From positions 211,669 to 275,668 of the forward strand of contig PUQB01000309.1 in the NCBI GenBank assembly GCA_003024785.1: DNA of 64,000 nucleotides. Reading direction: 5' to 3'. Positions 1-64,000 of the stretch are shown one piece after another. A model generated the notes under the pieces. The model searched no databases. It was not told the origin of the DNA and saw only the letters and a program-made list of their open reading frames with translations. The first letter of the stretch is position 1. Every line of letters starts with the position of its first letter. The translations under genes were made by a program, and so were the position numbers. The stretch is from Selaginella tamariscina. Its lineage: Eukaryota > Streptophyta > Lycopodiopsida > Selaginellales > Selaginellaceae.

Positions 1-24
1 TACCCATTACATAGTTGAACTCCA

Positions 25-245
25 GTGTACATTACGCGTGCACACACCTACACACACAAAGCTTATGCATTGTGTGTGTGTGTGTGTGATATTGTATAAT
101 TATTGAAGTATACATTTGTATATGCATACATGTACAGTAGAGGATAAAGAAAGTGTAAAAGTTTTATGTTAGTTATAAATTGTAAATCATTCTTTCTCAA
201 TTTATTAATGTGGAAGATTTTAAGTTAATTTTATATTGATATGAA
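25..245 (+). repeat. Copy 1 of a ~220-bp sequence that follows the hevein-TM gene
   Basis: This stretch closely matches 11065-11290, which lies just downstream of the hevein-transmembrane coding exon. Shared landmarks in the same order are an acgcgtgcacacacc block, a tatgcattgt plus TG repeat, a tgaagtatacat block, catgtacagtagagga, and gttttatgttagtta followed by gtaaatcattctttct. Because copy 2 sits in the 3' flank of a gene, copy 1 is probably the 3' end of a second hevein-TM paralog left of the window. A dispersed repeat is the alternative. Confidence 0.6.
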
Positions 246-1500
246 TCTTTCATGTGACAGATAATGCTTTAAAAAACTAAAGAACGCTTTGCACCTTTTA
301 ATTTACTCGTGTGCCATCCAATAATTCAGATTATTAAATAATTTAATAATTAAGATTAAGTTATATCAATTAATAATCAACTGACTTAATCATTAATAAG
401 TTTTTATAATATATTGTTTTTCATATATTTCGATTCATTTATTTTCTTCCTTTTTAATTATTATTTTTTTACTCTTTTATTTTATCTTTTTATTTTATTT
501 TGTTCTTATTTTTATTGTCAATGCTTGTCAATAATGTTAATGCTTCCAATTTTTTAGCATGATGAAATTAATTATAATTTTAAATAATAAATAATTTTGT
601 ATTTTGTATTTAAGTGGGTTGATTAAAAAGGTTTAATTTTGTAATAAGTGTAAATATTTCATAAAGTTGCACACTGATAATTACGGTTGTAATAAAATAT
701 AAACATTATGATATTATATAGTCAATTCTTTAATATGTGATTTTCAAATAATAATCTTATTTTTCTATAAATGTTGAGAGTAATATATTATTGATGTATT
801 AAAATGACATAAAAAATAAATTAAAAGTTGTAATACAATGGTTAATTAGTATAATTCTGTTGTAATATATAATGTTCAAAAGGGTAATTAGTGAATTAAA
901 TTCAATAATAAAAATTAACAAATTAAATTTAATAAACATAAATATATAATGAAGTTATAGGTTTCTAATAGGACAAAATAAAGTACAAACATGATGTTTT
1001 TAATTCTACTTACTAATATTATATATCTTCCGAATACAGGTATTTTATTCAGGTGGGTGGGTTAGTTATGATACTAAGTGGTTTATATAATTTAGTTATG
1101 AATGTAATATAATAAATTATTCTATTAATTTTAAAGATTCAAAAATAGAAATTTGTACAATTTTGTGTGATGCATATTCATTTATCACATTCATGATAAT
1201 ATTCCTTTTGTCCGGACCTTTGTAATATCTCCCTTGCATCGAGAAAACTTATATACGACGAATCGAGTTTTGGAAGGTTTCCAGTGTGTAGGCATAATAT
1301 TCCAGTCTAGATAAAGATAGTTGTTCGTACCTAACATGAACAGGTTTGTTTAGAAGTGAACTTGTTTAAGAAGCTTAATTAATCTGTTATTGAGTATTAT
1401 AAATTTTATAAAATCTCTTTCACTTATTTACAAACTCCTCTCGCTCGGATCCTCTAATGACACCCATGTAGTACGTAGCTCACTATTGAGAGTACCACTG
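246..1500. other. AT-rich intergenic DNA, nothing recognised
   Basis: Very AT-rich sequence with short homopolymer and AT runs. I see no conserved coding pattern, RNA gene or clear repeat boundary. The last 250 bases are less AT-rich and form the 3' flank of the WD40 locus on the minus strand. Confidence 0.6.
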
Positions 1501-1504
1501 AAAA

Positions 1505-2633
1505 CTAAAGCTGCCGATAACCTAGTATCCGCGGGGCAATAGACACCGACTTCACCGGAGACGTATGACCTTTGATCACGGACAGGCACGAGTGGACTCC
1601 CGTCTGTCGGTCCCTTGACCAGACACGGACAGTCTTGTCTGCTGAGCCGCTACAGAAAACAAACACAGGGATCCGGAGGAAGCCTGACCCCTCAACGCCG
1701 ACAGGCAAGAACAGACATGCAGTGACCCTTGAGAACGTCTACCGGCGCCAGATGCATTGCCGTGTCTTCCCGTTCCCACGCCCGGACGGTCTTATCGCTC
1801 GAGGCTGAGTAGAGATAACCCGAAAGCTCGTCGCAGAGGATCCCGTTCACAGAAGACTTGTGTTTCTCGAACACCCCGACGAGTGTGAGACAGAGCTCTT
1901 AGGTTTCATAAACCTCGAGGAACTTGAGACTCCCGTGTATTCCCAGGCCTTGATCTTCCCGTCTGCTCCGGCAGTGTATACAAACTGTCCGGCTGTTGCA
2001 ACCGCATTAATGGCATCCTCGTGCGCAGAGGCGACGGACCCGAGACAGACGCCGTCCCAGAGCCTCCACGCCTTCAGGCTCCTGTCCCAGGAGACCGAGA
2101 ACAGGGCGTCCTTTTGTACACGATACACTGGTTACGGCATCCATGTGCCGGATCCAGAGCGCTCTCCGGTGCCGCCGTATCTTTGTGTAATTCGACGGAA
2201 GCATGCACCTCACAAGCGTGTCGGACCTCGTCGGGAGCGTCCTGGACAGCGTCAGATTCATCTGGGATGCCTGGAACCTCCATACTCTGATCAAACCGTC
2301 GTGGTGGCACGTGAACACCTGGTCGGCCTTGTACACGATCGACTTCACCGATCCCCCGGGGGACGGGATCGATCCGACGAACGAGTGATCCTGGAAAACC
2401 AGGATCCCGTTACTGAGGGTCCCTACCAGAAGTGTGTTGTTCGGAAGTGTGCAGATGCTCAGTACGCTGGATGGTGCTGTGGACTTTGTGACTGATCTGT
2501 ATGGGAAGTTCTTGAACTCGCAGCTTGTGTACAGCCAGATGAGCGCCGACTCCACGCTGCTGTTCGTCGATGGGACGCTAATAATTGAAGAAGAAGCTGA
2601 AGAAGAAGACGAAGATGTATTTGAGACAGACAT
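1505..2633 (-). pseudogene. WD40-repeat protein, JINGUBANG-like, broken by frameshifts
   Basis: Reading on the minus strand from ATG at 2633, the protein opens with a Ser-rich leader and then WD40 blades typical of the plant JINGUBANG family. Visible motifs are IRVWRF, the spacer KIRRHRRALWIRHMDAV, VSWDRSLKAW, GADGKIKAWEY, ASSDKTVRAWERED and [13 protein letters not shown], ending with a GHTSPVKSV blade. Such genes are usually intronless, as here. The frame changes near 2115, 1870 and 1700, with no other damage in the blades. The ALWIRHMDAV spacer is characteristic of this family, whose members act as signalling or germination regulators in flowering plants. The frame breaks may be real (young pseudogene) or assembly deletions as seen elsewhere in the window. 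A copied fragment lies at 19512-19620. Confidence 0.8.
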
Positions 2634-2670
2634 GTTTCTCTATGGAAACATCACACTGGAATACCGTTAG

Positions 2671-3263
2671 ATATTATAAATAGCTTTCATATATAAGCTG
2701 ACTATTGAACATTTATATATATATGATTTAATTATTAATAAGAGAGTTTAATTAATGGAGATAATATAAAATCTACAGAAGTTTCCCGGGTGTTCGCGAT
2801 AGTGTGCTTATTGCTGGGGAGTTTGGGAATGCTTTCTATACATTTGCCAGCTGCTACTTGGGTATGTGTCCAATGAGTGCCAAACAGCTTGCACTTTACT
2901 TTTTGTATGCATATGTATGTATACATGTATAAATATGTTTAATAATTATGAAAATGTATAATTGTAATATGTATTTATACAGAAGAATTTTTAGTATAGA
3001 AATAGCATATCTCTTTCTCTCACGTACATGTACGCTGTGTATTTTACATGTATTTAATGTGTATTCTATATGTATTACAGTACATGTAAATGTAAATATA
3101 TATATTATATAATAAAATCTTATAGCGTGGGACCGTGGTACTTACCCGTGTTTTTTCATGATTTTTCGAACAGGATAAGATTGGCACTGGAATCCATCAA
3201 AGTGAAAAGTGTGTTTCGCTAGTGGAATTCATGCGTGTCAAAAGACGATTGCTTTGTGGTCCA
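2671..3263. other. AT-rich intergenic DNA
   Basis: Upstream flank of the WD40 locus. It contains TATA-like AT tracts and ordinary low-complexity DNA. Nothing coding is supported. Confidence 0.5.
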
Positions 3264-3632
3264 GTTTTACCCCACAATGTAATAAACACTTGGCAAGCTG
3301 TTTTTATTTATTTATTTATTTAATATTTATTTTATTTATAAAGTAATAAAAGTACGACAGTTGCCAAATCTTTTTCTCCCATGATATATATATCACAGTA
3401 AAAATATGACATTTGTAAAATCACCCATTATATATAAGCAGTAGTAAAAATACGACACTTGTAAGTAATAATTATTAATAATTTTTGTGTAAAATTTTAA
3501 TTAATGTGTTAATAACTAAATATATATATGAAATAAATAGTTTAAATCATTTTATAAAAATATATATTAATTATAAATAATAAATAAATAAAAACAGACT
3601 GCCAAGTGTTTATTATATTGGGGGTCACAAAT
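3264..3632. mobile_element. MITE-like element with ~50-bp terminal inverted repeats
   Basis: The left arm (about 3266-3330) contains aataaacacttggcaagctg followed by a tttatttattt tract. The right arm (about 3575-3632) contains its reverse complement, cagactgccaagtgtttatt, preceded by a taaataaataaa tract. The arms are separated by about 250 bp of non-coding AT-rich DNA. Long imperfect inverted termini around a short non-coding core are the usual form of a MITE or snap-back element. No clear target-site duplication could be fixed by eye, so the exact ends are uncertain. Confidence 0.6.
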
Positions 3633-3790
3633 GTTTTTCATAGAAATTAAAAAATATGACGTTTGTAAAACCTCCCTCCCATTGTATATAAGCAGTAGTA
3701 ATATGACACTTGTAATTAATAATTATTAATAATTATTGTGTAATATTTAGTAATTTGTTAATAATTAAATAATATATCTAAAATCAATTT
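3403..3790 (+). repeat. Direct duplication of a ~135-bp AT-rich unit
   Basis: Two copies, about 3403-3540 and 3653-3790, share the order atatgac-ttgtaaaa, tatataagcagtagta, cgacacttgtaa or tgacacttgtaa, aataattattaataatt and aatttgttaataa. The first copy is inside the MITE-like element and the second is immediately outside it, so the duplication and the inverted repeat are nested. Confidence 0.6.
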
Positions 3791-4203
3791 AAATATGTAC
3801 TAATTATAATTTCTATGTAAAACATTAAAAATGTATTCTAATTTTCAATAAAATCATATATTATATTATAATACTTATATATTAACAATACAATATATAT
3901 CATTGTATGAAGTATATTATATTTACATAATAATAATAACAATAACAAATTTACATCTTATATAGAAGAATTTATCGAAATGAACCTCTGGTAATATATA
4001 ATTTTAAATTCTCTTCCAAATTAACCTGACAATATTATATTATTATAAGTATTTTATATCTTATATTATAATAACAATAACAATAAAATACATTTAATAT
4101 AGAAAAATTATCAAAATGCCAAGTAATTTTCAAACTGTCCGAATAATTTTGAAATGTCCAAATTAACCTTGAATCAAAATTTATTAGTAGTCGGTATATA
4201 AAC

Positions 4204-4240
4204 CACACACACACACACACACACACTCACACACACACAC
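4204..4240. repeat. (CA)n microsatellite
   Basis: A nearly pure CA dinucleotide tract with one interruption. It is one of many CA/TG arrays in the window. Confidence 0.9.
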
Positions 4241-4639
4241 ATTGGGTATATAATATATATAATCAAACAATATTACAATTAGGTTTGTGTGTGTTTTTAA
4301 GCTGATTAATGATAAATTAGGAACTACCTGAGGAATTATATAATACTTTAAGGTCAGTAAATCCCTTTTACATAATATACATAAAATGCAATACAAAATG
4401 TCTATTCATTACTATGGCACTATCGTACATATATACACTATTAAGGTGTAATTTATAATTAATAACTATTGTTTCAAAAAATCTATTTATATTATTATTA
4501 TTGTTATTTAACGATTTAAAGTAAATTCATATTATCAAATTTAAAGCTCTTCAATAGATAATAAAATCTGTAAAATGAATTTTATTGTTAAATTATCTAA
4601 TATTGAAATTTTTGAAGTCCTTGATTCCTTCACTGTTAA

Positions 4640-4795
4640 AGACTCCCCAAGGTTCCCACTAGACTCCCTAGAAACCCCAGCATTCCCAATCGAACCCCAA
4701 CATTCCCACTAAACTCCCTAGAAACCCCCAACATTCCCGCTCGACTCTCTCGAAACCCCAACATTCCCAGTAGACTCTCTTGAAACTCCCGACCC
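4640..4795. repeat. Minisatellite of ~35-40-bp units
   Basis: About four diverged units repeat the order actccctagaaacccc then aacattccca. On the minus strand the array is open and would read as repeated Trp/Cys/Gly-rich peptides at the end of the poly(A) polymerase relic. This is probably an expansion in dead sequence and not a functional protein tail. Confidence 0.55.
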
Positions 4796-6380
4796 AGACT
4801 TCTTTAAGCTCCTGGAAATACAAACAAGGGAATATGCCGTGTGTAACGTATATATCCATCCCTTCCTTCCATGACACATAGCCCATCAGATTTCCCTTGG
4901 ACTCTTGCACTGTCTCTGTAAATAAAACACACAATACGTGTGTACGTGTATGCGTGTGTGAGTGTGTGTACCTCAACTCTAATATCGAACTGTTGAACCG
5001 CTTGTAAAGATGTCTATAATATATACAAAAAAGTATGTCGTGTGTGTGTGTTTGTACGTACCTCGTATGTCAAACTGTTGGCCTTTCTGCCCTCTCCCCT
5101 CTGTAGTCCCATAAAGAATGCACAATGCTGTCCATCTCTCGTTAAGTCGATAGAGTCAAACGCATGTGGGTGACATTGTAACACTCCACATATATCCCTC
5201 TCAATCTACATATATACATGCATTACATCTCTCTCTCTCTCTAACTTAATATGAATATGTATATAGAGGGTATTTACATAAGTATGTTTTATGTAGTTAT
5301 GCTGAGAAATCTATGTATTTATATCTATATCTATGTACACCCATAACCTTTCACATATCTACACATGCAGATATATACATGTATGCTTATACATATATAT
5401 ACCTTGTGAATTAGCTGCCTTAATCTGGATTCCACCCATCCTTTCATAATCATCGTTGGCTACCACGTCTATTTGTATAAGCCTCAAAGAATGAATATGC
5501 TGGTGTTATAATCGGATTCTTTCTGCGGAAAAATTAACTACGTTAACATGCACACGTCTTACCAAGTATTTGTAACATGTAAAGTCATATTATTGGGTGT
5601 GTGCGTAGCAAAAAACCATATTATGTATAAATTACACATGGCCGTTAAGTACGTTATGCTTTTTAAAATACACCATAATAAACTTAACTAGTAATCAGAT
5701 GGACACGGGTATAGTTTACGATCGTGAATGCATCTCAAATCTGTACTATAATTATATAAACGTATTCCCATATACACGCAGACATAAGTATCCATACACA
5801 TGGGATCCCAGACTTGCAAGTCAAGAGAAGCTATTTCAAGAGCATAACGGGATTAGGCCACCTCCATTGTGTGTATATACACGGAAGAAACCAGAGACTA
5901 ACAACATATCTGTGAACTTATTACCTTAGATATTGTATTGTGAGCAAGCCTTGCATACAGTAAATCAATAGAAATGCCATCGAATTTGAACTTCATAACA
6001 GGTACGTCATCCGGTACTGGATTCAGTTCAGTGACACCCTCCGTTTCCGATAGTATGTTATAAAGCTCAATGAAGAAATCCTCCTGCAAAACGGACCACC
6101 ATGCACCTGAAATGAACGCGGTTATTTCTTTTATGGCCAGAAGCATTTGTACATACATCTGTACATTTATAAGTGTGTGCGTGCGTGTATGTGTTATGAA
6201 TAATATATATATAACATATATGGAAAACTTACACCAAGCCGATAGGTAATTTGCTTAACCAAGTCTTAACTATCTGCAAATAAATAAAATGGATACCTAC
6301 CTGATCAAGACGCCCAAGAACTTCTTCCCTTTTCACCACTTCCTCACTACTTTCATACAGTCCGGCATCCACAAAAACTG
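4796..6380 (-). pseudogene. Nuclear poly(A) polymerase pseudogene
   Basis: Blocks in the correct minus-strand order match plant nuclear poly(A) polymerase. They are a DAGLYESSEEVVKREEVLGR block (about 6305-6375), IVKTW (6240-6275), EDFFIELYNILSETEG and MKFKFDGISIDLLYARL (5935-6083), TQWRWPNPVML (about 5845-5885), FFEAYTN then IDVVANDDYERMGG (about 5415-5505), CAFFMGLQRGEG with QQFDIR (about 5062-5200), and a final GYVSWKEGMDIYVTHG block (about 4800-4925). Splice-like GT and AG bases flank several blocks. The segment that should carry the catalytic G-A-D-I-D-T motif and the GS motif is gone between IVKTW and EDFF, most of the central domain is missing and frames break. It cannot encode an active polymerase. 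The 5' end is lost before 6380. Confidence 0.75.
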
Positions 6381-6880
6381 TGATAAAATGACCATAAGCT
6401 TAACAAACACACACGCACGCACGAACGCACAGGCGTACAGTGATATTGATATATCTATTGTCACCTTTCATGTATTTATCACTGATTTTCAATTAGGATT
6501 TCACAGACAAGTTATATAGACAAGCCATGTACATTGGTTTAATGAACACCAGATGTTCTATAGATTGCAAACTTCTATAGAAGACCATACGATACAGAGA
6601 GACACATACACCTATATAATTTTGCATATTAAACTTAGAATATATCAATGGTTTTTTCATGTTTATCAAATACATGACTATGACATAAATATACACAAAC
6701 ACACTCACTCAGCATACAAGCGGAGCCCGTAGGATAACTAAATAGGAAAACAAGGATGCTCATTTATATATCCCTTTCCATATATATAGAGAAAGATTTC
6801 ATATACCCACACACATACACTGAGGACAATCAGAGGAAAAAGCATGTTCATTTATATACAATCAATATAGTGATATATAT
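6381..6880. other. AT-rich spacer between two relics
   Basis: Contains a CA/CG-rich microsatellite near 6398-6432 and AT-rich DNA. No gene is supported. Confidence 0.5.
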
Positions 6881-9800
6881 ATATAGAGGAGTTGGAGGAG
6901 TTACAACAGCTTTTCAATGAAACAGTGAAGACTTATGCACATCAAGCTCAAAGTTTGTTATCTGTGTTATTCAATGAGAAGTTTGCCACTATGAAGTTTT
7001 ACGAGTGGTCTGGAGACAACTTGCAAACTCATGTAAGGAAGAGGACGTTGGTAGAAACTGAATATGCAGCATCCATAAAAGAAGAGTTCTTGGTTGTGGT
7101 TGAGTAGCCACATAATGTTCATGTGCTTGTTCAAGCATCGCCAGTGCAACAATGAAAAGCAATGGCACTAGATAGAACATTCAACATAAACAATGGATTG
7201 ACTACAACTTCAATTGGTCCAGACACAACAACAGTAGAGGCAACAAAATGGGATACATCAAAAGCTGTGTGTTACAACTATTGGGAGCCTTGTACATAAT
7301 GTCTCATGAGCTACAGACTCTGGAGTGTTTTGGAGGTGGAGTTGTGGATGATACATTTCCTAATGCTCAAGTAAGTGTTTTGGATGTTAAAATTATGTAT
7401 GTGGGAGCTGCCCAAGATAGAAGATAAAAACACAGAAGATGACGTAGAGGAAGAAGTCAAGTGCCCTCAACTCATCAACATGTGTAGTGATGACTAATGT
7501 GAGCATCCAATAGAGCGCCAGAGACAACTAATTAGTACGAAGGATATGATTATTAACAAGGGAGTGTCACCATAATATTATTAAGACTAATATTATTGTT
7601 CCATAACTAGCACCCAAGCTTTAAGAGTAGTTGTAAGTTGGTTTGAGTATTAAAAGGATAAGGACTAGTTATGGGGTGGGTGTAGCAAAGTTAACAAAAG
7701 AAGTTGATGAGCAAACCTTGATGGTAGTTGTAATGATCAAGAGATTTTGTTTTTCACAATGTTTGATAAACGAGGGTGTTAAAATTAACATGATGAGTTT
7801 AGAGGCAACTAATAAAATAAATTTGACCTTGAAGTAGTGTAATAACTTAATTTGTTTAATGAATGATTGACGAGTAAGACTCATAAGGATTGCGTATATT
7901 AGTTCATAATGTTGAAGTGAAATTTTTATTTATGAGTTAGCTTTGGAGCACGATGACTATTCTCTCATCATTAAACCACATTGGTTATGACAAGTTAGTG
8001 CCAAAATGATTGAAAGAGCAGTAAAATATTATTTAGTAATAAGTTTAAGTATGCCAATTCAAACTTTATTTATTCATAAGTTTAAAATAAAGAAGATGTG
8101 AAAAAAAAGAGGAAAGACTAACAATTACGAAGATTATGTTGATAATGCAATTCCTTTTATGTTGATGAGTTAATTCTTGGTGAAATATTTGATGTGAATG
8201 AAGAATTTATAAGGGATTTATCTGAATTGAGTTTGTGTAAAGATTAAAGAAAAGATATAAAACTTAGAGTGGATACAAAAACCTTCGTGAGGATGTTATG
8301 TTCTTAATTAGATAATATAAAAAAATAGAACTTCATAAGGGCCTTACAAGAGTTTCTTTATCTTTTACAAAAACATGAGGCAAATAGCGATAATTGAACA
8401 CAAGATTAATTTGGTGAATAAAATTAATATATAGTAACTTTTGTAACTCGAGTTTCACTACATCTTTGTGCCAATTAATATAGTTTTTATTACATTCAAA
8501 TTGAAGACTTGGGTATCGCTTCATGATGTAAAAGGGAAGATTTTATATTTTTAATAAACCATGTAAACTGGGGTGTCTCTTGTGGTGGCAAAAAAAATGA
8601 CAATTATTAAATGTGTACATTATATAATATTTTAAATAATGTCACTAAGAAGGATAAACATTGTTTGATGTTTATTAATGAGATTATGTTTGAGGTAATT
8701 AGCTATGAGATGTATTATTTTTGCTAAAGTTATTTTGAATACTTTTAAATACATGTTCAAGAAGAAGATTAAAACAGCATTTATTACACCTTAGAAGACT
8801 CTAGTTTATTAAATTATACCATTTAAATTAATAAATGTTTTTGTTACTTTTTAACATGTCATGAACAAGATTTTTGAGTCATATATGAGACGTTTTGTGA
8901 GAGTTTTTTAGATGACTTTTTCTATTTATAACAACAGAGAAGAATATGTTGCACTACATGAAGTTGTTTTGTTAAATTGAATGTAAAAAGCAAGGTTAAA
9001 TCCAATTAATTATTGGTTTCATGTATGTAAGGGAATGCTTCTTAGACATGAAGTGTCCAAGGAAGGGTTGGCACATGAACATGACAAGGTTGTGAATTAA
9101 GAATGTTGTAAAGTACGTTCACTCTTGAATTGAGTAAGTTATTTATATATACCAAATTTATTTATATTCTTTGGCCCATCGATGTTTTATTGCAAAAAAA
9201 GAGTTTGTGTGGTCCAAGGATTGTGAGAGGCATTCCAATATTTAAGGTTTACTGAGTGAAGCACCTGTGTTGAAGGCACAATTTAAGATTAAATATTCTA
9301 CCTCACGATGAGTAGCTTTATTCATGCTCTTGTAACAGTTTTACTCCAGAAGGGAGAGAGGGGATTTTTGTTTCCCATTTAGCATGTTGGAGACAATTGA
9401 AGGAACCTAAGAGACATATTTTGACTTAAAGGAAAGGAGACGTTCCTTGGTATATGGTTGTTAACATTTTTGTTATTTCCTAGTAGGGAACACTTCATGG
9501 TGTTAAGTATGAATGAGGCATTTAAAACCTTGGTGATTGAGCTAAATGGCTCGTTGAATTGTTTAACAAATTTAAATGTGAGTAAAAAAAGAAGTCTCAA
9601 CTAGTCAAGGTTTCTTTGGAGTAACCGGTGAGGATAGCAAGTGTAAATGAAAGTATTAAACTAAATTTAAGTATATGGAGTTTAATGATACCTTTGATGC
9701 CAAACAGGAGGGGAGCAAGGATAGTATTAAGACATACTATCTGGGATATCAAAACCTTGCATTTGCCTCTAACAAAGACAAACAATGATGCAAAATATGG

Positions 9801-10205
9801 TGCTTTGTTGGAAGGTTTGAAATTGGCAAAGTAATATGGTGTGATTAAGTCATGGCACAAGGAGACTCTCATTTGGTGTGTGAACAAATGTGGGGAGTGT
9901 TTCATGAAGCCAAGTTTGGTGAAGCTGCATTAGGATGTTCTTACATTTGTAAATAATTTCAATGAATTTAAATATATTTCTTGGGAAATGAATGAGTTGG
10001 TAGACGATTTGTCACAACGAGCGATCCAAGATTTTTTTGGGAGGAGCCATGTGCAAAAGGTACTAGTTTGGCAGCATTAAGTTAAGGAGGAGACTTTGAT
10101 AGTAGTAATTGAGTTTCTTGCCACAGGGGGATATTGCAAGTTGAATGCACTTAAACGGATGAGAGATGAAGAATCCAGTGAATAAGCTTTTTCATCTAAG
10201 GATTG
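6881..10205 (+). mobile_element. Decayed Ty3/gypsy retrotransposon, integrase end missing
   Basis: Plus-strand fragments follow gypsy polyprotein order. A 71-codon open stretch at 6892-7107 is of unknown (possibly gag) origin. A retropepsin-like block near 7760-7830 reads LINEGVKINMM, which corresponds to the family L-D-G-G-S-x-V-N pattern with the catalytic Asp lost. Weak reverse-transcriptase remains follow, including a GFM block near 9020. An RNase H block at 9700-9900 reads LPLTKTNNDAKYGALLEGLK, then GDSHLVCEQ after a stop and a frame change. A tethering segment EMNELVDDLSQRAI lies near 9985. Stops and frameshifts are spread throughout. No integrase was found before the hevein gene starts, and no LTR pair could be recognised. 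This is an old relic. Confidence 0.6.
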
Positions 10206-10578
10206 GGAAAAATGTCAAGGATATGCAATGGATCAAAGGGTATCCTTGTTTGAATCAAGCTTTAAGCTCAGTCTCTTTAAAACACACCCAGGTGTTTATT
10301 TATTAATTAAAAAGGCTCATTTGCTAGTTACTGTTTCGCCTTGTCACTGTATGTTACAATTGCATGACAAAAATTACAACCATTACACAAATATTATATG
10401 TATTGTTTGGTAGGAATGTCAACCATCGTACATCAGCACTCACCTACACCAAAACAAACTACCCTTTGAGTAAACTTACACAAGCCCCAACAGATGTCAC
10501 ACAAGAGCACAACATGAAAGTGCTATATCACTCACATGTCTCATCCTTCACTCGATTTACAAACTCTCCAGAGCTCAG

Positions 10579-10935
10579 ATTGCATGTGCACCACCCTCCA
10601 CTACGCTGTGTCCGGGTACCTCCTGCTGCAGTAAGAACGGCTACTGTGGTGTCGGTGTAAACTACTGCAGTTCTGGTAACTGCCTCTCACAATGCACACC
10701 GGCATCTACTGTCGTGCCTGATAATTCAGGTACCGGTGTCTACTATCCTCCACCGGACAACTATTATCCTCCACCGAAGGAGCCAATAGCAGAGGATGTG
10801 GGACACAAGACATACCACAATGTGGCGTGGTGGCTCGAGATTATTGCAGCGGCTTTTGCGTTGTTGATCGGTGTACTGTTCATCTGCTGGATTTGTGGGA
10901 GATCCATGAGAGGTAAGTCTTACCGTGGCAGATAA
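10579..10935 (+). CDS. Hevein-domain protein with C-terminal transmembrane anchor (last exon)
   Basis: The exon begins after a likely acceptor (gctcag) and encodes about 118 residues. Eight cysteines between 10585 and 10695 follow the hevein (type 1 chitin-binding) order, including CCSKNGYCGVGVNYCSSGNC. The aromatic and Ser residues that contact N-acetylglucosamine in hevein are present in this core. A Pro/Tyr-rich linker with two YYPPP motifs follows, then one hydrophobic helix (about 10822-10899, starting VAWWLEIIAAAFALLIG) and a short basic tail. The predicted topology is hevein domain outside and a short tail in the cytosol. Most plant hevein proteins are secreted chitinases or lectins, so a membrane-anchored form without a kinase is unusual. 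No in-frame ATG or signal peptide is seen in this exon; the first exon was not located. Confidence 0.7.
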   Translation: MACAPPSTTLCPGTSCCSKNGYCGVGVNYCSSGNCLSQCTPASTVVPDNSGTGVYYPPPDNYYPPPKEPIAEDVGHKTYHNVAWWLEIIAAAFALLIGVLFICWICGRSMRGKSYRGR

Positions 10936-11064
10936 TCTAATTCTTAATTTCGGTATGATTTTTCTTTATATAAAATTTTAAATGGGTGGCAAAAATAGTG
11001 GTTTTCTTTATTAATTATTTTGAATTATGTTTAAATTTGTAATATGCCATTGTGATTTAACACT

Positions 11065-11290
11065 GTACAATACGCGTGCACACACCCAAACCGTATGCAT
11101 TGTATGTGTGTGATATTCTATTAACTGAATATTGAAGTATACATTGGTATATGCTTCATACATGTACAGTAGAGGACAAAGAAGTATACAAAGTTTTATG
11201 TTAGTTACGTTTGTAAATCATTCTTTCTCTATTTATTATTGTGGAGGATTATAATATTAACTTAAAATCCTTAACTTAAATTTTATATTG
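11065..11290 (+). repeat. Copy 2 of the hevein 3'-flank sequence
   Basis: Located 130 bp after the stop of the hevein-TM exon and matching 25-245 at the window start. It probably contains the 3' UTR and polyadenylation region of the gene. Confidence 0.6.
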
Positions 11291-12834
11291 ATATTTAAAA
11301 TAAAACAAACCAAATCCTGTCATTATTTAATGGATTACTTAATACATCTTTTTTTAACACCGTTCCTACACATGATTGAACTCTATCATATTAAGTTTAA
11401 ACTCTTAAATAAAGTTGTTTAAGAAAACATTACTATACATACACACACTCACAAGCACGTGATTGTTACATCCACTGTGGGGAAACATACACAGTTCTGA
11501 GCCATACACAGGCTCAGAACTGTTCATGAGCATTTTAGTCACGTGGTTGGTATGGGATATTCTTCAGCAGCCAACCAGTCAACCATACATGAGTAGGTCA
11601 ACATTATATAAATTTAAAGATAATTATTTCTTATCTTATTGATATTAATATCATAAATATTTAAGTTTCACTCCATATAAATTAGGGAAAACTGCCTCCT
11701 ACTATTTAATTAGAATAAATTTATACACACATTCTTATACAAATTCTTATGTTTATTTTAAATTCTTATGTATGTGTGAACAAACTTGAAAAGAAGTGAA
11801 ATTGTTGTTGTTGTTGTTATGTATTGATGAACAAATGACACGAAGTGGAACGAAAGGATATAACACATACACATCGCCATGTGTATGTATACACGTTGTA
11901 TAATATACATTTATGTCTAAATACCCACTTCTATTATACAGTTTTATTCTTTTATTTATATGAATAACGTTATTTGCTTTGATTTTAGAAAGCCTTAGAT
12001 AAATGTATGTTGATAAGCATCAAATTAATAATTGCATTATTACATTGTTAAATTTATATATATAGACACTCATGGAGATATGTGTGTATACATGTATATG
12101 GTATACATGTATAGCGTATATAGTATATCTCCATTTTGTAGTAATGGTTGAAGTCAACAAACGCTCTCTGGCCTCCGTCACGAATGAATCTCTCAAAACC
12201 TGACTGTTATATTTCAAGATGTTAATACAACATCTCTCTCACACAGTATATAATATATGTATATTTAAGACACTGTTATATATAGATATTAGAAAGATTA
12301 AATTGACAATAATAGTATGTATAATATACTTAGAACCTGTGTTGGATGCTATGCATATATCTGTATATATAGACATTAGAAAGACTAAATTGATGTGACA
12401 ATAAGTTAACTTATGAATAAACATTCTTACTTTTAACAAATTATTAAACCCCTTCAGTGCCCAAGTATATATACACATGAATGTTTAAACATACCAGCTT
12501 AGTATGTACCCTGTTTAACTAAATCTTTCGGAATCTGAAATTAATATGTAGCTAAATTAATTTCTAATAAATTAAGCTAATTAATGAAATATGTATTTCA
12601 TTTCTTAAATTTAAAAGTGTGAAAGAAATTATAAATGCACAAAAACATATATTTATTTAAATGTGTTTCTTAACTATGTCGTTTTAAAGTTTAAATAATA
12701 AACTCCATTAAAATAACGTAAGAATGTATAATTAATATTTGCATACATCTATATAAACACAATCATAAGTACGTGGTTATTAATAACAAATTATATAATG
12801 TTAAAATATATTAAGGCTTTTGTTTTAATGCCAT
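11291..12834. other. AT-rich intergenic DNA
   Basis: No coding pattern. It contains a short GTT repeat near 11802-11818, the hairpin at 11492-11522 and many TATA-like tracts. Confidence 0.5.
11492..11522. repeat. Perfect 12-bp stem hairpin
   Basis: The arms cagttctgagcc and ggctcagaactg are exact reverse complements separated by 7 bases (atacaca). The stem is GC-balanced in an AT-rich region, which makes chance less likely. There is no T tract typical of a terminator, and the surroundings suggest no known RNA family. Confidence 0.7.
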
Positions 12835-13186
12835 GTTGTACAAAGTGGTGAATTTTATTTTATTTTTACTTAATAGTAAAAGGAAAAAAACAAAAGAAAT
12901 TAAAAAGAAATAAAATAAAATATAAAGGGAAGAGAAAAGAAAATTAAAAAAAAAAAAAAGAAAATAATGTTATTAAAAGACTGAAGATTAAAGTTATGTA
13001 ACACAAAAAAAATTTTAAAATATATAAAAAAAAAATTAAAAGAGTTATTTAGAAAATTACCACAAAGAAAATAATTCTTATGCATAAATTGTGTTGGGTA
13101 AATAACGTGTATACATAGATATGTATATATTAAGTTTCTGTATAACATATAATAATGCTTTATTATATACTATGGTAGTGTATGGA

Positions 13187-13231
<45 letters not shown>

Positions 13232-13860
13232 TATATATATGTTTTGTATCTATGTGTATATAGTATTGTGTAAAAACATTTGTAAATATGTGGATAATAT
13301 ATGTGTACATAGTTTAAATGTGAAGATTATAAATGTTTTTATTTTAACATTTAGTTAAATTAATTTTTTATTTATTAAATAATGTTATGTTATGTAATTA
13401 TGTATATGTTTTACACTCGTGTCTTTACAAGTATTTTTTTATATTTTATTTTATGATGGTCTTTACCATGTTTGCCAACATCATTATAATAACAACACTT
13501 CTTATTATAAAATAAAATATTATAAAAAATATTTATTAAACATAAACATAATTATATAACATAATATTCACTTGTTTAATAAGACATATACTATCTCTTT
13601 ATGTTTAAGTTAGTGCACAAACTAATATAACTATATAAAATAACATTCACTTATTTAATAAATATATTATTTTTTTATGTTTAAGTAAGTGGAAATGGAA
13701 ACATAAATTATTCAACAAATAAAAAGACTTAATATTAAATGTTAAAACAAAGACGTTCATTTTTGAGTAAATAATGTAGGATTTATGTGAAGTTTATTTT
13801 GTCTTTATTCATTACTATTAATTGGTATTGTCATTAATACTTGTATCAAAAGTAATCAAT
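12835..13860. repeat. Copy 1 of a long diverged AT-rich repeat
   Basis: A purine-rich A/G tract (about 12880-12970) is followed by cataaattgtgttgggtaa (near 13083), a TA-rich core with a (TA)n tract at 13192-13224, and tttttattttaacattt (near 13335) with flanking AT-rich DNA. The same landmarks in the same order occur at about 18220-18960. The sequence is non-coding, so it may be part of an old transposon or a segmental duplication. Confidence 0.55.
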
Positions 13861-13889
13861 ACTTAATAAAAGTCTAACATTGCCTGTAG

Positions 13890-14565
13890 CTATGGCTGCT
13901 CAAACATCCAAGTGCCATTTCCCTTCACCGGTACGTGCAAAACCCTCTATAAAAACACCATTCGTATCTAGATACACACAAAACAAACATTTACACACCA
14001 AATACACACATCGATCACGCATGCTACACCACAAACACCTCCAAAAACATAAGACTCAACACTTAGAACAAGACGCACCTTCAGAAGTAAACGTGATAGT
14101 ATTGGGGCAGGACTGCCAGTATACATATGAAAGCTTACACACACACGCACTTAGTATTGGCCTCATCCACGCTCTGGTGTTTACAATCTTCTGAACTGGC
14201 ACTGGAGCTTTCAGACCCTTTTCCACGCTTGTTAACTGAGTTTAAGTCCTGATTAAGAGGCTTAGAAAAACCCGTTTACGTATCACTGAAGGAACTTCAT
14301 TGCATTTGCCCTCATTTTCATTGCTTGGCACCTTGTGTTCCTCACTGTGGAAAGAGGACATCAGTCTTTACACACACAAACATGTAAATACGCACACACT
14401 CAAAACTTCCCGCTCTCTCTATAATATATATTACATATACATGTGTGCGTGCCTCAAAATATGACAGAACGAGGACAATAAAACCACCTTTGTCTTTTGT
14501 TTCCTCGTTTGAAAAGGACCCGGAGAACAGCATCAGTAAAACCAAACGACTGCAATTCAAAAAAT
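13890..14565 (-). pseudogene. Cluster of minus-strand exon-like blocks, protein unknown
   Basis: I do not recognise the protein. Five open blocks bounded by plausible AG and GT sites can be read on the minus strand. They are SFGFTDAVLRVLFKRGNKRQ (about 14490-14550), a Glu/Asn-rich block with EEHKVPSNENEGKCNEVPSV (about 14282-14348), DLNSVNKRGKGSESSSASSE (about 14155-14253), SCPNTITFTSE (about 14085-14120) and VLHVPVKGNGTWMFEQP with a stop (about 13890-13945). Phases agree at the first junction. The low complexity suits a disordered C-terminal region. It may be the end of a real gene or a fragment; no upstream exons are seen before AT-rich DNA begins. Confidence 0.3.
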
Positions 14566-14639
14566 TGCTATAGTACATAATACATACATAATGCTCTACG
14601 TACAGTAAAATGTAATGTACATACATACAACCTCAGCTT

Positions 14640-17600
14640 AATTGAAGGCCCATTTAATATGCAGTGTGTCTTATAGATAGATAGATATAGAGAAAGAGTA
14701 CCAGTTGGTCAACCAATTACTATTTAAATCACCTTAGTAGTTTGTGCTAAATGTGAAACATGAAAACTTAGCCTAAACAAACTCTTTGAAGGCTCATGTT
14801 TCAATATATATTATAAATTATTATATATATCTATATAATAATAAAAAATAATAATTTTATATTTATAATTATTTAAATTAAATATATAAAAGTTTTGATA
14901 AATAAAAGACATTGTTAAAATGCCATTTCATAATAGGATCCTGCTAAATACATATTATTACGTTATGCGTATATATAGGTATATATGATCGTATAATAAT
15001 TACACACACATAGGTACATACTATAAATATTTTTATAAATTTATATATATTGATAAGTTATATGTATAATGATTTAAGTTTTAATTAAATAATTTCTATA
15101 TTATTTTTACATGAATATTTTTACTAATGTGCTAATCTTTAATTGAATATTCCATGTCTAAATAGACAACCGGATATTCTTGTTTATTCTTTGTAGCCCT
15201 AATATGGGCATATTCTAAGATTTTAAGCATATCCTGGTACAGTAACCAACATTTGGAATTAATGGTAATAAATAGTGTAGAAGTTTTGCAGCAATTGAGT
15301 CTGCTTGCCAATGAATATTATTCATTTTTTATTTTGAAATGTCTTGGACAGTAAGGAATTCAAACACAAAAATCATGAAAATGATTAAAACAACTAAATA
15401 TATATATGCACATTCATATTAATAACACAAAAGAAAATAAATATCATTATTGTTATTAAATTTCACTAGAGGTGGTTATTTAACTCATGGTAAATTAAAA
15501 AATATGCCACATCATTAATAATAATTACCACTATAGTTTTCACTTATTGATAAATTAAATTAAAAATTATGCACACATTTTAAACATAACTTATATGAAA
15601 AACATATAATTAATACCACATTAATGAATAGTTATATATACCTATTTGTGATTATATGCATATTATACATGTGCATATAAATACAAAGGCAAATATTTTT
15701 GTATACTAAGATATAAATACTTACAAAAGATACCTTGGTGCAGAAAACATCTTACATTGGTGAAATTATAAAGATTATGATCATTCAAATATTCCATCCC
15801 ATAAAATAAATTTAAATTAAGTAAATATATTATATTTTGTATTGTAAAATATGTAGGTGTCACACACATAAACCTATGTAATTTTATATGGGACTCACAT
15901 GTATAATATGCATATAATATCATACACACACATATATAATTCTTTCTTTTCAAGTGATATTTATGGATTGAAAACTGTACATATATGTTTATATATTTAC
16001 ATATATGGTGTACATAAAATATATATGTATATAAATTTGTGTTTATAAATTCATATTATTTAAATAAGTGTGTGTATGTCCCCAACTATTTACTCTTTTG
16101 TAAGTACTGTAATTTTGGGTAGTAAATTAAATTTGTGTTTGATCCAATTTATGCTCAATAGTTATTTAATGGAAAAATTGGCTAGTTATTTAGTTATCAT
16201 GTAAAAGCTGTGTAAACACCATATCACATATGATCATATAGATGTCACATAGATTATAAATTTTAATAATCATTAAGTGGAAAACAAATTTTAAATAATC
16301 ATTAAATGAAAAAATAAATCACTCTCGAAAATAATTTATTACAATTTAATTAATTGATACAAATAACTATTGGTTAATGGAAAGTGGGCCTTAAATAATA
16401 TTTAAGCTATCCAATTATGACATATTTTAAATAGATTACACATTCATATTAATAACACAAAAGAAAATAAAATATTATTATTATATTTAATTATATTTAA
16501 GCCGTCCAATTATGACACATCTTTGCAACATAGTATTATTAAGAATTTTAATTATTTTACTATTAACATTTTGAGGGTTAATTAGCATATATCTTATAAA
16601 ATATTAATCATTTCATGTTTCACATTCATATTCTAAATATTTTTATATATTATTGGATATATTAATATGTTATATATTAAAAAAGTTAAAGTACTATTTA
16701 TCAAAAATAAGATATAAATATGATCATGATTTTTGTATATATGTATGTACATAATCACACGCACATGTAATCGTTCAAAATATGTATGTACATATGTATT
16801 CTTGACAAATAATATACTCTTATATAATTTAATTTTTTAAATATCTTTATTATATATGTTTACATATTATATGTTATTCTTTTTGGATCTTAATTACATT
16901 TTTATATATCTAAATCAAACAACCTTAATTTAAATTAAATATCAACCTTTGATTTAGTTAAATATTCTTGTTTCTGTTCTTCTTTAAAATTTATTGCTTT
17001 GGAATAATATATATTTATAAATTTTAAAAAGTAATGTATATATTTAAATTTAAGGCCAAGGTAAGATAAATATCTGACAGCATTGATTCTTAGTTTTATC
17101 AAATTAACAAAGTGACATTTTGTTTTGAAAAATGTTTTGGATCATTAATCAACTTCATGTCTCACGCACACATGCAATATATTGTTTAAAATTAAAATAT
17201 ATGCAACTTATATATATATTTATATATTATGTTACATTATTTTACATCAATACATTCAAATATGCTTATTCTCTTTCTTTTAGCTTTAATTTAATTAATT
17301 TCTTAATAAAATGTTATATAATATAATTTATACATGAAGTTATAGAATTTAAAAGAAACTTATAATTTTAGATTTAAAAAATTCTTAAATTTATATATAC
17401 AAATATACAATATATATATATATATATTGCATGTTAAAATTGGTTAATAAAATTTAAAATTTATTATCTAAAATATTTCCTTTCACATTTTAATTTAAAG
17501 TTTTTATTATGTTTTAATTTTAATAAATTCTTTAGTAAATCATTAAAAGAAATATGCATGCCTTCTCTTTTCTATACACATTTGCACACTTTATAATCCA

Positions 17601-18219
17601 TGTACAAACACAATAAACATTCATTCATATACACACACACAAACATGTGAGAGAGAGTTGCATTTGATAATATTTTAGAATTAAATTATATTTTTATTTT
17701 AATTTTATTAAATGGTCTTTATGATAGTGATTTTTAAGTTTCGGCATGTAAGAAATTCATATCAACTAGAATAAATATAAAAAATAAATAAACTTTAAAA
17801 ACTAAAAATTGTGAATGTAAAGTATTTTAAATGAAAGTGAAAGAAGTAAATGACTAATTTTTAAATCTGATTTAAAATTATATATATACATATTCGATGA
17901 AATATATTGAAGAAAAAATTATCAATTAACCCTCTAATTTTACCAAATTAACAAATTACTTTTTAATTTAAAAAATTATTAAATTGGTTTTAAGTCATTA
18001 ATTAGCTTAATAATACACACATACACCCATGCACATACAATATTATATGAATATTAAACAATATATTTATCATTTGTGTTAGTATTATATAAGTAATACG
18101 ATGTTATAATATTATTTATGAGATATCATGTGAATGTTAATTTATATTTAATTTAATTTATTTTGTACTATTGTGAAGTTGTAATAAATCTTTTTAATTG
18201 ATTTGTCGCATTTGCCTTA
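14640..18219. other. AT-rich intergenic DNA with small dispersed repeats
   Basis: No gene is supported. A block with attcatattaataacacaa followed by aagaaaataaa occurs twice (near 15413 and 16442). Short TA and CA arrays are frequent (for example near 17410 and 17628). Confidence 0.5.
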
Positions 18220-18960
18220 AGTATCCACTTTATAAATGGTGAAAAAAGAAAGAAAGAAAAGATTAAAAAAGGAAGAAAATAAAGAATCAAAAGAAAAAAG
18301 AGAAAAATTTTAAAAAAAGAATTTTTTTTAAAAATTAAAAATTAAAATTATCCAACACAAACAAAGCTTAAAAGGTATTAAAAAAAAGTTAAATAGTAAA
18401 AAGTTACTTACCACATCAAAAATATTTTTATACATAAATTGTGTTGGGTAAACAACATTTATATGTAAGTCTTAATATATGTGTCTTTATATATACTTTA
18501 TTAATGTATGTGTATACTTTTGGTATGTAATGAAATATGTGTACTTGTATGTGTATAATATATATGTATATAATTTCAAAATTATAAAATTTTTATTTTA
18601 ACATTTTAGTCAAATTAGTCTTTTTGTTTATTGAATCATTTATAAACTCATAAACATAAAAAAGATAATATATTAGTTATGTAATTATATGTTGTTTAAA
18701 TTTATACTTTTTAAGCATTTTAATTTATATTTTATTTTAAAATGAAAGGTGCGTGAGTACAATGCGATGAATGAACAATTTCTTAAACAAATAATAATCT
18801 GTTATATTATTAATGTTTATTATGATATAAAATACAATATTATGTTTAACACCAAGAGCAAAGATAAACTTTAAAAAAGTAATGAAAAATTTATGTGAAA
18901 TCTACTTTATTCTTATTCGTTATAAGTATAAATTATATATTACATATATTTAAGTAATAT
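18220..18960. repeat. Copy 2 of the long diverged AT-rich repeat
   Basis: Shares with 12835-13860 the A/G tract (18240-18310), cataaattgtgttgggtaaa (near 18433), tttttattttaacatttt (near 18591) and a tatgtaattata block (near 18678). Copies differ by many substitutions and indels. Confidence 0.55.
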
Positions 18961-19511
18961 TTATTTACACACATACAAAATCTGATAATTAAATAATATT
19001 TAATTAGTGTAAAATAATACTATTAATTGTATTGTGCAGTTTGTTTATCAGAATCTTAAATATATAAAGTGTAACACTTTATTAAACACTGAGAGCAATA
19101 ATTGTGACTTTTAAGACGCAATAGAAAATATATATAAAGTTTTTTTTGTCTTGTTCATTATATGTATGAATTATGTTATATTTGAAAAGAAAGAAAGAAT
19201 ATAATTAAAAAAAATAAAGAAAATAAACAAATGAGAAACATAAGGAAAGAACCCTAAAAACAAAATAAACCTCCAAACAATCCAAAAACAAAAATGGTTT
19301 ATTTTATTTTAATATTATAAACTTAATGTGTAAATTTATATTTATGAATGATTTAATGTTATAAATTCTGCAGTTTAAATTAAAAAAATTTAAAAAATAA
19401 AAAGTAAAATCTTAACAGTCCGGCATTATTTACCAGACAAATATGTATGTTCATATGATACCAATAACCACACATACATATATACGAGAGATGCGTATTC
19501 ATCAGACGCCC
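18961..19511. other. AT-rich spacer
   Basis: Further low-complexity DNA with a partial third match to the repeat tail near 19085-19160. No gene is supported. Confidence 0.4.
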
Positions 19512-19620
19512 GAGGACACGGCGATGCATCTGGGGCCGGTGGACGTTCTCAAGACATCACTGCAATGTCTGTTCTCTGCCTGTCGGCGTTGAGGGGTCGG
19601 ACTTCCTCCTCCTCCCTTGT
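19512..19620 (+). pseudogene. Fragment copied from the WD40 (JINGUBANG-like) gene
   Basis: About 110 bp match the reverse complement of roughly 1660-1775. The matching segment includes gaggacacgg, gatgcatctgg, gacgttctcaag and ctgcctgtcggcgttgaggggtc. The fragment differs by small indels, among them an extra base in the ttctctgcctg stretch where the main copy reads ttcttgcctg. It is bounded by AT-rich DNA on the left and a CT/CA microsatellite on the right, with no other WD40 sequence. Confidence 0.75.
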
Positions 19621-19658
19621 CAGATATATGCTCCGGTGGAGAGAGATACAGTAACTAA

Positions 19659-19660
<2 letters not shown>

Positions 19661-19717
<57 letters not shown>
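19661..19717. repeat. (CT)n(CA)n compound microsatellite
   Basis: A CT array passes directly into a CA array. The same compound form recurs near 20190, 27176, 40526, 40733, 43350 and 45522. Confidence 0.9.
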
Positions 19718-19718
<1 letters not shown>

Positions 19719-19719
19719 G

Positions 19720-20188
19720 TGCAAGTAAAATAACTTAAGACGTACAGGTGTAATTGAATAATATCATGTAATAACATATTTACCTCTAGGCGTTGTACAT
19801 TCTTCCCATGTTCAAGCCTTTGCACGTAATGACGGAGGAACATGATCCCTTGGTTTGATTTAATTGGACTTGAATAATCCTATATTCCTATAAAACTACA
19901 TTCTTGTTTACTTGGATCTGTATATAAACAAAAATGCTATGTATGCGTGTCTGCAAACATATATAAACTTACAAGGCCTTCTCAAAACCTTCATTATATT
20001 GGTTAATTACGATGAGATATATATAATTATAGAATAATACATAATTATTACAGAACTGCAACCTGGTCCCTTATAAGGCTTTGCACTTGAATACTGTGCT
20101 TTAGATACATCTTTTATCCACATTGCTTGTTCAAGAGACCCCGCTTTCGATTAAGACATATCTCAACTATTTTGAAAACAGAGATTGT

Positions 20189-20220
<32 letters not shown>

Positions 20221-20700
20221 ACACACAACACACACCATATATATGTATGTATAGGTAGGTTCCAGTATACAGCCTCCTCCCTTAATCATAATTAATGAAG
20301 TTAATTATTTTAATGATTTTATACATTTAGAGGATATAAATTCAAAAGACCTTCAGGGTTAATGCATTCATTTATATACACGATTTGGTATATATAAATT
20401 TTCTTAAATCCATGTTTTTTCCTTGGTTTTTAGTATTTGCATGTTAAGATATAACTAATAAGATAACTGAATCGTAGGATCTCTAAAAATATAAACAGAA
20501 TATTCTCTTTTAGAGATACAGCAGAAACGATGTATACCTCTCAATAATAATGGTTTAATAAGATGAACATTTAAAGTTAAATAATTAATAGCTAAAGCTC
20601 TTCTTATTTTAAGTTCCAATCAGAACACAAAAAGGTTAAAATTTTGAAAATTTACTACACAACAAACATAAAACATACTCCCATTTGAATGCTGTTTGGT
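19720..20700. other. Intergenic DNA upstream of the PEP carboxylase promoter
   Basis: AT-rich with a (CT)n array near 20190-20216. No coding pattern is convincing. Confidence 0.45.
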
Positions 20701-20717
20701 ATTTCACAGACTGCATG

Positions 20718-20848
20718 AACCGGCAGTTGCCGGTTAAAGCCCGCCTTTGATCCAGCCGCGAACTCTTGTACGCTTGCGATGTATTTTTAGGGCTCCAACG
20801 GAACACCACAAGGCGGGAAAATGGGAAATAACCAGCCGTACACGTGGC
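20718..20848 (+). promoter_or_regulatory. Candidate promoter elements of the PEP carboxylase gene
   Basis: Three sites fall within 130 bp where the base composition shifts from AT-rich to mixed. A perfect dyad, aaccggca-gt-tgccggtt, spans 20718-20735 and contains MYB-like CAGTTG. An E2F-like ggcgggaaa is at 20812-20820. A G-box cacgtggc is at 20841-20848. The motif identities are established plant consensus sites; their use here is inferred. Confidence 0.4.
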
Positions 20849-21069
20849 GCCTATGCGTGATAACACTAGGTTTACCACTTTTTAGGGCTTTTGTTTGTTT
20901 GCTCTGTAAGCACCTCTCGGTTTCTGTTCTCGAATCGCCGGAAAGTCACAGATTGATCGCATTTTTGTAAGGGCCCTATGTATGTTTTCTATGAAAAGAA
21001 TAGGAATTGAGAAAAATGCATAATGCAGGACATTGCAGGTAAGAATCTTGGAGGAATTCGCTACAAAAA

Positions 21070-21510
21070 GTGCTTGATCGGATTTCTGTGGTAAGCGCCT
21101 CTCTTTCTTCATAAAAAATGATGAATTTCTTAATAAGTACGCAGGTCCCGGTCCTGTGTTCAATAAATCTGCGGTAAGACTCATGGAAAAACGATAATCG
21201 ATACAAAATGCGTGATTTTTATGAAGGTGGTAAGCGCCTGTCTTTCTTCATGAAAAGAATGAAAATCTGTTAATAATCGCTTCAAAATGCGTGCTTGAGC
21301 GCATCTTTATGATGCAGGTAGGAAAAGCTCGCGGCTTCGACAAAATTCATTCTTATCCGCTTGGATTTCTACCGCAAAGACGATATTTGATTGATCGCCT
21401 TAACTACAGGTAAGCTGTTTTCCGTTTTTCTCATGACAGAATGACAATTTAGCGTTTTGTAGCTGTTTCTTTCCGCTACTTGTTCTGGAAGATCTTTCCA
21501 GGTAGGTATT
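21070..21510 (+). repeat. Repeated leader with multiple splice-donor-like sites
   Basis: Two copies of ggtaagcgcct-tctttcttcat lie at about 21090-21112 and 21229-21252, each preceded by a diverged tgcttgatcgcat or atgcgtgatttttatg stretch. Further donor-like sites (caggtaagaatc near 21036, gcaggtaggaaa near 21316, caggtaagctg near 21409, ccaggtaggta near 21499) follow. A good acceptor (gtggaacag) ends 3 bases before the start ATG at 21566. This suggests several alternative first exons or donors splicing to one coding exon. Confidence 0.5.
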
Positions 21511-21565
21511 GCTCACACGCCTTTTCGGAAGTTCATGCTTGATCGTCCTATTTTGTGGAACAGAA

Positions 21566-21788
21566 ATGACGGATACAACAGACGAGATCGCGGAGGAGAT
21601 TTCTTTCCAGGCATTTGACGATGATTGCCGTCTCCTCGGCAATCTGCTCAACGATTGTCTACAGAGAGAAGTAGGTGCTCATCTGACCGAGAAGGTTGAA
21701 CGCGTGCGGCTTCTAGCTCAGGTATGTTTTGCGTGCTCTTCAAATCCTCGTGCATATTAAAATATATTTATCATTACACACACACACA

Positions 21789-21845
<57 letters not shown>

Positions 21846-24800
21846 ACATCTGATTAGTATATGCATTTTGATAAGCAGTTAAGACCTGTGGGTCCAGATG
21901 GAACATATTCCATCCCTTTTCTATTGGAATGTGTACTTAAAATATCTCTCTCTCTATCCACCTATCTATCTATCTATATGTATGTATGTATTTATATCAC
22001 ACTCACACGCACACGCACACGCACACATCTTACGTGAAGTTTGGTCACCATGAGGTTTTTGCTAGAGTGTCGTAGATGCGGACTGTAGGAGTGCACGATG
22101 CGGCTGAATGTCTTTCGAAACAGATTGAGAAGGAGCTCTCAAACATGTCTGTGGATGAGGCAGTGCCGCTTGCAAGGGCCTTCAGTCATCACTTGAGTCT
22201 CATGGGTATTGCGGAGACGCATCACCGGTAGGTACGTAATTTACTGCATACATAATATCCATGTTTGTGTATGTCTGTGGGCACCTCTGTGTATGTGTGC
22301 GTGTGTCTGATAGAGAGAGAAGGGAGGGAGTGGTGTTGGTCTTGGCCTTCTCACAAGTTGAACTGCAGTTGCGGAGGAACAGAATGGCTTTGCAGCCATC
22401 AAAATCCTGTGACGACGTGTTCAAAAAGCTCGTGCAGTCTGGTATTTCGCTAGATGACATTTACAAGGCGGTCTCAGACCAGGTGTGTGTGTGAGAGAGA
22501 GGGAGGGGGAGAGAGAGAGAGTTACACCGTTACCCTTCGCAGGAAGTTGAAATTGTGTTAACCGCTCATCCAACTCAAATCAACAGGCGCACACTACAGT
22601 ACAAGCATGTCCGCATTGCGGTTAGCTGCTCTTTGTATCAAATTTGTATTATTGTATTTTCTTTTTACTTGTGTTCCAGCAACTTTTGGGAAGAAATGAT
22701 CGCCAGGATTTGACACATGAAGAAAGAGAGCTTCTCATTGAAGATTTGGTACGTATGTGTGGTATATGCGTGTGTGTGGCTGGTTATCCTATACTTTTGC
22801 AGATGCGGGAGATAACATCTCTGTGGCAAACAGACGAGCTTAGACGGCGGAAGCCTACGCCTGTGGATGAAGCTCGTGGAGGTATGGGCGCTCTAAAGCA
22901 TATGCTTATATACAGATTTACGTGCATACATATGCATATAGTATTAGTATAAATAACTAAGCATGTCGTTATATACATGAATATTTAAATATTGCACAGA
23001 CAGCTACACACACGCACACACATATATATAAAGGACGGAAAGAACTGGCTTGACAGGATTGCATATCGTGGAGCAAACTTTGTGGAAGGCTATTCCCCTA
23101 TATCTGCGACGAATAAGCACAGCGCTGAAGAAAGTGCGGCATTAAAGTTATATAGCGACTGTGTTGTAACGCATGCTATTGGGGGCTTTTGCAGCACACA
23201 GGGAGGTCACTTCCTCTGTCGTCTACACCGATCAAATTTGGCTCTTGGATGGGTGGAGACAGAGACGGAAATCCTCATGTTACGGCAAAGGTGAAGCATA
23301 TGGTCACTGCTAATTATTGTAACTTGCCTTTTTACTTCGTTTGACAGGTCACACGAGATGTTTGTTACTTGGCTCGTTGGATAGCAGCTGATCTTTACCT
23401 GCGAGAAGTTGACAGCTTGCGGTTCGAGATCTCTATCAGCAACTGTGATGAAAAGCTGGCTCAATTCGCATATGACATTATCGCTAAAGGTTGTACTGCG
23501 CGTGTGTGTGTGTGTCATCACTAGAAATCATGGTCCCTGTTTTTGATGAACGATATCGTACTAAAAATTCGTTTACATTTCTACCGAATACGCGCACTTA
23601 TACATACACACTTACCTACATGCACAAACACGTATAAACGCCGCTTTACTGAATGAGTTCAGACCGCGAGCGCGAGCATGGCCATGACGACCACGACAGG
23701 CTTTATCACAGAACCTATGGAAGGCATGCGGATATGTTTAGCGCCAGCGTTAATCTTGTAGATGTTCCTGCATGTTCAGGTAAGACATTCCATACATATA
23801 TTTCTTCATAAGCAGGTAGCATTGAACTTCCAAACATATTTCACATTTAGCACGGATTTAATTCTGAACATTTTAGACCCACAAGGCGTGACTGAACTGC
23901 CCGTTCTAGACCTCCCAATTAAGGATGACATTGACATGCAGTCAGCTTATCAGGTATAGAATCTGTGTGTGTGTGTGTGTGTCTCGATGCAGATAATAGT
24001 AGTTACAGTCAGTGTTCTAAGAGTATTATCACTATCCAAATATGTAGACTTGTTTATTTACTTATACAAGGAATTTTTAGAGTATGAACTACAACAACTC
24101 GTGCATACATGCGGACGCATATCCGTGTCTTTTCGTACTTACTACTTTCTATATGTCTATATATAGTCTATGGTGTATCAATTTCTCATACATTCCATAT
24201 GCAGGTTTCTTCTAACACAACGACGGCACTACAGTCACCTGAGTCATCCCCGAGCGCAGCCAAGGGAGAGCTAATGAAGGATACATTCCATGCAGTGGCT
24301 TCTGAGCACGAGGTGCCTGCATCCCCCACTAAAGAAGCCACCATTCCTCCGTCGGTTATCTCCGCCGGCATCAGAAAAAAGGCAGATTCCACTTGTAAAT
24401 CCAGTGTTGACAAGCTTCTCAATCCTAGTGCAACTAACCGTCCCGACATTGCACCTTACAGAGTGGTCCTCGGTCACGTCAGAGATAAGGTACGGGTAGT
24501 TGTAATTTTATATTGTATTCGACAAATTTCCATAGCCGATATGCAGGTATAAAGGGATAGATAGCCGTGTGCATGTGCGTCGTATACGTGTGTGCTTATA
24601 TGCTTATATGTATGTGCGTATCTAATCCGGATAAAGTAAAATTATCTGTGTATGTGTGATAGTGTATGAACTACCTATATATTCATGTATACTGAGTGTT
24701 TGCGTATGCACTCATACATGTTTGGGCATATTGATACACATACTCATATCGTAAATATAGGTCTATAAGGCATTTCTATAGAGGCACACGCACACACCCC

Positions 24801-25829
24801 TTATGTAATTCATTAGTTGTAAGATTAAAATGCTGATGCAAACTTAATATTCGTTCTTGGATGCTTAAACAGTTGTCTTAAGTATGCATTATATCCACAC
24901 ACACACACACGAGCGCGCGCGCTTGTATGCTACATATACATGTATGCATACGTTATAATTACACTTCAATGCTCTGACCTTCTAAAATATGTATAAGCTT
25001 GTAAACACTCGTCGTCGTATGGAGGAGCTTTTGGATGGTGTACCTTGTGATTACAGTCCAATGAATATTACGAGACATCAGAGGATCTTTTGAAGCCTCT
25101 ACTGCTCTGCTATCAGTCAATGGTATCTTTATCCGTCGCATCACACACACACACACACACAACTATTCCTTAAACTCTTTTGAAATGTAGGAGTCATGTG
25201 GAGCAGAAGTGTTAGCTGATGGAAGACTTACAGACCTCATCAGACGCGTTTCAACTTTTGGAATGACGCTGATGAAACTTGACTTACGTCAGGTATTGCA
25301 CGCACACGCGCGGACTCGCGCACGTGTATGCCTGCATGTATGCATATTAAATGCAATATACGTTTGTATGTGTATGTGGATGTTATCGGAGCTTGAAAAT
25401 TGATCATCGGATATGCATACATACATATCTGCATGCATACGTAAATAGGTACGTATATACACAGTTGCGTGTATGTGATACTAACTTTCTTTAGGAGGCT
25501 GAGAAACATTCTGAGACTCTGGACGCAATTACAAGGTTTCTGGAATCGGTACATACAGTTCTTGGGACGAAGATAGAAAATTAACATTTTTGACGGCTGA
25601 GCTCAAGGGAAAGAGGCCACTTCTTCCACCTGCAATTGCAGTAAGCAGTATTACATCTTTGCTATTTATTATTAAGAATCTTGATAGCTTTATTTGAGCT
25701 GTTAAGCAGGTTTCTCCAGACGTTCAAGAATTTTAAATACTTTCCGAGTGGCTGCCGAACTGGGAACCAACTCTCTTGGAGCGATATCATTTCGATGGCT
25801 TCCTCGGTTAGTGTTGTCGTGCGTTCCCA

Positions 25830-25893
<64 letters not shown>

Positions 25894-28186
25894 TATATGC
25901 GGGTAATGTGAACTTTTGAATGCCTGTGCAGGCGAGCGATGTGCTTGCTGCTGAGTTGCTACAGAAGGAAGCACGTCTTGTTTTAAGCGGTGAACTCGGC
26001 AAACCTGCCCTGGCAGTTCGTAAGTGGTGTATTATATACTGCAACATGTATTGTGTTAATAGTCTTTTTACTTCCAGGCTTCGTGTCGTTCCACTTATTG
26101 AAACAGTGAAGGACTTGAGAGACGCAGGCACGATAATCCGGAAGCTTTTATCTATTTCTTGGTATCGAGAACACCTACTTGCAAATCACCAGGGTCACCA
26201 GGAGGTGTTAATCATGTATTGGAATAATCAAAACACTATATATGTCTGCATATGGATATCACTCTCTACGTATATGGGTGGTTTCATGCCTACATCCCGA
26301 TAGATAATTAATTGTGTCTATGTATGTCTCTATTCTTACGAACGCGCGCATACATGTAATCCATGGGATGTATTTTATCTATATCTTAATTCTTGTTGTT
26401 CACAGGTAATGCTTGGATACTCCGATTCTGGAAAGGATGCTGGGCGTTTTACTGCAGCATGGGAATTGTACAAAGCTCAAGAAGACGTGGTTGCTGCTTG
26501 CAAAGAGTACGACATAAAGTTGACATTGTTCCATGGTCGTGGTGGAAGCATAGGACGGTGGCGACCTATGTATCTGGCTATCCAATCACAACCACCCGGC
26601 TCGGTGATGGTACTGTTCTGTTTCTTCATATATTTTTATTACCTCCGTATCGATTAATCTATACATCTATACCATGCACTTGTTGGTCCGCACACGCGCG
26701 CGCACGCACCTATATACACATGTACATATTTTGGTATATAAAGTTTCATTACGCAAAGGCGATTAGAGATGCATAATAGGTTCCGGGCATCTATATTACA
26801 GAGATGTTAGATATACTACCATCGAAGCTAGTTATACATATATACCAACATAAATATCGTATATATGTATCTACACATAGACAAATGATCCATCCATATA
26901 TGTATCTCTCTGTTTGCAGGGAACTTTACGTGTAACTGAGCAAGGGGAGATGGTGCAAGCAAAATTCGGGCTTCCCCAGACAGCACTGCGTGAGCTTGAA
27001 ATATACACAACGGCAGTTCTTTGGCAACACTAAATCCGCCCGACTCACCACGTTCGACTCGCTGGAGGGACCTCATGGAACAAATCTCCCACGTCAGCCG
27101 CCAACACTACCGAAACATTGTCTACGAAAACAGGGAGTTCATACAATACTTCCAAGAGGTTCTCCCCACCCCACCCTCTCTCTCTCTCTCACACACACTC
27201 CTTGTAAAAGATGTACCTTACCTTTCGTATATAATTAAAAAACTCCTGATCAAGTCATATTTTGAAAACGTACCTTTCAACTTTATCAGGCGACTCCAGA
27301 AGCGGAGCTTGGAACTTGAACATTGGCAGCAGGCCTACTCGGCGTAAGAAATCTGGTGGCATTAGTCAGCTGAGAGCTATTCCTTGGTATGCATTGTGAA
27401 TCACACACAGGCACTTATTGCGAGTGCACACACACGCAGAGTCCCATATATACATACATCCTTGCCAGTTATCTTTCAGACATTTATTTGTTTATTTTAC
27501 TCCAGGATATTTCATGGACACAGAGCAGATTTGTTCTTCCGGCATGGCTGGGAGTTGGGGAAGGTCTAGAAGCAGTTTTCTCCGAGGGGTACTTAGGGGA
27601 GCTTCAGGCCATGTATCGGGAATGGCCATTCTTCCAGTCTACCATAGACCTCATTGAAATGGGACTTGCAAAAGCTGACATGGCCATTGCAAAGCATTAC
27701 GACGACCGGCTTGTCAACTCAATAAGGCAGAAGCTGGGCCAGGTTTTGCATACAGTCGTTTGTTTGTTGTATGTGTGTGTGTGTGTGTGTGCTGTGGAGT
27801 GTGATGCATGCATACATAGTACATGTTATGTAAGTGTTTGTATTTTAATAGTATCATCTATACATGGATATTGCATACAGTTTTTCATGTATACATGTGT
27901 ATGGATGCCAGTTTATGGGATTTCCTTAACATGGCAGGAGCTACGTGAGCAGTTTCATAAGACGGAATCCGGAATATTGGAAGTGAGTGGGCATCACAGG
28001 CTCTCTGAGAACAACAAAACACTTAGACGCTTGATAGAGAGCAGGCTTCCTTACTTAACACCGCTAAACATGCTTCAAGTGGAGGTTTTAGGGGCGTTTA
28101 GACAGGACCAAAGTAATCAGAGGCTTCGTGATGCTTTGCTCATCTCTATTAACGGGATTGCTGCTGGAATGCGTAACACTGGTTAA
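21566..28186 (+). CDS. PPC4: Bacterial-type phosphoenolpyruvate carboxylase (23 exons)
   Basis: Carboxylates PEP to oxaloacetate. Plant bacterial-type PEPC pairs with plant-type subunits in a large complex. Exons are 21566-21721, 22076-22227, 22377-22482, 22543-22620, 22680-22748, 22803-22881, 23057-23133, 23195-23290, 23348-23489, 23663-23779, 23877-23953, 24205-24489, 24998-25122, 25191-25292, 25495-25640, 25710-25806, 25932-26019, 26078-26204, 26406-26609, 26920-27158, 27290-27386, 27506-27742 and 27938-28186. The start [15 protein letters not shown] and the end MRNTG (not QNTG) define the bacterial-type class. [33 protein letters not shown] and [10 protein letters not shown] carry active-site residues. 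The disordered insert is in exons 10-12. Exons 1-12 and 23 read cleanly; exons 13, 15, 16, 17, 20, 21 and 22 each lack one base (two in 16), and exon 19 lacks three Gs in the GRGGG motif. With those bases the phases close at about 1051 residues, the usual length. Confidence 0.92.
21777..21842. repeat. (CA)n microsatellite in PEP carboxylase intron 1
   Basis: About 66 bases of almost pure CA within the first coding intron. Confidence 0.95.
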
Positions 28187-28939
28187 GGTATGCTCACTAT
28201 TTCAGTTAAAGTTGTTGTACGAAAGTTCATGTATTTAAAATTTTAACCAATAGTGTACTTGCTGAAGTAATTGTTCAACCGCAAGTGGGAAAGGGCCTGT
28301 ATATGAAAACCAGACATAATAACTTAAACAACACACTATTTTGCAGGGGATGGCAAACAAATCGAATACGAGGTACATAAGATTTCTTCTTCTATATTCT
28401 ATATGTCGTTATGATTGATATATGTTTTGCAGATAAGTTCTTTGAATCTGGGGTGGTTCGGTGATATATAATTTTGTTTTGGACGCCAAGTACGTATATA
28501 CTTTTAATGTTCTTATAAAGTTTTCCCCTTATAATCTACTTATTATTTTACAATCCTACTAGCCATGCCTGTGCCTGTTGCAGAACACAAACACACGCAC
28601 GCATGCACGCACACCAGAGTATATAGAGAGCAACGAACTATACTAGCATGTATAGACATGGTCATCGACATTAGTACTCCATATACTTAATTTTAGTTTT
28701 TCTTTTACATAAAGGTGCTCGTCATGTACTTTGATTTGGTCGAGGGGAAGTAAATAAACATGAAGCTAAATATATATTTTTAGTCTTTAAAATTCAAATT
28801 TTAATATGGTTGTTATGATGTACTAATAAGTGCCTTAATCATTGGAAGATCTTGATTTGTTATATATGCTTGCTACAACACACACACACACGTGCAGAAA
28901 CACGGATGGGAACGCACAAAGTGTGTCTCTGGAGTATGT
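28187..28939. other. PEP carboxylase 3' flank
   Basis: Short AG-ending and GT-starting segments near 28340-28440 could be 3' UTR introns. No coding pattern is seen. Confidence 0.4.
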
Positions 28940-28969
28940 ATACTTGACTACATAGTAATTATGTATGTT

Positions 28970-31900
28970 TGATTACATAGTGTATGAAATGATCCGGGCA
29001 GCAGGTCGGGGGTTCCGCCGCGGCAAATGCCCGATATGGATGCAAAAGCGAAACGATCATCGATGTTCGGTACATACATACATACATACATATACATATA
29101 TATATATGCGTGTGTTGTGTAATTTGCGTACAAATGTAAACTATAACCTGTGTATACATGTTGAATACATTGGCATATTTTCTATGCATGGGCACATATG
29201 TAGTGAAACTAAGCACCTTAGTGATTGGGTTTTATGGAAGTTACATGTGTGCTGTCTACATATAGATCTACAATGTATATTCTATATAATATACACGTGT
29301 ATACATATGTATTGTGTATAGATATTGTTTCAGTTTACTCTCGTTTTTATTATGCACAACACACATACACACACACCAGTTTTGTCCGTGTACTGCATTA
29401 GATAGTTCATGCTTATCTCTCTCTCTTTCTCCCTCTCTCTTCTCCTTCCTCTCTCCTCTCACACACGCGCGCGCAGAGACAAATCTATGGTAAAAGGGGA
29501 ATAAGAAAAATGAATAAAATAAATATATTAACCAATTATGAAAAGAACGGACAGGTAAAGTTCTTGCAAGGACTGAAAGGTGAGTGAGTAAATGTATCTT
29601 TCAAAAGGATGAAAGCTTAACCAACCTTTAATGTTTCTTTCATGTTAAGAGGAAAGCCGACAAGTGATCATACCTTCAGACTCAAAGCGACAACACGCGA
29701 GCCTTTTGCTGATCCCACCACCGGTCACATTTTGTGGAATTCATCGAAAGAGCTACTATTACAGTTCCAAGTGTGTCAAAAGATAGTTGGAGCTTTATGC
29801 AGGTTTGTATATACTTTGGAATTTTACATGTGTGTGCGTGTTTGTATTTATACACTGCAACCTTGATGAAGGGGCGGAATATGCCTGGAAATCATGCGGG
29901 TTGCTTTCTTAGTGGGAGCAACGTGAGGTCGGTATGTTGATTGATTTTCTTCTGCCAGGTACATGTTCATATATACATATGAACTTTTTCCTTCATTAAT
30001 TTGATAATTACACACATGAACATTTATTATGATATGGACCTATCGCTGCGTAATATTACTAGCCTGCCATATATGAACAAACCATATATAATTCACACAC
30101 AAAGTTTGCATAAGAAAGAACAAAGGCTAGACGTGTCAGAGAGTTGCTTTCGGTCCCATGGACATGTTTGCCTAACCATTCATAGTTTATTACAAATGCT
30201 ATTTATTTGCTTATTTCCGTTAATAGAATGATAGCAGTAGTACTGTTGTGTAGGACCACGTAAAGGAATGTTACTGATATATCTTAGCTCTGGGGAGCAA
30301 GGAGGTTGTGGTGGGAATTGAATGCATGATGATGCAAATGTTTGTGCTGTGTGTTTTGTTGTTCACGTATTGTTCACGTATAAAATACGTGGCTCAGATG
30401 GATACATCTATCCTTTATGTGATTATGAGCCCCCGACATCATAAAACACTCTTTTATCAAGTTGGAAGTGCAGCTTTCTTCTGTTAAAAGCTGAAAGTGA
30501 AAGTGCGTGTATTGTATGTTGTGTGTGTTATGTGTGCGTGGAGATTCTTGTATATGTAGGGATCACAATCATGGTTAAATAAAGTCGAAGATGAGACGCT
30601 ATAAATAAGAGAGATGCCTGGATGCTATCCAGGTATACAGAAATAAACACTTAACTCAACTTGTTCCACTTGAAAAGTCTAGATTCTCTTATTTGCACTA
30701 AGAGATTTTGTTCTTCATTCTATGATTTATAAATAAGTTATATACTTAACTGGATAATGTATCTTAAGCATTTAGGATCTCTATGGAAAGTCATGTCTTC
30801 CACCAGCCACTATATAGATTCTAGAATCCATTTGTTAGAGAGAAATCTAACTTCATCAATAAAATATTTCCACTATTTGACTAACTTATCTTAATTCTTA
30901 CTAATGCTGAATCTCTCTTCTTGACAGTAACCAACACTTGAAACACACACACATGCTTCGATTCATTTTGCTATTAGGGAACGCAATCTACATTGAGGTA
31001 CACACTTAATTAGACATACATATACACATATATGTGCATAAACCTTACAACGTTATGTAATGATATAGTATCCGTTATGTAACGTTTTTTCCTTAAGAGT
31101 TTAATGAAAACAGACAGTGGCACCTTGACTGTAACTATAACGGAAAAACATACTATATTACAGAGGAAGTTGAAAGGTTTTTTTGCTTTTATACACACAC
31201 ACACACACACGTACAACACACACACACACATCACATATATATATCGAGGGTTAAGTTTTGCGCAAGATTCCCCTCACCACACAAGGATTTTGCAAAAGGA
31301 TAGCTGAACCACTATATGTGTACATTGCCACTCCACCAAACACCTAGACAGAAAACAACAGATGGCTTTTGTGTGGTTACCACAGTAGATGCCAAAATCC
31401 ACCAATTATGTAGTTACATTGTTGGTCCACATATCCGATCTTTTTATGTCAATACTTTTTTCTAATATACGTACATTTAATATACATATATCTTATTCTT
31501 TGGCCTGTTGGAACAAATACCTTTTCTCATATAATGTGCTGTGAATATCCGTCGAATACATATTTGTATACATATCTATACGTATCTTATATATGTGTAC
31601 GTGTATACTTTACATACATTATATAATAAAATTATAGCTGCACATAGTGGAAGGACTCGAAACCATTCAGAGTAGGTGAAGATGTAGATGATATAATTGA
31701 AAACTATAAACGTGTAGATATCTATCTCTATATGTATGTTAAAGCTATATTGAACGTGTGTATATATTATGAGAGTTTTATAATACCCTTAGAACCTTCT
31801 GGAATATGCTCTGCAATATGCAAAAAAATAATACATATACGTCTCTCTTACAACGATATGACATTCTTTTTTAACTCTGATGTATGGGTGTAGATATCTA

Positions 31901-32963
31901 CAGCTGTTAAGCGGCGCCGCCCAAAGATGCCCAGTGGCGCAGCTCTCAATATATAAAGCAGGTCAAGTAAGCACCTTGATCACATTTTTTTTTCATAGGG
32001 CCTGTTCAAATTTTAAACCTTTATTTTTTGATAGGGATCCGCAATCTGTATACGGTTTGACCACGAGGAGTTTTTTCATAAATGAGGGAGTTTGTGTAAG
32101 TTTAACATTTTTACTTATTTATTTATTTACTTTCTATTTCTAACTTGTATACAAGTCCTTGCATTGTTATGTGTAAATCGTCGGCGCTGTATAATGTCCT
32201 TACAGTGTACATTTGCTACACTCATACTATATAAGGATTGATGTTTATCTCTCCTGCGTCTTTTTCTTCCTGCGTATAGCAAGGCTATATACATCTTCAA
32301 TTTGTATACAGCGTATACTGTATATCTAATCGTATCCCTCAGCGACGACTTGCTGTCACTATGTCTTAATTCTTTCCAGTACTGACTTTAGTTTTTTTTT
32401 TCACGTTCTTTCATCTACATTGGCTTTTCAAATATATCTTTACACATTTTATATGTATATATACACATGTGTTGTACCCAACACAAGCTTTTAATTCTCA
32501 GGTACTTGAAAGTGTTGTATATACTGTATATCGTTCGTATGATTTTACAAGAGTTTATTTCCTTATCAATTTTTAACACACTCTTTCTCTTTCCTGTAGA
32601 GTCTTTTTTGTTTTTTCAACGCTGTGTGATGCTGTCATCTCATCATGCACATGTCTGTTTGAATTCATATATACTGGTCTTCCTTCAGGTCTGAGAGGGA
32701 TTGAGACTGGATTGAAGGAAGTCCCCTTGCTATTTTCGTTCCCGTCTTTAAGTCACAACTTTTACTACATACCCAGAAAAAGCACTAACTTCTCTTGCTT
32801 AAGCTCATATATCAATTCATACAGCTGCTAGCCTGGTGCTTTCTGAAGGGAATTTCACTGCACAAGACGAGGAGGGCAAAGAGGATGTGTGGATGTTTAC
32901 CTTGGACTGCTCAATGTACAGGATAAAAATTGAAGAGCAACTCGACAAAAATGCCCGTCCTTG
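28970..32963 (+). other. Scattered plus-strand exon-like blocks of an unknown gene
   Basis: I do not recognise the product. The best block is 32823-32963, after a tacag acceptor. It reads AASLVLSEGNFTAQDEEGKE, then DVWMFTLDCSMYRIKIEEQ, and ends LDKNARP with a stop. It has high coding quality and normal codon variety. Weaker blocks upstream are VYEMIRAAGRGFRRGKCPIW (about 28980-29070), VEFIERATITVPSVSKDSW (about 29735-29802), LHIVEGLETIQS (about 31638-31672) and LLSGAAQRCPVAQLSIYK (about 31900-31968). I could not chain them in phase, so this may be one gene with missed exons, or a terminal exon plus chance blocks. The intervals are rich in CA/TA arrays. Confidence 0.3.
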
Positions 32964-33108
32964 AGAGACACAGGCACGTATATGGACATCTATACATGTG
33001 TAAGATACCTTCATCATCTACCTAAGCTTATATATCTCTTATAAACCTTATACTATTACAGGTTTTAAAAAGCTAGAGATAGAGTAGGGAGGGTGTGTGT
33101 ACACACAC

Positions 33109-34513
33109 ATGTGGATGGAGATGAACACTCACCAGCAACAGCAACAGCAGCAACTTCACACGCAGCCGAGCTTCATGGTAATGCCACTTGGGCTCACCGA
33201 GAGATGCAAACTCGGCCTCGGTCCCCAGCCAGCGATGATGTCTCATCTCCCAGTGGCCATCCCCTTCATGGAAGTCATGAGGAACAGTAACAACTTCAGA
33301 CCGAGTGCGTTCTCGAGACAACAGCCTCCACAGGAGCTGAATTTTCTACACGATGCAGAACAAGGAGCACCTCCCCCGCCGAATTCCGAAGATCTGGATG
33401 AGGAAGAGATGGACGACCAAGATCCCGCACAGAGCAGCAGTCTCCCGTTTCTGAGCCTCTCAGGGAGTGCTCAGAGCAACGATAAGCCTGTGATGATAAA
33501 GACTGCAATCTTGCCAGCACATTCATCCAGCAGCGAGGAAGAAAACTCCGAGAATGAGGATCCCACCAAGTTCAAAGACAGCTCCAACAGCGGGGTCACA
33601 GTCGCTCTTCATATGGCTTCTTCTTCTTCCTATCCAGCAGTGAGCAGCAGCACAACAAGCAGTGACAGGTCCAGTAATCTCGTTGTCTACAAGGAGCAGC
33701 TTCTCAGAGAGAGATCTCGACTCCCTGTTGGTCAGTATTGGATCCCTACTCCTGCTCAGATCCTCGTCGGCCCAACACAGTTCTCTTGCCCAGTTTGCAG
33801 CAAGACTTTCAACAGATACAACAACATGCAGGTATAATTCACCTTTGATATTATGTGTGTGTATTGAACAATGTGTCTCCATTCATGATCAGGTTACACA
33901 TATTGTATTCACTTCACACGTATGGGATATAGGCATTTTGGATTTAGCTAGATCTCTATCAAGCTATATTTTAGTCTAGGCACGTATGTTTTTCTTGTCC
34001 TGTTCAAAGGTTTTTTTAATAAGTCATTTCTACGCAGATGCATATGTGGGGACATGGATCTCAATACAGGAGGGACCAGAATCGCTAAGAGGAACACAAC
34101 CAACAGCCATGCTGAGGTTACCATGCTACTGCTGTGCAGTGGGATGCCGGAACAACGTGGACCATCCACGAGCAAAACCACTCAAAGACTTCCGCACGCT
34201 TCAGACGCATTACAAGAGGAAGCACGGTATTAAGCCGTTCCCATGCAGGAAATGTGGTAAGCCTTTTGCAGTGAGGGGTGACTGGAGAACTCACGAGAAG
34301 AACTGTGGTAAGCTGTGGTATTGTGTATGCGGATCCGACTTTAAACACAAACGGTCGCTTAAGGACCATATTCGAGCCTTCGGACTCGGCCACGGTGCAG
34401 TCGGAGACCCTTTCCAACGGGTTAACCAAGCCGGTGCAGTTGCAGCTTCCACAGAGGAGGACGAGGACGACGATGAAGACGAAGAGGTCTCTGTTCTAAG
34501 CTCCTCACACTAA
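33109..34513 (+). CDS. WIP-type C2H2 zinc-finger transcription factor
   Basis: Two exons, 33109-33831 and 34038-34513, joined exactly at the conserved [14 protein letters not shown] position. The N-terminal half is low-complexity: Gln-rich, Ser-rich and acidic. The WIP domain begins with [19 protein letters not shown]. It continues with [76 protein letters not shown] and [19 protein letters not shown], covering the four zinc fingers. The tail is acidic and ends SSSH. WIP proteins are plant-specific nuclear regulators of organ and cell fate. Exon 2 needs one extra base near 34068 (aggaggga) for the family's [14 protein letters not shown] reading; with it the protein is about 399 residues. Three nearby ATGs (33109, 33115, 33121) could be the start. 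The GTG at 33097 is not a plausible plant start. Confidence 0.9.
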
Positions 34514-35380
34514 ACAAACCTTTCTTCTTTGCATGCTTAATATCATATTCTTAATTCTTTCTGCAATACTACAACACACATAATGGACTATCAGAGTGTG
34601 CATATCCCGAGACACAATTTCTATAAATAAGACTCCCTGATCAAGCATATGCACTATACACGTGTGCAGGGAGAGTATACCGAGTTACACACACACATAG
34701 AGTATATATTATGTAGAAGTACAAATGGAGTAAATTAACACTTGTATAAGTACAGAGTACATAGCTTACCAAATCTTTTCCAACCTTAAATAAGATATCA
34801 ATGCAACTCCAGACTTAGTCAAAACAAGTCATGTGTTTACTGTAGTACCCTTTGTACCCTACCCTTTTTTTTCTCCATATGTGCAAGTATATATAGTGTC
34901 GGTGATATAATACAAAACCTTTAAAGCGTTTGTACCACGGTCATGGGTATATACCCTCACAGTAATTGCCCTTCAGTAAGGGGGCCCCCTTTACCCTTTA
35001 GAATATTTACATTCCTCTTCATTTCACGCAAAAAGGGCAAATCTAAGGTATATATGTATTATTTTTTTATGGAAAAGGAAAAGGTTAATAACTAGTGGGA
35101 GGTAAGTCATTGTACTCTTCAAGAAAAGAGCTAGAGAATTATTCATCTGGGCAAACGCTCCCACGGTATTGACCCCACATATGCTTAAGTGTATATTATA
35201 CGTATATACAGTACGGTATGCTTTCGTATGTGTACAGTACACACAAATTAAAGCATACATGGACATGCATGGATCCATGCATCATCCCATGCCTGCAGAC
35301 TAGATCTCGAGGAGACAATGACTTACCCTTTTGCCCTTTCTACTCTGCCCTTAAAAGTGGAGGTATCTTTACCAACACAT
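34514..35380. other. WIP 3' flank and intergenic DNA
   Basis: AT-rich, with a G/C-rich ggggccccct palindromic patch near 34980-34990. No gene is supported. Confidence 0.5.
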
Positions 35381-35407
35381 GGCCGACAAGCCATCAATAT
35401 GTTTCTT

Positions 35408-35462
35408 CCACGTGGCAGAGTCTTATCTTATCTCCATTCAAAAGATGCTCTTCTATATATAC
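35408..35462 (+). promoter_or_regulatory. Light-type promoter cluster: G-box, GATA sites, TATA
   Basis: A perfect G-box ccacgtggc (35408-35416) is followed by two cttatct GATA sites (about 35422-35433) and a tctatatatac TATA box (about 35452-35462). This order and spacing are typical of plant light-regulated promoters. No long open frame follows on the plus strand, and the minus-strand exon cluster overlaps the region downstream. The motif arrangement is seen; promoter activity is inferred. Confidence 0.35.
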
Positions 35463-35614
35463 ACTAACAAAACATCACGTATGATGTGTTACGTCTATAT
35501 ATAAGCCTGTGTATACGTGTCAAACAAAGAATATATAACACAAACACATACATCATGTATGCATGTACATGTGTATATGCATGCATGTATGGTTACCGTA
35601 TACAGTGAGTGGTC

Positions 35615-36549
35615 CTCATATAGTCCAAACTAGTGAAAAGCAACTAGAGCCACTCCAAACGTCACACTCAATATCTTGCAAGATTCTCTTCTCTTCTTCA
35701 AATCCACTGATAAACCACTGGAAATCATATAGAAACATACTTTGAGTTTATTTAATCATTAAAACTATTAAGTTAATATTTAATGTTTGCAACAAATAAA
35801 TTAAACTCTCATACCGACAATATTGTAGTTGCAGCCAAAACCAGCACCAATAGTATTATATACGCAAGCGTGGCCCTCTATATTTAAGTGTTGAACTGAA
35901 TACATACATATATATATATATATACACACACCTGTGTTCTCTCTTGAAACACGTATTCGTTTATTAGAGTTTTTTCTAAACATAATTTATATGAATATAG
36001 TTTAAAACATAACTTGAACAGAATATAGTACCTGATAAGATAATCAGTCAGTGTTTAGCTGCAGTCGGAAAGAGGCAAATTCTCTGCATGGAACAAAAAA
36101 ATAATCAGAATGAATGAATAAACTATAATTTTAATAAAAAAATCAAATATATTAATAAATAAAATAAAAAATAAAAAGTACATACTTTATAGGCAGCGTC
36201 TAGAAAGCGTCTTTGGGATTTAGCAATCTCCTTGGGAATCAGCATCCGGCCGTCGTCGTGCATGTCTGAAAACAGCCGCGCATGTTTTATTAGTTATTTA
36301 TAATTGAATATGTTTTATTAATTGATTAATATCATGTTAATAATTTAATAGTTAAGACCATTATTCACTAATTATTAAGTTTAGATTTATTAACAGGTTA
36401 AAATTTATAAAATAGTTAAAAAATAAGGTGAGTAACGCAATCACTGCAGCAAGCAAAGCCACACATCAGTCACTTTAGCAACTGTACAACACAGGAAACA
36501 TGTAATTATCCTGCGGGTCATACGTGAATGCATACAATAGAACGCACCA

Positions 36550-36581
<32 letters not shown>

Positions 36582-36597
36582 ATATATATATATAATA

Positions 36598-36647
<50 letters not shown>

Positions 36648-37893
36648 CAAAAAAGACAGCTATTTCAGGCATGTATGTCCCTCCTGACCAGGGGAACCTC
36701 TTCTCCTTCTTCCTAGAATACATTTAAGTTATATAATATATATAGTATATATAACAAAAAAAATTATAAAACTTTCAGTTAAGTTATATATATTAGATAT
36801 AATAATAATGAAATGCTTCCCTTTCTTGCACTGTATAGACAGTGCCTGGTCTGGCAGTTGGACAACATCAGGCCTGTCTTCCTCACTTTCACTGCAATAC
36901 CTGTCTGCATACAGACAATTGCATAGCAGCAATACACTTTGTCTAGAAAAAACATTAATATATGTATTATAAGCATTAATTTATAGCATATAAAACATTA
37001 AAATATAGGTATAAGAGATTGATATATGGTTAAAAATTGATTAAAAGTAATACCTTATGTAGAGAATCTAACCAAATATAGTAGTCGCATGGGAGAAAAC
37101 ACTGCAACAAGGAAACAAATTTTTTAAGTGTTTTTTCTTTAACAAAAACTGGCCGTTTTACCCACCCGTTCCGTGAAGTCTTTATGAAGATCTAAATGTC
37201 ACACACACACACACATTATATATATAAAAGGTTTCTCATTGACTTCAGTGCGTAAGCAAAACAGTCCTCAACAACGTGCACCCGTATGCATTATAATTTA
37301 GCTAACACGCTACGAAAGAGACCAGCGTACACTTCTTATTTAAAATTTAAATACCAAAATCTAAAACTCATGTGAAACTTGAATCAAATAATAAATAACT
37401 TATTAATAAGTTAATCATAATAATAGAATACAAACACTTATGGACGACAGCATAGAGAAGGAAGGTCAGTCGGGAATGCTCTAAAAATATAAAGTTTAGC
37501 AAAACGAGAAAAAAAATAAAATATATATAAGTACCTCTAAACGAATGTAGCACGCTTCTGCTAAAATTCTTTAGATAAAGTTAGCATATGCTTTGTCCTT
37601 TATTCTTTCAGCACACTGCAAAATAAATAGATAGAAAAGGACTTCTGTAATATACGTAAACATCAAATAAATACTGCACCTTAAAAAGAAATAGCACTGT
37701 GCAAGTAAAAGATGCCTCCTTATTCTATCCCTTACCACATTAGTAGATACCTCTGTATATGCAGCAGTGACATATATACACACACATATGTGTACACACA
37801 TAAGTTTCTTACCTGGCGTATGCATATGTCATGACATGATGTGTAGCTTCTACGGTCAGCTGGTAGATACGTTCCAAATTTCTGTAAAAGTCT
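35615..37893 (-). other. Minus-strand exon-like blocks of an unknown multi-exon gene
   Basis: I do not recognise the protein. From the 5' side the blocks are LLQKFGTYLPADRRSYTSCH (37813-37891, tgcag acceptor, gtaaga donor), QCAERIKDKAYANF (about 37571-37617, tgcag acceptor, phase-compatible), CFLPCDYYIWLDSLHK (about 37055-37104), DRYCSESEEDRPDVVQLPDQ (about 36825-36910), an HDDGRMLIPKEIAKSQRRFL block (about 36190-36268) and WFISGFEEEKRILQDIECDV ending SSCFSLVWTI (about 35615-35742). Most have clean splice edges. A TAA follows AYANFI in frame and no start codon was found, so it may be a decayed or incompletely read gene. Confidence 0.35.
36554..36642. repeat. (TA)n array
   Basis: Nearly pure TA dinucleotide with a short interruption at its centre. 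It lies between exon-like blocks. Confidence 0.9.
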
Positions 37894-38700
37894 GCAAGTT
37901 AAATACACAAAAAACAAAACATTAGCTAGCTGAAGAAAATGCTACTTTCATCCTATCACTCTCATTGTGTCATTAGATGTTAAGCTAATTAATTAATCTT
38001 ATATTGAAATTGACACAGTTACAGAGTTATTTATGTATAATATATAATATATGTCTTATATAAAGACGTGTCCGTCTGCTCATCATACATAGACAAACAA
38101 GCACACCTTCTGTGTGTACATTACATACACACACTGCGTGTGTGTTAACTAACAAAGAGATTAAAGGTTAAACATTCATTGAATAAACCACAGCAAGTTA
38201 AAATTAGCATACGACTGCCCACACATACATGTGTGTCAAGACAGAGGGAGAGAGAGAGAGAGAGAGCAGGCACATGCAAAAACTTGAAATTCAAATTAGT
38301 ATTGGTTTTAATGTGATGAACTGACATGAAAAAACTCATAAGAAAGAAACAGATTGCAAAATAAAACTTAAGTTTACATTTCGCAGTTACTTAGATAATC
38401 CAAAGCAGTTGGTTAACATCAGCTAATCCCTTGTGTGAGTCCACTTCCCATGCCTGCGCTACCAAAAACCACCACATATTGAGGAGAACGAATAAACTCT
38501 TAACATGGGTGTGTGGGTTAAGTATTATGTGTATGCATGTGTAATGCAATCTACGTCAAAGGGAAGTTAATAAACTTTTATTGACATATTCTACTAGTAT
38601 AAACTAAAGTCTTACTTTACAATGTACATAATCTGTAGAAAGAGAGGATGGTAAGAAGAAAATAAGTGTAGTACAACAAACAAGAAGCCATACTAAATCC
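37894..38700. other. Intergenic DNA with microsatellites
   Basis: Contains a GA array near 38244-38265 and otherwise AT-rich DNA downstream of NF-YC. No further gene is supported. Confidence 0.45.
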
Positions 38701-38721
38701 AACAGCATAAATCATACGTAG

Positions 38722-38722
38722 C

Positions 38723-38755
<33 letters not shown>

Positions 38756-38923
38756 AATTGAAATCAAAGGCAAATCTAATATAGTACTATATGTGTGAGT
38801 GAAACGCAAACTAAACCATAGGGAGACAGAAAAACACACAGTCAATAGTCGTAAACAAACATCTGAACAGCCCCAACACACGATTTGAGTGCATTGTAGA
38901 AGTGTATCCAGACATATTGAATC

Positions 38924-38962
<39 letters not shown>
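38722..38962. repeat. Two (TG)n(AG)n arrays downstream of NF-YC
   Basis: Compound arrays lie at about 38722-38755 and 38926-38962, within 350 bp after the NF-YC stop and so probably in its 3' UTR or flank. On the minus strand they read CT then CA. Confidence 0.85.
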
Positions 38963-39065
38963 CAGAGAGACAGAACAATATAATGCAAGAAAAGACAACC
39001 GGGTCCATATGAAGGAATGGTATCTTGCAGAGTTCTGGAAAGACTTACCCATACTTGATGAGCAG

Positions 39066-39795
39066 TTAGCCGCTTGAAGCCGGTGCTCCAGATGAAGTCG
39101 AGTTCGCAGGCTGCTGCGGCCACATCTGCCCCTGAGCCATATAAGGCATCCCAGGTGGTCGGTTGGGAGAATACATCGCAGGATCAACAGGCATTGCAGG
39201 CCTCCCAACAGCAACCTGGGGCGGCTGACCCTGTCCCCCGGTGGCACGTAGTACATCCCATATTGCATGGGATCCCCAGGACCAACCGGCATAGCAGCCC
39301 GTGTAACACCCAGCGTCTCCTCCTTGAGCTCATCACGAGGAACAATATCCACGAGGAAATCAAAGATGTCAGTCCTGGTAATTGCAGCAGCTATATCATT
39401 CTTCTGAAGCGTCCTCCGTTTGTTCTCCTCAGTATGGATCCATGAACGTAGAGTGAGCTCAAGGATAAACATTTCACACGCTTTCGCAAACAGCACCGGT
39501 GCCTCGGCCGAGATCATACGCACATCCTCGTCCGCTTTCATGATCTTCTTGATCCTGGCAAGCGGCAGCTGATGATTCTTGAAGTCTGTCACCTGCTCAA
39601 TCTCCTGCATCTGTCCCTGCCAGAACTGCTGTAGCTGCTGGTGCTGTTGTTGCATTTGCTGATACCCTAGCGCTTGTTGATACGCCACCGCCGCTTGCTG
39701 CCCAGGTGCATCGGACCTGCTCCTGGCGGAGCCGGAAAGCCGGACTGAATCGCTTGTCCCATTGCCGGCGGTGTGCCGCTCGCTTGCTGCTCCAT
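39066..39795 (-). CDS. NF-YC: NF-YC histone-fold transcription factor subunit
   Basis: The core histone-fold block is complete: [60 protein letters not shown] and [20 protein letters not shown]. It follows a Gln-rich [17 protein letters not shown] lead. NF-YC pairs with NF-YB, and the dimer joins NF-YA to bind CCAAT boxes; plant NF-YB/YC dimers also bind CONSTANS-type proteins. The start at 39795 gives [14 protein letters not shown]. The C-terminus is Pro/Gln/Met-rich and ends APASSG at 39066. One base is missing near 39702 (ctgggcagc) and one in the G run near 39238; with both, the protein has 243 residues. The single-exon coding region matches many plant NF-YC genes. The longer open frame beyond 39066 is a frameshift artefact running into microsatellites. 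Confidence 0.92.
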
Positions 39796-39799
39796 TCCT

Positions 39800-40110
39800 T
39801 CCTCCTCAAGAACCCTTAGTAGCGCCTTTCAAGCTCGCATTCGCAAGAATCACTGCTTTCTGGAGCGGATTTGTGCAGCAACTAGAGATTTCGCATTGCT
39901 CCGCAAACCAGGAATCTATGGCGCTTACACAAGAACTGATCTAGATCGGATTTCCGCAGCTGCTTACCTCGGAGCGCCTCCTTAGAACCCTAGACGCGAG
40001 ATTTTTACACAAGAACTGAAATTTCCGCAGCGGATCCGACACAAGCAAACGCCTTACCTCGGAGCTTCCTTACCAAGAACCCTAGAAGAAGAGCTCCCTC
40101 GGCGCCAATG
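39800..40110 (-). promoter_or_regulatory. NF-YC leader with duplicated donor-bearing units
   Basis: On the minus strand the leader carries two related units, at about 40003-40093 and 39915-39990. Each has tagggttct, ctccgaggtaag and a ttcttgtgtaa block. The gaggtaag sites are good splice donors, and another (cttggtaagg) lies near 40070. A 5' UTR intron ending just before the coding exon is likely. The layout resembles the repeated-donor leader of the PEP carboxylase gene. Confidence 0.45.
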
Positions 40111-40333
40111 TGCTCAAAAAATTCACTAGCAAATCCTTGCACACTTACGTGGCTACAACATCTTCGTCGCTCGTTGATAATGCGATTTTCCTAGACGGTC
40201 CGGATTTGCGACAACGCACGGGACACGTGTAAACTAGCGCTACCGTCCAATTTGCGGTGCAGATAAGCTGGTATATTCTTATAGACGTACAGAATCTCTC
40301 ATTTTTTTAACGTGTTATTCTTACAAATGCGCT

Positions 40334-40522
40334 TTAGTGATGATTATCATGTACATATCGCAGGCCGCAGTATTTGCATACTTGAGGATGTGGGAGGTCC
40401 AAACATATGAACTCCACTGGGTGCCCCAAAGCTAGATCCTTGGCTGTACAAATATTCATCACATTATTAAAATATTCAACTAGTTATGATTATGTTTTTA
40501 ATGAAATTATTTACTATGAGGC

Positions 40523-40564
<42 letters not shown>

Positions 40565-40730
40565 GGTGTTTCAGTGTGTGAAACTTATAAAAGCAGGTTT
40601 CCTTAACAACTATATTAGCTATAGTACTATATAGACATTAAACATCTAACTTATAATATCATACAAATAATTAAAGACCATTAAATTATGGTTAATTATA
40701 CTATGTTCTCTGAAGGATACGTTTAGTGCG

Positions 40731-40768
<38 letters not shown>

Positions 40769-40908
40769 TTACCTCCTTGGCAAGCCACAATTCGGTCCTG
40801 GACTAGAATGGGTGGAACCTCAGCAATAAGTTCCATAGGCGATTTCTTATCCTTGTTCTAAGAATAATTTATTAACTCTGTCCATCATGAAACGCACACA
40901 CACAGATA

Positions 40909-40939
<31 letters not shown>

Positions 40940-41254
40940 GAGAGAGAGAGAGCACATAATACTAACTGAACTTCGACTTAGTAAGTCAAACTAAGTCAAA
41001 AAGGGGAAATATGGTGTGTGTTCGTATACATACGTGTTCATGGGGGGTTATAGTGTTTCATATAATGCGGATTTAGCATTAATTAGCTAGATTAACAAAC
41101 TAACTAGTGAAATCTCCCCTACATTCTGGCTCAATCTACAGTCACTTACATGCATCCACTTAGAGGTATGATCAAGATCGAGCGCATTCGTCGCCATGCT
41201 CCGGCAAGAAATCCAAGACCCGCCACGAATCAATCGCGCACACAGCAGCGCCAT
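40334..41254 (-). CDS. Mitochondrial complex I 13-kDa zinc subunit (NDUFS6)
   Basis: Three exons on the minus strand: 41150-41254, 40773-40857 and 40334-40443, all with GT-AG borders and closing phases. The N-terminus MALLCARLIRGGSWISCRSM is rich in Arg and Ser without acidic residues, as expected for a mitochondrial presequence. The mature part reads DHTSKWMHNKDKKSPMELI, AEVPPILVQDRIVACQG, then ALGHPVEFICLDLPHPQ and CKYCGLRYVHDNHH. The Cys of VACQG, the His of LGHP and the two Cys of CKYCG are the zinc ligands of the family. NDUFS6 is an accessory subunit needed for the matrix arm of NADH dehydrogenase. The encoded protein is 99 residues, near the usual plant length. This is the only recognised gene here with no frame problem. 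It shares a 344-bp divergent promoter with the RING ligase gene. Confidence 0.9.
40526..40955. repeat. Microsatellites in NDUFS6 introns
   Basis: (CT)n(CA)n arrays lie at about 40526-40564 (intron 2) and 40733-40769 (next to the exon 2 donor). A (TG)n(AG)n array is at about 40910-40953 (intron 1). Confidence 0.9.
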
Positions 41255-41598
41255 GTTTCTCGGCTCTCAAGAACCCTAACCTAAAAACAGAATATCCAAC
41301 AATCGAATATTCCCATCATTTCATAGTGGGCACACATTCATGATTTTTGCTAATGCTAAAGTGAAACCGCGGCCTTTCGCTCAATCCCTTCATTAACAAA
41401 ATTAGGGTTCTTAATTAGGTCTCCAATCTGCTAGTCCTGAAGCGCGCAAGAAGCGGTAAGAGATTGCATGTTTTGTGTCACAAATCCACTGATCTGCACG
41501 ACATATCTGCAGGAAAAGACTCAATCTTTGGAACACACTGTTCATCATGCGATGTCTTGTTCTGTTCTATGATCAGATCTTCTGATCGGCAAACAGAG
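41255..41598. promoter_or_regulatory. Divergent promoter of NDUFS6 and the RING ligase gene
   Basis: Only 344 bp separate the two start codons. A telobox aaccctaa (41272-41279) sits in the NDUFS6 leader and an inverted one, ttagggtt (41402-41409), lies near the middle. Teloboxes are established elements of plant promoters for translation and mitochondrial genes. Shared control is inferred. Confidence 0.5.
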
Positions 41599-43645
41599 AT
41601 GGGAAATGGAGGGAGCAGCAGGAGAGCACGCCAGCAGAATTCAAGAATGGATTCCTCGTCTCCACCTCCTTCACAACCAATTCCGCCCGGCTATCCTGGT
41701 GGTGCGCAGCCTGGAGGCACCATTGGGCCATATTTCTACTCTCCCAGTTACCATGGGCCTGTTCCAGCAGCACATATATATCAACAGGGAGGATTCATCC
41801 CCAGCAATGGCCAGTATATGATGAATGTTCCTCCTGGGTTCAGGCCTGTGAGTCCTGCCGCCGGTCCCGGTGTGGTGCCCGGCTCGGCGACCGCTGCCCT
41901 GCTCCCTATTGCGCACCATCAGAAGGCGAACACGATCAGGAACGATGTCAATCTTCGGAAGGCTACTCTGCGGCTCGAGAAGGACGAGGACAACCCCGGG
42001 TTTCACCTGCTTGCCTTCTCCTTCGATGCTACCGTTCCTGGCAAGTAAGTACAAAAAAAAAAAAAACATTGCATTTTCGAAATTTTAAATTTTGAACTCT
42101 CAAAGTTTACAATTATGAATTTTCAAAGTTTAAATCATTTCCAAAGCCTCATACACACCCCTACTGTTACGTGTATGTTTGTGTGTCTGTTGTTCTTTTG
42201 GTGCTGCAATCATGATTTGTTGATGGGTGGGTTTGTGGTTTCTTTGTCTCTATTACAATTTATTACCATGCGTGTATGTAGACATGTTTTGTTCTTCTGG
42301 TGCATTCTTCTTATGAAATGATTTGTTGATGGGTGGTTTTGTGCTTTCTTTCTCTATTTCATATTCGTTACCATGGAGATGCTATATATATGACTTTTAC
42401 ATGCACACACACGCACACCACGTGTATGTAAGCATGTATTGTATGCTATAAAGCTTGTCTCTTTCTTTCCTTACAAGCCTGTCTTCGATGTTATTGTATA
42501 TTTCATTGACTTCATGTGCAACTTTACCGTGCTAGCAATATTCCATTCGTCTTGATTGTGTGTTGTATATGTGAAGCATGCTTTTCTCTTTACCAAAAAA
42601 TAGCTTTTACACCTTTACTAACATTTTATTGTGTGTGTGTGTGTGTGTGACCAGTGGAAATTTGCACACTCACACACACGCACACACACCACTTATAATC
42701 CACATATTTTGAATGCAGGATTTGCATTTTCTTTGTGGCAAAGGAAGGCGTAAACTGCAGCTTAACCCCACTGAAGCCACACGTCTTCACACCAATCAAG
42801 GTACCGTTTGAGAAGGGTTTAGGGCAGAAGTTCCAGCAAACTCCCAGCACAGGCGTAGATCTTTCTCAGTTGGACGAAGAGGATTTATCCCACGAGGGCC
42901 AGGACGAGATGTACACGTTGGTCGTACGTGCAGAAACGGATTCCAAGGATCCTCCACAGGATGCTCCTCCCAGAGATAACGAGCCTCTGGGTGCACCACT
43001 GCCTAAGTGGGTGCACGCACAGACAACACATGCTGTGCTGGAACGTAAGGAGGATGGAGAATATACTGTGAGGGTTGTGAAGCAGATTATATGGGTTGAG
43101 GGGTTAGATACGAGCTACAGGAGATTTACGGGATTGAGAACAGCGGTGGTAATGGAAGTAATTTTGATGACGCTGGGAAAGAGTGTGTTATTTGTATGTC
43201 TGAGCCGAGGGATACGACCGTTCTTCCTTGCAGACATATGGTATGTGTAACTCTGTGTGCGTGTGTGTGTTTATATAGACACAGACGGTTCTTGTATGTA
43301 CAGAACTGTGTTGTACACTCATTCTTTTGTGTTGTTATATACATTGCTCTCTCTCTCTCACACACACTCACACACACAAATTATTATATACTTAAAAGTT
43401 TTATTATATTGACTAGTAATGACTGTTTTGATGTATTTGTGATGCAGTGTATGTGCAGTGAGTGTGCTAAGGTGTTGAGGTTTCAAACAAACAGGTGTCC
43501 CATTTGTAGATGTCCTGTAGAGAGGCTACTGGAGATCAAAGTGCCAAAGAACGAGGGCGAACAGATTAAGGAGAATATGAGTGTTGATGGAGATGGTGCG
43601 TCAAACAGTAAAGATGACCAAGTTGGAGATGATAAGTCCAGATAA
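41599..43645 (+). CDS. RING-type E3 ubiquitin ligase, LOG2/MGRN1-like
   Basis: Three exons, 41599-42044, 42719-43240 and 43448-43645. The start MGNGGSSRRARQQ carries Gly2 for N-myristoylation, which fixes the start over upstream in-frame codons. A Pro-rich and Tyr-rich segment follows, then the DAR2-type region (TIRNDVNLRKATLRLEKDED, FHLLAFSFDATVPG, KEGVNCSLTPLKPHVF), then KWVHAQTTHAVLERKEDGEY. The C3HC4 RING begins CVICMSEPRDTTVLPCRHM and ends CMCSECAKVLRFQTNRCPIC, with the intron between its halves. LOG2-type ligases act at membranes; Arabidopsis LOG2 affects amino acid export and abscisic acid responses. One G is missing near 43097 (gaggggtta); with it the protein has 388 residues, the usual length. 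It converges with the RS-rich gene, 237 bp between stops. Confidence 0.92.
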
Positions 43646-43882
43646 TGGTATGATTCTGTGCTTTTCAAGTTAAATTTATGCTTTGATTTTCAATAGCGTG
43701 TGCGTGTGGGTGCTTGTATATTTTTGCGTTGATATAATTAAAAATTAAAAGTTTATTTAGTATTTTTGAAAGAGCAAATAAACAGTTTAATTACTAATCA
43801 AACAATATGTTTAGTCATAATGTAGTACGTAGATGTGTGATCATGTATCTATATTGTGGTCAAAAAGTATAGCATGCTTAAT

Positions 43883-46312
43883 CTAACCAGAGCTCGAACC
43901 AGGACTTCGTTTCCTCCCACATTCGTCGTCCGATGGTGGTGATATCGATCTTGATCTCTTCCTGTCCGTCCGATCACTCCCATGTTCCTCCGTACGCGTA
44001 CGGTACTCATGCTTTTCATTCTCACTCTCCTCTTCATTACCCCCCGTCCCCTCAAGACCAGCTTTCTTGTTCCTGTACTCCTCACCTGACGCCTGCATAT
44101 CATCATCATGCTTTGTCCCCTCGTGCCTCTTCTCATGTTGTCTTTCTTCATTATACTTCGCCACCCTCGTACTGTCATCCGATGCGTCATCCTCATGCTC
44201 TTTATCTCCTCCATCATCATGTTCCTGGTGTTTAGGACGTTCCTCTACATCACTGTCCCCATCTACATCCTCAATAGAGCTCTCCTGTTTCTTAGAGCCC
44301 TCTACTTCCTGGTCCCTCCTCTTGTCTCTGCTACGAGTTTCATCACTAACCGGACTCTTCACCTGGCGGTCAATGCTCAGAGACCGACGCCTTCTGTCCT
44401 GCTCCTGCTCCTGCTTCCTGGAAGAATCCATCCTCTTCTCCCTGCCACGAGTTTCTGGACTCTTCACCTGGCGATCAAGGCTCGGAGACCGATGCCTTCG
44501 TGTACTACGAGTACGTTGCGGATGACGATGCCCTCTCCTTGGGGAGATACTCCGATGACTGTCCTCAGGAGACCGACAACGTCTGTCCGAATGCCTTCTC
44601 TGGTCTTCATCTCTAAGATGCTTCCTCTCAGAGTACCTTCTCCTTGGAGAGGAATTCCGACCACTTGGAGATCGATACTTCCTGTCCGAATGCCTCCTCA
44701 GAGAACCACCAAGTGGACTACCCACTTCCTGTTCCTTGAGAGCATCCACATCCCCGTTCAAAGCTTCATCAGCAACCAGATTATCATCCTCGTCTTTAGC
44801 CGGACTTTTTTCAACGCTCGATGACCGATGCTTTAGGTTTGGAGTAGAGACCGGACTCTCCTCCTGCGGGTGTTTCTCCGTACTCGGAGACCGATGTTTT
44901 CTGTCCGAATGTCGTCCTCTGTCCGGACTCTTCTCGGACCGATGTTTTCTATCCGAGTGTCTTCTCCTGTCTACCGGAGAGACGCTCCGTCGTCTTCTAC
45001 GTGGGCTCTCGATCTTGTCTTTCTCACCTTCATCTCTCTTCTCACCACTTGGAGACCAATGCTTCCTGTCCGAATGCCTTCTCCTGTCCACAGGAGAGAC
45101 GCTTCTTCGTCTTCTACGTGGGCTATCCTCAACCCGGTCTTTCTCACCGCTGCGGGCATCCTCCCTAGTCGGACTCTTCTCGACACTCGGCGAACGATGC
45201 TTCCTGTCCGAAAGCCTTCTCCTATGAACTGGAGAGGCGCTTCTTCGGTTTCGCCCATAGTAGTCCCTAGATCTGTAAGACTGCATTCTTCTGCTCCTGT
45301 AGTAGCTGTCGTAGTCACGGTAGCGGCTATTGCGTTCATACGAGTACCGACTGCTACGATACGTGCGATCTCTGCCACGCCAGCGACGTGCAGGTGAGAC
45401 GGAGACTGAACGGTGTCTACGGTGACGGACAGAGCGAGACCGGGATTTGGAGCTCCGTGACGAACCGGGGCTTACGGACCTAGAACTGGGAAAGCAAAAA
45501 GGAGAATTGAATGTTAATCCTCTCTCTCTCTTTCTCTCCCTCTCTCTCTCACACACACATGAATTCAAGCAGTACTCCTATATAGATACTACACAGGCTA
45601 TATTACGAAATGACGTGTGAAGCAGAATTGTAGTTAATAGACAACTAAGATTTTATAAAAGACTAGCGTAGTTTTAAAATGTGTTAAAATAGAATTGTTC
45701 AGACAGCAGCTCCATGAATCCATACAGCAAGTGAAAGCCATATTAAGTCATATACTATCTGTTAGAACAAAACGTACATTTAAAAGTACACGTCTGCAAG
45801 GCTCCCCAAAACATAACTACTTTTGTGTGTGTGTGTGCGTGCGTGGGGTGCATATCCAACTACATTATATGACGTACTTGGTTTTGGTATCGGGTTTATC
45901 GGCAGACTCAGACTTCAACTGCTCGCTGATTTGCGCCGCTCGTTGCAAACTAAGATCCGCAGCGACCTTGACATTCGCTGCACGCGCCGCAGCCTGTTGA
46001 GAAGCCATCATTTGTTGCACCATAAGCGCTTGCTGGAACTGAAATTGCTGGTTCGCAATCGCCTGCTGCATCTGTGGCGGCTGGTTAGCAGAGGTTATAG
46101 CCGCATTCAACTGGATCAATTTGCTCACCTCGGCTAGATCCATGTTTGGATTCGCCATGGCGTCGACCGATCTCTGTACGAGTTCTGTATTCGAAGAGAG
46201 CAGAGATTGCGATTGCATACCTTCCGCCGCGCGCGCCTTCAATCGACCGCCTGCCCGTCCACCAGAGCCATCGTCCGTCGAGACCCTAGAACGTCTGCTG
46301 CCCTAACGCCAT
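43883..46312 (-). CDS. Arg/Ser-rich nuclear protein, likely splicing-related
   Basis: Two exons on the minus strand: about 45878-46312 and 43883-45485, joined in frame. Exon 1 encodes a helical, Gln/Ala-rich part with ANPNMDLAEVSKLIQLNAAI and RAAQISEQLKSE. Exon 2 is almost wholly RS-like: SRSSKSRSRSVRHRRHRSVS is followed by many copies of a RRHSDRKHRSPS unit and an acidic Glu/Asp/Lys tail ending SPGSSSG. RS domains with such repeats occur in splicing factors and SR-related proteins in nuclear speckles. I cannot assign a specific orthologue. The start is uncertain: ATG at 46271 needs one extra base, ATG at 46312 needs two but keeps a longer open RSRVSTDDGSGGRAGGRLK lead. The (CT)n(CA)n array just upstream of exon 2 is intronic. 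Confidence 0.75.
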
Positions 46313-46674
46313 AGCAAAATGAGGTCCCCTTAATTAAATTTTTAACCTTAATCCTTAATTAAAAAACTGCTTTAATTTGTTAAATCTTATTTAACTTTTT
46401 TATATTCTAGAATATTTAAGTTCATTTCATTAATTAGATGATAATATCGGCAAAACATTCGTCAAGTATTGCATTCACAATATTAGTATCACGTTCCCTA
46501 AAAATTGTGTATACATATGCACATCATCACACGCCTGTACGTGTGAGTGTGTGTGTGTGTGTTAGATATATATTTGTGAATTCAGATACATATACATACA
46601 TACCTAATCTGTTATTTACACGTATGTGTATACACACTACATATAGACTGTGAATAACATGAAGGAATCTATAT

Positions 46675-47682
<1,008 letters not shown>

Positions 47683-47925
47683 TTAATGTTTGCTTTACCT
47701 TTGTTGTACCCTGATTCTAGACTATTCCTTTATAACCTAACTTCTAGTATTCGGAGGAGGCTCCATGGCCTTGTAGAGGTGTGTGTATGAGTGTGTATTC
47801 CTGTGTATACATACGTTCATTCATTCACACACGCGCGCCAAAAAGTTCGTAGCATTGTCTATGTACAGATATTAAGAACATTGCAAATACACATTATATA
47901 AATGTACGTATTTAAACATTGCCAG

Positions 47926-48376
47926 GCGAGGAGAGCTGCTTGAATCTCCACGTGGGATACAACACGAAACGGCTACTCCACGGTGATTGTCCGGCGGGAG
48001 CTCGCCAAAGAAAAGCTCAGGCTCTCCTCCCTCACCAAGAAATCGCCTGCTTCTTCTAAGAAGGGATCAACTAGCCGCCCCAAACCCACCGAGAAGTCTA
48101 AATTCAAGAGCACGCCCAAACTGGTGTGTGTGTGTGTGTTATGTGTGTGTATGTATATGCTGACAAAAGTTAGCATCCTTCAGGTCCCAACCCCGAAGAG
48201 AACACGACACCTGCTAAACGCTGAGTCACCTGTCAAGAAACGAGCATCACCACCAAAGAAGAAGGCAGACTCCCCACCAAAGAAGAGTGAGTCCCCAAAA
48301 AGCAAGAGAAGCAGCAAAAGCAACAGGAATCTGATAAAGAACCAACCGGTAAAAAGGAGAGAGAGAGAGCACTAAT
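47926..48376 (+). CDS. Basic Lys/Ser/Pro-rich protein, unknown
   Basis: Two joined blocks with good splice borders: about 47926-48123 and 48185-48376. The first reads GELLESPRGIQHETATPR, then after one apparently missing base VIVRRELAKEKLRLSSLTKK and a Lys/Ser tract. The second reads VPTPKRTRHLLNAESPVKKR and then repeats of SPPKK-type motifs to SKSNRNLIKNQP. SPKK-like repeats bind AT-rich DNA minor grooves in histone H1-type tails, so a chromatin role is possible. I do not recognise the family. The start exon is unresolved; a candidate ATG near 47764 is followed by TAG. Confidence 0.45.
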
Positions 48377-48770
48377 GTACAAGCACAGGTCAAGGATTGG
48401 GAGGCGAAGAATCGTGCACCTTGTCGAAGCAGTGAGTCCAAGTCTGCAATACATTATATGCAGGCAAGTCGGAGAAGATCTGTCAAGATACAAATCATGA
48501 GAGAAAGGATGTTTTACAGAAGTACGAAGGAGCTATGATGAGAGCCATAAGATGTACCCAGAATACTACAGGGGAAATACGGAGGAGTACGAACCAGTTA
48601 TACAGGACCAGAAACATACTTGGTAAACAAAGTATACAGGCTATGGGACAACATTATGTTCGAGAGGAAACAAAAAACAAAAAAGAACTCCATCATATGC
48701 ACAGTTATATGGCAATGATCCGGATTGCAGACTTGGTATTTGTGGTCAGTAATACCAAGTGATAGCCAAC
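48377..48770 (+). other. Further exon-like blocks after the basic protein
   Basis: An open block from 48377 encodes MYKHRSRIGRRRIVHLVEAV and ends DLSRYKS (to about 48500). Another at about 48530-48612 reads SYDESHKMYPEYYRGNTEEY then EPVIQDQKHTW. They may be the continuation of the preceding gene or separate debris. No function can be assigned. Confidence 0.25.
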
Positions 48771-51140
48771 CACACTTCTTATGACAAATTCGTAAGATTG
48801 ACTTAAGCAGAAGGCATTACAACGTTGATATTGAGGATATTTAAGAAGTCAAAAACGATCGCGATGCTAACGAGGAGATTCTATATGAGATGAGTGATAA
48901 ATACAATACTCTAAACATCTTCATGTTTCATGTTCGTGTCTGCCGTGTTCGTGTCTTGAAGCTACGATGTTTAAAATACTATAGTAAATGTTTTATTATC
49001 ATTAATTCAAAAAACTCTATGAGCTTTTTGAAGGTATATTTTAAAAAACTTTATTGTTATACACACACATATATATGTATGTATATACTGTAAATATGCA
49101 TTTATTTGTGTTTTGTACACAATATGACTGATTATGTAGTAGTTTACAGCTTCTCTTTTGTTTTTGGTTTATTTAAATAGATCATTAAACTTTTTTAAAT
49201 ATATAATAATAAGCTTTGATACAATACACTTGGTAAGCAAGTTATATTTGGGATGAAAGTAGAAGAGCACAAGACAAGATTTAAAGACTTGTTCATGGTC
49301 ATTTATTCAAAGGAAAGACACGATTAAATAACATACAAGAGAAACTAAAAGAATGAGCTATTGGAACATAAAAGAGAATCTGCTAAGATGAAAAATTCCA
49401 AAGATACACTACACTCACAGCGTTCTCGTGGGAAAACAAGAGAGAGGTTTCAATGCACACGGTGTGTACATGATATTAAACAAAGAATACATACATTTCA
49501 GAGAGTACAAGATATGAGGTGATAAAGTTTGAAAATGATCAGCTATGGATTACAATGTGAAACGGGAGATATTAACAGCGGACTTGCGTTGACTAAAACA
49601 AAAATGATCAAGGACTTGGAAAGACAGTCAATGCAATTATCTTGCTTGTTAAAGCATGTATAAGGCACCTTTCACAACAAAAGAGTGTGATGACCAGATT
49701 GTTCTTGCTCCCCAGCTTGTCAAGGGCAGCACCCTGTGAGTGTCCTAATGCAGTGGGAGAGACATGTCAAAAATGACTTAGTTCCACTGGTTTTAGACAT
49801 CGTTTTACCATAGTGATAGGAAGGCTTAGCAACTTACATCGGTTGTACTTGATGAAGCATATATGATAAAAAAAACGCAGTTCCCTTTGTTAGCCCACGA
49901 ACATCGAAATGGGGACTATTTGGTACACATGATTGAAGAGCTCTCTAAGTTCTTTCGACTGAGGGCGACACTGGTAAACTCTTACAACAAGTTCAAGATG
50001 AACAAACCTGAGAATGTTCAAAAGGTTGTCAAAAGTATAATGTTGAAGAATAATAATGATCCGGTTGGTAACACTATATATTTTCACTAAAGGAGCGAGA
50101 GTTTTTCGATGACATACTTAATGAGTACAAGGAAGCAAGAAGCATAATTTAAAATGTTGAATATTTGGAGAAATTTGATGACTAAGCAGATTGGACAAAC
50201 ATGTATTGTGCATGTGACCAAGTTAATTGTTGAATAAATTGTGGAAGATAGGATTCTTCACATTCATGAGAGAAAAGGAATGTGATGGCTTCAACCTTAG
50301 GAACCACTACGTATAAATTAGAGACCCTCACAAAACCACCCGACCTCCCCCAATCTGTCTTTAATCTCCTTATGCTGCTCTCCAAAAGGCTTCTCATCTT
50401 AAGGTGCCCTTAATTCTCTTTTAAATTTAGGTATAGCTCTTTAAAAATATTTTTATTATACCTTTTTTGGGAATATTTTTTAATTCATTATATGGGTCAT
50501 AACATTCAGGTTTTTGTGTTTAACTTAGAGAGGAGTAAGCTTTCAGTTGATGACTTCTCATGAAGTTCATGACATTCTACATTGGATATGGTTTATATGT
50601 ATTTGTATATATGTATTGCATTGTATATATGTATATATTACTTTGTTTTTTGCCACTTGTATGTACTACAATCGTCTTTTTATAAGCTTGCATTATGTGC
50701 TATGCATAGTTAAGCCAAGGTGCTTAAACCTCTAAGTGCAAAGGGGGATTGAAACTGCCGGTTTAGAATGGGATGTTGTATTGAGCATTGTTGCAGAAGT
50801 ACTCGTCACATCTCGGTGTACTCGTCCATTGATTCCATATGTGCCTGGTGAATAAAGGAAGAAAAAGACGAAGGACTTGAAGATCGGAAGAAGGAAGAAA
50901 TTAAAGAAGAAATTTTAAAACCTAATGTGTGCTGTCGATTGGGTAGTGTTCCTATTTTTACTTAGAAAATTTATGGTCTATTAGTGTCTGCGGAGCAGTC
51001 CACGTGTCGATATTGGATTGGTTAAGTGTGTGAATACCTTGGTTTTTGATAGATTTGACAAAGAATATCTCATCATTGGAGTTTGTATTCCTCAGATTTC
51101 CTAATTTTTTAGATTTTATTATTTGCTCGTGTGAGTGATC
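48771..51140. other. Decayed, probably transposon-derived DNA
   Basis: A 75-codon open frame at 49863-50090 includes LAHEHRNGDYLVHMIEELSK and looks protein-derived, but I cannot name the family. The rest (49240-50260) has a codon-like composition with many stops. 50740-51140 lies at the 3' side of the minus-strand gypsy element and may include LTR sequence, but no paired LTR could be found. Confidence 0.35.
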
Positions 51141-52644
51141 CTGTCGATGTTTTCAGAAGATTCTGCTGATGTTTACTCGCCATGTTGATATGTACTTTTC
51201 CATGTCTTGTTCCAACTTACAGTTGAGATTGTATTTCGGGTCATTGTTTAGTCCGTGTGTTTCTGTGTCCGGCTTACTACGCAATTTGTACTTTGGGTCA
51301 TTGTCAAGATCTTCCTCTAGCTTGTTAGAGGTATATTTCCATATGCTATTTGTATTTGTTGTAAATAAGACTCGTGTTGTAGCATCCATAAGAGTGACGG
51401 TGTTGTTATCTTGTATATTGGTAATAATATATGGTTCATACCATTTGGACTTGAATTTATGCTTGATGGGTCAAAATTTCCTTGATAGTGCCATACCATT
51501 TCTCTAACTCGGAATATGGGTCGTCATTGTACTCATCATAATCAATCATGCCACGCCTTAATACGTGTTTGTATTGCTTGTATGTTGAAGACTACTTGCT
51601 GTCGTTTCTCATCAAGTTTTTTGAGTTATAGTAGTTGTTGTTTAACTTGTTCTGTTTCTCCAATACCGTACTCGAGTGACATTTGCAATGATGATAATAT
51701 ACTCTATAAGCGTAATGGCTTCTAATCCATATGTAAGTTGAAATGTTGTTGCCACTTTATATGTAGTATGGTATGCCCATAATGTTGATGGAAGTTTTTC
51801 GTCCCAGTTTTTGCGATTTGTGTTCATTATCTTGGTTAATACGGTTTCAATATTTTGTTAGTAGCCTCCGGTTGTCCATTGCCTTGCGGATAATACGCCG
51901 TGGAGACGTAATGCTTTACTAAATATTTGTTGCAAAGTACTTTGATGACGTTGTTAACAAAATGAGTTCCTTGGTCACTGATAAGTTCCATTGGAGCCAA
52001 ATCGCATACGATATTTTCGTAGATAAACTTGGCTACACGTGTTGCACAGCAATCCCATAATGCATAGCTTCTTATTTAGTAACGTAGTCCGTGAGTACCA
52101 ATATATACTGATTCCTCTTGCTGCTTTTAGGATTGATTGGTCCCATAAAATCCATTCCCATTTCATAAATGGAGTAATGGTTATGTTGGATGTAATGGTT
52201 GAACTTGATGGTGTGGAGCTGGTTGATGTTCATTACATTTAAATATTTTTGACAATATTCATAGCATCTTGAATAACGTAGGCCACCATAATCCAGACTG
52301 TAGTATTTTTCGTGCTGTTAACGTTCCTGTGAAATGTCCACCATGTTCCCCTGAGTGGGCTTCTATACGAGCTGAACTTCTTCGATTGGCACACATCTCC
52401 TTAGACTTCATCTTTCCCCCTCTTATATAGTATAGCTGATACCATGTAGTATGGCTTGCATCGTAAGACGAGTTGTTTGCGTTGTTGCATGGTTGCGTAC
52501 TTATCTGGTGCTGTTCCAGTAGTTAGAAAGTGTTCAATATCTTGAAGATATCCTTTGTGATTGTAATGTTTTGGTTGTTCTTCTTGTTGTATCTAAAATA
52601 AATTAGCATCTGGTAATTCATCATTTAGGCCAACACCTTCTTTT

Positions 52645-53310
52645 TCATGCGTAATATGGCTTAAGAAATTTGCTTGTTGGTGTAGTTTGCCTGGTTTGTG
52701 GATGATTTGAAAGTCGAACTCCTGCAGTAATAAGAACTAGTTTACTATCTCTTACAGAAAATACGCACTTTTCTGGATTAAGAGTTATATTATTTAATCG
52801 GCATTTTCCAAAACATTTCGTTAAAAAGTTTAGGTGTTTATCTTGGGCTCCATAAATGCTAAAATCGTCCAAGAAAACTTTCATAAACGTAATCAAATAA
52901 TCCCGGAATGTTTCACTAACCAAACGTTGGAAGGTAAATGGTGCATTGCATAGCCCAAAAGGCATAACGCGATACACATATGTACCCCAAGGACTAATGA
53001 ATGCTATTTTCGGTTGATCCGCTGGATCCACTTGTACTTGGTTATATCCTGAAAATCTGTACAGAAAGGAGTACATTTCGTGTCCTGCTACTGTATCCAA
53101 CAATTCTTCGGTGAATGGTATTGGGTACGTATCCTGCTTTGTTACATCGTTCAATTTCTTATAATTGATGCAGATACGTAATTTGCTATTTTTCTTTGGT
53201 ATTACGACAATTGGTGATAACCATTGCGGGTTTTCAATTGGATATATGAATCCGGCCTGTAATAATTTGTTCACTTCTTCTCTAACTTTCGCCAAGAATG
53301 TTGGATTCAT
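52645..53310 (-). pseudogene. Gypsy reverse transcriptase fragment
   Basis: A 221-codon open stretch with the usual RT order: LLQAGFIYPIENPQWLSPIV, IPKKNSKLRICINYKKLND, PWGTYVYRVMPFGLCNAPFT and VFLDDFSIYG. The catalytic FLDD box is intact. The upstream box reads LYRFSGYNQVQVD where the family has L-D-G-F/Y-S-G-Y, so one of the three catalytic Asp residues is lost. This alone should inactivate it. Confidence 0.85.
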
Positions 53311-54749
53311 TCGATATGCTTGTTGTTTCTTGGGGACTACATGTGGTAGTAGTTCTATTTATGGGTATAAATTGTGGGTGGAACTCCCTTGAGATCTTTG
53401 TAACTCCAAGCAAAGACATCTGCATTTGAGTACAGTTATCAGCTTGTCTTCGGTATTCTGGTTCAAGATCGACTGCTATTCGTACCTTTCGGGGTCCATA
53501 TTCACTTGTTTTAATTTTAACTTCTTCAATCTTCTCATTCGTCGTAATTTCTAGTTTTTGTTGAGTCCGTATTCTCTGTTCGTGCTCTGTCTCGAATTAT
53601 AATTATTATTGCAGAGGTTGTTTAAACTTATCCGTCAGTCCGAGAGTATCCATATGTTGCTGTTGTTAATTACTAGTAGTTGTCTTTTCTGAGTTTTCCT
53701 CTTCTAGTGTCATTTGGTATAAATCAGCTTGTGCTATCTTTACGAGGTCTGGATTGCTTTCGAAAAGGAGTTTTTCTTCTTCCTTGTTCAAGCCGTAATG
53801 CCAGTCGAAATCCTCTATTCGTAATGGTCGAGTTGGTTATTCGATTGGCTTTTTCTGTTGTGTTCGAACAACTGCTTCTTGTTCATTCTTATGGAGTACC
53901 ATTTCGTCATGCTCTCAATTATGTCGTACTTTTGCATCTCTTAACCATGGTCTTCCCAGTAATATCTGGTATGGTTTGCTCGTTTGCTCGATACATAGTA
54001 CGACCAAAGACACGTTAAACTTGATTCCTGCAATTTCCATACATACAGATCTGATTATACTAATAGGTCTGACTTTCCTCTGATCAGCCATCTGTACTAA
54101 GAAGGGTGCATTTTCAATAGGCCCAAGACCCAATTGTTTGCAAGTCTGCTCTTCAATTATATTCACTCATGAATCTCCATCAATAGGTATGTTCTGAATA
54201 TTGTTTTTGCCGATTCGAGCCGTAATCATTGGTACTTCTTTATCCCAATCCTTCTCATCTGTCAGAACTTCTGTGGTATTCACTCCCACTTGACTTGTGT
54301 CGGTTTGAATGTTGCTCATGTCCAAAGCATTGGTTATTTGCATTCGCAAAAATGGTGCTAATGTCAGTAACTCTCTTATAGTTAACTGTATAGGTTGTTG
54401 CAGAATCACAGTAACAATACGATCTCCAAGTGGTACTGTTGATGTGAATTGCTGTGAATACATGCTCATTTCATTAGGCATAGAGTCTTGATTTTCCTCT
54501 TGCTGCATTTTCTGAATTTGATCAGTCACTCTTTGTACTGTAGCCTTCTATTTCTCCCAATTATTGCATATTGGTTCTTCTTTGGTTGGTTCAGCCCGTA
54601 CTTGTTTGGCCCGTGTTACAGCATACGTCTCAGTTGAGGGTAATTCTGTATCTTGTTCCCATTTGCACTCGTAATTTTGTTCTTCATGGTCATCTGCTAG
54701 ATCATTCCCTTGTTGAACTTCAATTCTCCGTGTCGCTGGTTCAGTAGGA

Positions 54750-55340
54750 GATGTTCCGGTGTTAAATTCGCATTGTGGACATTTTGGTGAATAATGTCCC
54801 ATCTCACCACATGTGTAACAACGAATACTATTGAGTTGATTACATTAAGTAGAATAGTGTCCTTTTTCTCCACATCTAAAACATGTCACATTTGGATTCT
54901 GACCTTGTAATGCTGGTGGAGGTGGTATTGGTGGTAATAAAAGTGGTCCTGTCTATGCTAGGGCTGGTAATAAAGACTGTCCCCTACGTGATATTTCCAT
55001 ATTATTACCTTGTCGAAAAAATGCTCCAGATTCATGAGGAAATCTCCTTCCATTGCCATTCCTACGTTCCCCATTATACGCTCTTTGTGGATAATCATAC
55101 GAATTAGTATTTCGTGATTGTGAATAATCATATGAATTCGTATTCTAGTTGTTGTTCCGTCTGGGTGGTAGTGGAAAATTCTCAGTACGTCCAATCATTT
55201 GTTGGGTTTTATATCCCGTAGTTCGACATTGTCTCGTTTCATGTCCTATTCCTCCACACATCTAACACTTGGGTAGTCTACATTCAGAAGCATTATGTCC
55301 TTCATTTATGCATGTTGTACAAAATAATGTTTTAGTTCTT
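54750..55340 (-). pseudogene. Gag region with four CCHC zinc knuckles
   Basis: Four CCHC units can be read on the minus strand in one short region: CTTCINEGHNASEC, CGGIGHETRQC with its first Cys, CFRCGEKGHYST-C and CYTCGEMGHYSPKC. TAG or TAA interrupts some. Most gypsy gags have one or two knuckles. Confidence 0.65.
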
Positions 55341-55383
55341 GATCGTATTTCGTCTCCTTCCGATATTGTCTTCTTGATATTGT

Positions 55384-55486
55384 CAACTGAGTCAGGCAAA
55401 GTCCAATGCATGACTTGACAACTGAGTCAGGCAAAGTCCAATGCATGACTTGACAATTGAGTCAGGCAAAGTCCAATGCATGAAAT
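55384..55486. repeat. Three tandem 35-bp units
   Basis: The unit caactgagtcaggcaaagtc plus caatgcatgacttga is repeated at 55384, 55419 and 55454, almost identical. It sits exactly between the minus-strand gypsy gag and the plus-strand MULE-like relic. Confidence 0.9.
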
Positions 55487-55549
55487 GTAAGCATTGTGGA
55501 GAGCCGTTGCTAGTGCACACTTGTCTGGCTTAGTGTACTATATTCTATA

Positions 55550-57862
55550 AGGTTGTTCATTCACAGAGGTGTTCATCAGCATTCAGTCAGCCCCTCAGTG
55601 TCAGCTTCAAATGTTCAACGTGCCAGAGCTAGTGTCAGCAATGCGGTAAAGAGCAGTCTGCGAACCAATCAACAAGTGATTGAGTTTCAAGTTGCACGTG
55701 AACTCATCTTTGAAGAACTTTTCAAGGAAGGAGGAGAAGTCTTGTACACTAGTTTACTCTCAAAACTTAAACCTTTACAAACCATTGAAGGTATTTTTCT
55801 TTAACCTTTTTCTTTAGGACTCGGGACTGGATTACACAATCAAGACAGAAGGAGACACACTTTAGAGGGTTACGAGGGTCTTCTGGAGCTGAAGACAAAG
55901 TTGCCAATACCTTTCATTCACGTCATACATGTTCCAGGGATGGAACTGCATGGTGCTGAGGAGCAGCCTTGATCTTCAAAATGACAGTTGAGGGACCGGG
56001 TTCAGGAGTTGACTACATCAGAAGGTGTCAAAGTGGAGGAGACCTTCATGATCAATGGGTTGTTTGGACCACACACACCGTATACCAGACTGGCGACAAT
56101 AATTGGAATACACCTTTATGACCCATTGTAAGTTGTAGAACACTTCATAACACTTTCTAATCTTTGTTATCTAATGCTCTCTTACAGTGTCAGATCCATG
56201 GTCACTATAGCTTACGCAGATATGTGCCACGAAGATAATGTTGCAGTGCTGAAGTTCTTGAACACAATGCTAGAGGTTTGTAAGAAACAGGGTTTGGAGA
56301 ATGTAACTTTGCTGGTTTCATGTCGGATGAGGCTGGAGCGATATGGATAGCCTTGCGCAAGTATTCAACAACGGAGCAAAGATGAAAGGAGGGAAAGAAG
56401 CTGTTGTTTCACTTTATGCAATATGTGCGTCAGTGACAAAAAATGGATCGCAGAAGAACACATGAAGCTTGCTCGTGCCTGGCCTGCAGCACTGAATGAA
56501 CAATCTAAGAAAGAACAACTAGCAATTCTCGAGTCTTTTTGGGAAGGACGAGCGTCAAACATTCGTGCTTTGAAGACATGGCTGTCTTGGTGGATCAGGC
56601 ATGAGGACCACATCTCCATGGCGAACTGGGAGACATGACAGAAGGACTCGCGAGCGTTCCAACTACAAACAATGCTGAAGTGCAAGAAGAGCAAGATTGG
56701 CCAAAAGAGTACCACTGCTGGAGGCGACAATGTTAGACCTCACCGATGCAGTTCTGCAGAGTGCGAAGGTGAAAGCGGCAATAGAAGGGAGGTATATAGG
56801 GTCAGGTCCTTCGAAGGAAACTCTGTTGAAACGAGTGCAACGCAAACTCTCTGAGGGGAAAAGTGTATCTCCATCAACAATTATCAATCTGGTGGAAGGC
56901 GAGGAACACTTGACCAGCCCGGAGTTCACGAGTACCACTAACGTTCGAGTGCAAACTGTTAGGAGAACAGTCACAGGAACAGAACAGTCTGATGCTCGAC
57001 GTTCACACAGACATGATGTAGAGTACACAGAGCGGGTGGTCCAAAACAACAGGAGAAAGAGGTTAAGGTTCGAAGAGGTTTTGGAGAGAGAGATTGCTCA
57101 AACAGAGTGGGCCATCAGACGAATCGGAGCATCCAGTAAGGTTTGGGGATGAATCAGGAAGGAACTGCTCTTGTGGAAAACCAATCGGTTATCCAAGCAG
57201 AGTGCCAGCACCAGGATTCTATGGAAAACGAATGTACATGATGCCTTGGGGAATGAGGAGTATGTACAACAGATGATGTGGTTCTGCCCAAAAGATTCAG
57301 GGTGTTTCACGCGGCCAAACGGCAAAATTCTTCAGTCAAGAATTCCAACACCACCAACGGTTTGGCCTGTGCTCAAGGAAACGAAGCTGACAAGTGAGGA
57401 GGTCAGAGAACTACAGGATGCAGGCTTTGTTCTGGAAGGTTTATACGGAAAGAGTAGATGAGGGTCAGAAGGACAAAACACCATCGCCACCACGTGGAGC
57501 TTGGATCTACAACAATTCCACCTTTCGAAGGACGCATGGTCCGGACTCCAACAAAAATGTCTAAGGAACAAGAGAAGAATTTCCACAAGGCCAAGACGTT
57601 TTTAGGTCGAGTGAGAAATGTTGAAGTGACAGTTAGAGGACGGAAGGAGATTTTCGTTGTGTTAGCAAGAAATGACTCTGCAAAGGTGACTATCAGTACT
57701 TATCCTACATACAATTGTTTACCTTTCAGAAGAGTAAAAGTTGGAGCCCATGTGTACACATGTACTTCGTTACAGCCGTGTGCTTGGCTTGAGCCCGGAA
57801 CATCACATACTTTCTACAAAGGTGCTTGCTCAGTGAGATGGAGGTCCAACGTTTGCTGGTGA
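55550..57862 (+). mobile_element. MULE-like transposase relic
   Basis: Plus-strand pieces in several frames form one transposase-like protein. They are ASNVQRARASVSNAVKSSLR (55600-55660), a block with GLLELKTKLPIPFIHVIHVP (about 55880-55940), FAGFMSDEAGAIWIALRKVF (about 56305-56370), MKLARAWPAALNEQSKKEQL and WEGRASNIRALKTWLSWWIR (56460-56600), and a Cys-containing NCSCGKPIGYPSRVPAPGFY with MMWFCPKDSGCFTRPNGK (57165-57330). The last piece has a SWIM-like arrangement near 57690-57790 (YPTYNCLPFRR, VYTCTSLQPCAW). The D-E pair in MSDEAGA and the SWIM-like tail fit Mutator-like transposases; the assignment is by pattern only. Frames break repeatedly and TIRs were not found. Confidence 0.5.
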
Positions 57863-58145
57863 ATTACAGCAAAGTTCATGACCACTGGTGCTACAAGGAT
57901 AAATGGTATACATCAAAATGCTTTGTTTGAATACTAACTTATTGAACTTTTTTATACAGTATTAAAAAAAACTCCAAAAATTTAAATGATTTATTTGTTG
58001 GTCGGCAAATATTAAGCCAGTGGGCATATTAAAAAAACTTATATCAAAAAATATTCTTGAGAATATGCTAGAATATACCTGGAATATCCATGAATATACT
58101 AGAATATTCCGAAGCCTCCTTTTCGCCAACACCCATATATTTATG
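57863..58145. other. AT-rich spacer
   Basis: Contains a run of related gaatat motifs near 58060-58110 (gagaatatgctagaatatacc and similar). No gene is supported. Confidence 0.4.
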
Positions 58146-58475
58146 GGTATGTACATATTTGCATATGTGCAAATGGATGCCAGATATGAATCACACACAC
58201 ACACCCCTACCTGATCGGCATCTATGATGTGTATACATACACATATCTACAAATATACATGCGTCTCTCTCTCTATATGTATATGTGTGTGTGTGTGTGT
58301 GTACGTATTTGCATATGTGCAAATGGATGTGTCTATATATACACAGATATGAATTCATAGTCACAAGTTAAGATTGTGTGTACATGCCACACGCATACAC
58401 ACGCATGATAGATTACTTGGATGGGAATCTATGATGTGTATACATACACATTTCTACAGATATACATGCGTGTCT
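58146..58475. repeat. Tandem duplication of a ~160-bp unit
   Basis: Two units (about 58146-58285 and 58303-58470) share tatttgcatatgtgcaaatg, agatatgaa, atctatgatgtgtatacata and acatgcgt. A third partial copy (catacacatatctacagata) lies near 58972-58996. Confidence 0.7.
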
Positions 58476-58510
<35 letters not shown>

Positions 58511-58529
58511 GAGAGAGAGAGCGAGAGAG

Positions 58530-58567
<38 letters not shown>
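58476..58567. repeat. (CA)n(TA)n(GA)n compound microsatellite
   Basis: CA, then TA, then GA arrays follow each other, about 90 bases in total. Confidence 0.9.
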
Positions 58568-58599
58568 CACATATATATAAATACATGTATATAAATATA

Positions 58600-60290
58600 T
58601 ATGTAAAAGATACTACCTGAGGAAATGATTGAGTAACTGCAGTTGTTAGGACCTGCCTGCGTGAAGAATAGAACCTGGTTTCACCACTGGGTGTATGGAT
58701 ATGGAATCCTGTTTAACCACTGTACTAGTGGCTAATGATGTAAGTTGGTCAGGTAGCAGCTGCTTCTTAATATACTCCTTGAGGTTCACACATAAGGTCA
58801 TATTGAGTTCAGAGCACGCGCAGTCATACATTTTTAGCGCATATAGTAATATTCATTTACATTTGGAGCATTATGAATACGATCTTGTGTGTGCGTGCGC
58901 GCGTGGGCTGACACCTCTGTACCATACGGAACGTATATGTGATGTCCGCAAAATGTGTCAGCACGGTGTATGCATACACATATCTACAGATATACATAGT
59001 TGATAAATCATTAACACATGAGTAAATTTAACATAAAAACCTCATCCCATTATGTTTTATATCCTGTTTGGTTTTGCTAATTATTGTTTTACCATGCAAA
59101 GTAAAGCTCCTCCAGTCTCTGAATGGAACATGGACGCAACTACTATATTGTTGGGATTAGAAAAAGAACCTTATATATCTAGACATATACGTTTATAAAC
59201 TCTCATAAGAAATAAAATTTATTATGTAAGTGTATAGGGCTGTTGCCACTGCACTATGAAGGTTATTCATTGCATGAATAAGTTCAGATACCGAAGACCA
59301 CGTACCTGCATAAGCATTTTTCAGTGCGGATTCTTCGAAATGAAACTTATTCAATTAAATAAATGATATTATTAGGATACTCTAATTGTTTTATGATTAA
59401 AAAGTTTCTAAAACTATAATATATTTTAATAGTTTTATCACTAATAAAATTCTATGAATATAAACCATTAAAGTTTAAATTAGAAATGAGAATTTAAATA
59501 ATTCAATTAAAATAAATTTTAAAGATCACTTTTATCTTAAATACATCGTTAAGACGTATACATTTTAAACCACATGCACATAAAATATTATATAAATTTT
59601 GTTTAAAGAGTCACAACTATAGTCTCAAAAACGGCTAGGCTTATTTAGAGGTTGATTTTCCACCGATTTTTTTTTTTTTTGAAAAAACGGTCAAATAAAT
59701 TTTTGTACATATATGTAAACATAAAAATGATAGTATATACTCTCAATATCTTATTGAAACTGGGCATTTTAAGAATATTCATTTCTATGTATACAATTAA
59801 AACTGATTAACAAAAGATTAAACAATTATAAATTGATATAAATTTATTCTGACATTTATTACAACATTCACACTTGGCTATATTTCCCAATTCCTATTTA
59901 TTAATCATAAAAATATTTAATATAATTTATATAAAATGTACTAATTGTGTATACTGTCCTCGTGTGTTTGTTATAGACACCAATAACAGACAAGTTCCCG
60001 CTCATGAACAAAACTATAGCAGGCCAAGTCTCCCCACTCTTCCATATATTCACCAAGTTACTTAAAAAGATTTATATAGTACTAAACTGTGCTCAAATCA
60101 CTCTTCCATGTATTCACCCAGTACTAAACTGTGCTCAAATGAAAGTATTATTTAATTTCGTGTATTTTATATATATAAAATAGAGAATTATACAACCTGT
60201 CAGTGAACAAATTAAAATCTTAATGATAATTAATATAATTAAATTATATACTAAATCATAGAATATTCCAATAGATTCCTTTGTTTAAGG
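58600..60290. other. AT-rich intergenic DNA
   Basis: Includes the 48-bp repeat at 59723-59770 and a duplicated agtactaaactgtgctcaaa near 60078 and 60119. No gene is supported. Confidence 0.45.
59723..59770. repeat. 48-bp repeat, left copy flanking the Crinkler/RHS-like gene
   Basis: aaaaatgatagtatatactc followed by tcaatatcttattgaaac and gggcatttt. It matches 62796-62844 with about two mismatches in the same orientation. Confidence 0.85.
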
Positions 60291-60293
60291 GAC

Positions 60294-60310
60294 TAGGGTT
60301 AGGGTTTGGG
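60294..60310 (+). promoter_or_regulatory. Telobox-like sequence before the start codon
   Basis: tagggttagggtttggg ends two bases before the ATG at 60312. It matches the plant telomere-type motif found in many leaders of plant genes, where it marks transcription starts. It supports a plant-like promoter for a gene of possibly foreign ancestry. Confidence 0.5.
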
Positions 60311-60311
60311 C

Positions 60312-62241
60312 ATGAAGCGGCAGCGCGTGCATGACGATTCTGTGGATGGGGCTTGGATTTCTGTGGTCCTTGACCAGGCTAAGGATGTCTTGAAGGATCT
60401 TGAGGCCGTGTATGGCGTTATGCCAGGACCAGATTTCTTGTGGGATACGAGCAAATTTCAGACGCTTATACAACCTACAGCGTTCTTCAGCGTCGATTCT
60501 TCGAGGGAATTCAGGTACATAGGCAGGGCCAGAGCTGAAGATTTGTTTCGAGAGATGGTAGCTCTCCAAGGCGGTGCTGTGTTGCAGATTCAGGGCGCCA
60601 AAGGTTCTGGGAAGAGCACTGCAGTGAGCTCAATAGTTGGCTATATGCTCTCGGGAATGAAGCGGAAAGTGGTTTACATATCTGCCGATGGTTTCATCGC
60701 TGATCCGGTACACGTGTTGCGGCACGCATTGCTGGTGGCAAGCGGCGGTGGTGACCAACGTTTGGCTTGTCTAGACGAGATGGAGCAGCTGAGCAAGTGG
60801 TGTTTAGCTCACGCATTGGATCCCTTGCTATTCGTGATAGACGACTGGGATAGGTTTGAAAACTTTCCAAATGAGCAGGCGGCTCTATTCAAAGCAGTGT
60901 CGCGTCACCACATCCTCGTTAAGACTTCGTCAACCAACAGCAGGGAGCGCAGATATTTTTGCTGCCAGTGACAAGTTTCCTCCAACATTCGACTTCGACG
61001 GTCCTTACACGGATGCTGAGCTCCAAACATGGATTGGACAGTCAAGCCTTCAGAATGACAAGCTAGAAGCACTTGACTGTCTAACCGGTGGGATGCCCCT
61101 GCTATTGCGCTTTTACGAAGAAGTGAAAGGGGACGGCCGGCATTTTAGGCAGAAAATTGAGGAGCCATATACAAGCAAGCTGTTTGAGAAACTGATTCGA
61201 TTGCAGACCACCAAGGCGCAGCTTGCATCTGCCATAGAAATGGTGACTACAGGTGTCCGAGGTATTCATCTCAAGCAGCCGGTGGACTTGACGTGCTTGT
61301 ACAAGGAGGGCCACAGATTCAAGCTTCTGAGCCCATACTTGCGGACCAGAGCTGAGTACTGTATCATGGAACAACAAAAGGAATTGCAGAGCGGCCTTGA
61401 CGATGCTGCAGTCCAGAGTTGGGCAAGGGCTGTTAGAATGGACTGCCTTGTGAGAGGCAGAAATCCTGCGCGAGCAGGCTGGAATGTGGAAGGCCTGGTC
61501 ATAGCTGTGATGAGGTATCAAGGGAAGTTGTGGGATGGGTTACCGTTCGAGCACTACATGACTTACGAGCATGGCTGTGAAGCAGCTCTGCTTCGAACGC
61601 TGCTGAGGGACGACCTCAGTGAGGGCGTGTTGGTAGGACCTGTTGCGTTCAACGAGAAAGCTTTGGATGTCATCTACCTCAAACTAGATGTGGAGACCAG
61701 CATCTTGACAATCAAGGCTGTGCAAATCACAATTTCCAAATGGAAGAAAAAGCGTAGGAAAAGATCACACAAGGTATGGCAAGAGGAAGTTGTACCCAGG
61801 TGGCTCTCTGAGGAATGGGATTTAGAGCATCAATTCATTTACATAATGCCTGAGAAGGTGAACGTGAAGGATGAGGGAGTCCCTGAGGACTTGGTCAGTT
61901 ACGTTGCTGCTTGCCATGCACCCGCAACGAGTTCCGCGAGCGACGAGGCAGAGGACAATGAGGAGGATATTGATACGCAATATGGAGCGGAGCAGTACGA
62001 AGGAGTGGATTTGGCTCAAGTTAAGAGCCAGCCTGTTGACTACAAGAAGCTTGGGGATGTCCACGGAGGCCTCGCAGAATTTGATAAGCTGCTCAACCTT
62101 CAGGAACCTACAAAGGTGGAGAAGAAGGAAGTTCAGCAGTGTGGTGGTACGGTGGTGGAAAATGGCCTTCCACGGGCATGCCGAAGGTGGTCTTGCACAG
62201 ATGCAAAGGTTTATTACTGTTGTCCTGCTCACGAGCAGTAA
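60312..62241 (+). CDS. Crinkler/RHS-like P-loop NTPase with C-terminal nuclease-like domain
   Basis: Intronless, about 640 residues if one frame break near 60945 is an assembly error. Residues 1-90 are helical and contain REFRYIGRARAEDLFREM. Walker A is GAKGSGKST (residues 95-103). Walker B is LLFVIDDWD (172-180), followed by a polar strand ILVKTSSTNS (sensor-like). After the break come DIFAASDKFPPTFDFDGPYT and LTGGMPLLLRFYEEVKG. The C-terminal part has LRTLLRDDLSEG, then ALDVIYLKLD and IKAVQITISKW, matching the D...Q-x-T pattern of the restriction-endonuclease-like domain in RHS and Crinkler proteins. A KWKKKRRKRSHK cluster looks like a nuclear signal. An acidic segment and a Cys/His tail follow. 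Crinkler/RHS proteins are effector or selfish-element-associated in other eukaryotes; the role in a plant is unknown. Confidence 0.7.
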
Positions 62242-62404
62242 TGCGTTTTTCCAAATACAGATATATGTAATCCTTGCCATTAATCTCTAATTATTATTAT
62301 TATATAATTAGATTGGCCTGAAGCGAAATTCTATCTGGATTTTAGCTCGTAAATACCTGATGACATGCTTAACTCCAAACTAACGAGCTAAACTCTAATT
62401 GTTT

Positions 62405-62785
62405 CAAAGGCAGTCGCCAATACTGCATACATAAGAGCTCATTAGCACTTTGATAAAGGTACACTAGCCATCATATCCTGCTCCCTCTTTGTCTTGGGAG
62501 CCATTGCTACAGAAACGTAGCACCGATCTGAGCAAGACTTCCAGATCAACCTTCCAAACCTCTCCAATACCTTCTTGAGTTGACTCAAGCTTCAAAATCT
62601 CTCACTAGAAACTTGCATACCCAAGAGATATTCAACTTCACCATGATTGATCATTTCAAACCTGGCATTCAACAAATCAACAAATCCTTCACCTGTTTGA
62701 AGTAGTCCTCTACTAGCAAACAATCATGTATGGCAATGAAACAAAAATGATCACCACATCTCCCAAATGTATATGTTGAAGTCTG
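62405..62785 (-). pseudogene. Ty1/copia reverse transcriptase fragment
   Basis: On the minus strand, pieces in two or three frames read VEDYFKQVKDLL, NARFEMINHGEVEYLLGMQ, SQLKKVLERFGR, VPLSKC and ALMYAVLAT. This order is typical of copia RT from the part after the catalytic Asp pair up to the start of RNase H. It is decayed and isolated. Confidence 0.65.
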
Positions 62786-62795
62786 CTGCGAAATC

Positions 62796-62844
62796 AAAAA
62801 TGATAGTATATACTCTCAATATCTTATTGAAACCGGGTATTTTT
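62796..62844. repeat. 48-bp repeat, right copy flanking the Crinkler/RHS-like gene
   Basis: Matches 59723-59770 in the same orientation. It is followed by non-coding DNA to about 63000 with a duplicated ccrggattagagtc segment near 62897 and 62936, which may be LTR sequence. Confidence 0.85.
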
Positions 62845-63480
62845 ACACTTCCTTAGGGCTTCCCTATACAAGGCATTTATACAAGGTCACTGTGCCCGGA
62901 TTAGAGTCTATGTGACTATAAATAACCGCACTACCAGGATTAGAGTCCATATGGCTGTAGATAACCATGTGACATTACATCATCCCCTCTCAAGATTCAA
63001 ACTTTGCCCATCAGGATTGTGCTTCTTCCTGCACGAATGTTCATTGGTGGAATAGAAACAATCGACACACATGTATAACATGTTTGAGATTCTCATACAC
63101 CATCACACGTCTCAGGTGATATACTTGTGTCCTAACTGTTCCTCAACACTCAAGGTCCAACCCAATGAGATCGAAGTCTCGTTGCATGGGTTTGATCCCT
63201 AGCCTAGGAACTTAACTAGAACTAAATCTCTAACTTGGTATTGCGAATGTCATTGATTATAAGTCTGGTGCTAGTACTCCTGAGTTAGGGCTAATTGTTT
63301 TTTGCCTTGTGCATAGAGCAAAGGAAGAACTTAGTTCAAATGTTCTAACCACATTTGCCCATCCATATATTGTGCCTCTTGGGATTCATGCCAATTGCTG
63401 GCAACAGCACAGGCTCGCGACCATACAAAGCTTTGAATGGGGAAATTCATGCTGACTTGTGAGGGGCCGAAACATAAGTG
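62845..63480. other. Possible LTR and decayed gypsy 3' sequence
   Basis: Non-coding in all frames that I can follow. Position next to the integrase on the minus strand fits the 3' end of that element. No boundaries are clear. Confidence 0.3.
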
Positions 63481-63489
63481 AATTAAAGA

Positions 63490-64000
63490 TAAGAAAGTCA
63501 CATATCCCAATCCGTATGGTCAGGATTTATGTATTTGGCGAGCATGTCTTTGAAAGTTCTGTTTAGCCACTCCACCAAACCATCAATCTCATAATGATAA
63601 GCTGATGCAAAGGATTGGTTGATTTGCACTCGTTGCGTCATCAAGGTTACCAGTTCTGTCACATGATTAGGACCCTGATTCAATAAGATTTGCTAGAGAC
63701 AACCATGCTTCAGCACTACTTGAGCAACCAACAAGAATTTGATGATAGAAGTTGTTGCAGCATCTGGCAAAGCACACACTTCCCACCCATCAAGTTAAGT
63801 AATCAAAGCATACAATGATGTAATGATTACCAAATTGTGACACGGGAAATGGCCCATGACGTCATAGGCTATCAACTCGAAGGGGTGAGAAGTGGTAGTG
63901 GGAGGAAGTGTAGACATGTTATGCCGTTGACAATCTAAACATGTATAAATGTACTCATGCAAGTCTTGCTGAAGTCGGGGCCAATACAGATACTATCAAA
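63490..64000 (-). mobile_element. Ty3/gypsy integrase relic, continues past the window
   Basis: Minus-strand pieces follow gypsy integrase order: a zinc-binding end CLDCQRHNM (about 63915-63945), FELIAYDVMGHFP (about 63850-63890), then QGPNHVTELVTLMTQRVQIN, QSFASAYHYEIDGLVEWLNR and DMLAKYINPDHTDWDM (63498-63683). Frames break between them. The upstream reverse transcriptase is outside the window. Confidence 0.75.

What the first reader, a model, noticed from the sequence alone, without database searches (positions are those of the whole stretch)
60312..62241. A Crinkler/RHS-like NTPase-nuclease gene in a plant-like genome
The sequence shows Walker A GAKGSGKST, Walker B LLFVIDDWD, and a C-terminal D...QIT pattern. 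These are the hallmarks of proteins known as Crinkler effectors in oomycetes and fungi and RHS proteins in trypanosomes, which pair a P-loop NTPase with a restriction-endonuclease-like domain. An intronless gene with a basic nuclear-signal-like cluster and a telobox leader suggests a working plant gene. It could be a host nuclease system, a relic of transfer, or a selfish-element partner. This is the most likely candidate for an undescribed system in the window.
Basis: partly seen in the sequence, partly recalled or inferred. Interest (0 to 1): 0.85.

Follow-up and report, generated by a model that had tools for sequence, protein, structure and literature searches.

The report
Frame-broken plant NTPase–nuclease family copy
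A lycophyte-like plant genome carries a large, mostly broken family of genes that pair an ATP-binding switch with a probable DNA-cutting domain, and the flagged gene is one of these copies with its reading frame interrupted.

Summary
The motifs are real, but 60312-62241 is not one open gene: an NTPase frame stops at 60969 and a second frame carries the rest to 62239. In 21 of 33 other loci fetched from the same genome an ORF runs through this place. Of 13 copies compared, 6 lack exactly one net base there and 7 differ by more. So this copy is frameshifted as assembled; an assembly error is not excluded. The genome (300.7 Mb, 1391 contigs; probably Selaginella tamariscina) holds about 37 family places; 2 of the 33 fetched have one frame over both halves. 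The C-terminal domain keeps E, D and Q where a PD-(D/E)XK nuclease would need them, and a modest AlphaFold model shows such an order of elements. Foldseek found nothing significant; 9 of 50 weak PDB rows are restriction-type nucleases. No Pfam Crinkler or RHSP match was listed. Best reading: a Crinkler/RHS-like NTPase + winged-helix + nuclease-like protein with a C-terminal Cys/His knuckle, a kind already reported from land plants.

The parts
60294..60307 (+). telobox-like TAGGGTTAGGGTTT directly 5' of the start codon
   Evidence: family-wide tendency (18 of 28 starts, window included, within 80 nt)
60312..60968 (+). first open frame: N-terminal ~65 aa and P-loop NTPase, 219 aa, stop at 60969
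60594..60620 (+). Walker A GAKGSGKST
   Evidence: G-A-x-G-x-G-K-S invariant in the 9 rows of A3
60825..60851 (+). Walker B LLFVIDDWD
   Evidence: first D invariant in A3
60841..60968 (+). overlap of the two open frames; the change of frame lies here
   Evidence: 21 of 33 fetched loci have an ORF through it
60946..62241 (+). second open frame (open from 60841): rest of NTPase, winged-helix-like part, REase-like domain, acidic linker, Cys/His knuckle; stop at 62239
61126..61380 (+). helices and beta hairpin between NTPase and nuclease-like domain (winged-helix-like; inferred)
   Evidence: secondary structure of model m325061e4854a
61462..61845 (+). probable PD-(D/E)XK (REase-like) domain: RNPARxGWNVE ... 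D ... QIT ... K.SH
   Evidence: only weak fold matches
61489..61491 (+). conserved Glu in a helix (E122 of the piece from 61126)
   Evidence: 19 of 20 aligned rows (6 of 26 rows gapped)
61666..61668 (+). conserved Asp (D181)
   Evidence: 20 of 23 aligned rows (3 of 26 gapped)
61723..61731 (+). QIT near the end of a strand (Q200-I201-T202)
   Evidence: Q in 19 of 20, E in 1 of 20; third place T in 12, I in 5, S in 3 of 20
61738..61773 (+). basic cluster KWKKKRRKRSHK, candidate nuclear signal, also holds conserved K212 and H215
   Evidence: sequence; K 17 of 17, H 19 of 19 aligned rows
62140..62232 (+). C-terminal Cys/His knuckle (CxG...C...YYC...H)
   Evidence: alignment; 3 of 26 members match Pfam DUF5763, best E 0.00036, the window copy itself does not
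59723..59770 (+). 48-nt direct repeat, left copy (flanks the gene)
62796..62843 (+). 48-nt direct repeat, right copy, 96% identical to the left one

Best explanation
The locus is one frame-interrupted copy of a lineage-expanded plant gene family of Crinkler/RHS-like (CR) architecture: short N-terminus, STAND/AAA-like P-loop NTPase, winged-helix-like segment, PD-(D/E)XK-like nuclease domain, acidic linker, Cys/His knuckle. Shown here: the two frames, the family, its conserved residues, paralogues that are open over both halves, past purifying selection. Inferred: the protein enters the nucleus, the NTPase binds ATP and gates the nuclease, the winged helix and knuckle hold nucleic acid, and the nuclease domain cuts or holds invading or mobile DNA. 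The window copy as assembled would stop after the NTPase core and would not make the nuclease half.
For: Frames and stops. NTPase motifs, and weak NACHT, nSTAND5 and AAA_16 matches in 9 of 9 members of A3. Family of 93 matched pieces in the own genome, a further subfamily on C460. L009 and L019 each one open frame over both halves (L009 ends before the knuckle). E, D, Q, K, S and H conserved. AF2 with 26 sequences: pLDDT 67.7, pTM 0.60; E122 in helix 114-132, D181 just before strand 182-188, Q200 near the end of strand 193-201, then helix 213-227 and strand 232-240. Weak fold list: 9 of the 50 PDB rows shown are AddAB, BstEII, FokI, MspJI or SgrAI; the viral list holds two PD-(D/E)XK proteins, one Mrr-like protein and several UL24-type ones, among many unrelated rows (that UL24 is of this fold is recalled). 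dN/dS 0.33 against L009, 0.15 in the nuclease-like domain. NTPase + HTH + REase is the order described for Phytophthora CRNs.
Against: No Pfam hit for the C-terminal half of the window copy at E<=10. No Foldseek match at E<=0.001, and the top two PDB rows are PopP2, no nuclease. PF07999 and PF20147 found nothing in the genome, but no control genome rang either, so this is uninformative. The usual catalytic Lys of (D/E)xK (recalled) is T, I or S here, so cutting activity is open. Weak matches to other things exist: PADLOC RTasSLATT E 0.0041 and NCBIfam REP transposase E 0.058 in the C-terminal half, HTH_Tnp_4 E 0.023 in 1 of 26 members. No expression data. The first AF2 run, on the single sequence, was useless (pLDDT 34.9).
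Confidence: 0.68

Rival explanations
1. The frame change is an assembly error and the gene is intact in the plant.
For: L018 is an allele-like copy (14 substitutions in 1885 aligned coding positions) but differs by 31 gap events in the coding part and 43 in the flanks, an indel excess as expected of poorly corrected long reads (inference), and one of its ORFs reads through this place. So the assembly probably holds indel errors.
Against: Against L015 and L011 the window copy shows few gap events (8 and 9) beside 108 and 109 substitutions, so the window contig does not look generally poor. Many other copies carry in-frame stops.
Confidence: 0.35
2. A short GT-AG intron, not a frameshift, joins the frames.
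For: 50 GT-AG pairs of at least 40 nt would keep a frame open; one (60854-60968) ends in a pyrimidine-rich acceptor.
Against: In 21 of 33 fetched loci an ORF runs through this stretch, and in A3 six paralogues that span it on both sides (L009, L012, L015, L019, L025, L028) code it as protein. The candidate introns have 45-57% A+T, like the gene (49%).
Confidence: 0.05
3. A STAND-type NTPase of another kind (NACHT-like) whose C-terminal domain is not a nuclease.
For: Best profile matches are NACHT, nSTAND5 and AAA types; no significant nuclease fold match. NACHT NTPases are reported from Selaginella moellendorffii (PMC4773052, abstract only).
Against: Conserved E, D, Q, K and S-H and the modelled order of elements; the nuclease-like domain is the most constrained part against L009.
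Confidence: 0.2
4. The gene is cargo or a protein of a mobile element, a selfish unit of about 2.2 kb.
For: Some copies share only the gene unit with sharp ends (L010/L017 98% over 2.2 kb; L009 and L016 share the stretch from the ATG to near the stop). Direct repeats flank the gene in the window and in 5 of 15 other loci tested. CR genes are linked to transposons in other lineages.
Against: No transposase or reverse transcriptase was named in the unit; no A-run of 10 or more in the stretches checked downstream of four copies, and no terminal inverted repeat seen by eye in L010/L017. 10 of 15 loci tested show no such repeats. Other copies are plain larger duplicates (L009/L012, L013/L021).
Confidence: 0.15

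Closest known systems
CR (Crinkler-RHS-type) proteins of land plants, Zhang et al. 2016, known here only through PMC5289972 (section 11 and passages read)
   Same: Encoded by a plant; P-loop NTPase with a REase-superfamily domain is a common CR make-up; possible action on invading DNA
   Different: Eudicot ones are said to have Myb-like HTH headers; no Pfam header was found here, and a C-terminal Cys/His knuckle is present. Zhang et al. was not readable, so sequences were not compared.
Oomycete and fungal Crinkler (CRN) effectors
   Same: Order NTPase, HTH-like part, REase-like part; basic nuclear-signal-like cluster
   Different: No Ubl header match (PF20147) and no LFLAK-like or HVLV..P motif in the two pieces tested, 60312-60968 and 61126-62238; secretion was not tested
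Retrotransposon hot spot (RHS) proteins of trypanosomes (Pfam PF07999)
   Same: NTPase and nuclease-like halves; a large family with many broken copies (the RHS side recalled)
   Different: No match to the RHSP profile
STAND/NACHT NTPases of early plants (PMC4773052, abstract seen)
   Same: P-loop NTPase with weak NACHT-like profile scores
   Different: NACHT score below its cut-off where bits were shown; C-terminal part looks nuclease-like

Membership tests
CR (Crinkler-RHS-type) proteins | P-loop NTPase domain with Walker A and B | tested here: met
CR (Crinkler-RHS-type) proteins | C-terminal REase-superfamily domain | tested here: inconclusive
   conserved E, D, Q and modelled topology, but no significant fold or profile match
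CR (Crinkler-RHS-type) proteins | sequence similarity to the published CR NTPase and CR-REase families | not testable with these tools
   the defining paper is not held and no collection of eukaryote genomes other than the own one was searched
Crinkler effectors (oomycete/fungal type) | Ubl header domain with LFLAK-like motif (PF20147) | tested here: not met
   not among matches at E<=10 for the window pieces and five paralogue ORFs; not listed nor among the 25 of 41 families shown; motif absent in 60312-60968 and 61126-62238
RHS proteins (PF07999) | match to the RHSP profile | tested here: not met
   not among matches at E<=10 (one search shows 25 of 41 families); genome search 0, controls silent
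NACHT NTPases | NACHT profile above its curated cut-off (26.7 bits) | tested here: not met
   17.4 bits window copy, 22.5 L009, 15.6 L019, 19.1 L025; the best row of A3 has E 2.6e-5, bits not shown
Functional gene | one open frame over both halves | tested here: not met
   for this copy; met in 2 of 33 fetched loci, L009 and L019

The most novel reading that the evidence does not exclude
A lycophyte has expanded its own nuclear CR-type nuclease with a zinc-knuckle tail into an active, fast-turning family that guards the genome against invading or mobile DNA, with open members such as L019 still working and many copies decaying around them.
Probability: 0.2. Interest if true: 0.7.

Novelty: new member of a known kind. 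Interest (0 to 1): 0.4.

Why it matters
If the C-terminal domain cuts DNA, a free-living plant would hold dozens of genes or gene remains for a nuclease type better known from pathogen effectors and trypanosome genomes. Open copies (L009, L019) beside many broken ones make the question of what plants do with CR proteins testable in one species.

Tried and rejected
Sequence searches outside the genome gave no relative: viral contigs, prokaryote genome contigs, plasmids (none; 15 weak records, 10 listed, best listed E 0.7), PDB sequences (none; generic ATPases mainly; four chance-level rows, best E 0.31). PADLOC gave mad8 (E 1.5e-4, NTPase part) and RTasSLATT (E 0.0041, C-terminal half); NCBIfam and PHROGs gave mainly generic ATPases for the first piece and rows of E 0.058 or worse for the second. 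None names the gene. Rfam: nothing in the window at gathering scores. The single-sequence AF2 model was useless. An upstream relic of a second copy near 59313 was dropped: tblastx E 7.1. A retrocopy was considered: no A-run of 10 or more in the downstream stretches checked of L010, L017, L009 and the window.

Rows left out: one search gave 57 pieces; A1 used 56 of them and the window, and aligned poorly; A4 holds the window and 25 of those pieces, chosen by me for length, A2 nine; A3 eight paralogue pieces besides the window. In the telobox count L039, L040, L041 and loci without an N-terminal match beginning by query residue 45 were left out; for L014, L021, L025 and L036 no in-frame ATG was found near, and for L013, L022 and others the start is uncertain. 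The dN/dS table uses HSP-aligned codons only, which favours conserved stretches, and saturated dS gives no ratio for several distant copies. The gap table covers the 13 copies that blastn listed at E<=1e-100, without L039-L041. The codon score was trained on the gene's own two frames.

Full report
What is in the sequence. The span is not one gene as assembled: one frame, from ATG 60312, stops at 60969; the other is open from 60841 and stops at 62239. Codon-use scores, trained on the gene's own two frames, move from the first to the second between about 60900 and 60960. The gene is G+C richer than its left flank (0.47 against 0.32 per 2 kb). The neighbourhood is that of a land plant: a PEP carboxylase piece, a STOP-type zinc finger, an NF-Y/histone-fold ORF and a reverse transcriptase piece among ten ORFs scanned.

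Which genome. The window is part of a 300,702,823-base assembly in 1391 contigs. A review table gives Selaginella tamariscina as 300.73 Mb (PMC10095996, passage seen), close but not identical. The contig number of that assembly is recalled, not checked. I take the source to be probably this lycophyte.

Family. The C-terminal half matches 93 pieces in the genome. Grouped by place by me, these are 34 loci including the window; a query with the divergent member L036 adds two places on C460 and a weak one on C1293 (E 6.3e-4), about 37 in all. The tool calls its counts lower bounds, but some places may be alleles or repeated contigs (L013, L040 and L041 match alike, as do L027 and L039). I fetched the 33 loci other than the window (L009-L041). 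In 2 of 33 (L009, L019) one open frame covers both halves, L009 ending before the knuckle. In 21 of 33 an ORF runs through the place where the window copy changes frame (L040 and L041 are counted). The net gap difference at that place was taken for 13 copies: one base in 6 (L009, L012, L014, L015, L024, L029), two in 3 (L011, L018, L022), four in L020, and 8, 11 and 18 in L016, L027 and L023. So the window copy carries a frameshift of its own or an assembly error. L018 differs from the window in only 14 of 1885 aligned coding positions but in 31 gap events, which suggests that indel errors exist in this assembly. Part of the apparent decay of the family may be of that kind; in-frame stops in many matched pieces suggest that much of it is real.

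Selection. Pairwise dN/dS of the window copy is 0.33 against L009 and 0.20-0.31 against L010, L013, L017 and L027; against the closest copies it is 0.46-0.71 (L011, L014, L015, L018, L020, L022, L024). In the NTPase part it is 0.88-1.29 for five of these seven and lower in L018 (0.53) and L020 (0.70). Of 19 loci with a value in all three parts, the nuclease-like domain is lowest in 12 (L039, like L027, counted), tied in 3 (L013, L040, L041) and not lowest in 4 (L014, L017, L018, L021). I read this as long constraint with recent relaxation.

Domains. NACHT, nSTAND5 and AAA_16 match weakly in 9 of 9 members of A3 (best E 2.6e-5, 1.4e-4, 1.7e-4) and AAA_22 in 6 of 9 (best E 2.5e-6); for the window copy every match is below its cut-off. 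The C-terminal half of the window copy matches no Pfam family at E<=10. In A4 (26 rows) E122 is kept in 19 of 20 aligned rows, D181 in 20 of 23, Q200 in 19 of 20 with E in the other, K212 in 17 of 17, H215 in 19 of 19; the T of QIT only in 12 of 20. AF2 with A4 gave pLDDT 67.7 and pTM 0.60, with E122 inside helix 114-132, D181 just before strand 182-188 and Q200 near the end of strand 193-201, then helix 213-227 and strand 232-240. This is the layout of a PD-(D/E)XK core (recalled). Foldseek gave no match at E<=0.001 in the PDB or viral library. Nine of the 50 PDB rows shown (226 at E<=10) are restriction-type nucleases or AddAB, but the first two rows are not, and I know no base rate. A hairpin and helices before this domain look winged-helix-like. 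The C-terminal Cys/His motif matches DUF5763 in 3 of 26 members, best E 0.00036.

Leader. Telomere-repeat-like heptamers lie within 80 nt before the start in 18 of 28 copies examined, window included, against 16 of 751 80-nt stretches elsewhere in the window. Copies are related and some starts are uncertain, so these are not 18 independent cases. It points to a shared promoter-proximal element.

Mobility. Some copies share only the gene unit with sharp ends, others are larger duplicates. A 48-nt repeat flanks the window gene; flanking repeats were seen in 5 of 15 other loci tested and not in 10. No transposase or reverse transcriptase was named in the unit; retroelement pieces lie nearby. How copies spread is open.

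Comparison. A review of Zhang et al. 2016 (itself not held) reports CR proteins in land plants, the NTPase + HTH + REase order in Phytophthora CRNs, and eudicot CR proteins with Myb-like headers that might act on invading DNA (PMC5289972, passages, section 11). Other papers were seen only as passages (PMC6131194; PMC9815663; PMC11064341; PMC10095996) or abstract and outline (PMC4773052). Paper searches for plant Crinklers were made; that for Crinkler with Selaginella found one paper, seen only in the listing. I do not claim that no such paper exists elsewhere.

Verdict. A frame-interrupted member of an expanded plant family that most likely belongs with CR proteins. The membership is likely but not proven, and the nuclease activity is inferred.

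Noticed in passing
window 59723-59770 and 62796-62843: A 48-nt direct repeat (96%) flanks the gene; other repeats lie on both sides of the copies in L014, L015, L018, L022 and L024.
   Followed up: partly
window 63798-63992, minus strand: Retroelement integrase relic (Integrase_H2C2, E 1.9e-6) about 1.5 kb downstream of the gene; the ORF at 63501-63692 reads integrase-like by eye but has no Pfam match.
   Followed up: partly
window 54170-54844, minus strand: Gag-like piece with CCHC zinc knuckle (E 1.3e-6) and a DUF4100-like part (E 6.1e-4, below cut-off); a reverse transcriptase ORF lies at 52648-53310.
   Followed up: no
window 55900-57900, plus strand: Coding-like stretch of several ORFs; the two scanned have no confident Pfam match.
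   Followed up: no
L010 and L017 (G000 C488 and C450): A 2.2-kb gene unit 98% identical with sharp ends and no flank similarity in the stretches held, as if copied as a unit.
   Followed up: partly
L009 and L016: Copies share sequence from the start codon to near the stop (95%) but not their flanks.
   Followed up: partly
L018 (G000 C482:1500-7500): Allele-like copy of the window locus near a contig end with more gap events than substitutions: probably poorly corrected sequence.
   Followed up: yes
G000 C460:670691-719792: A divergent subfamily of three places around L036.
   Followed up: no
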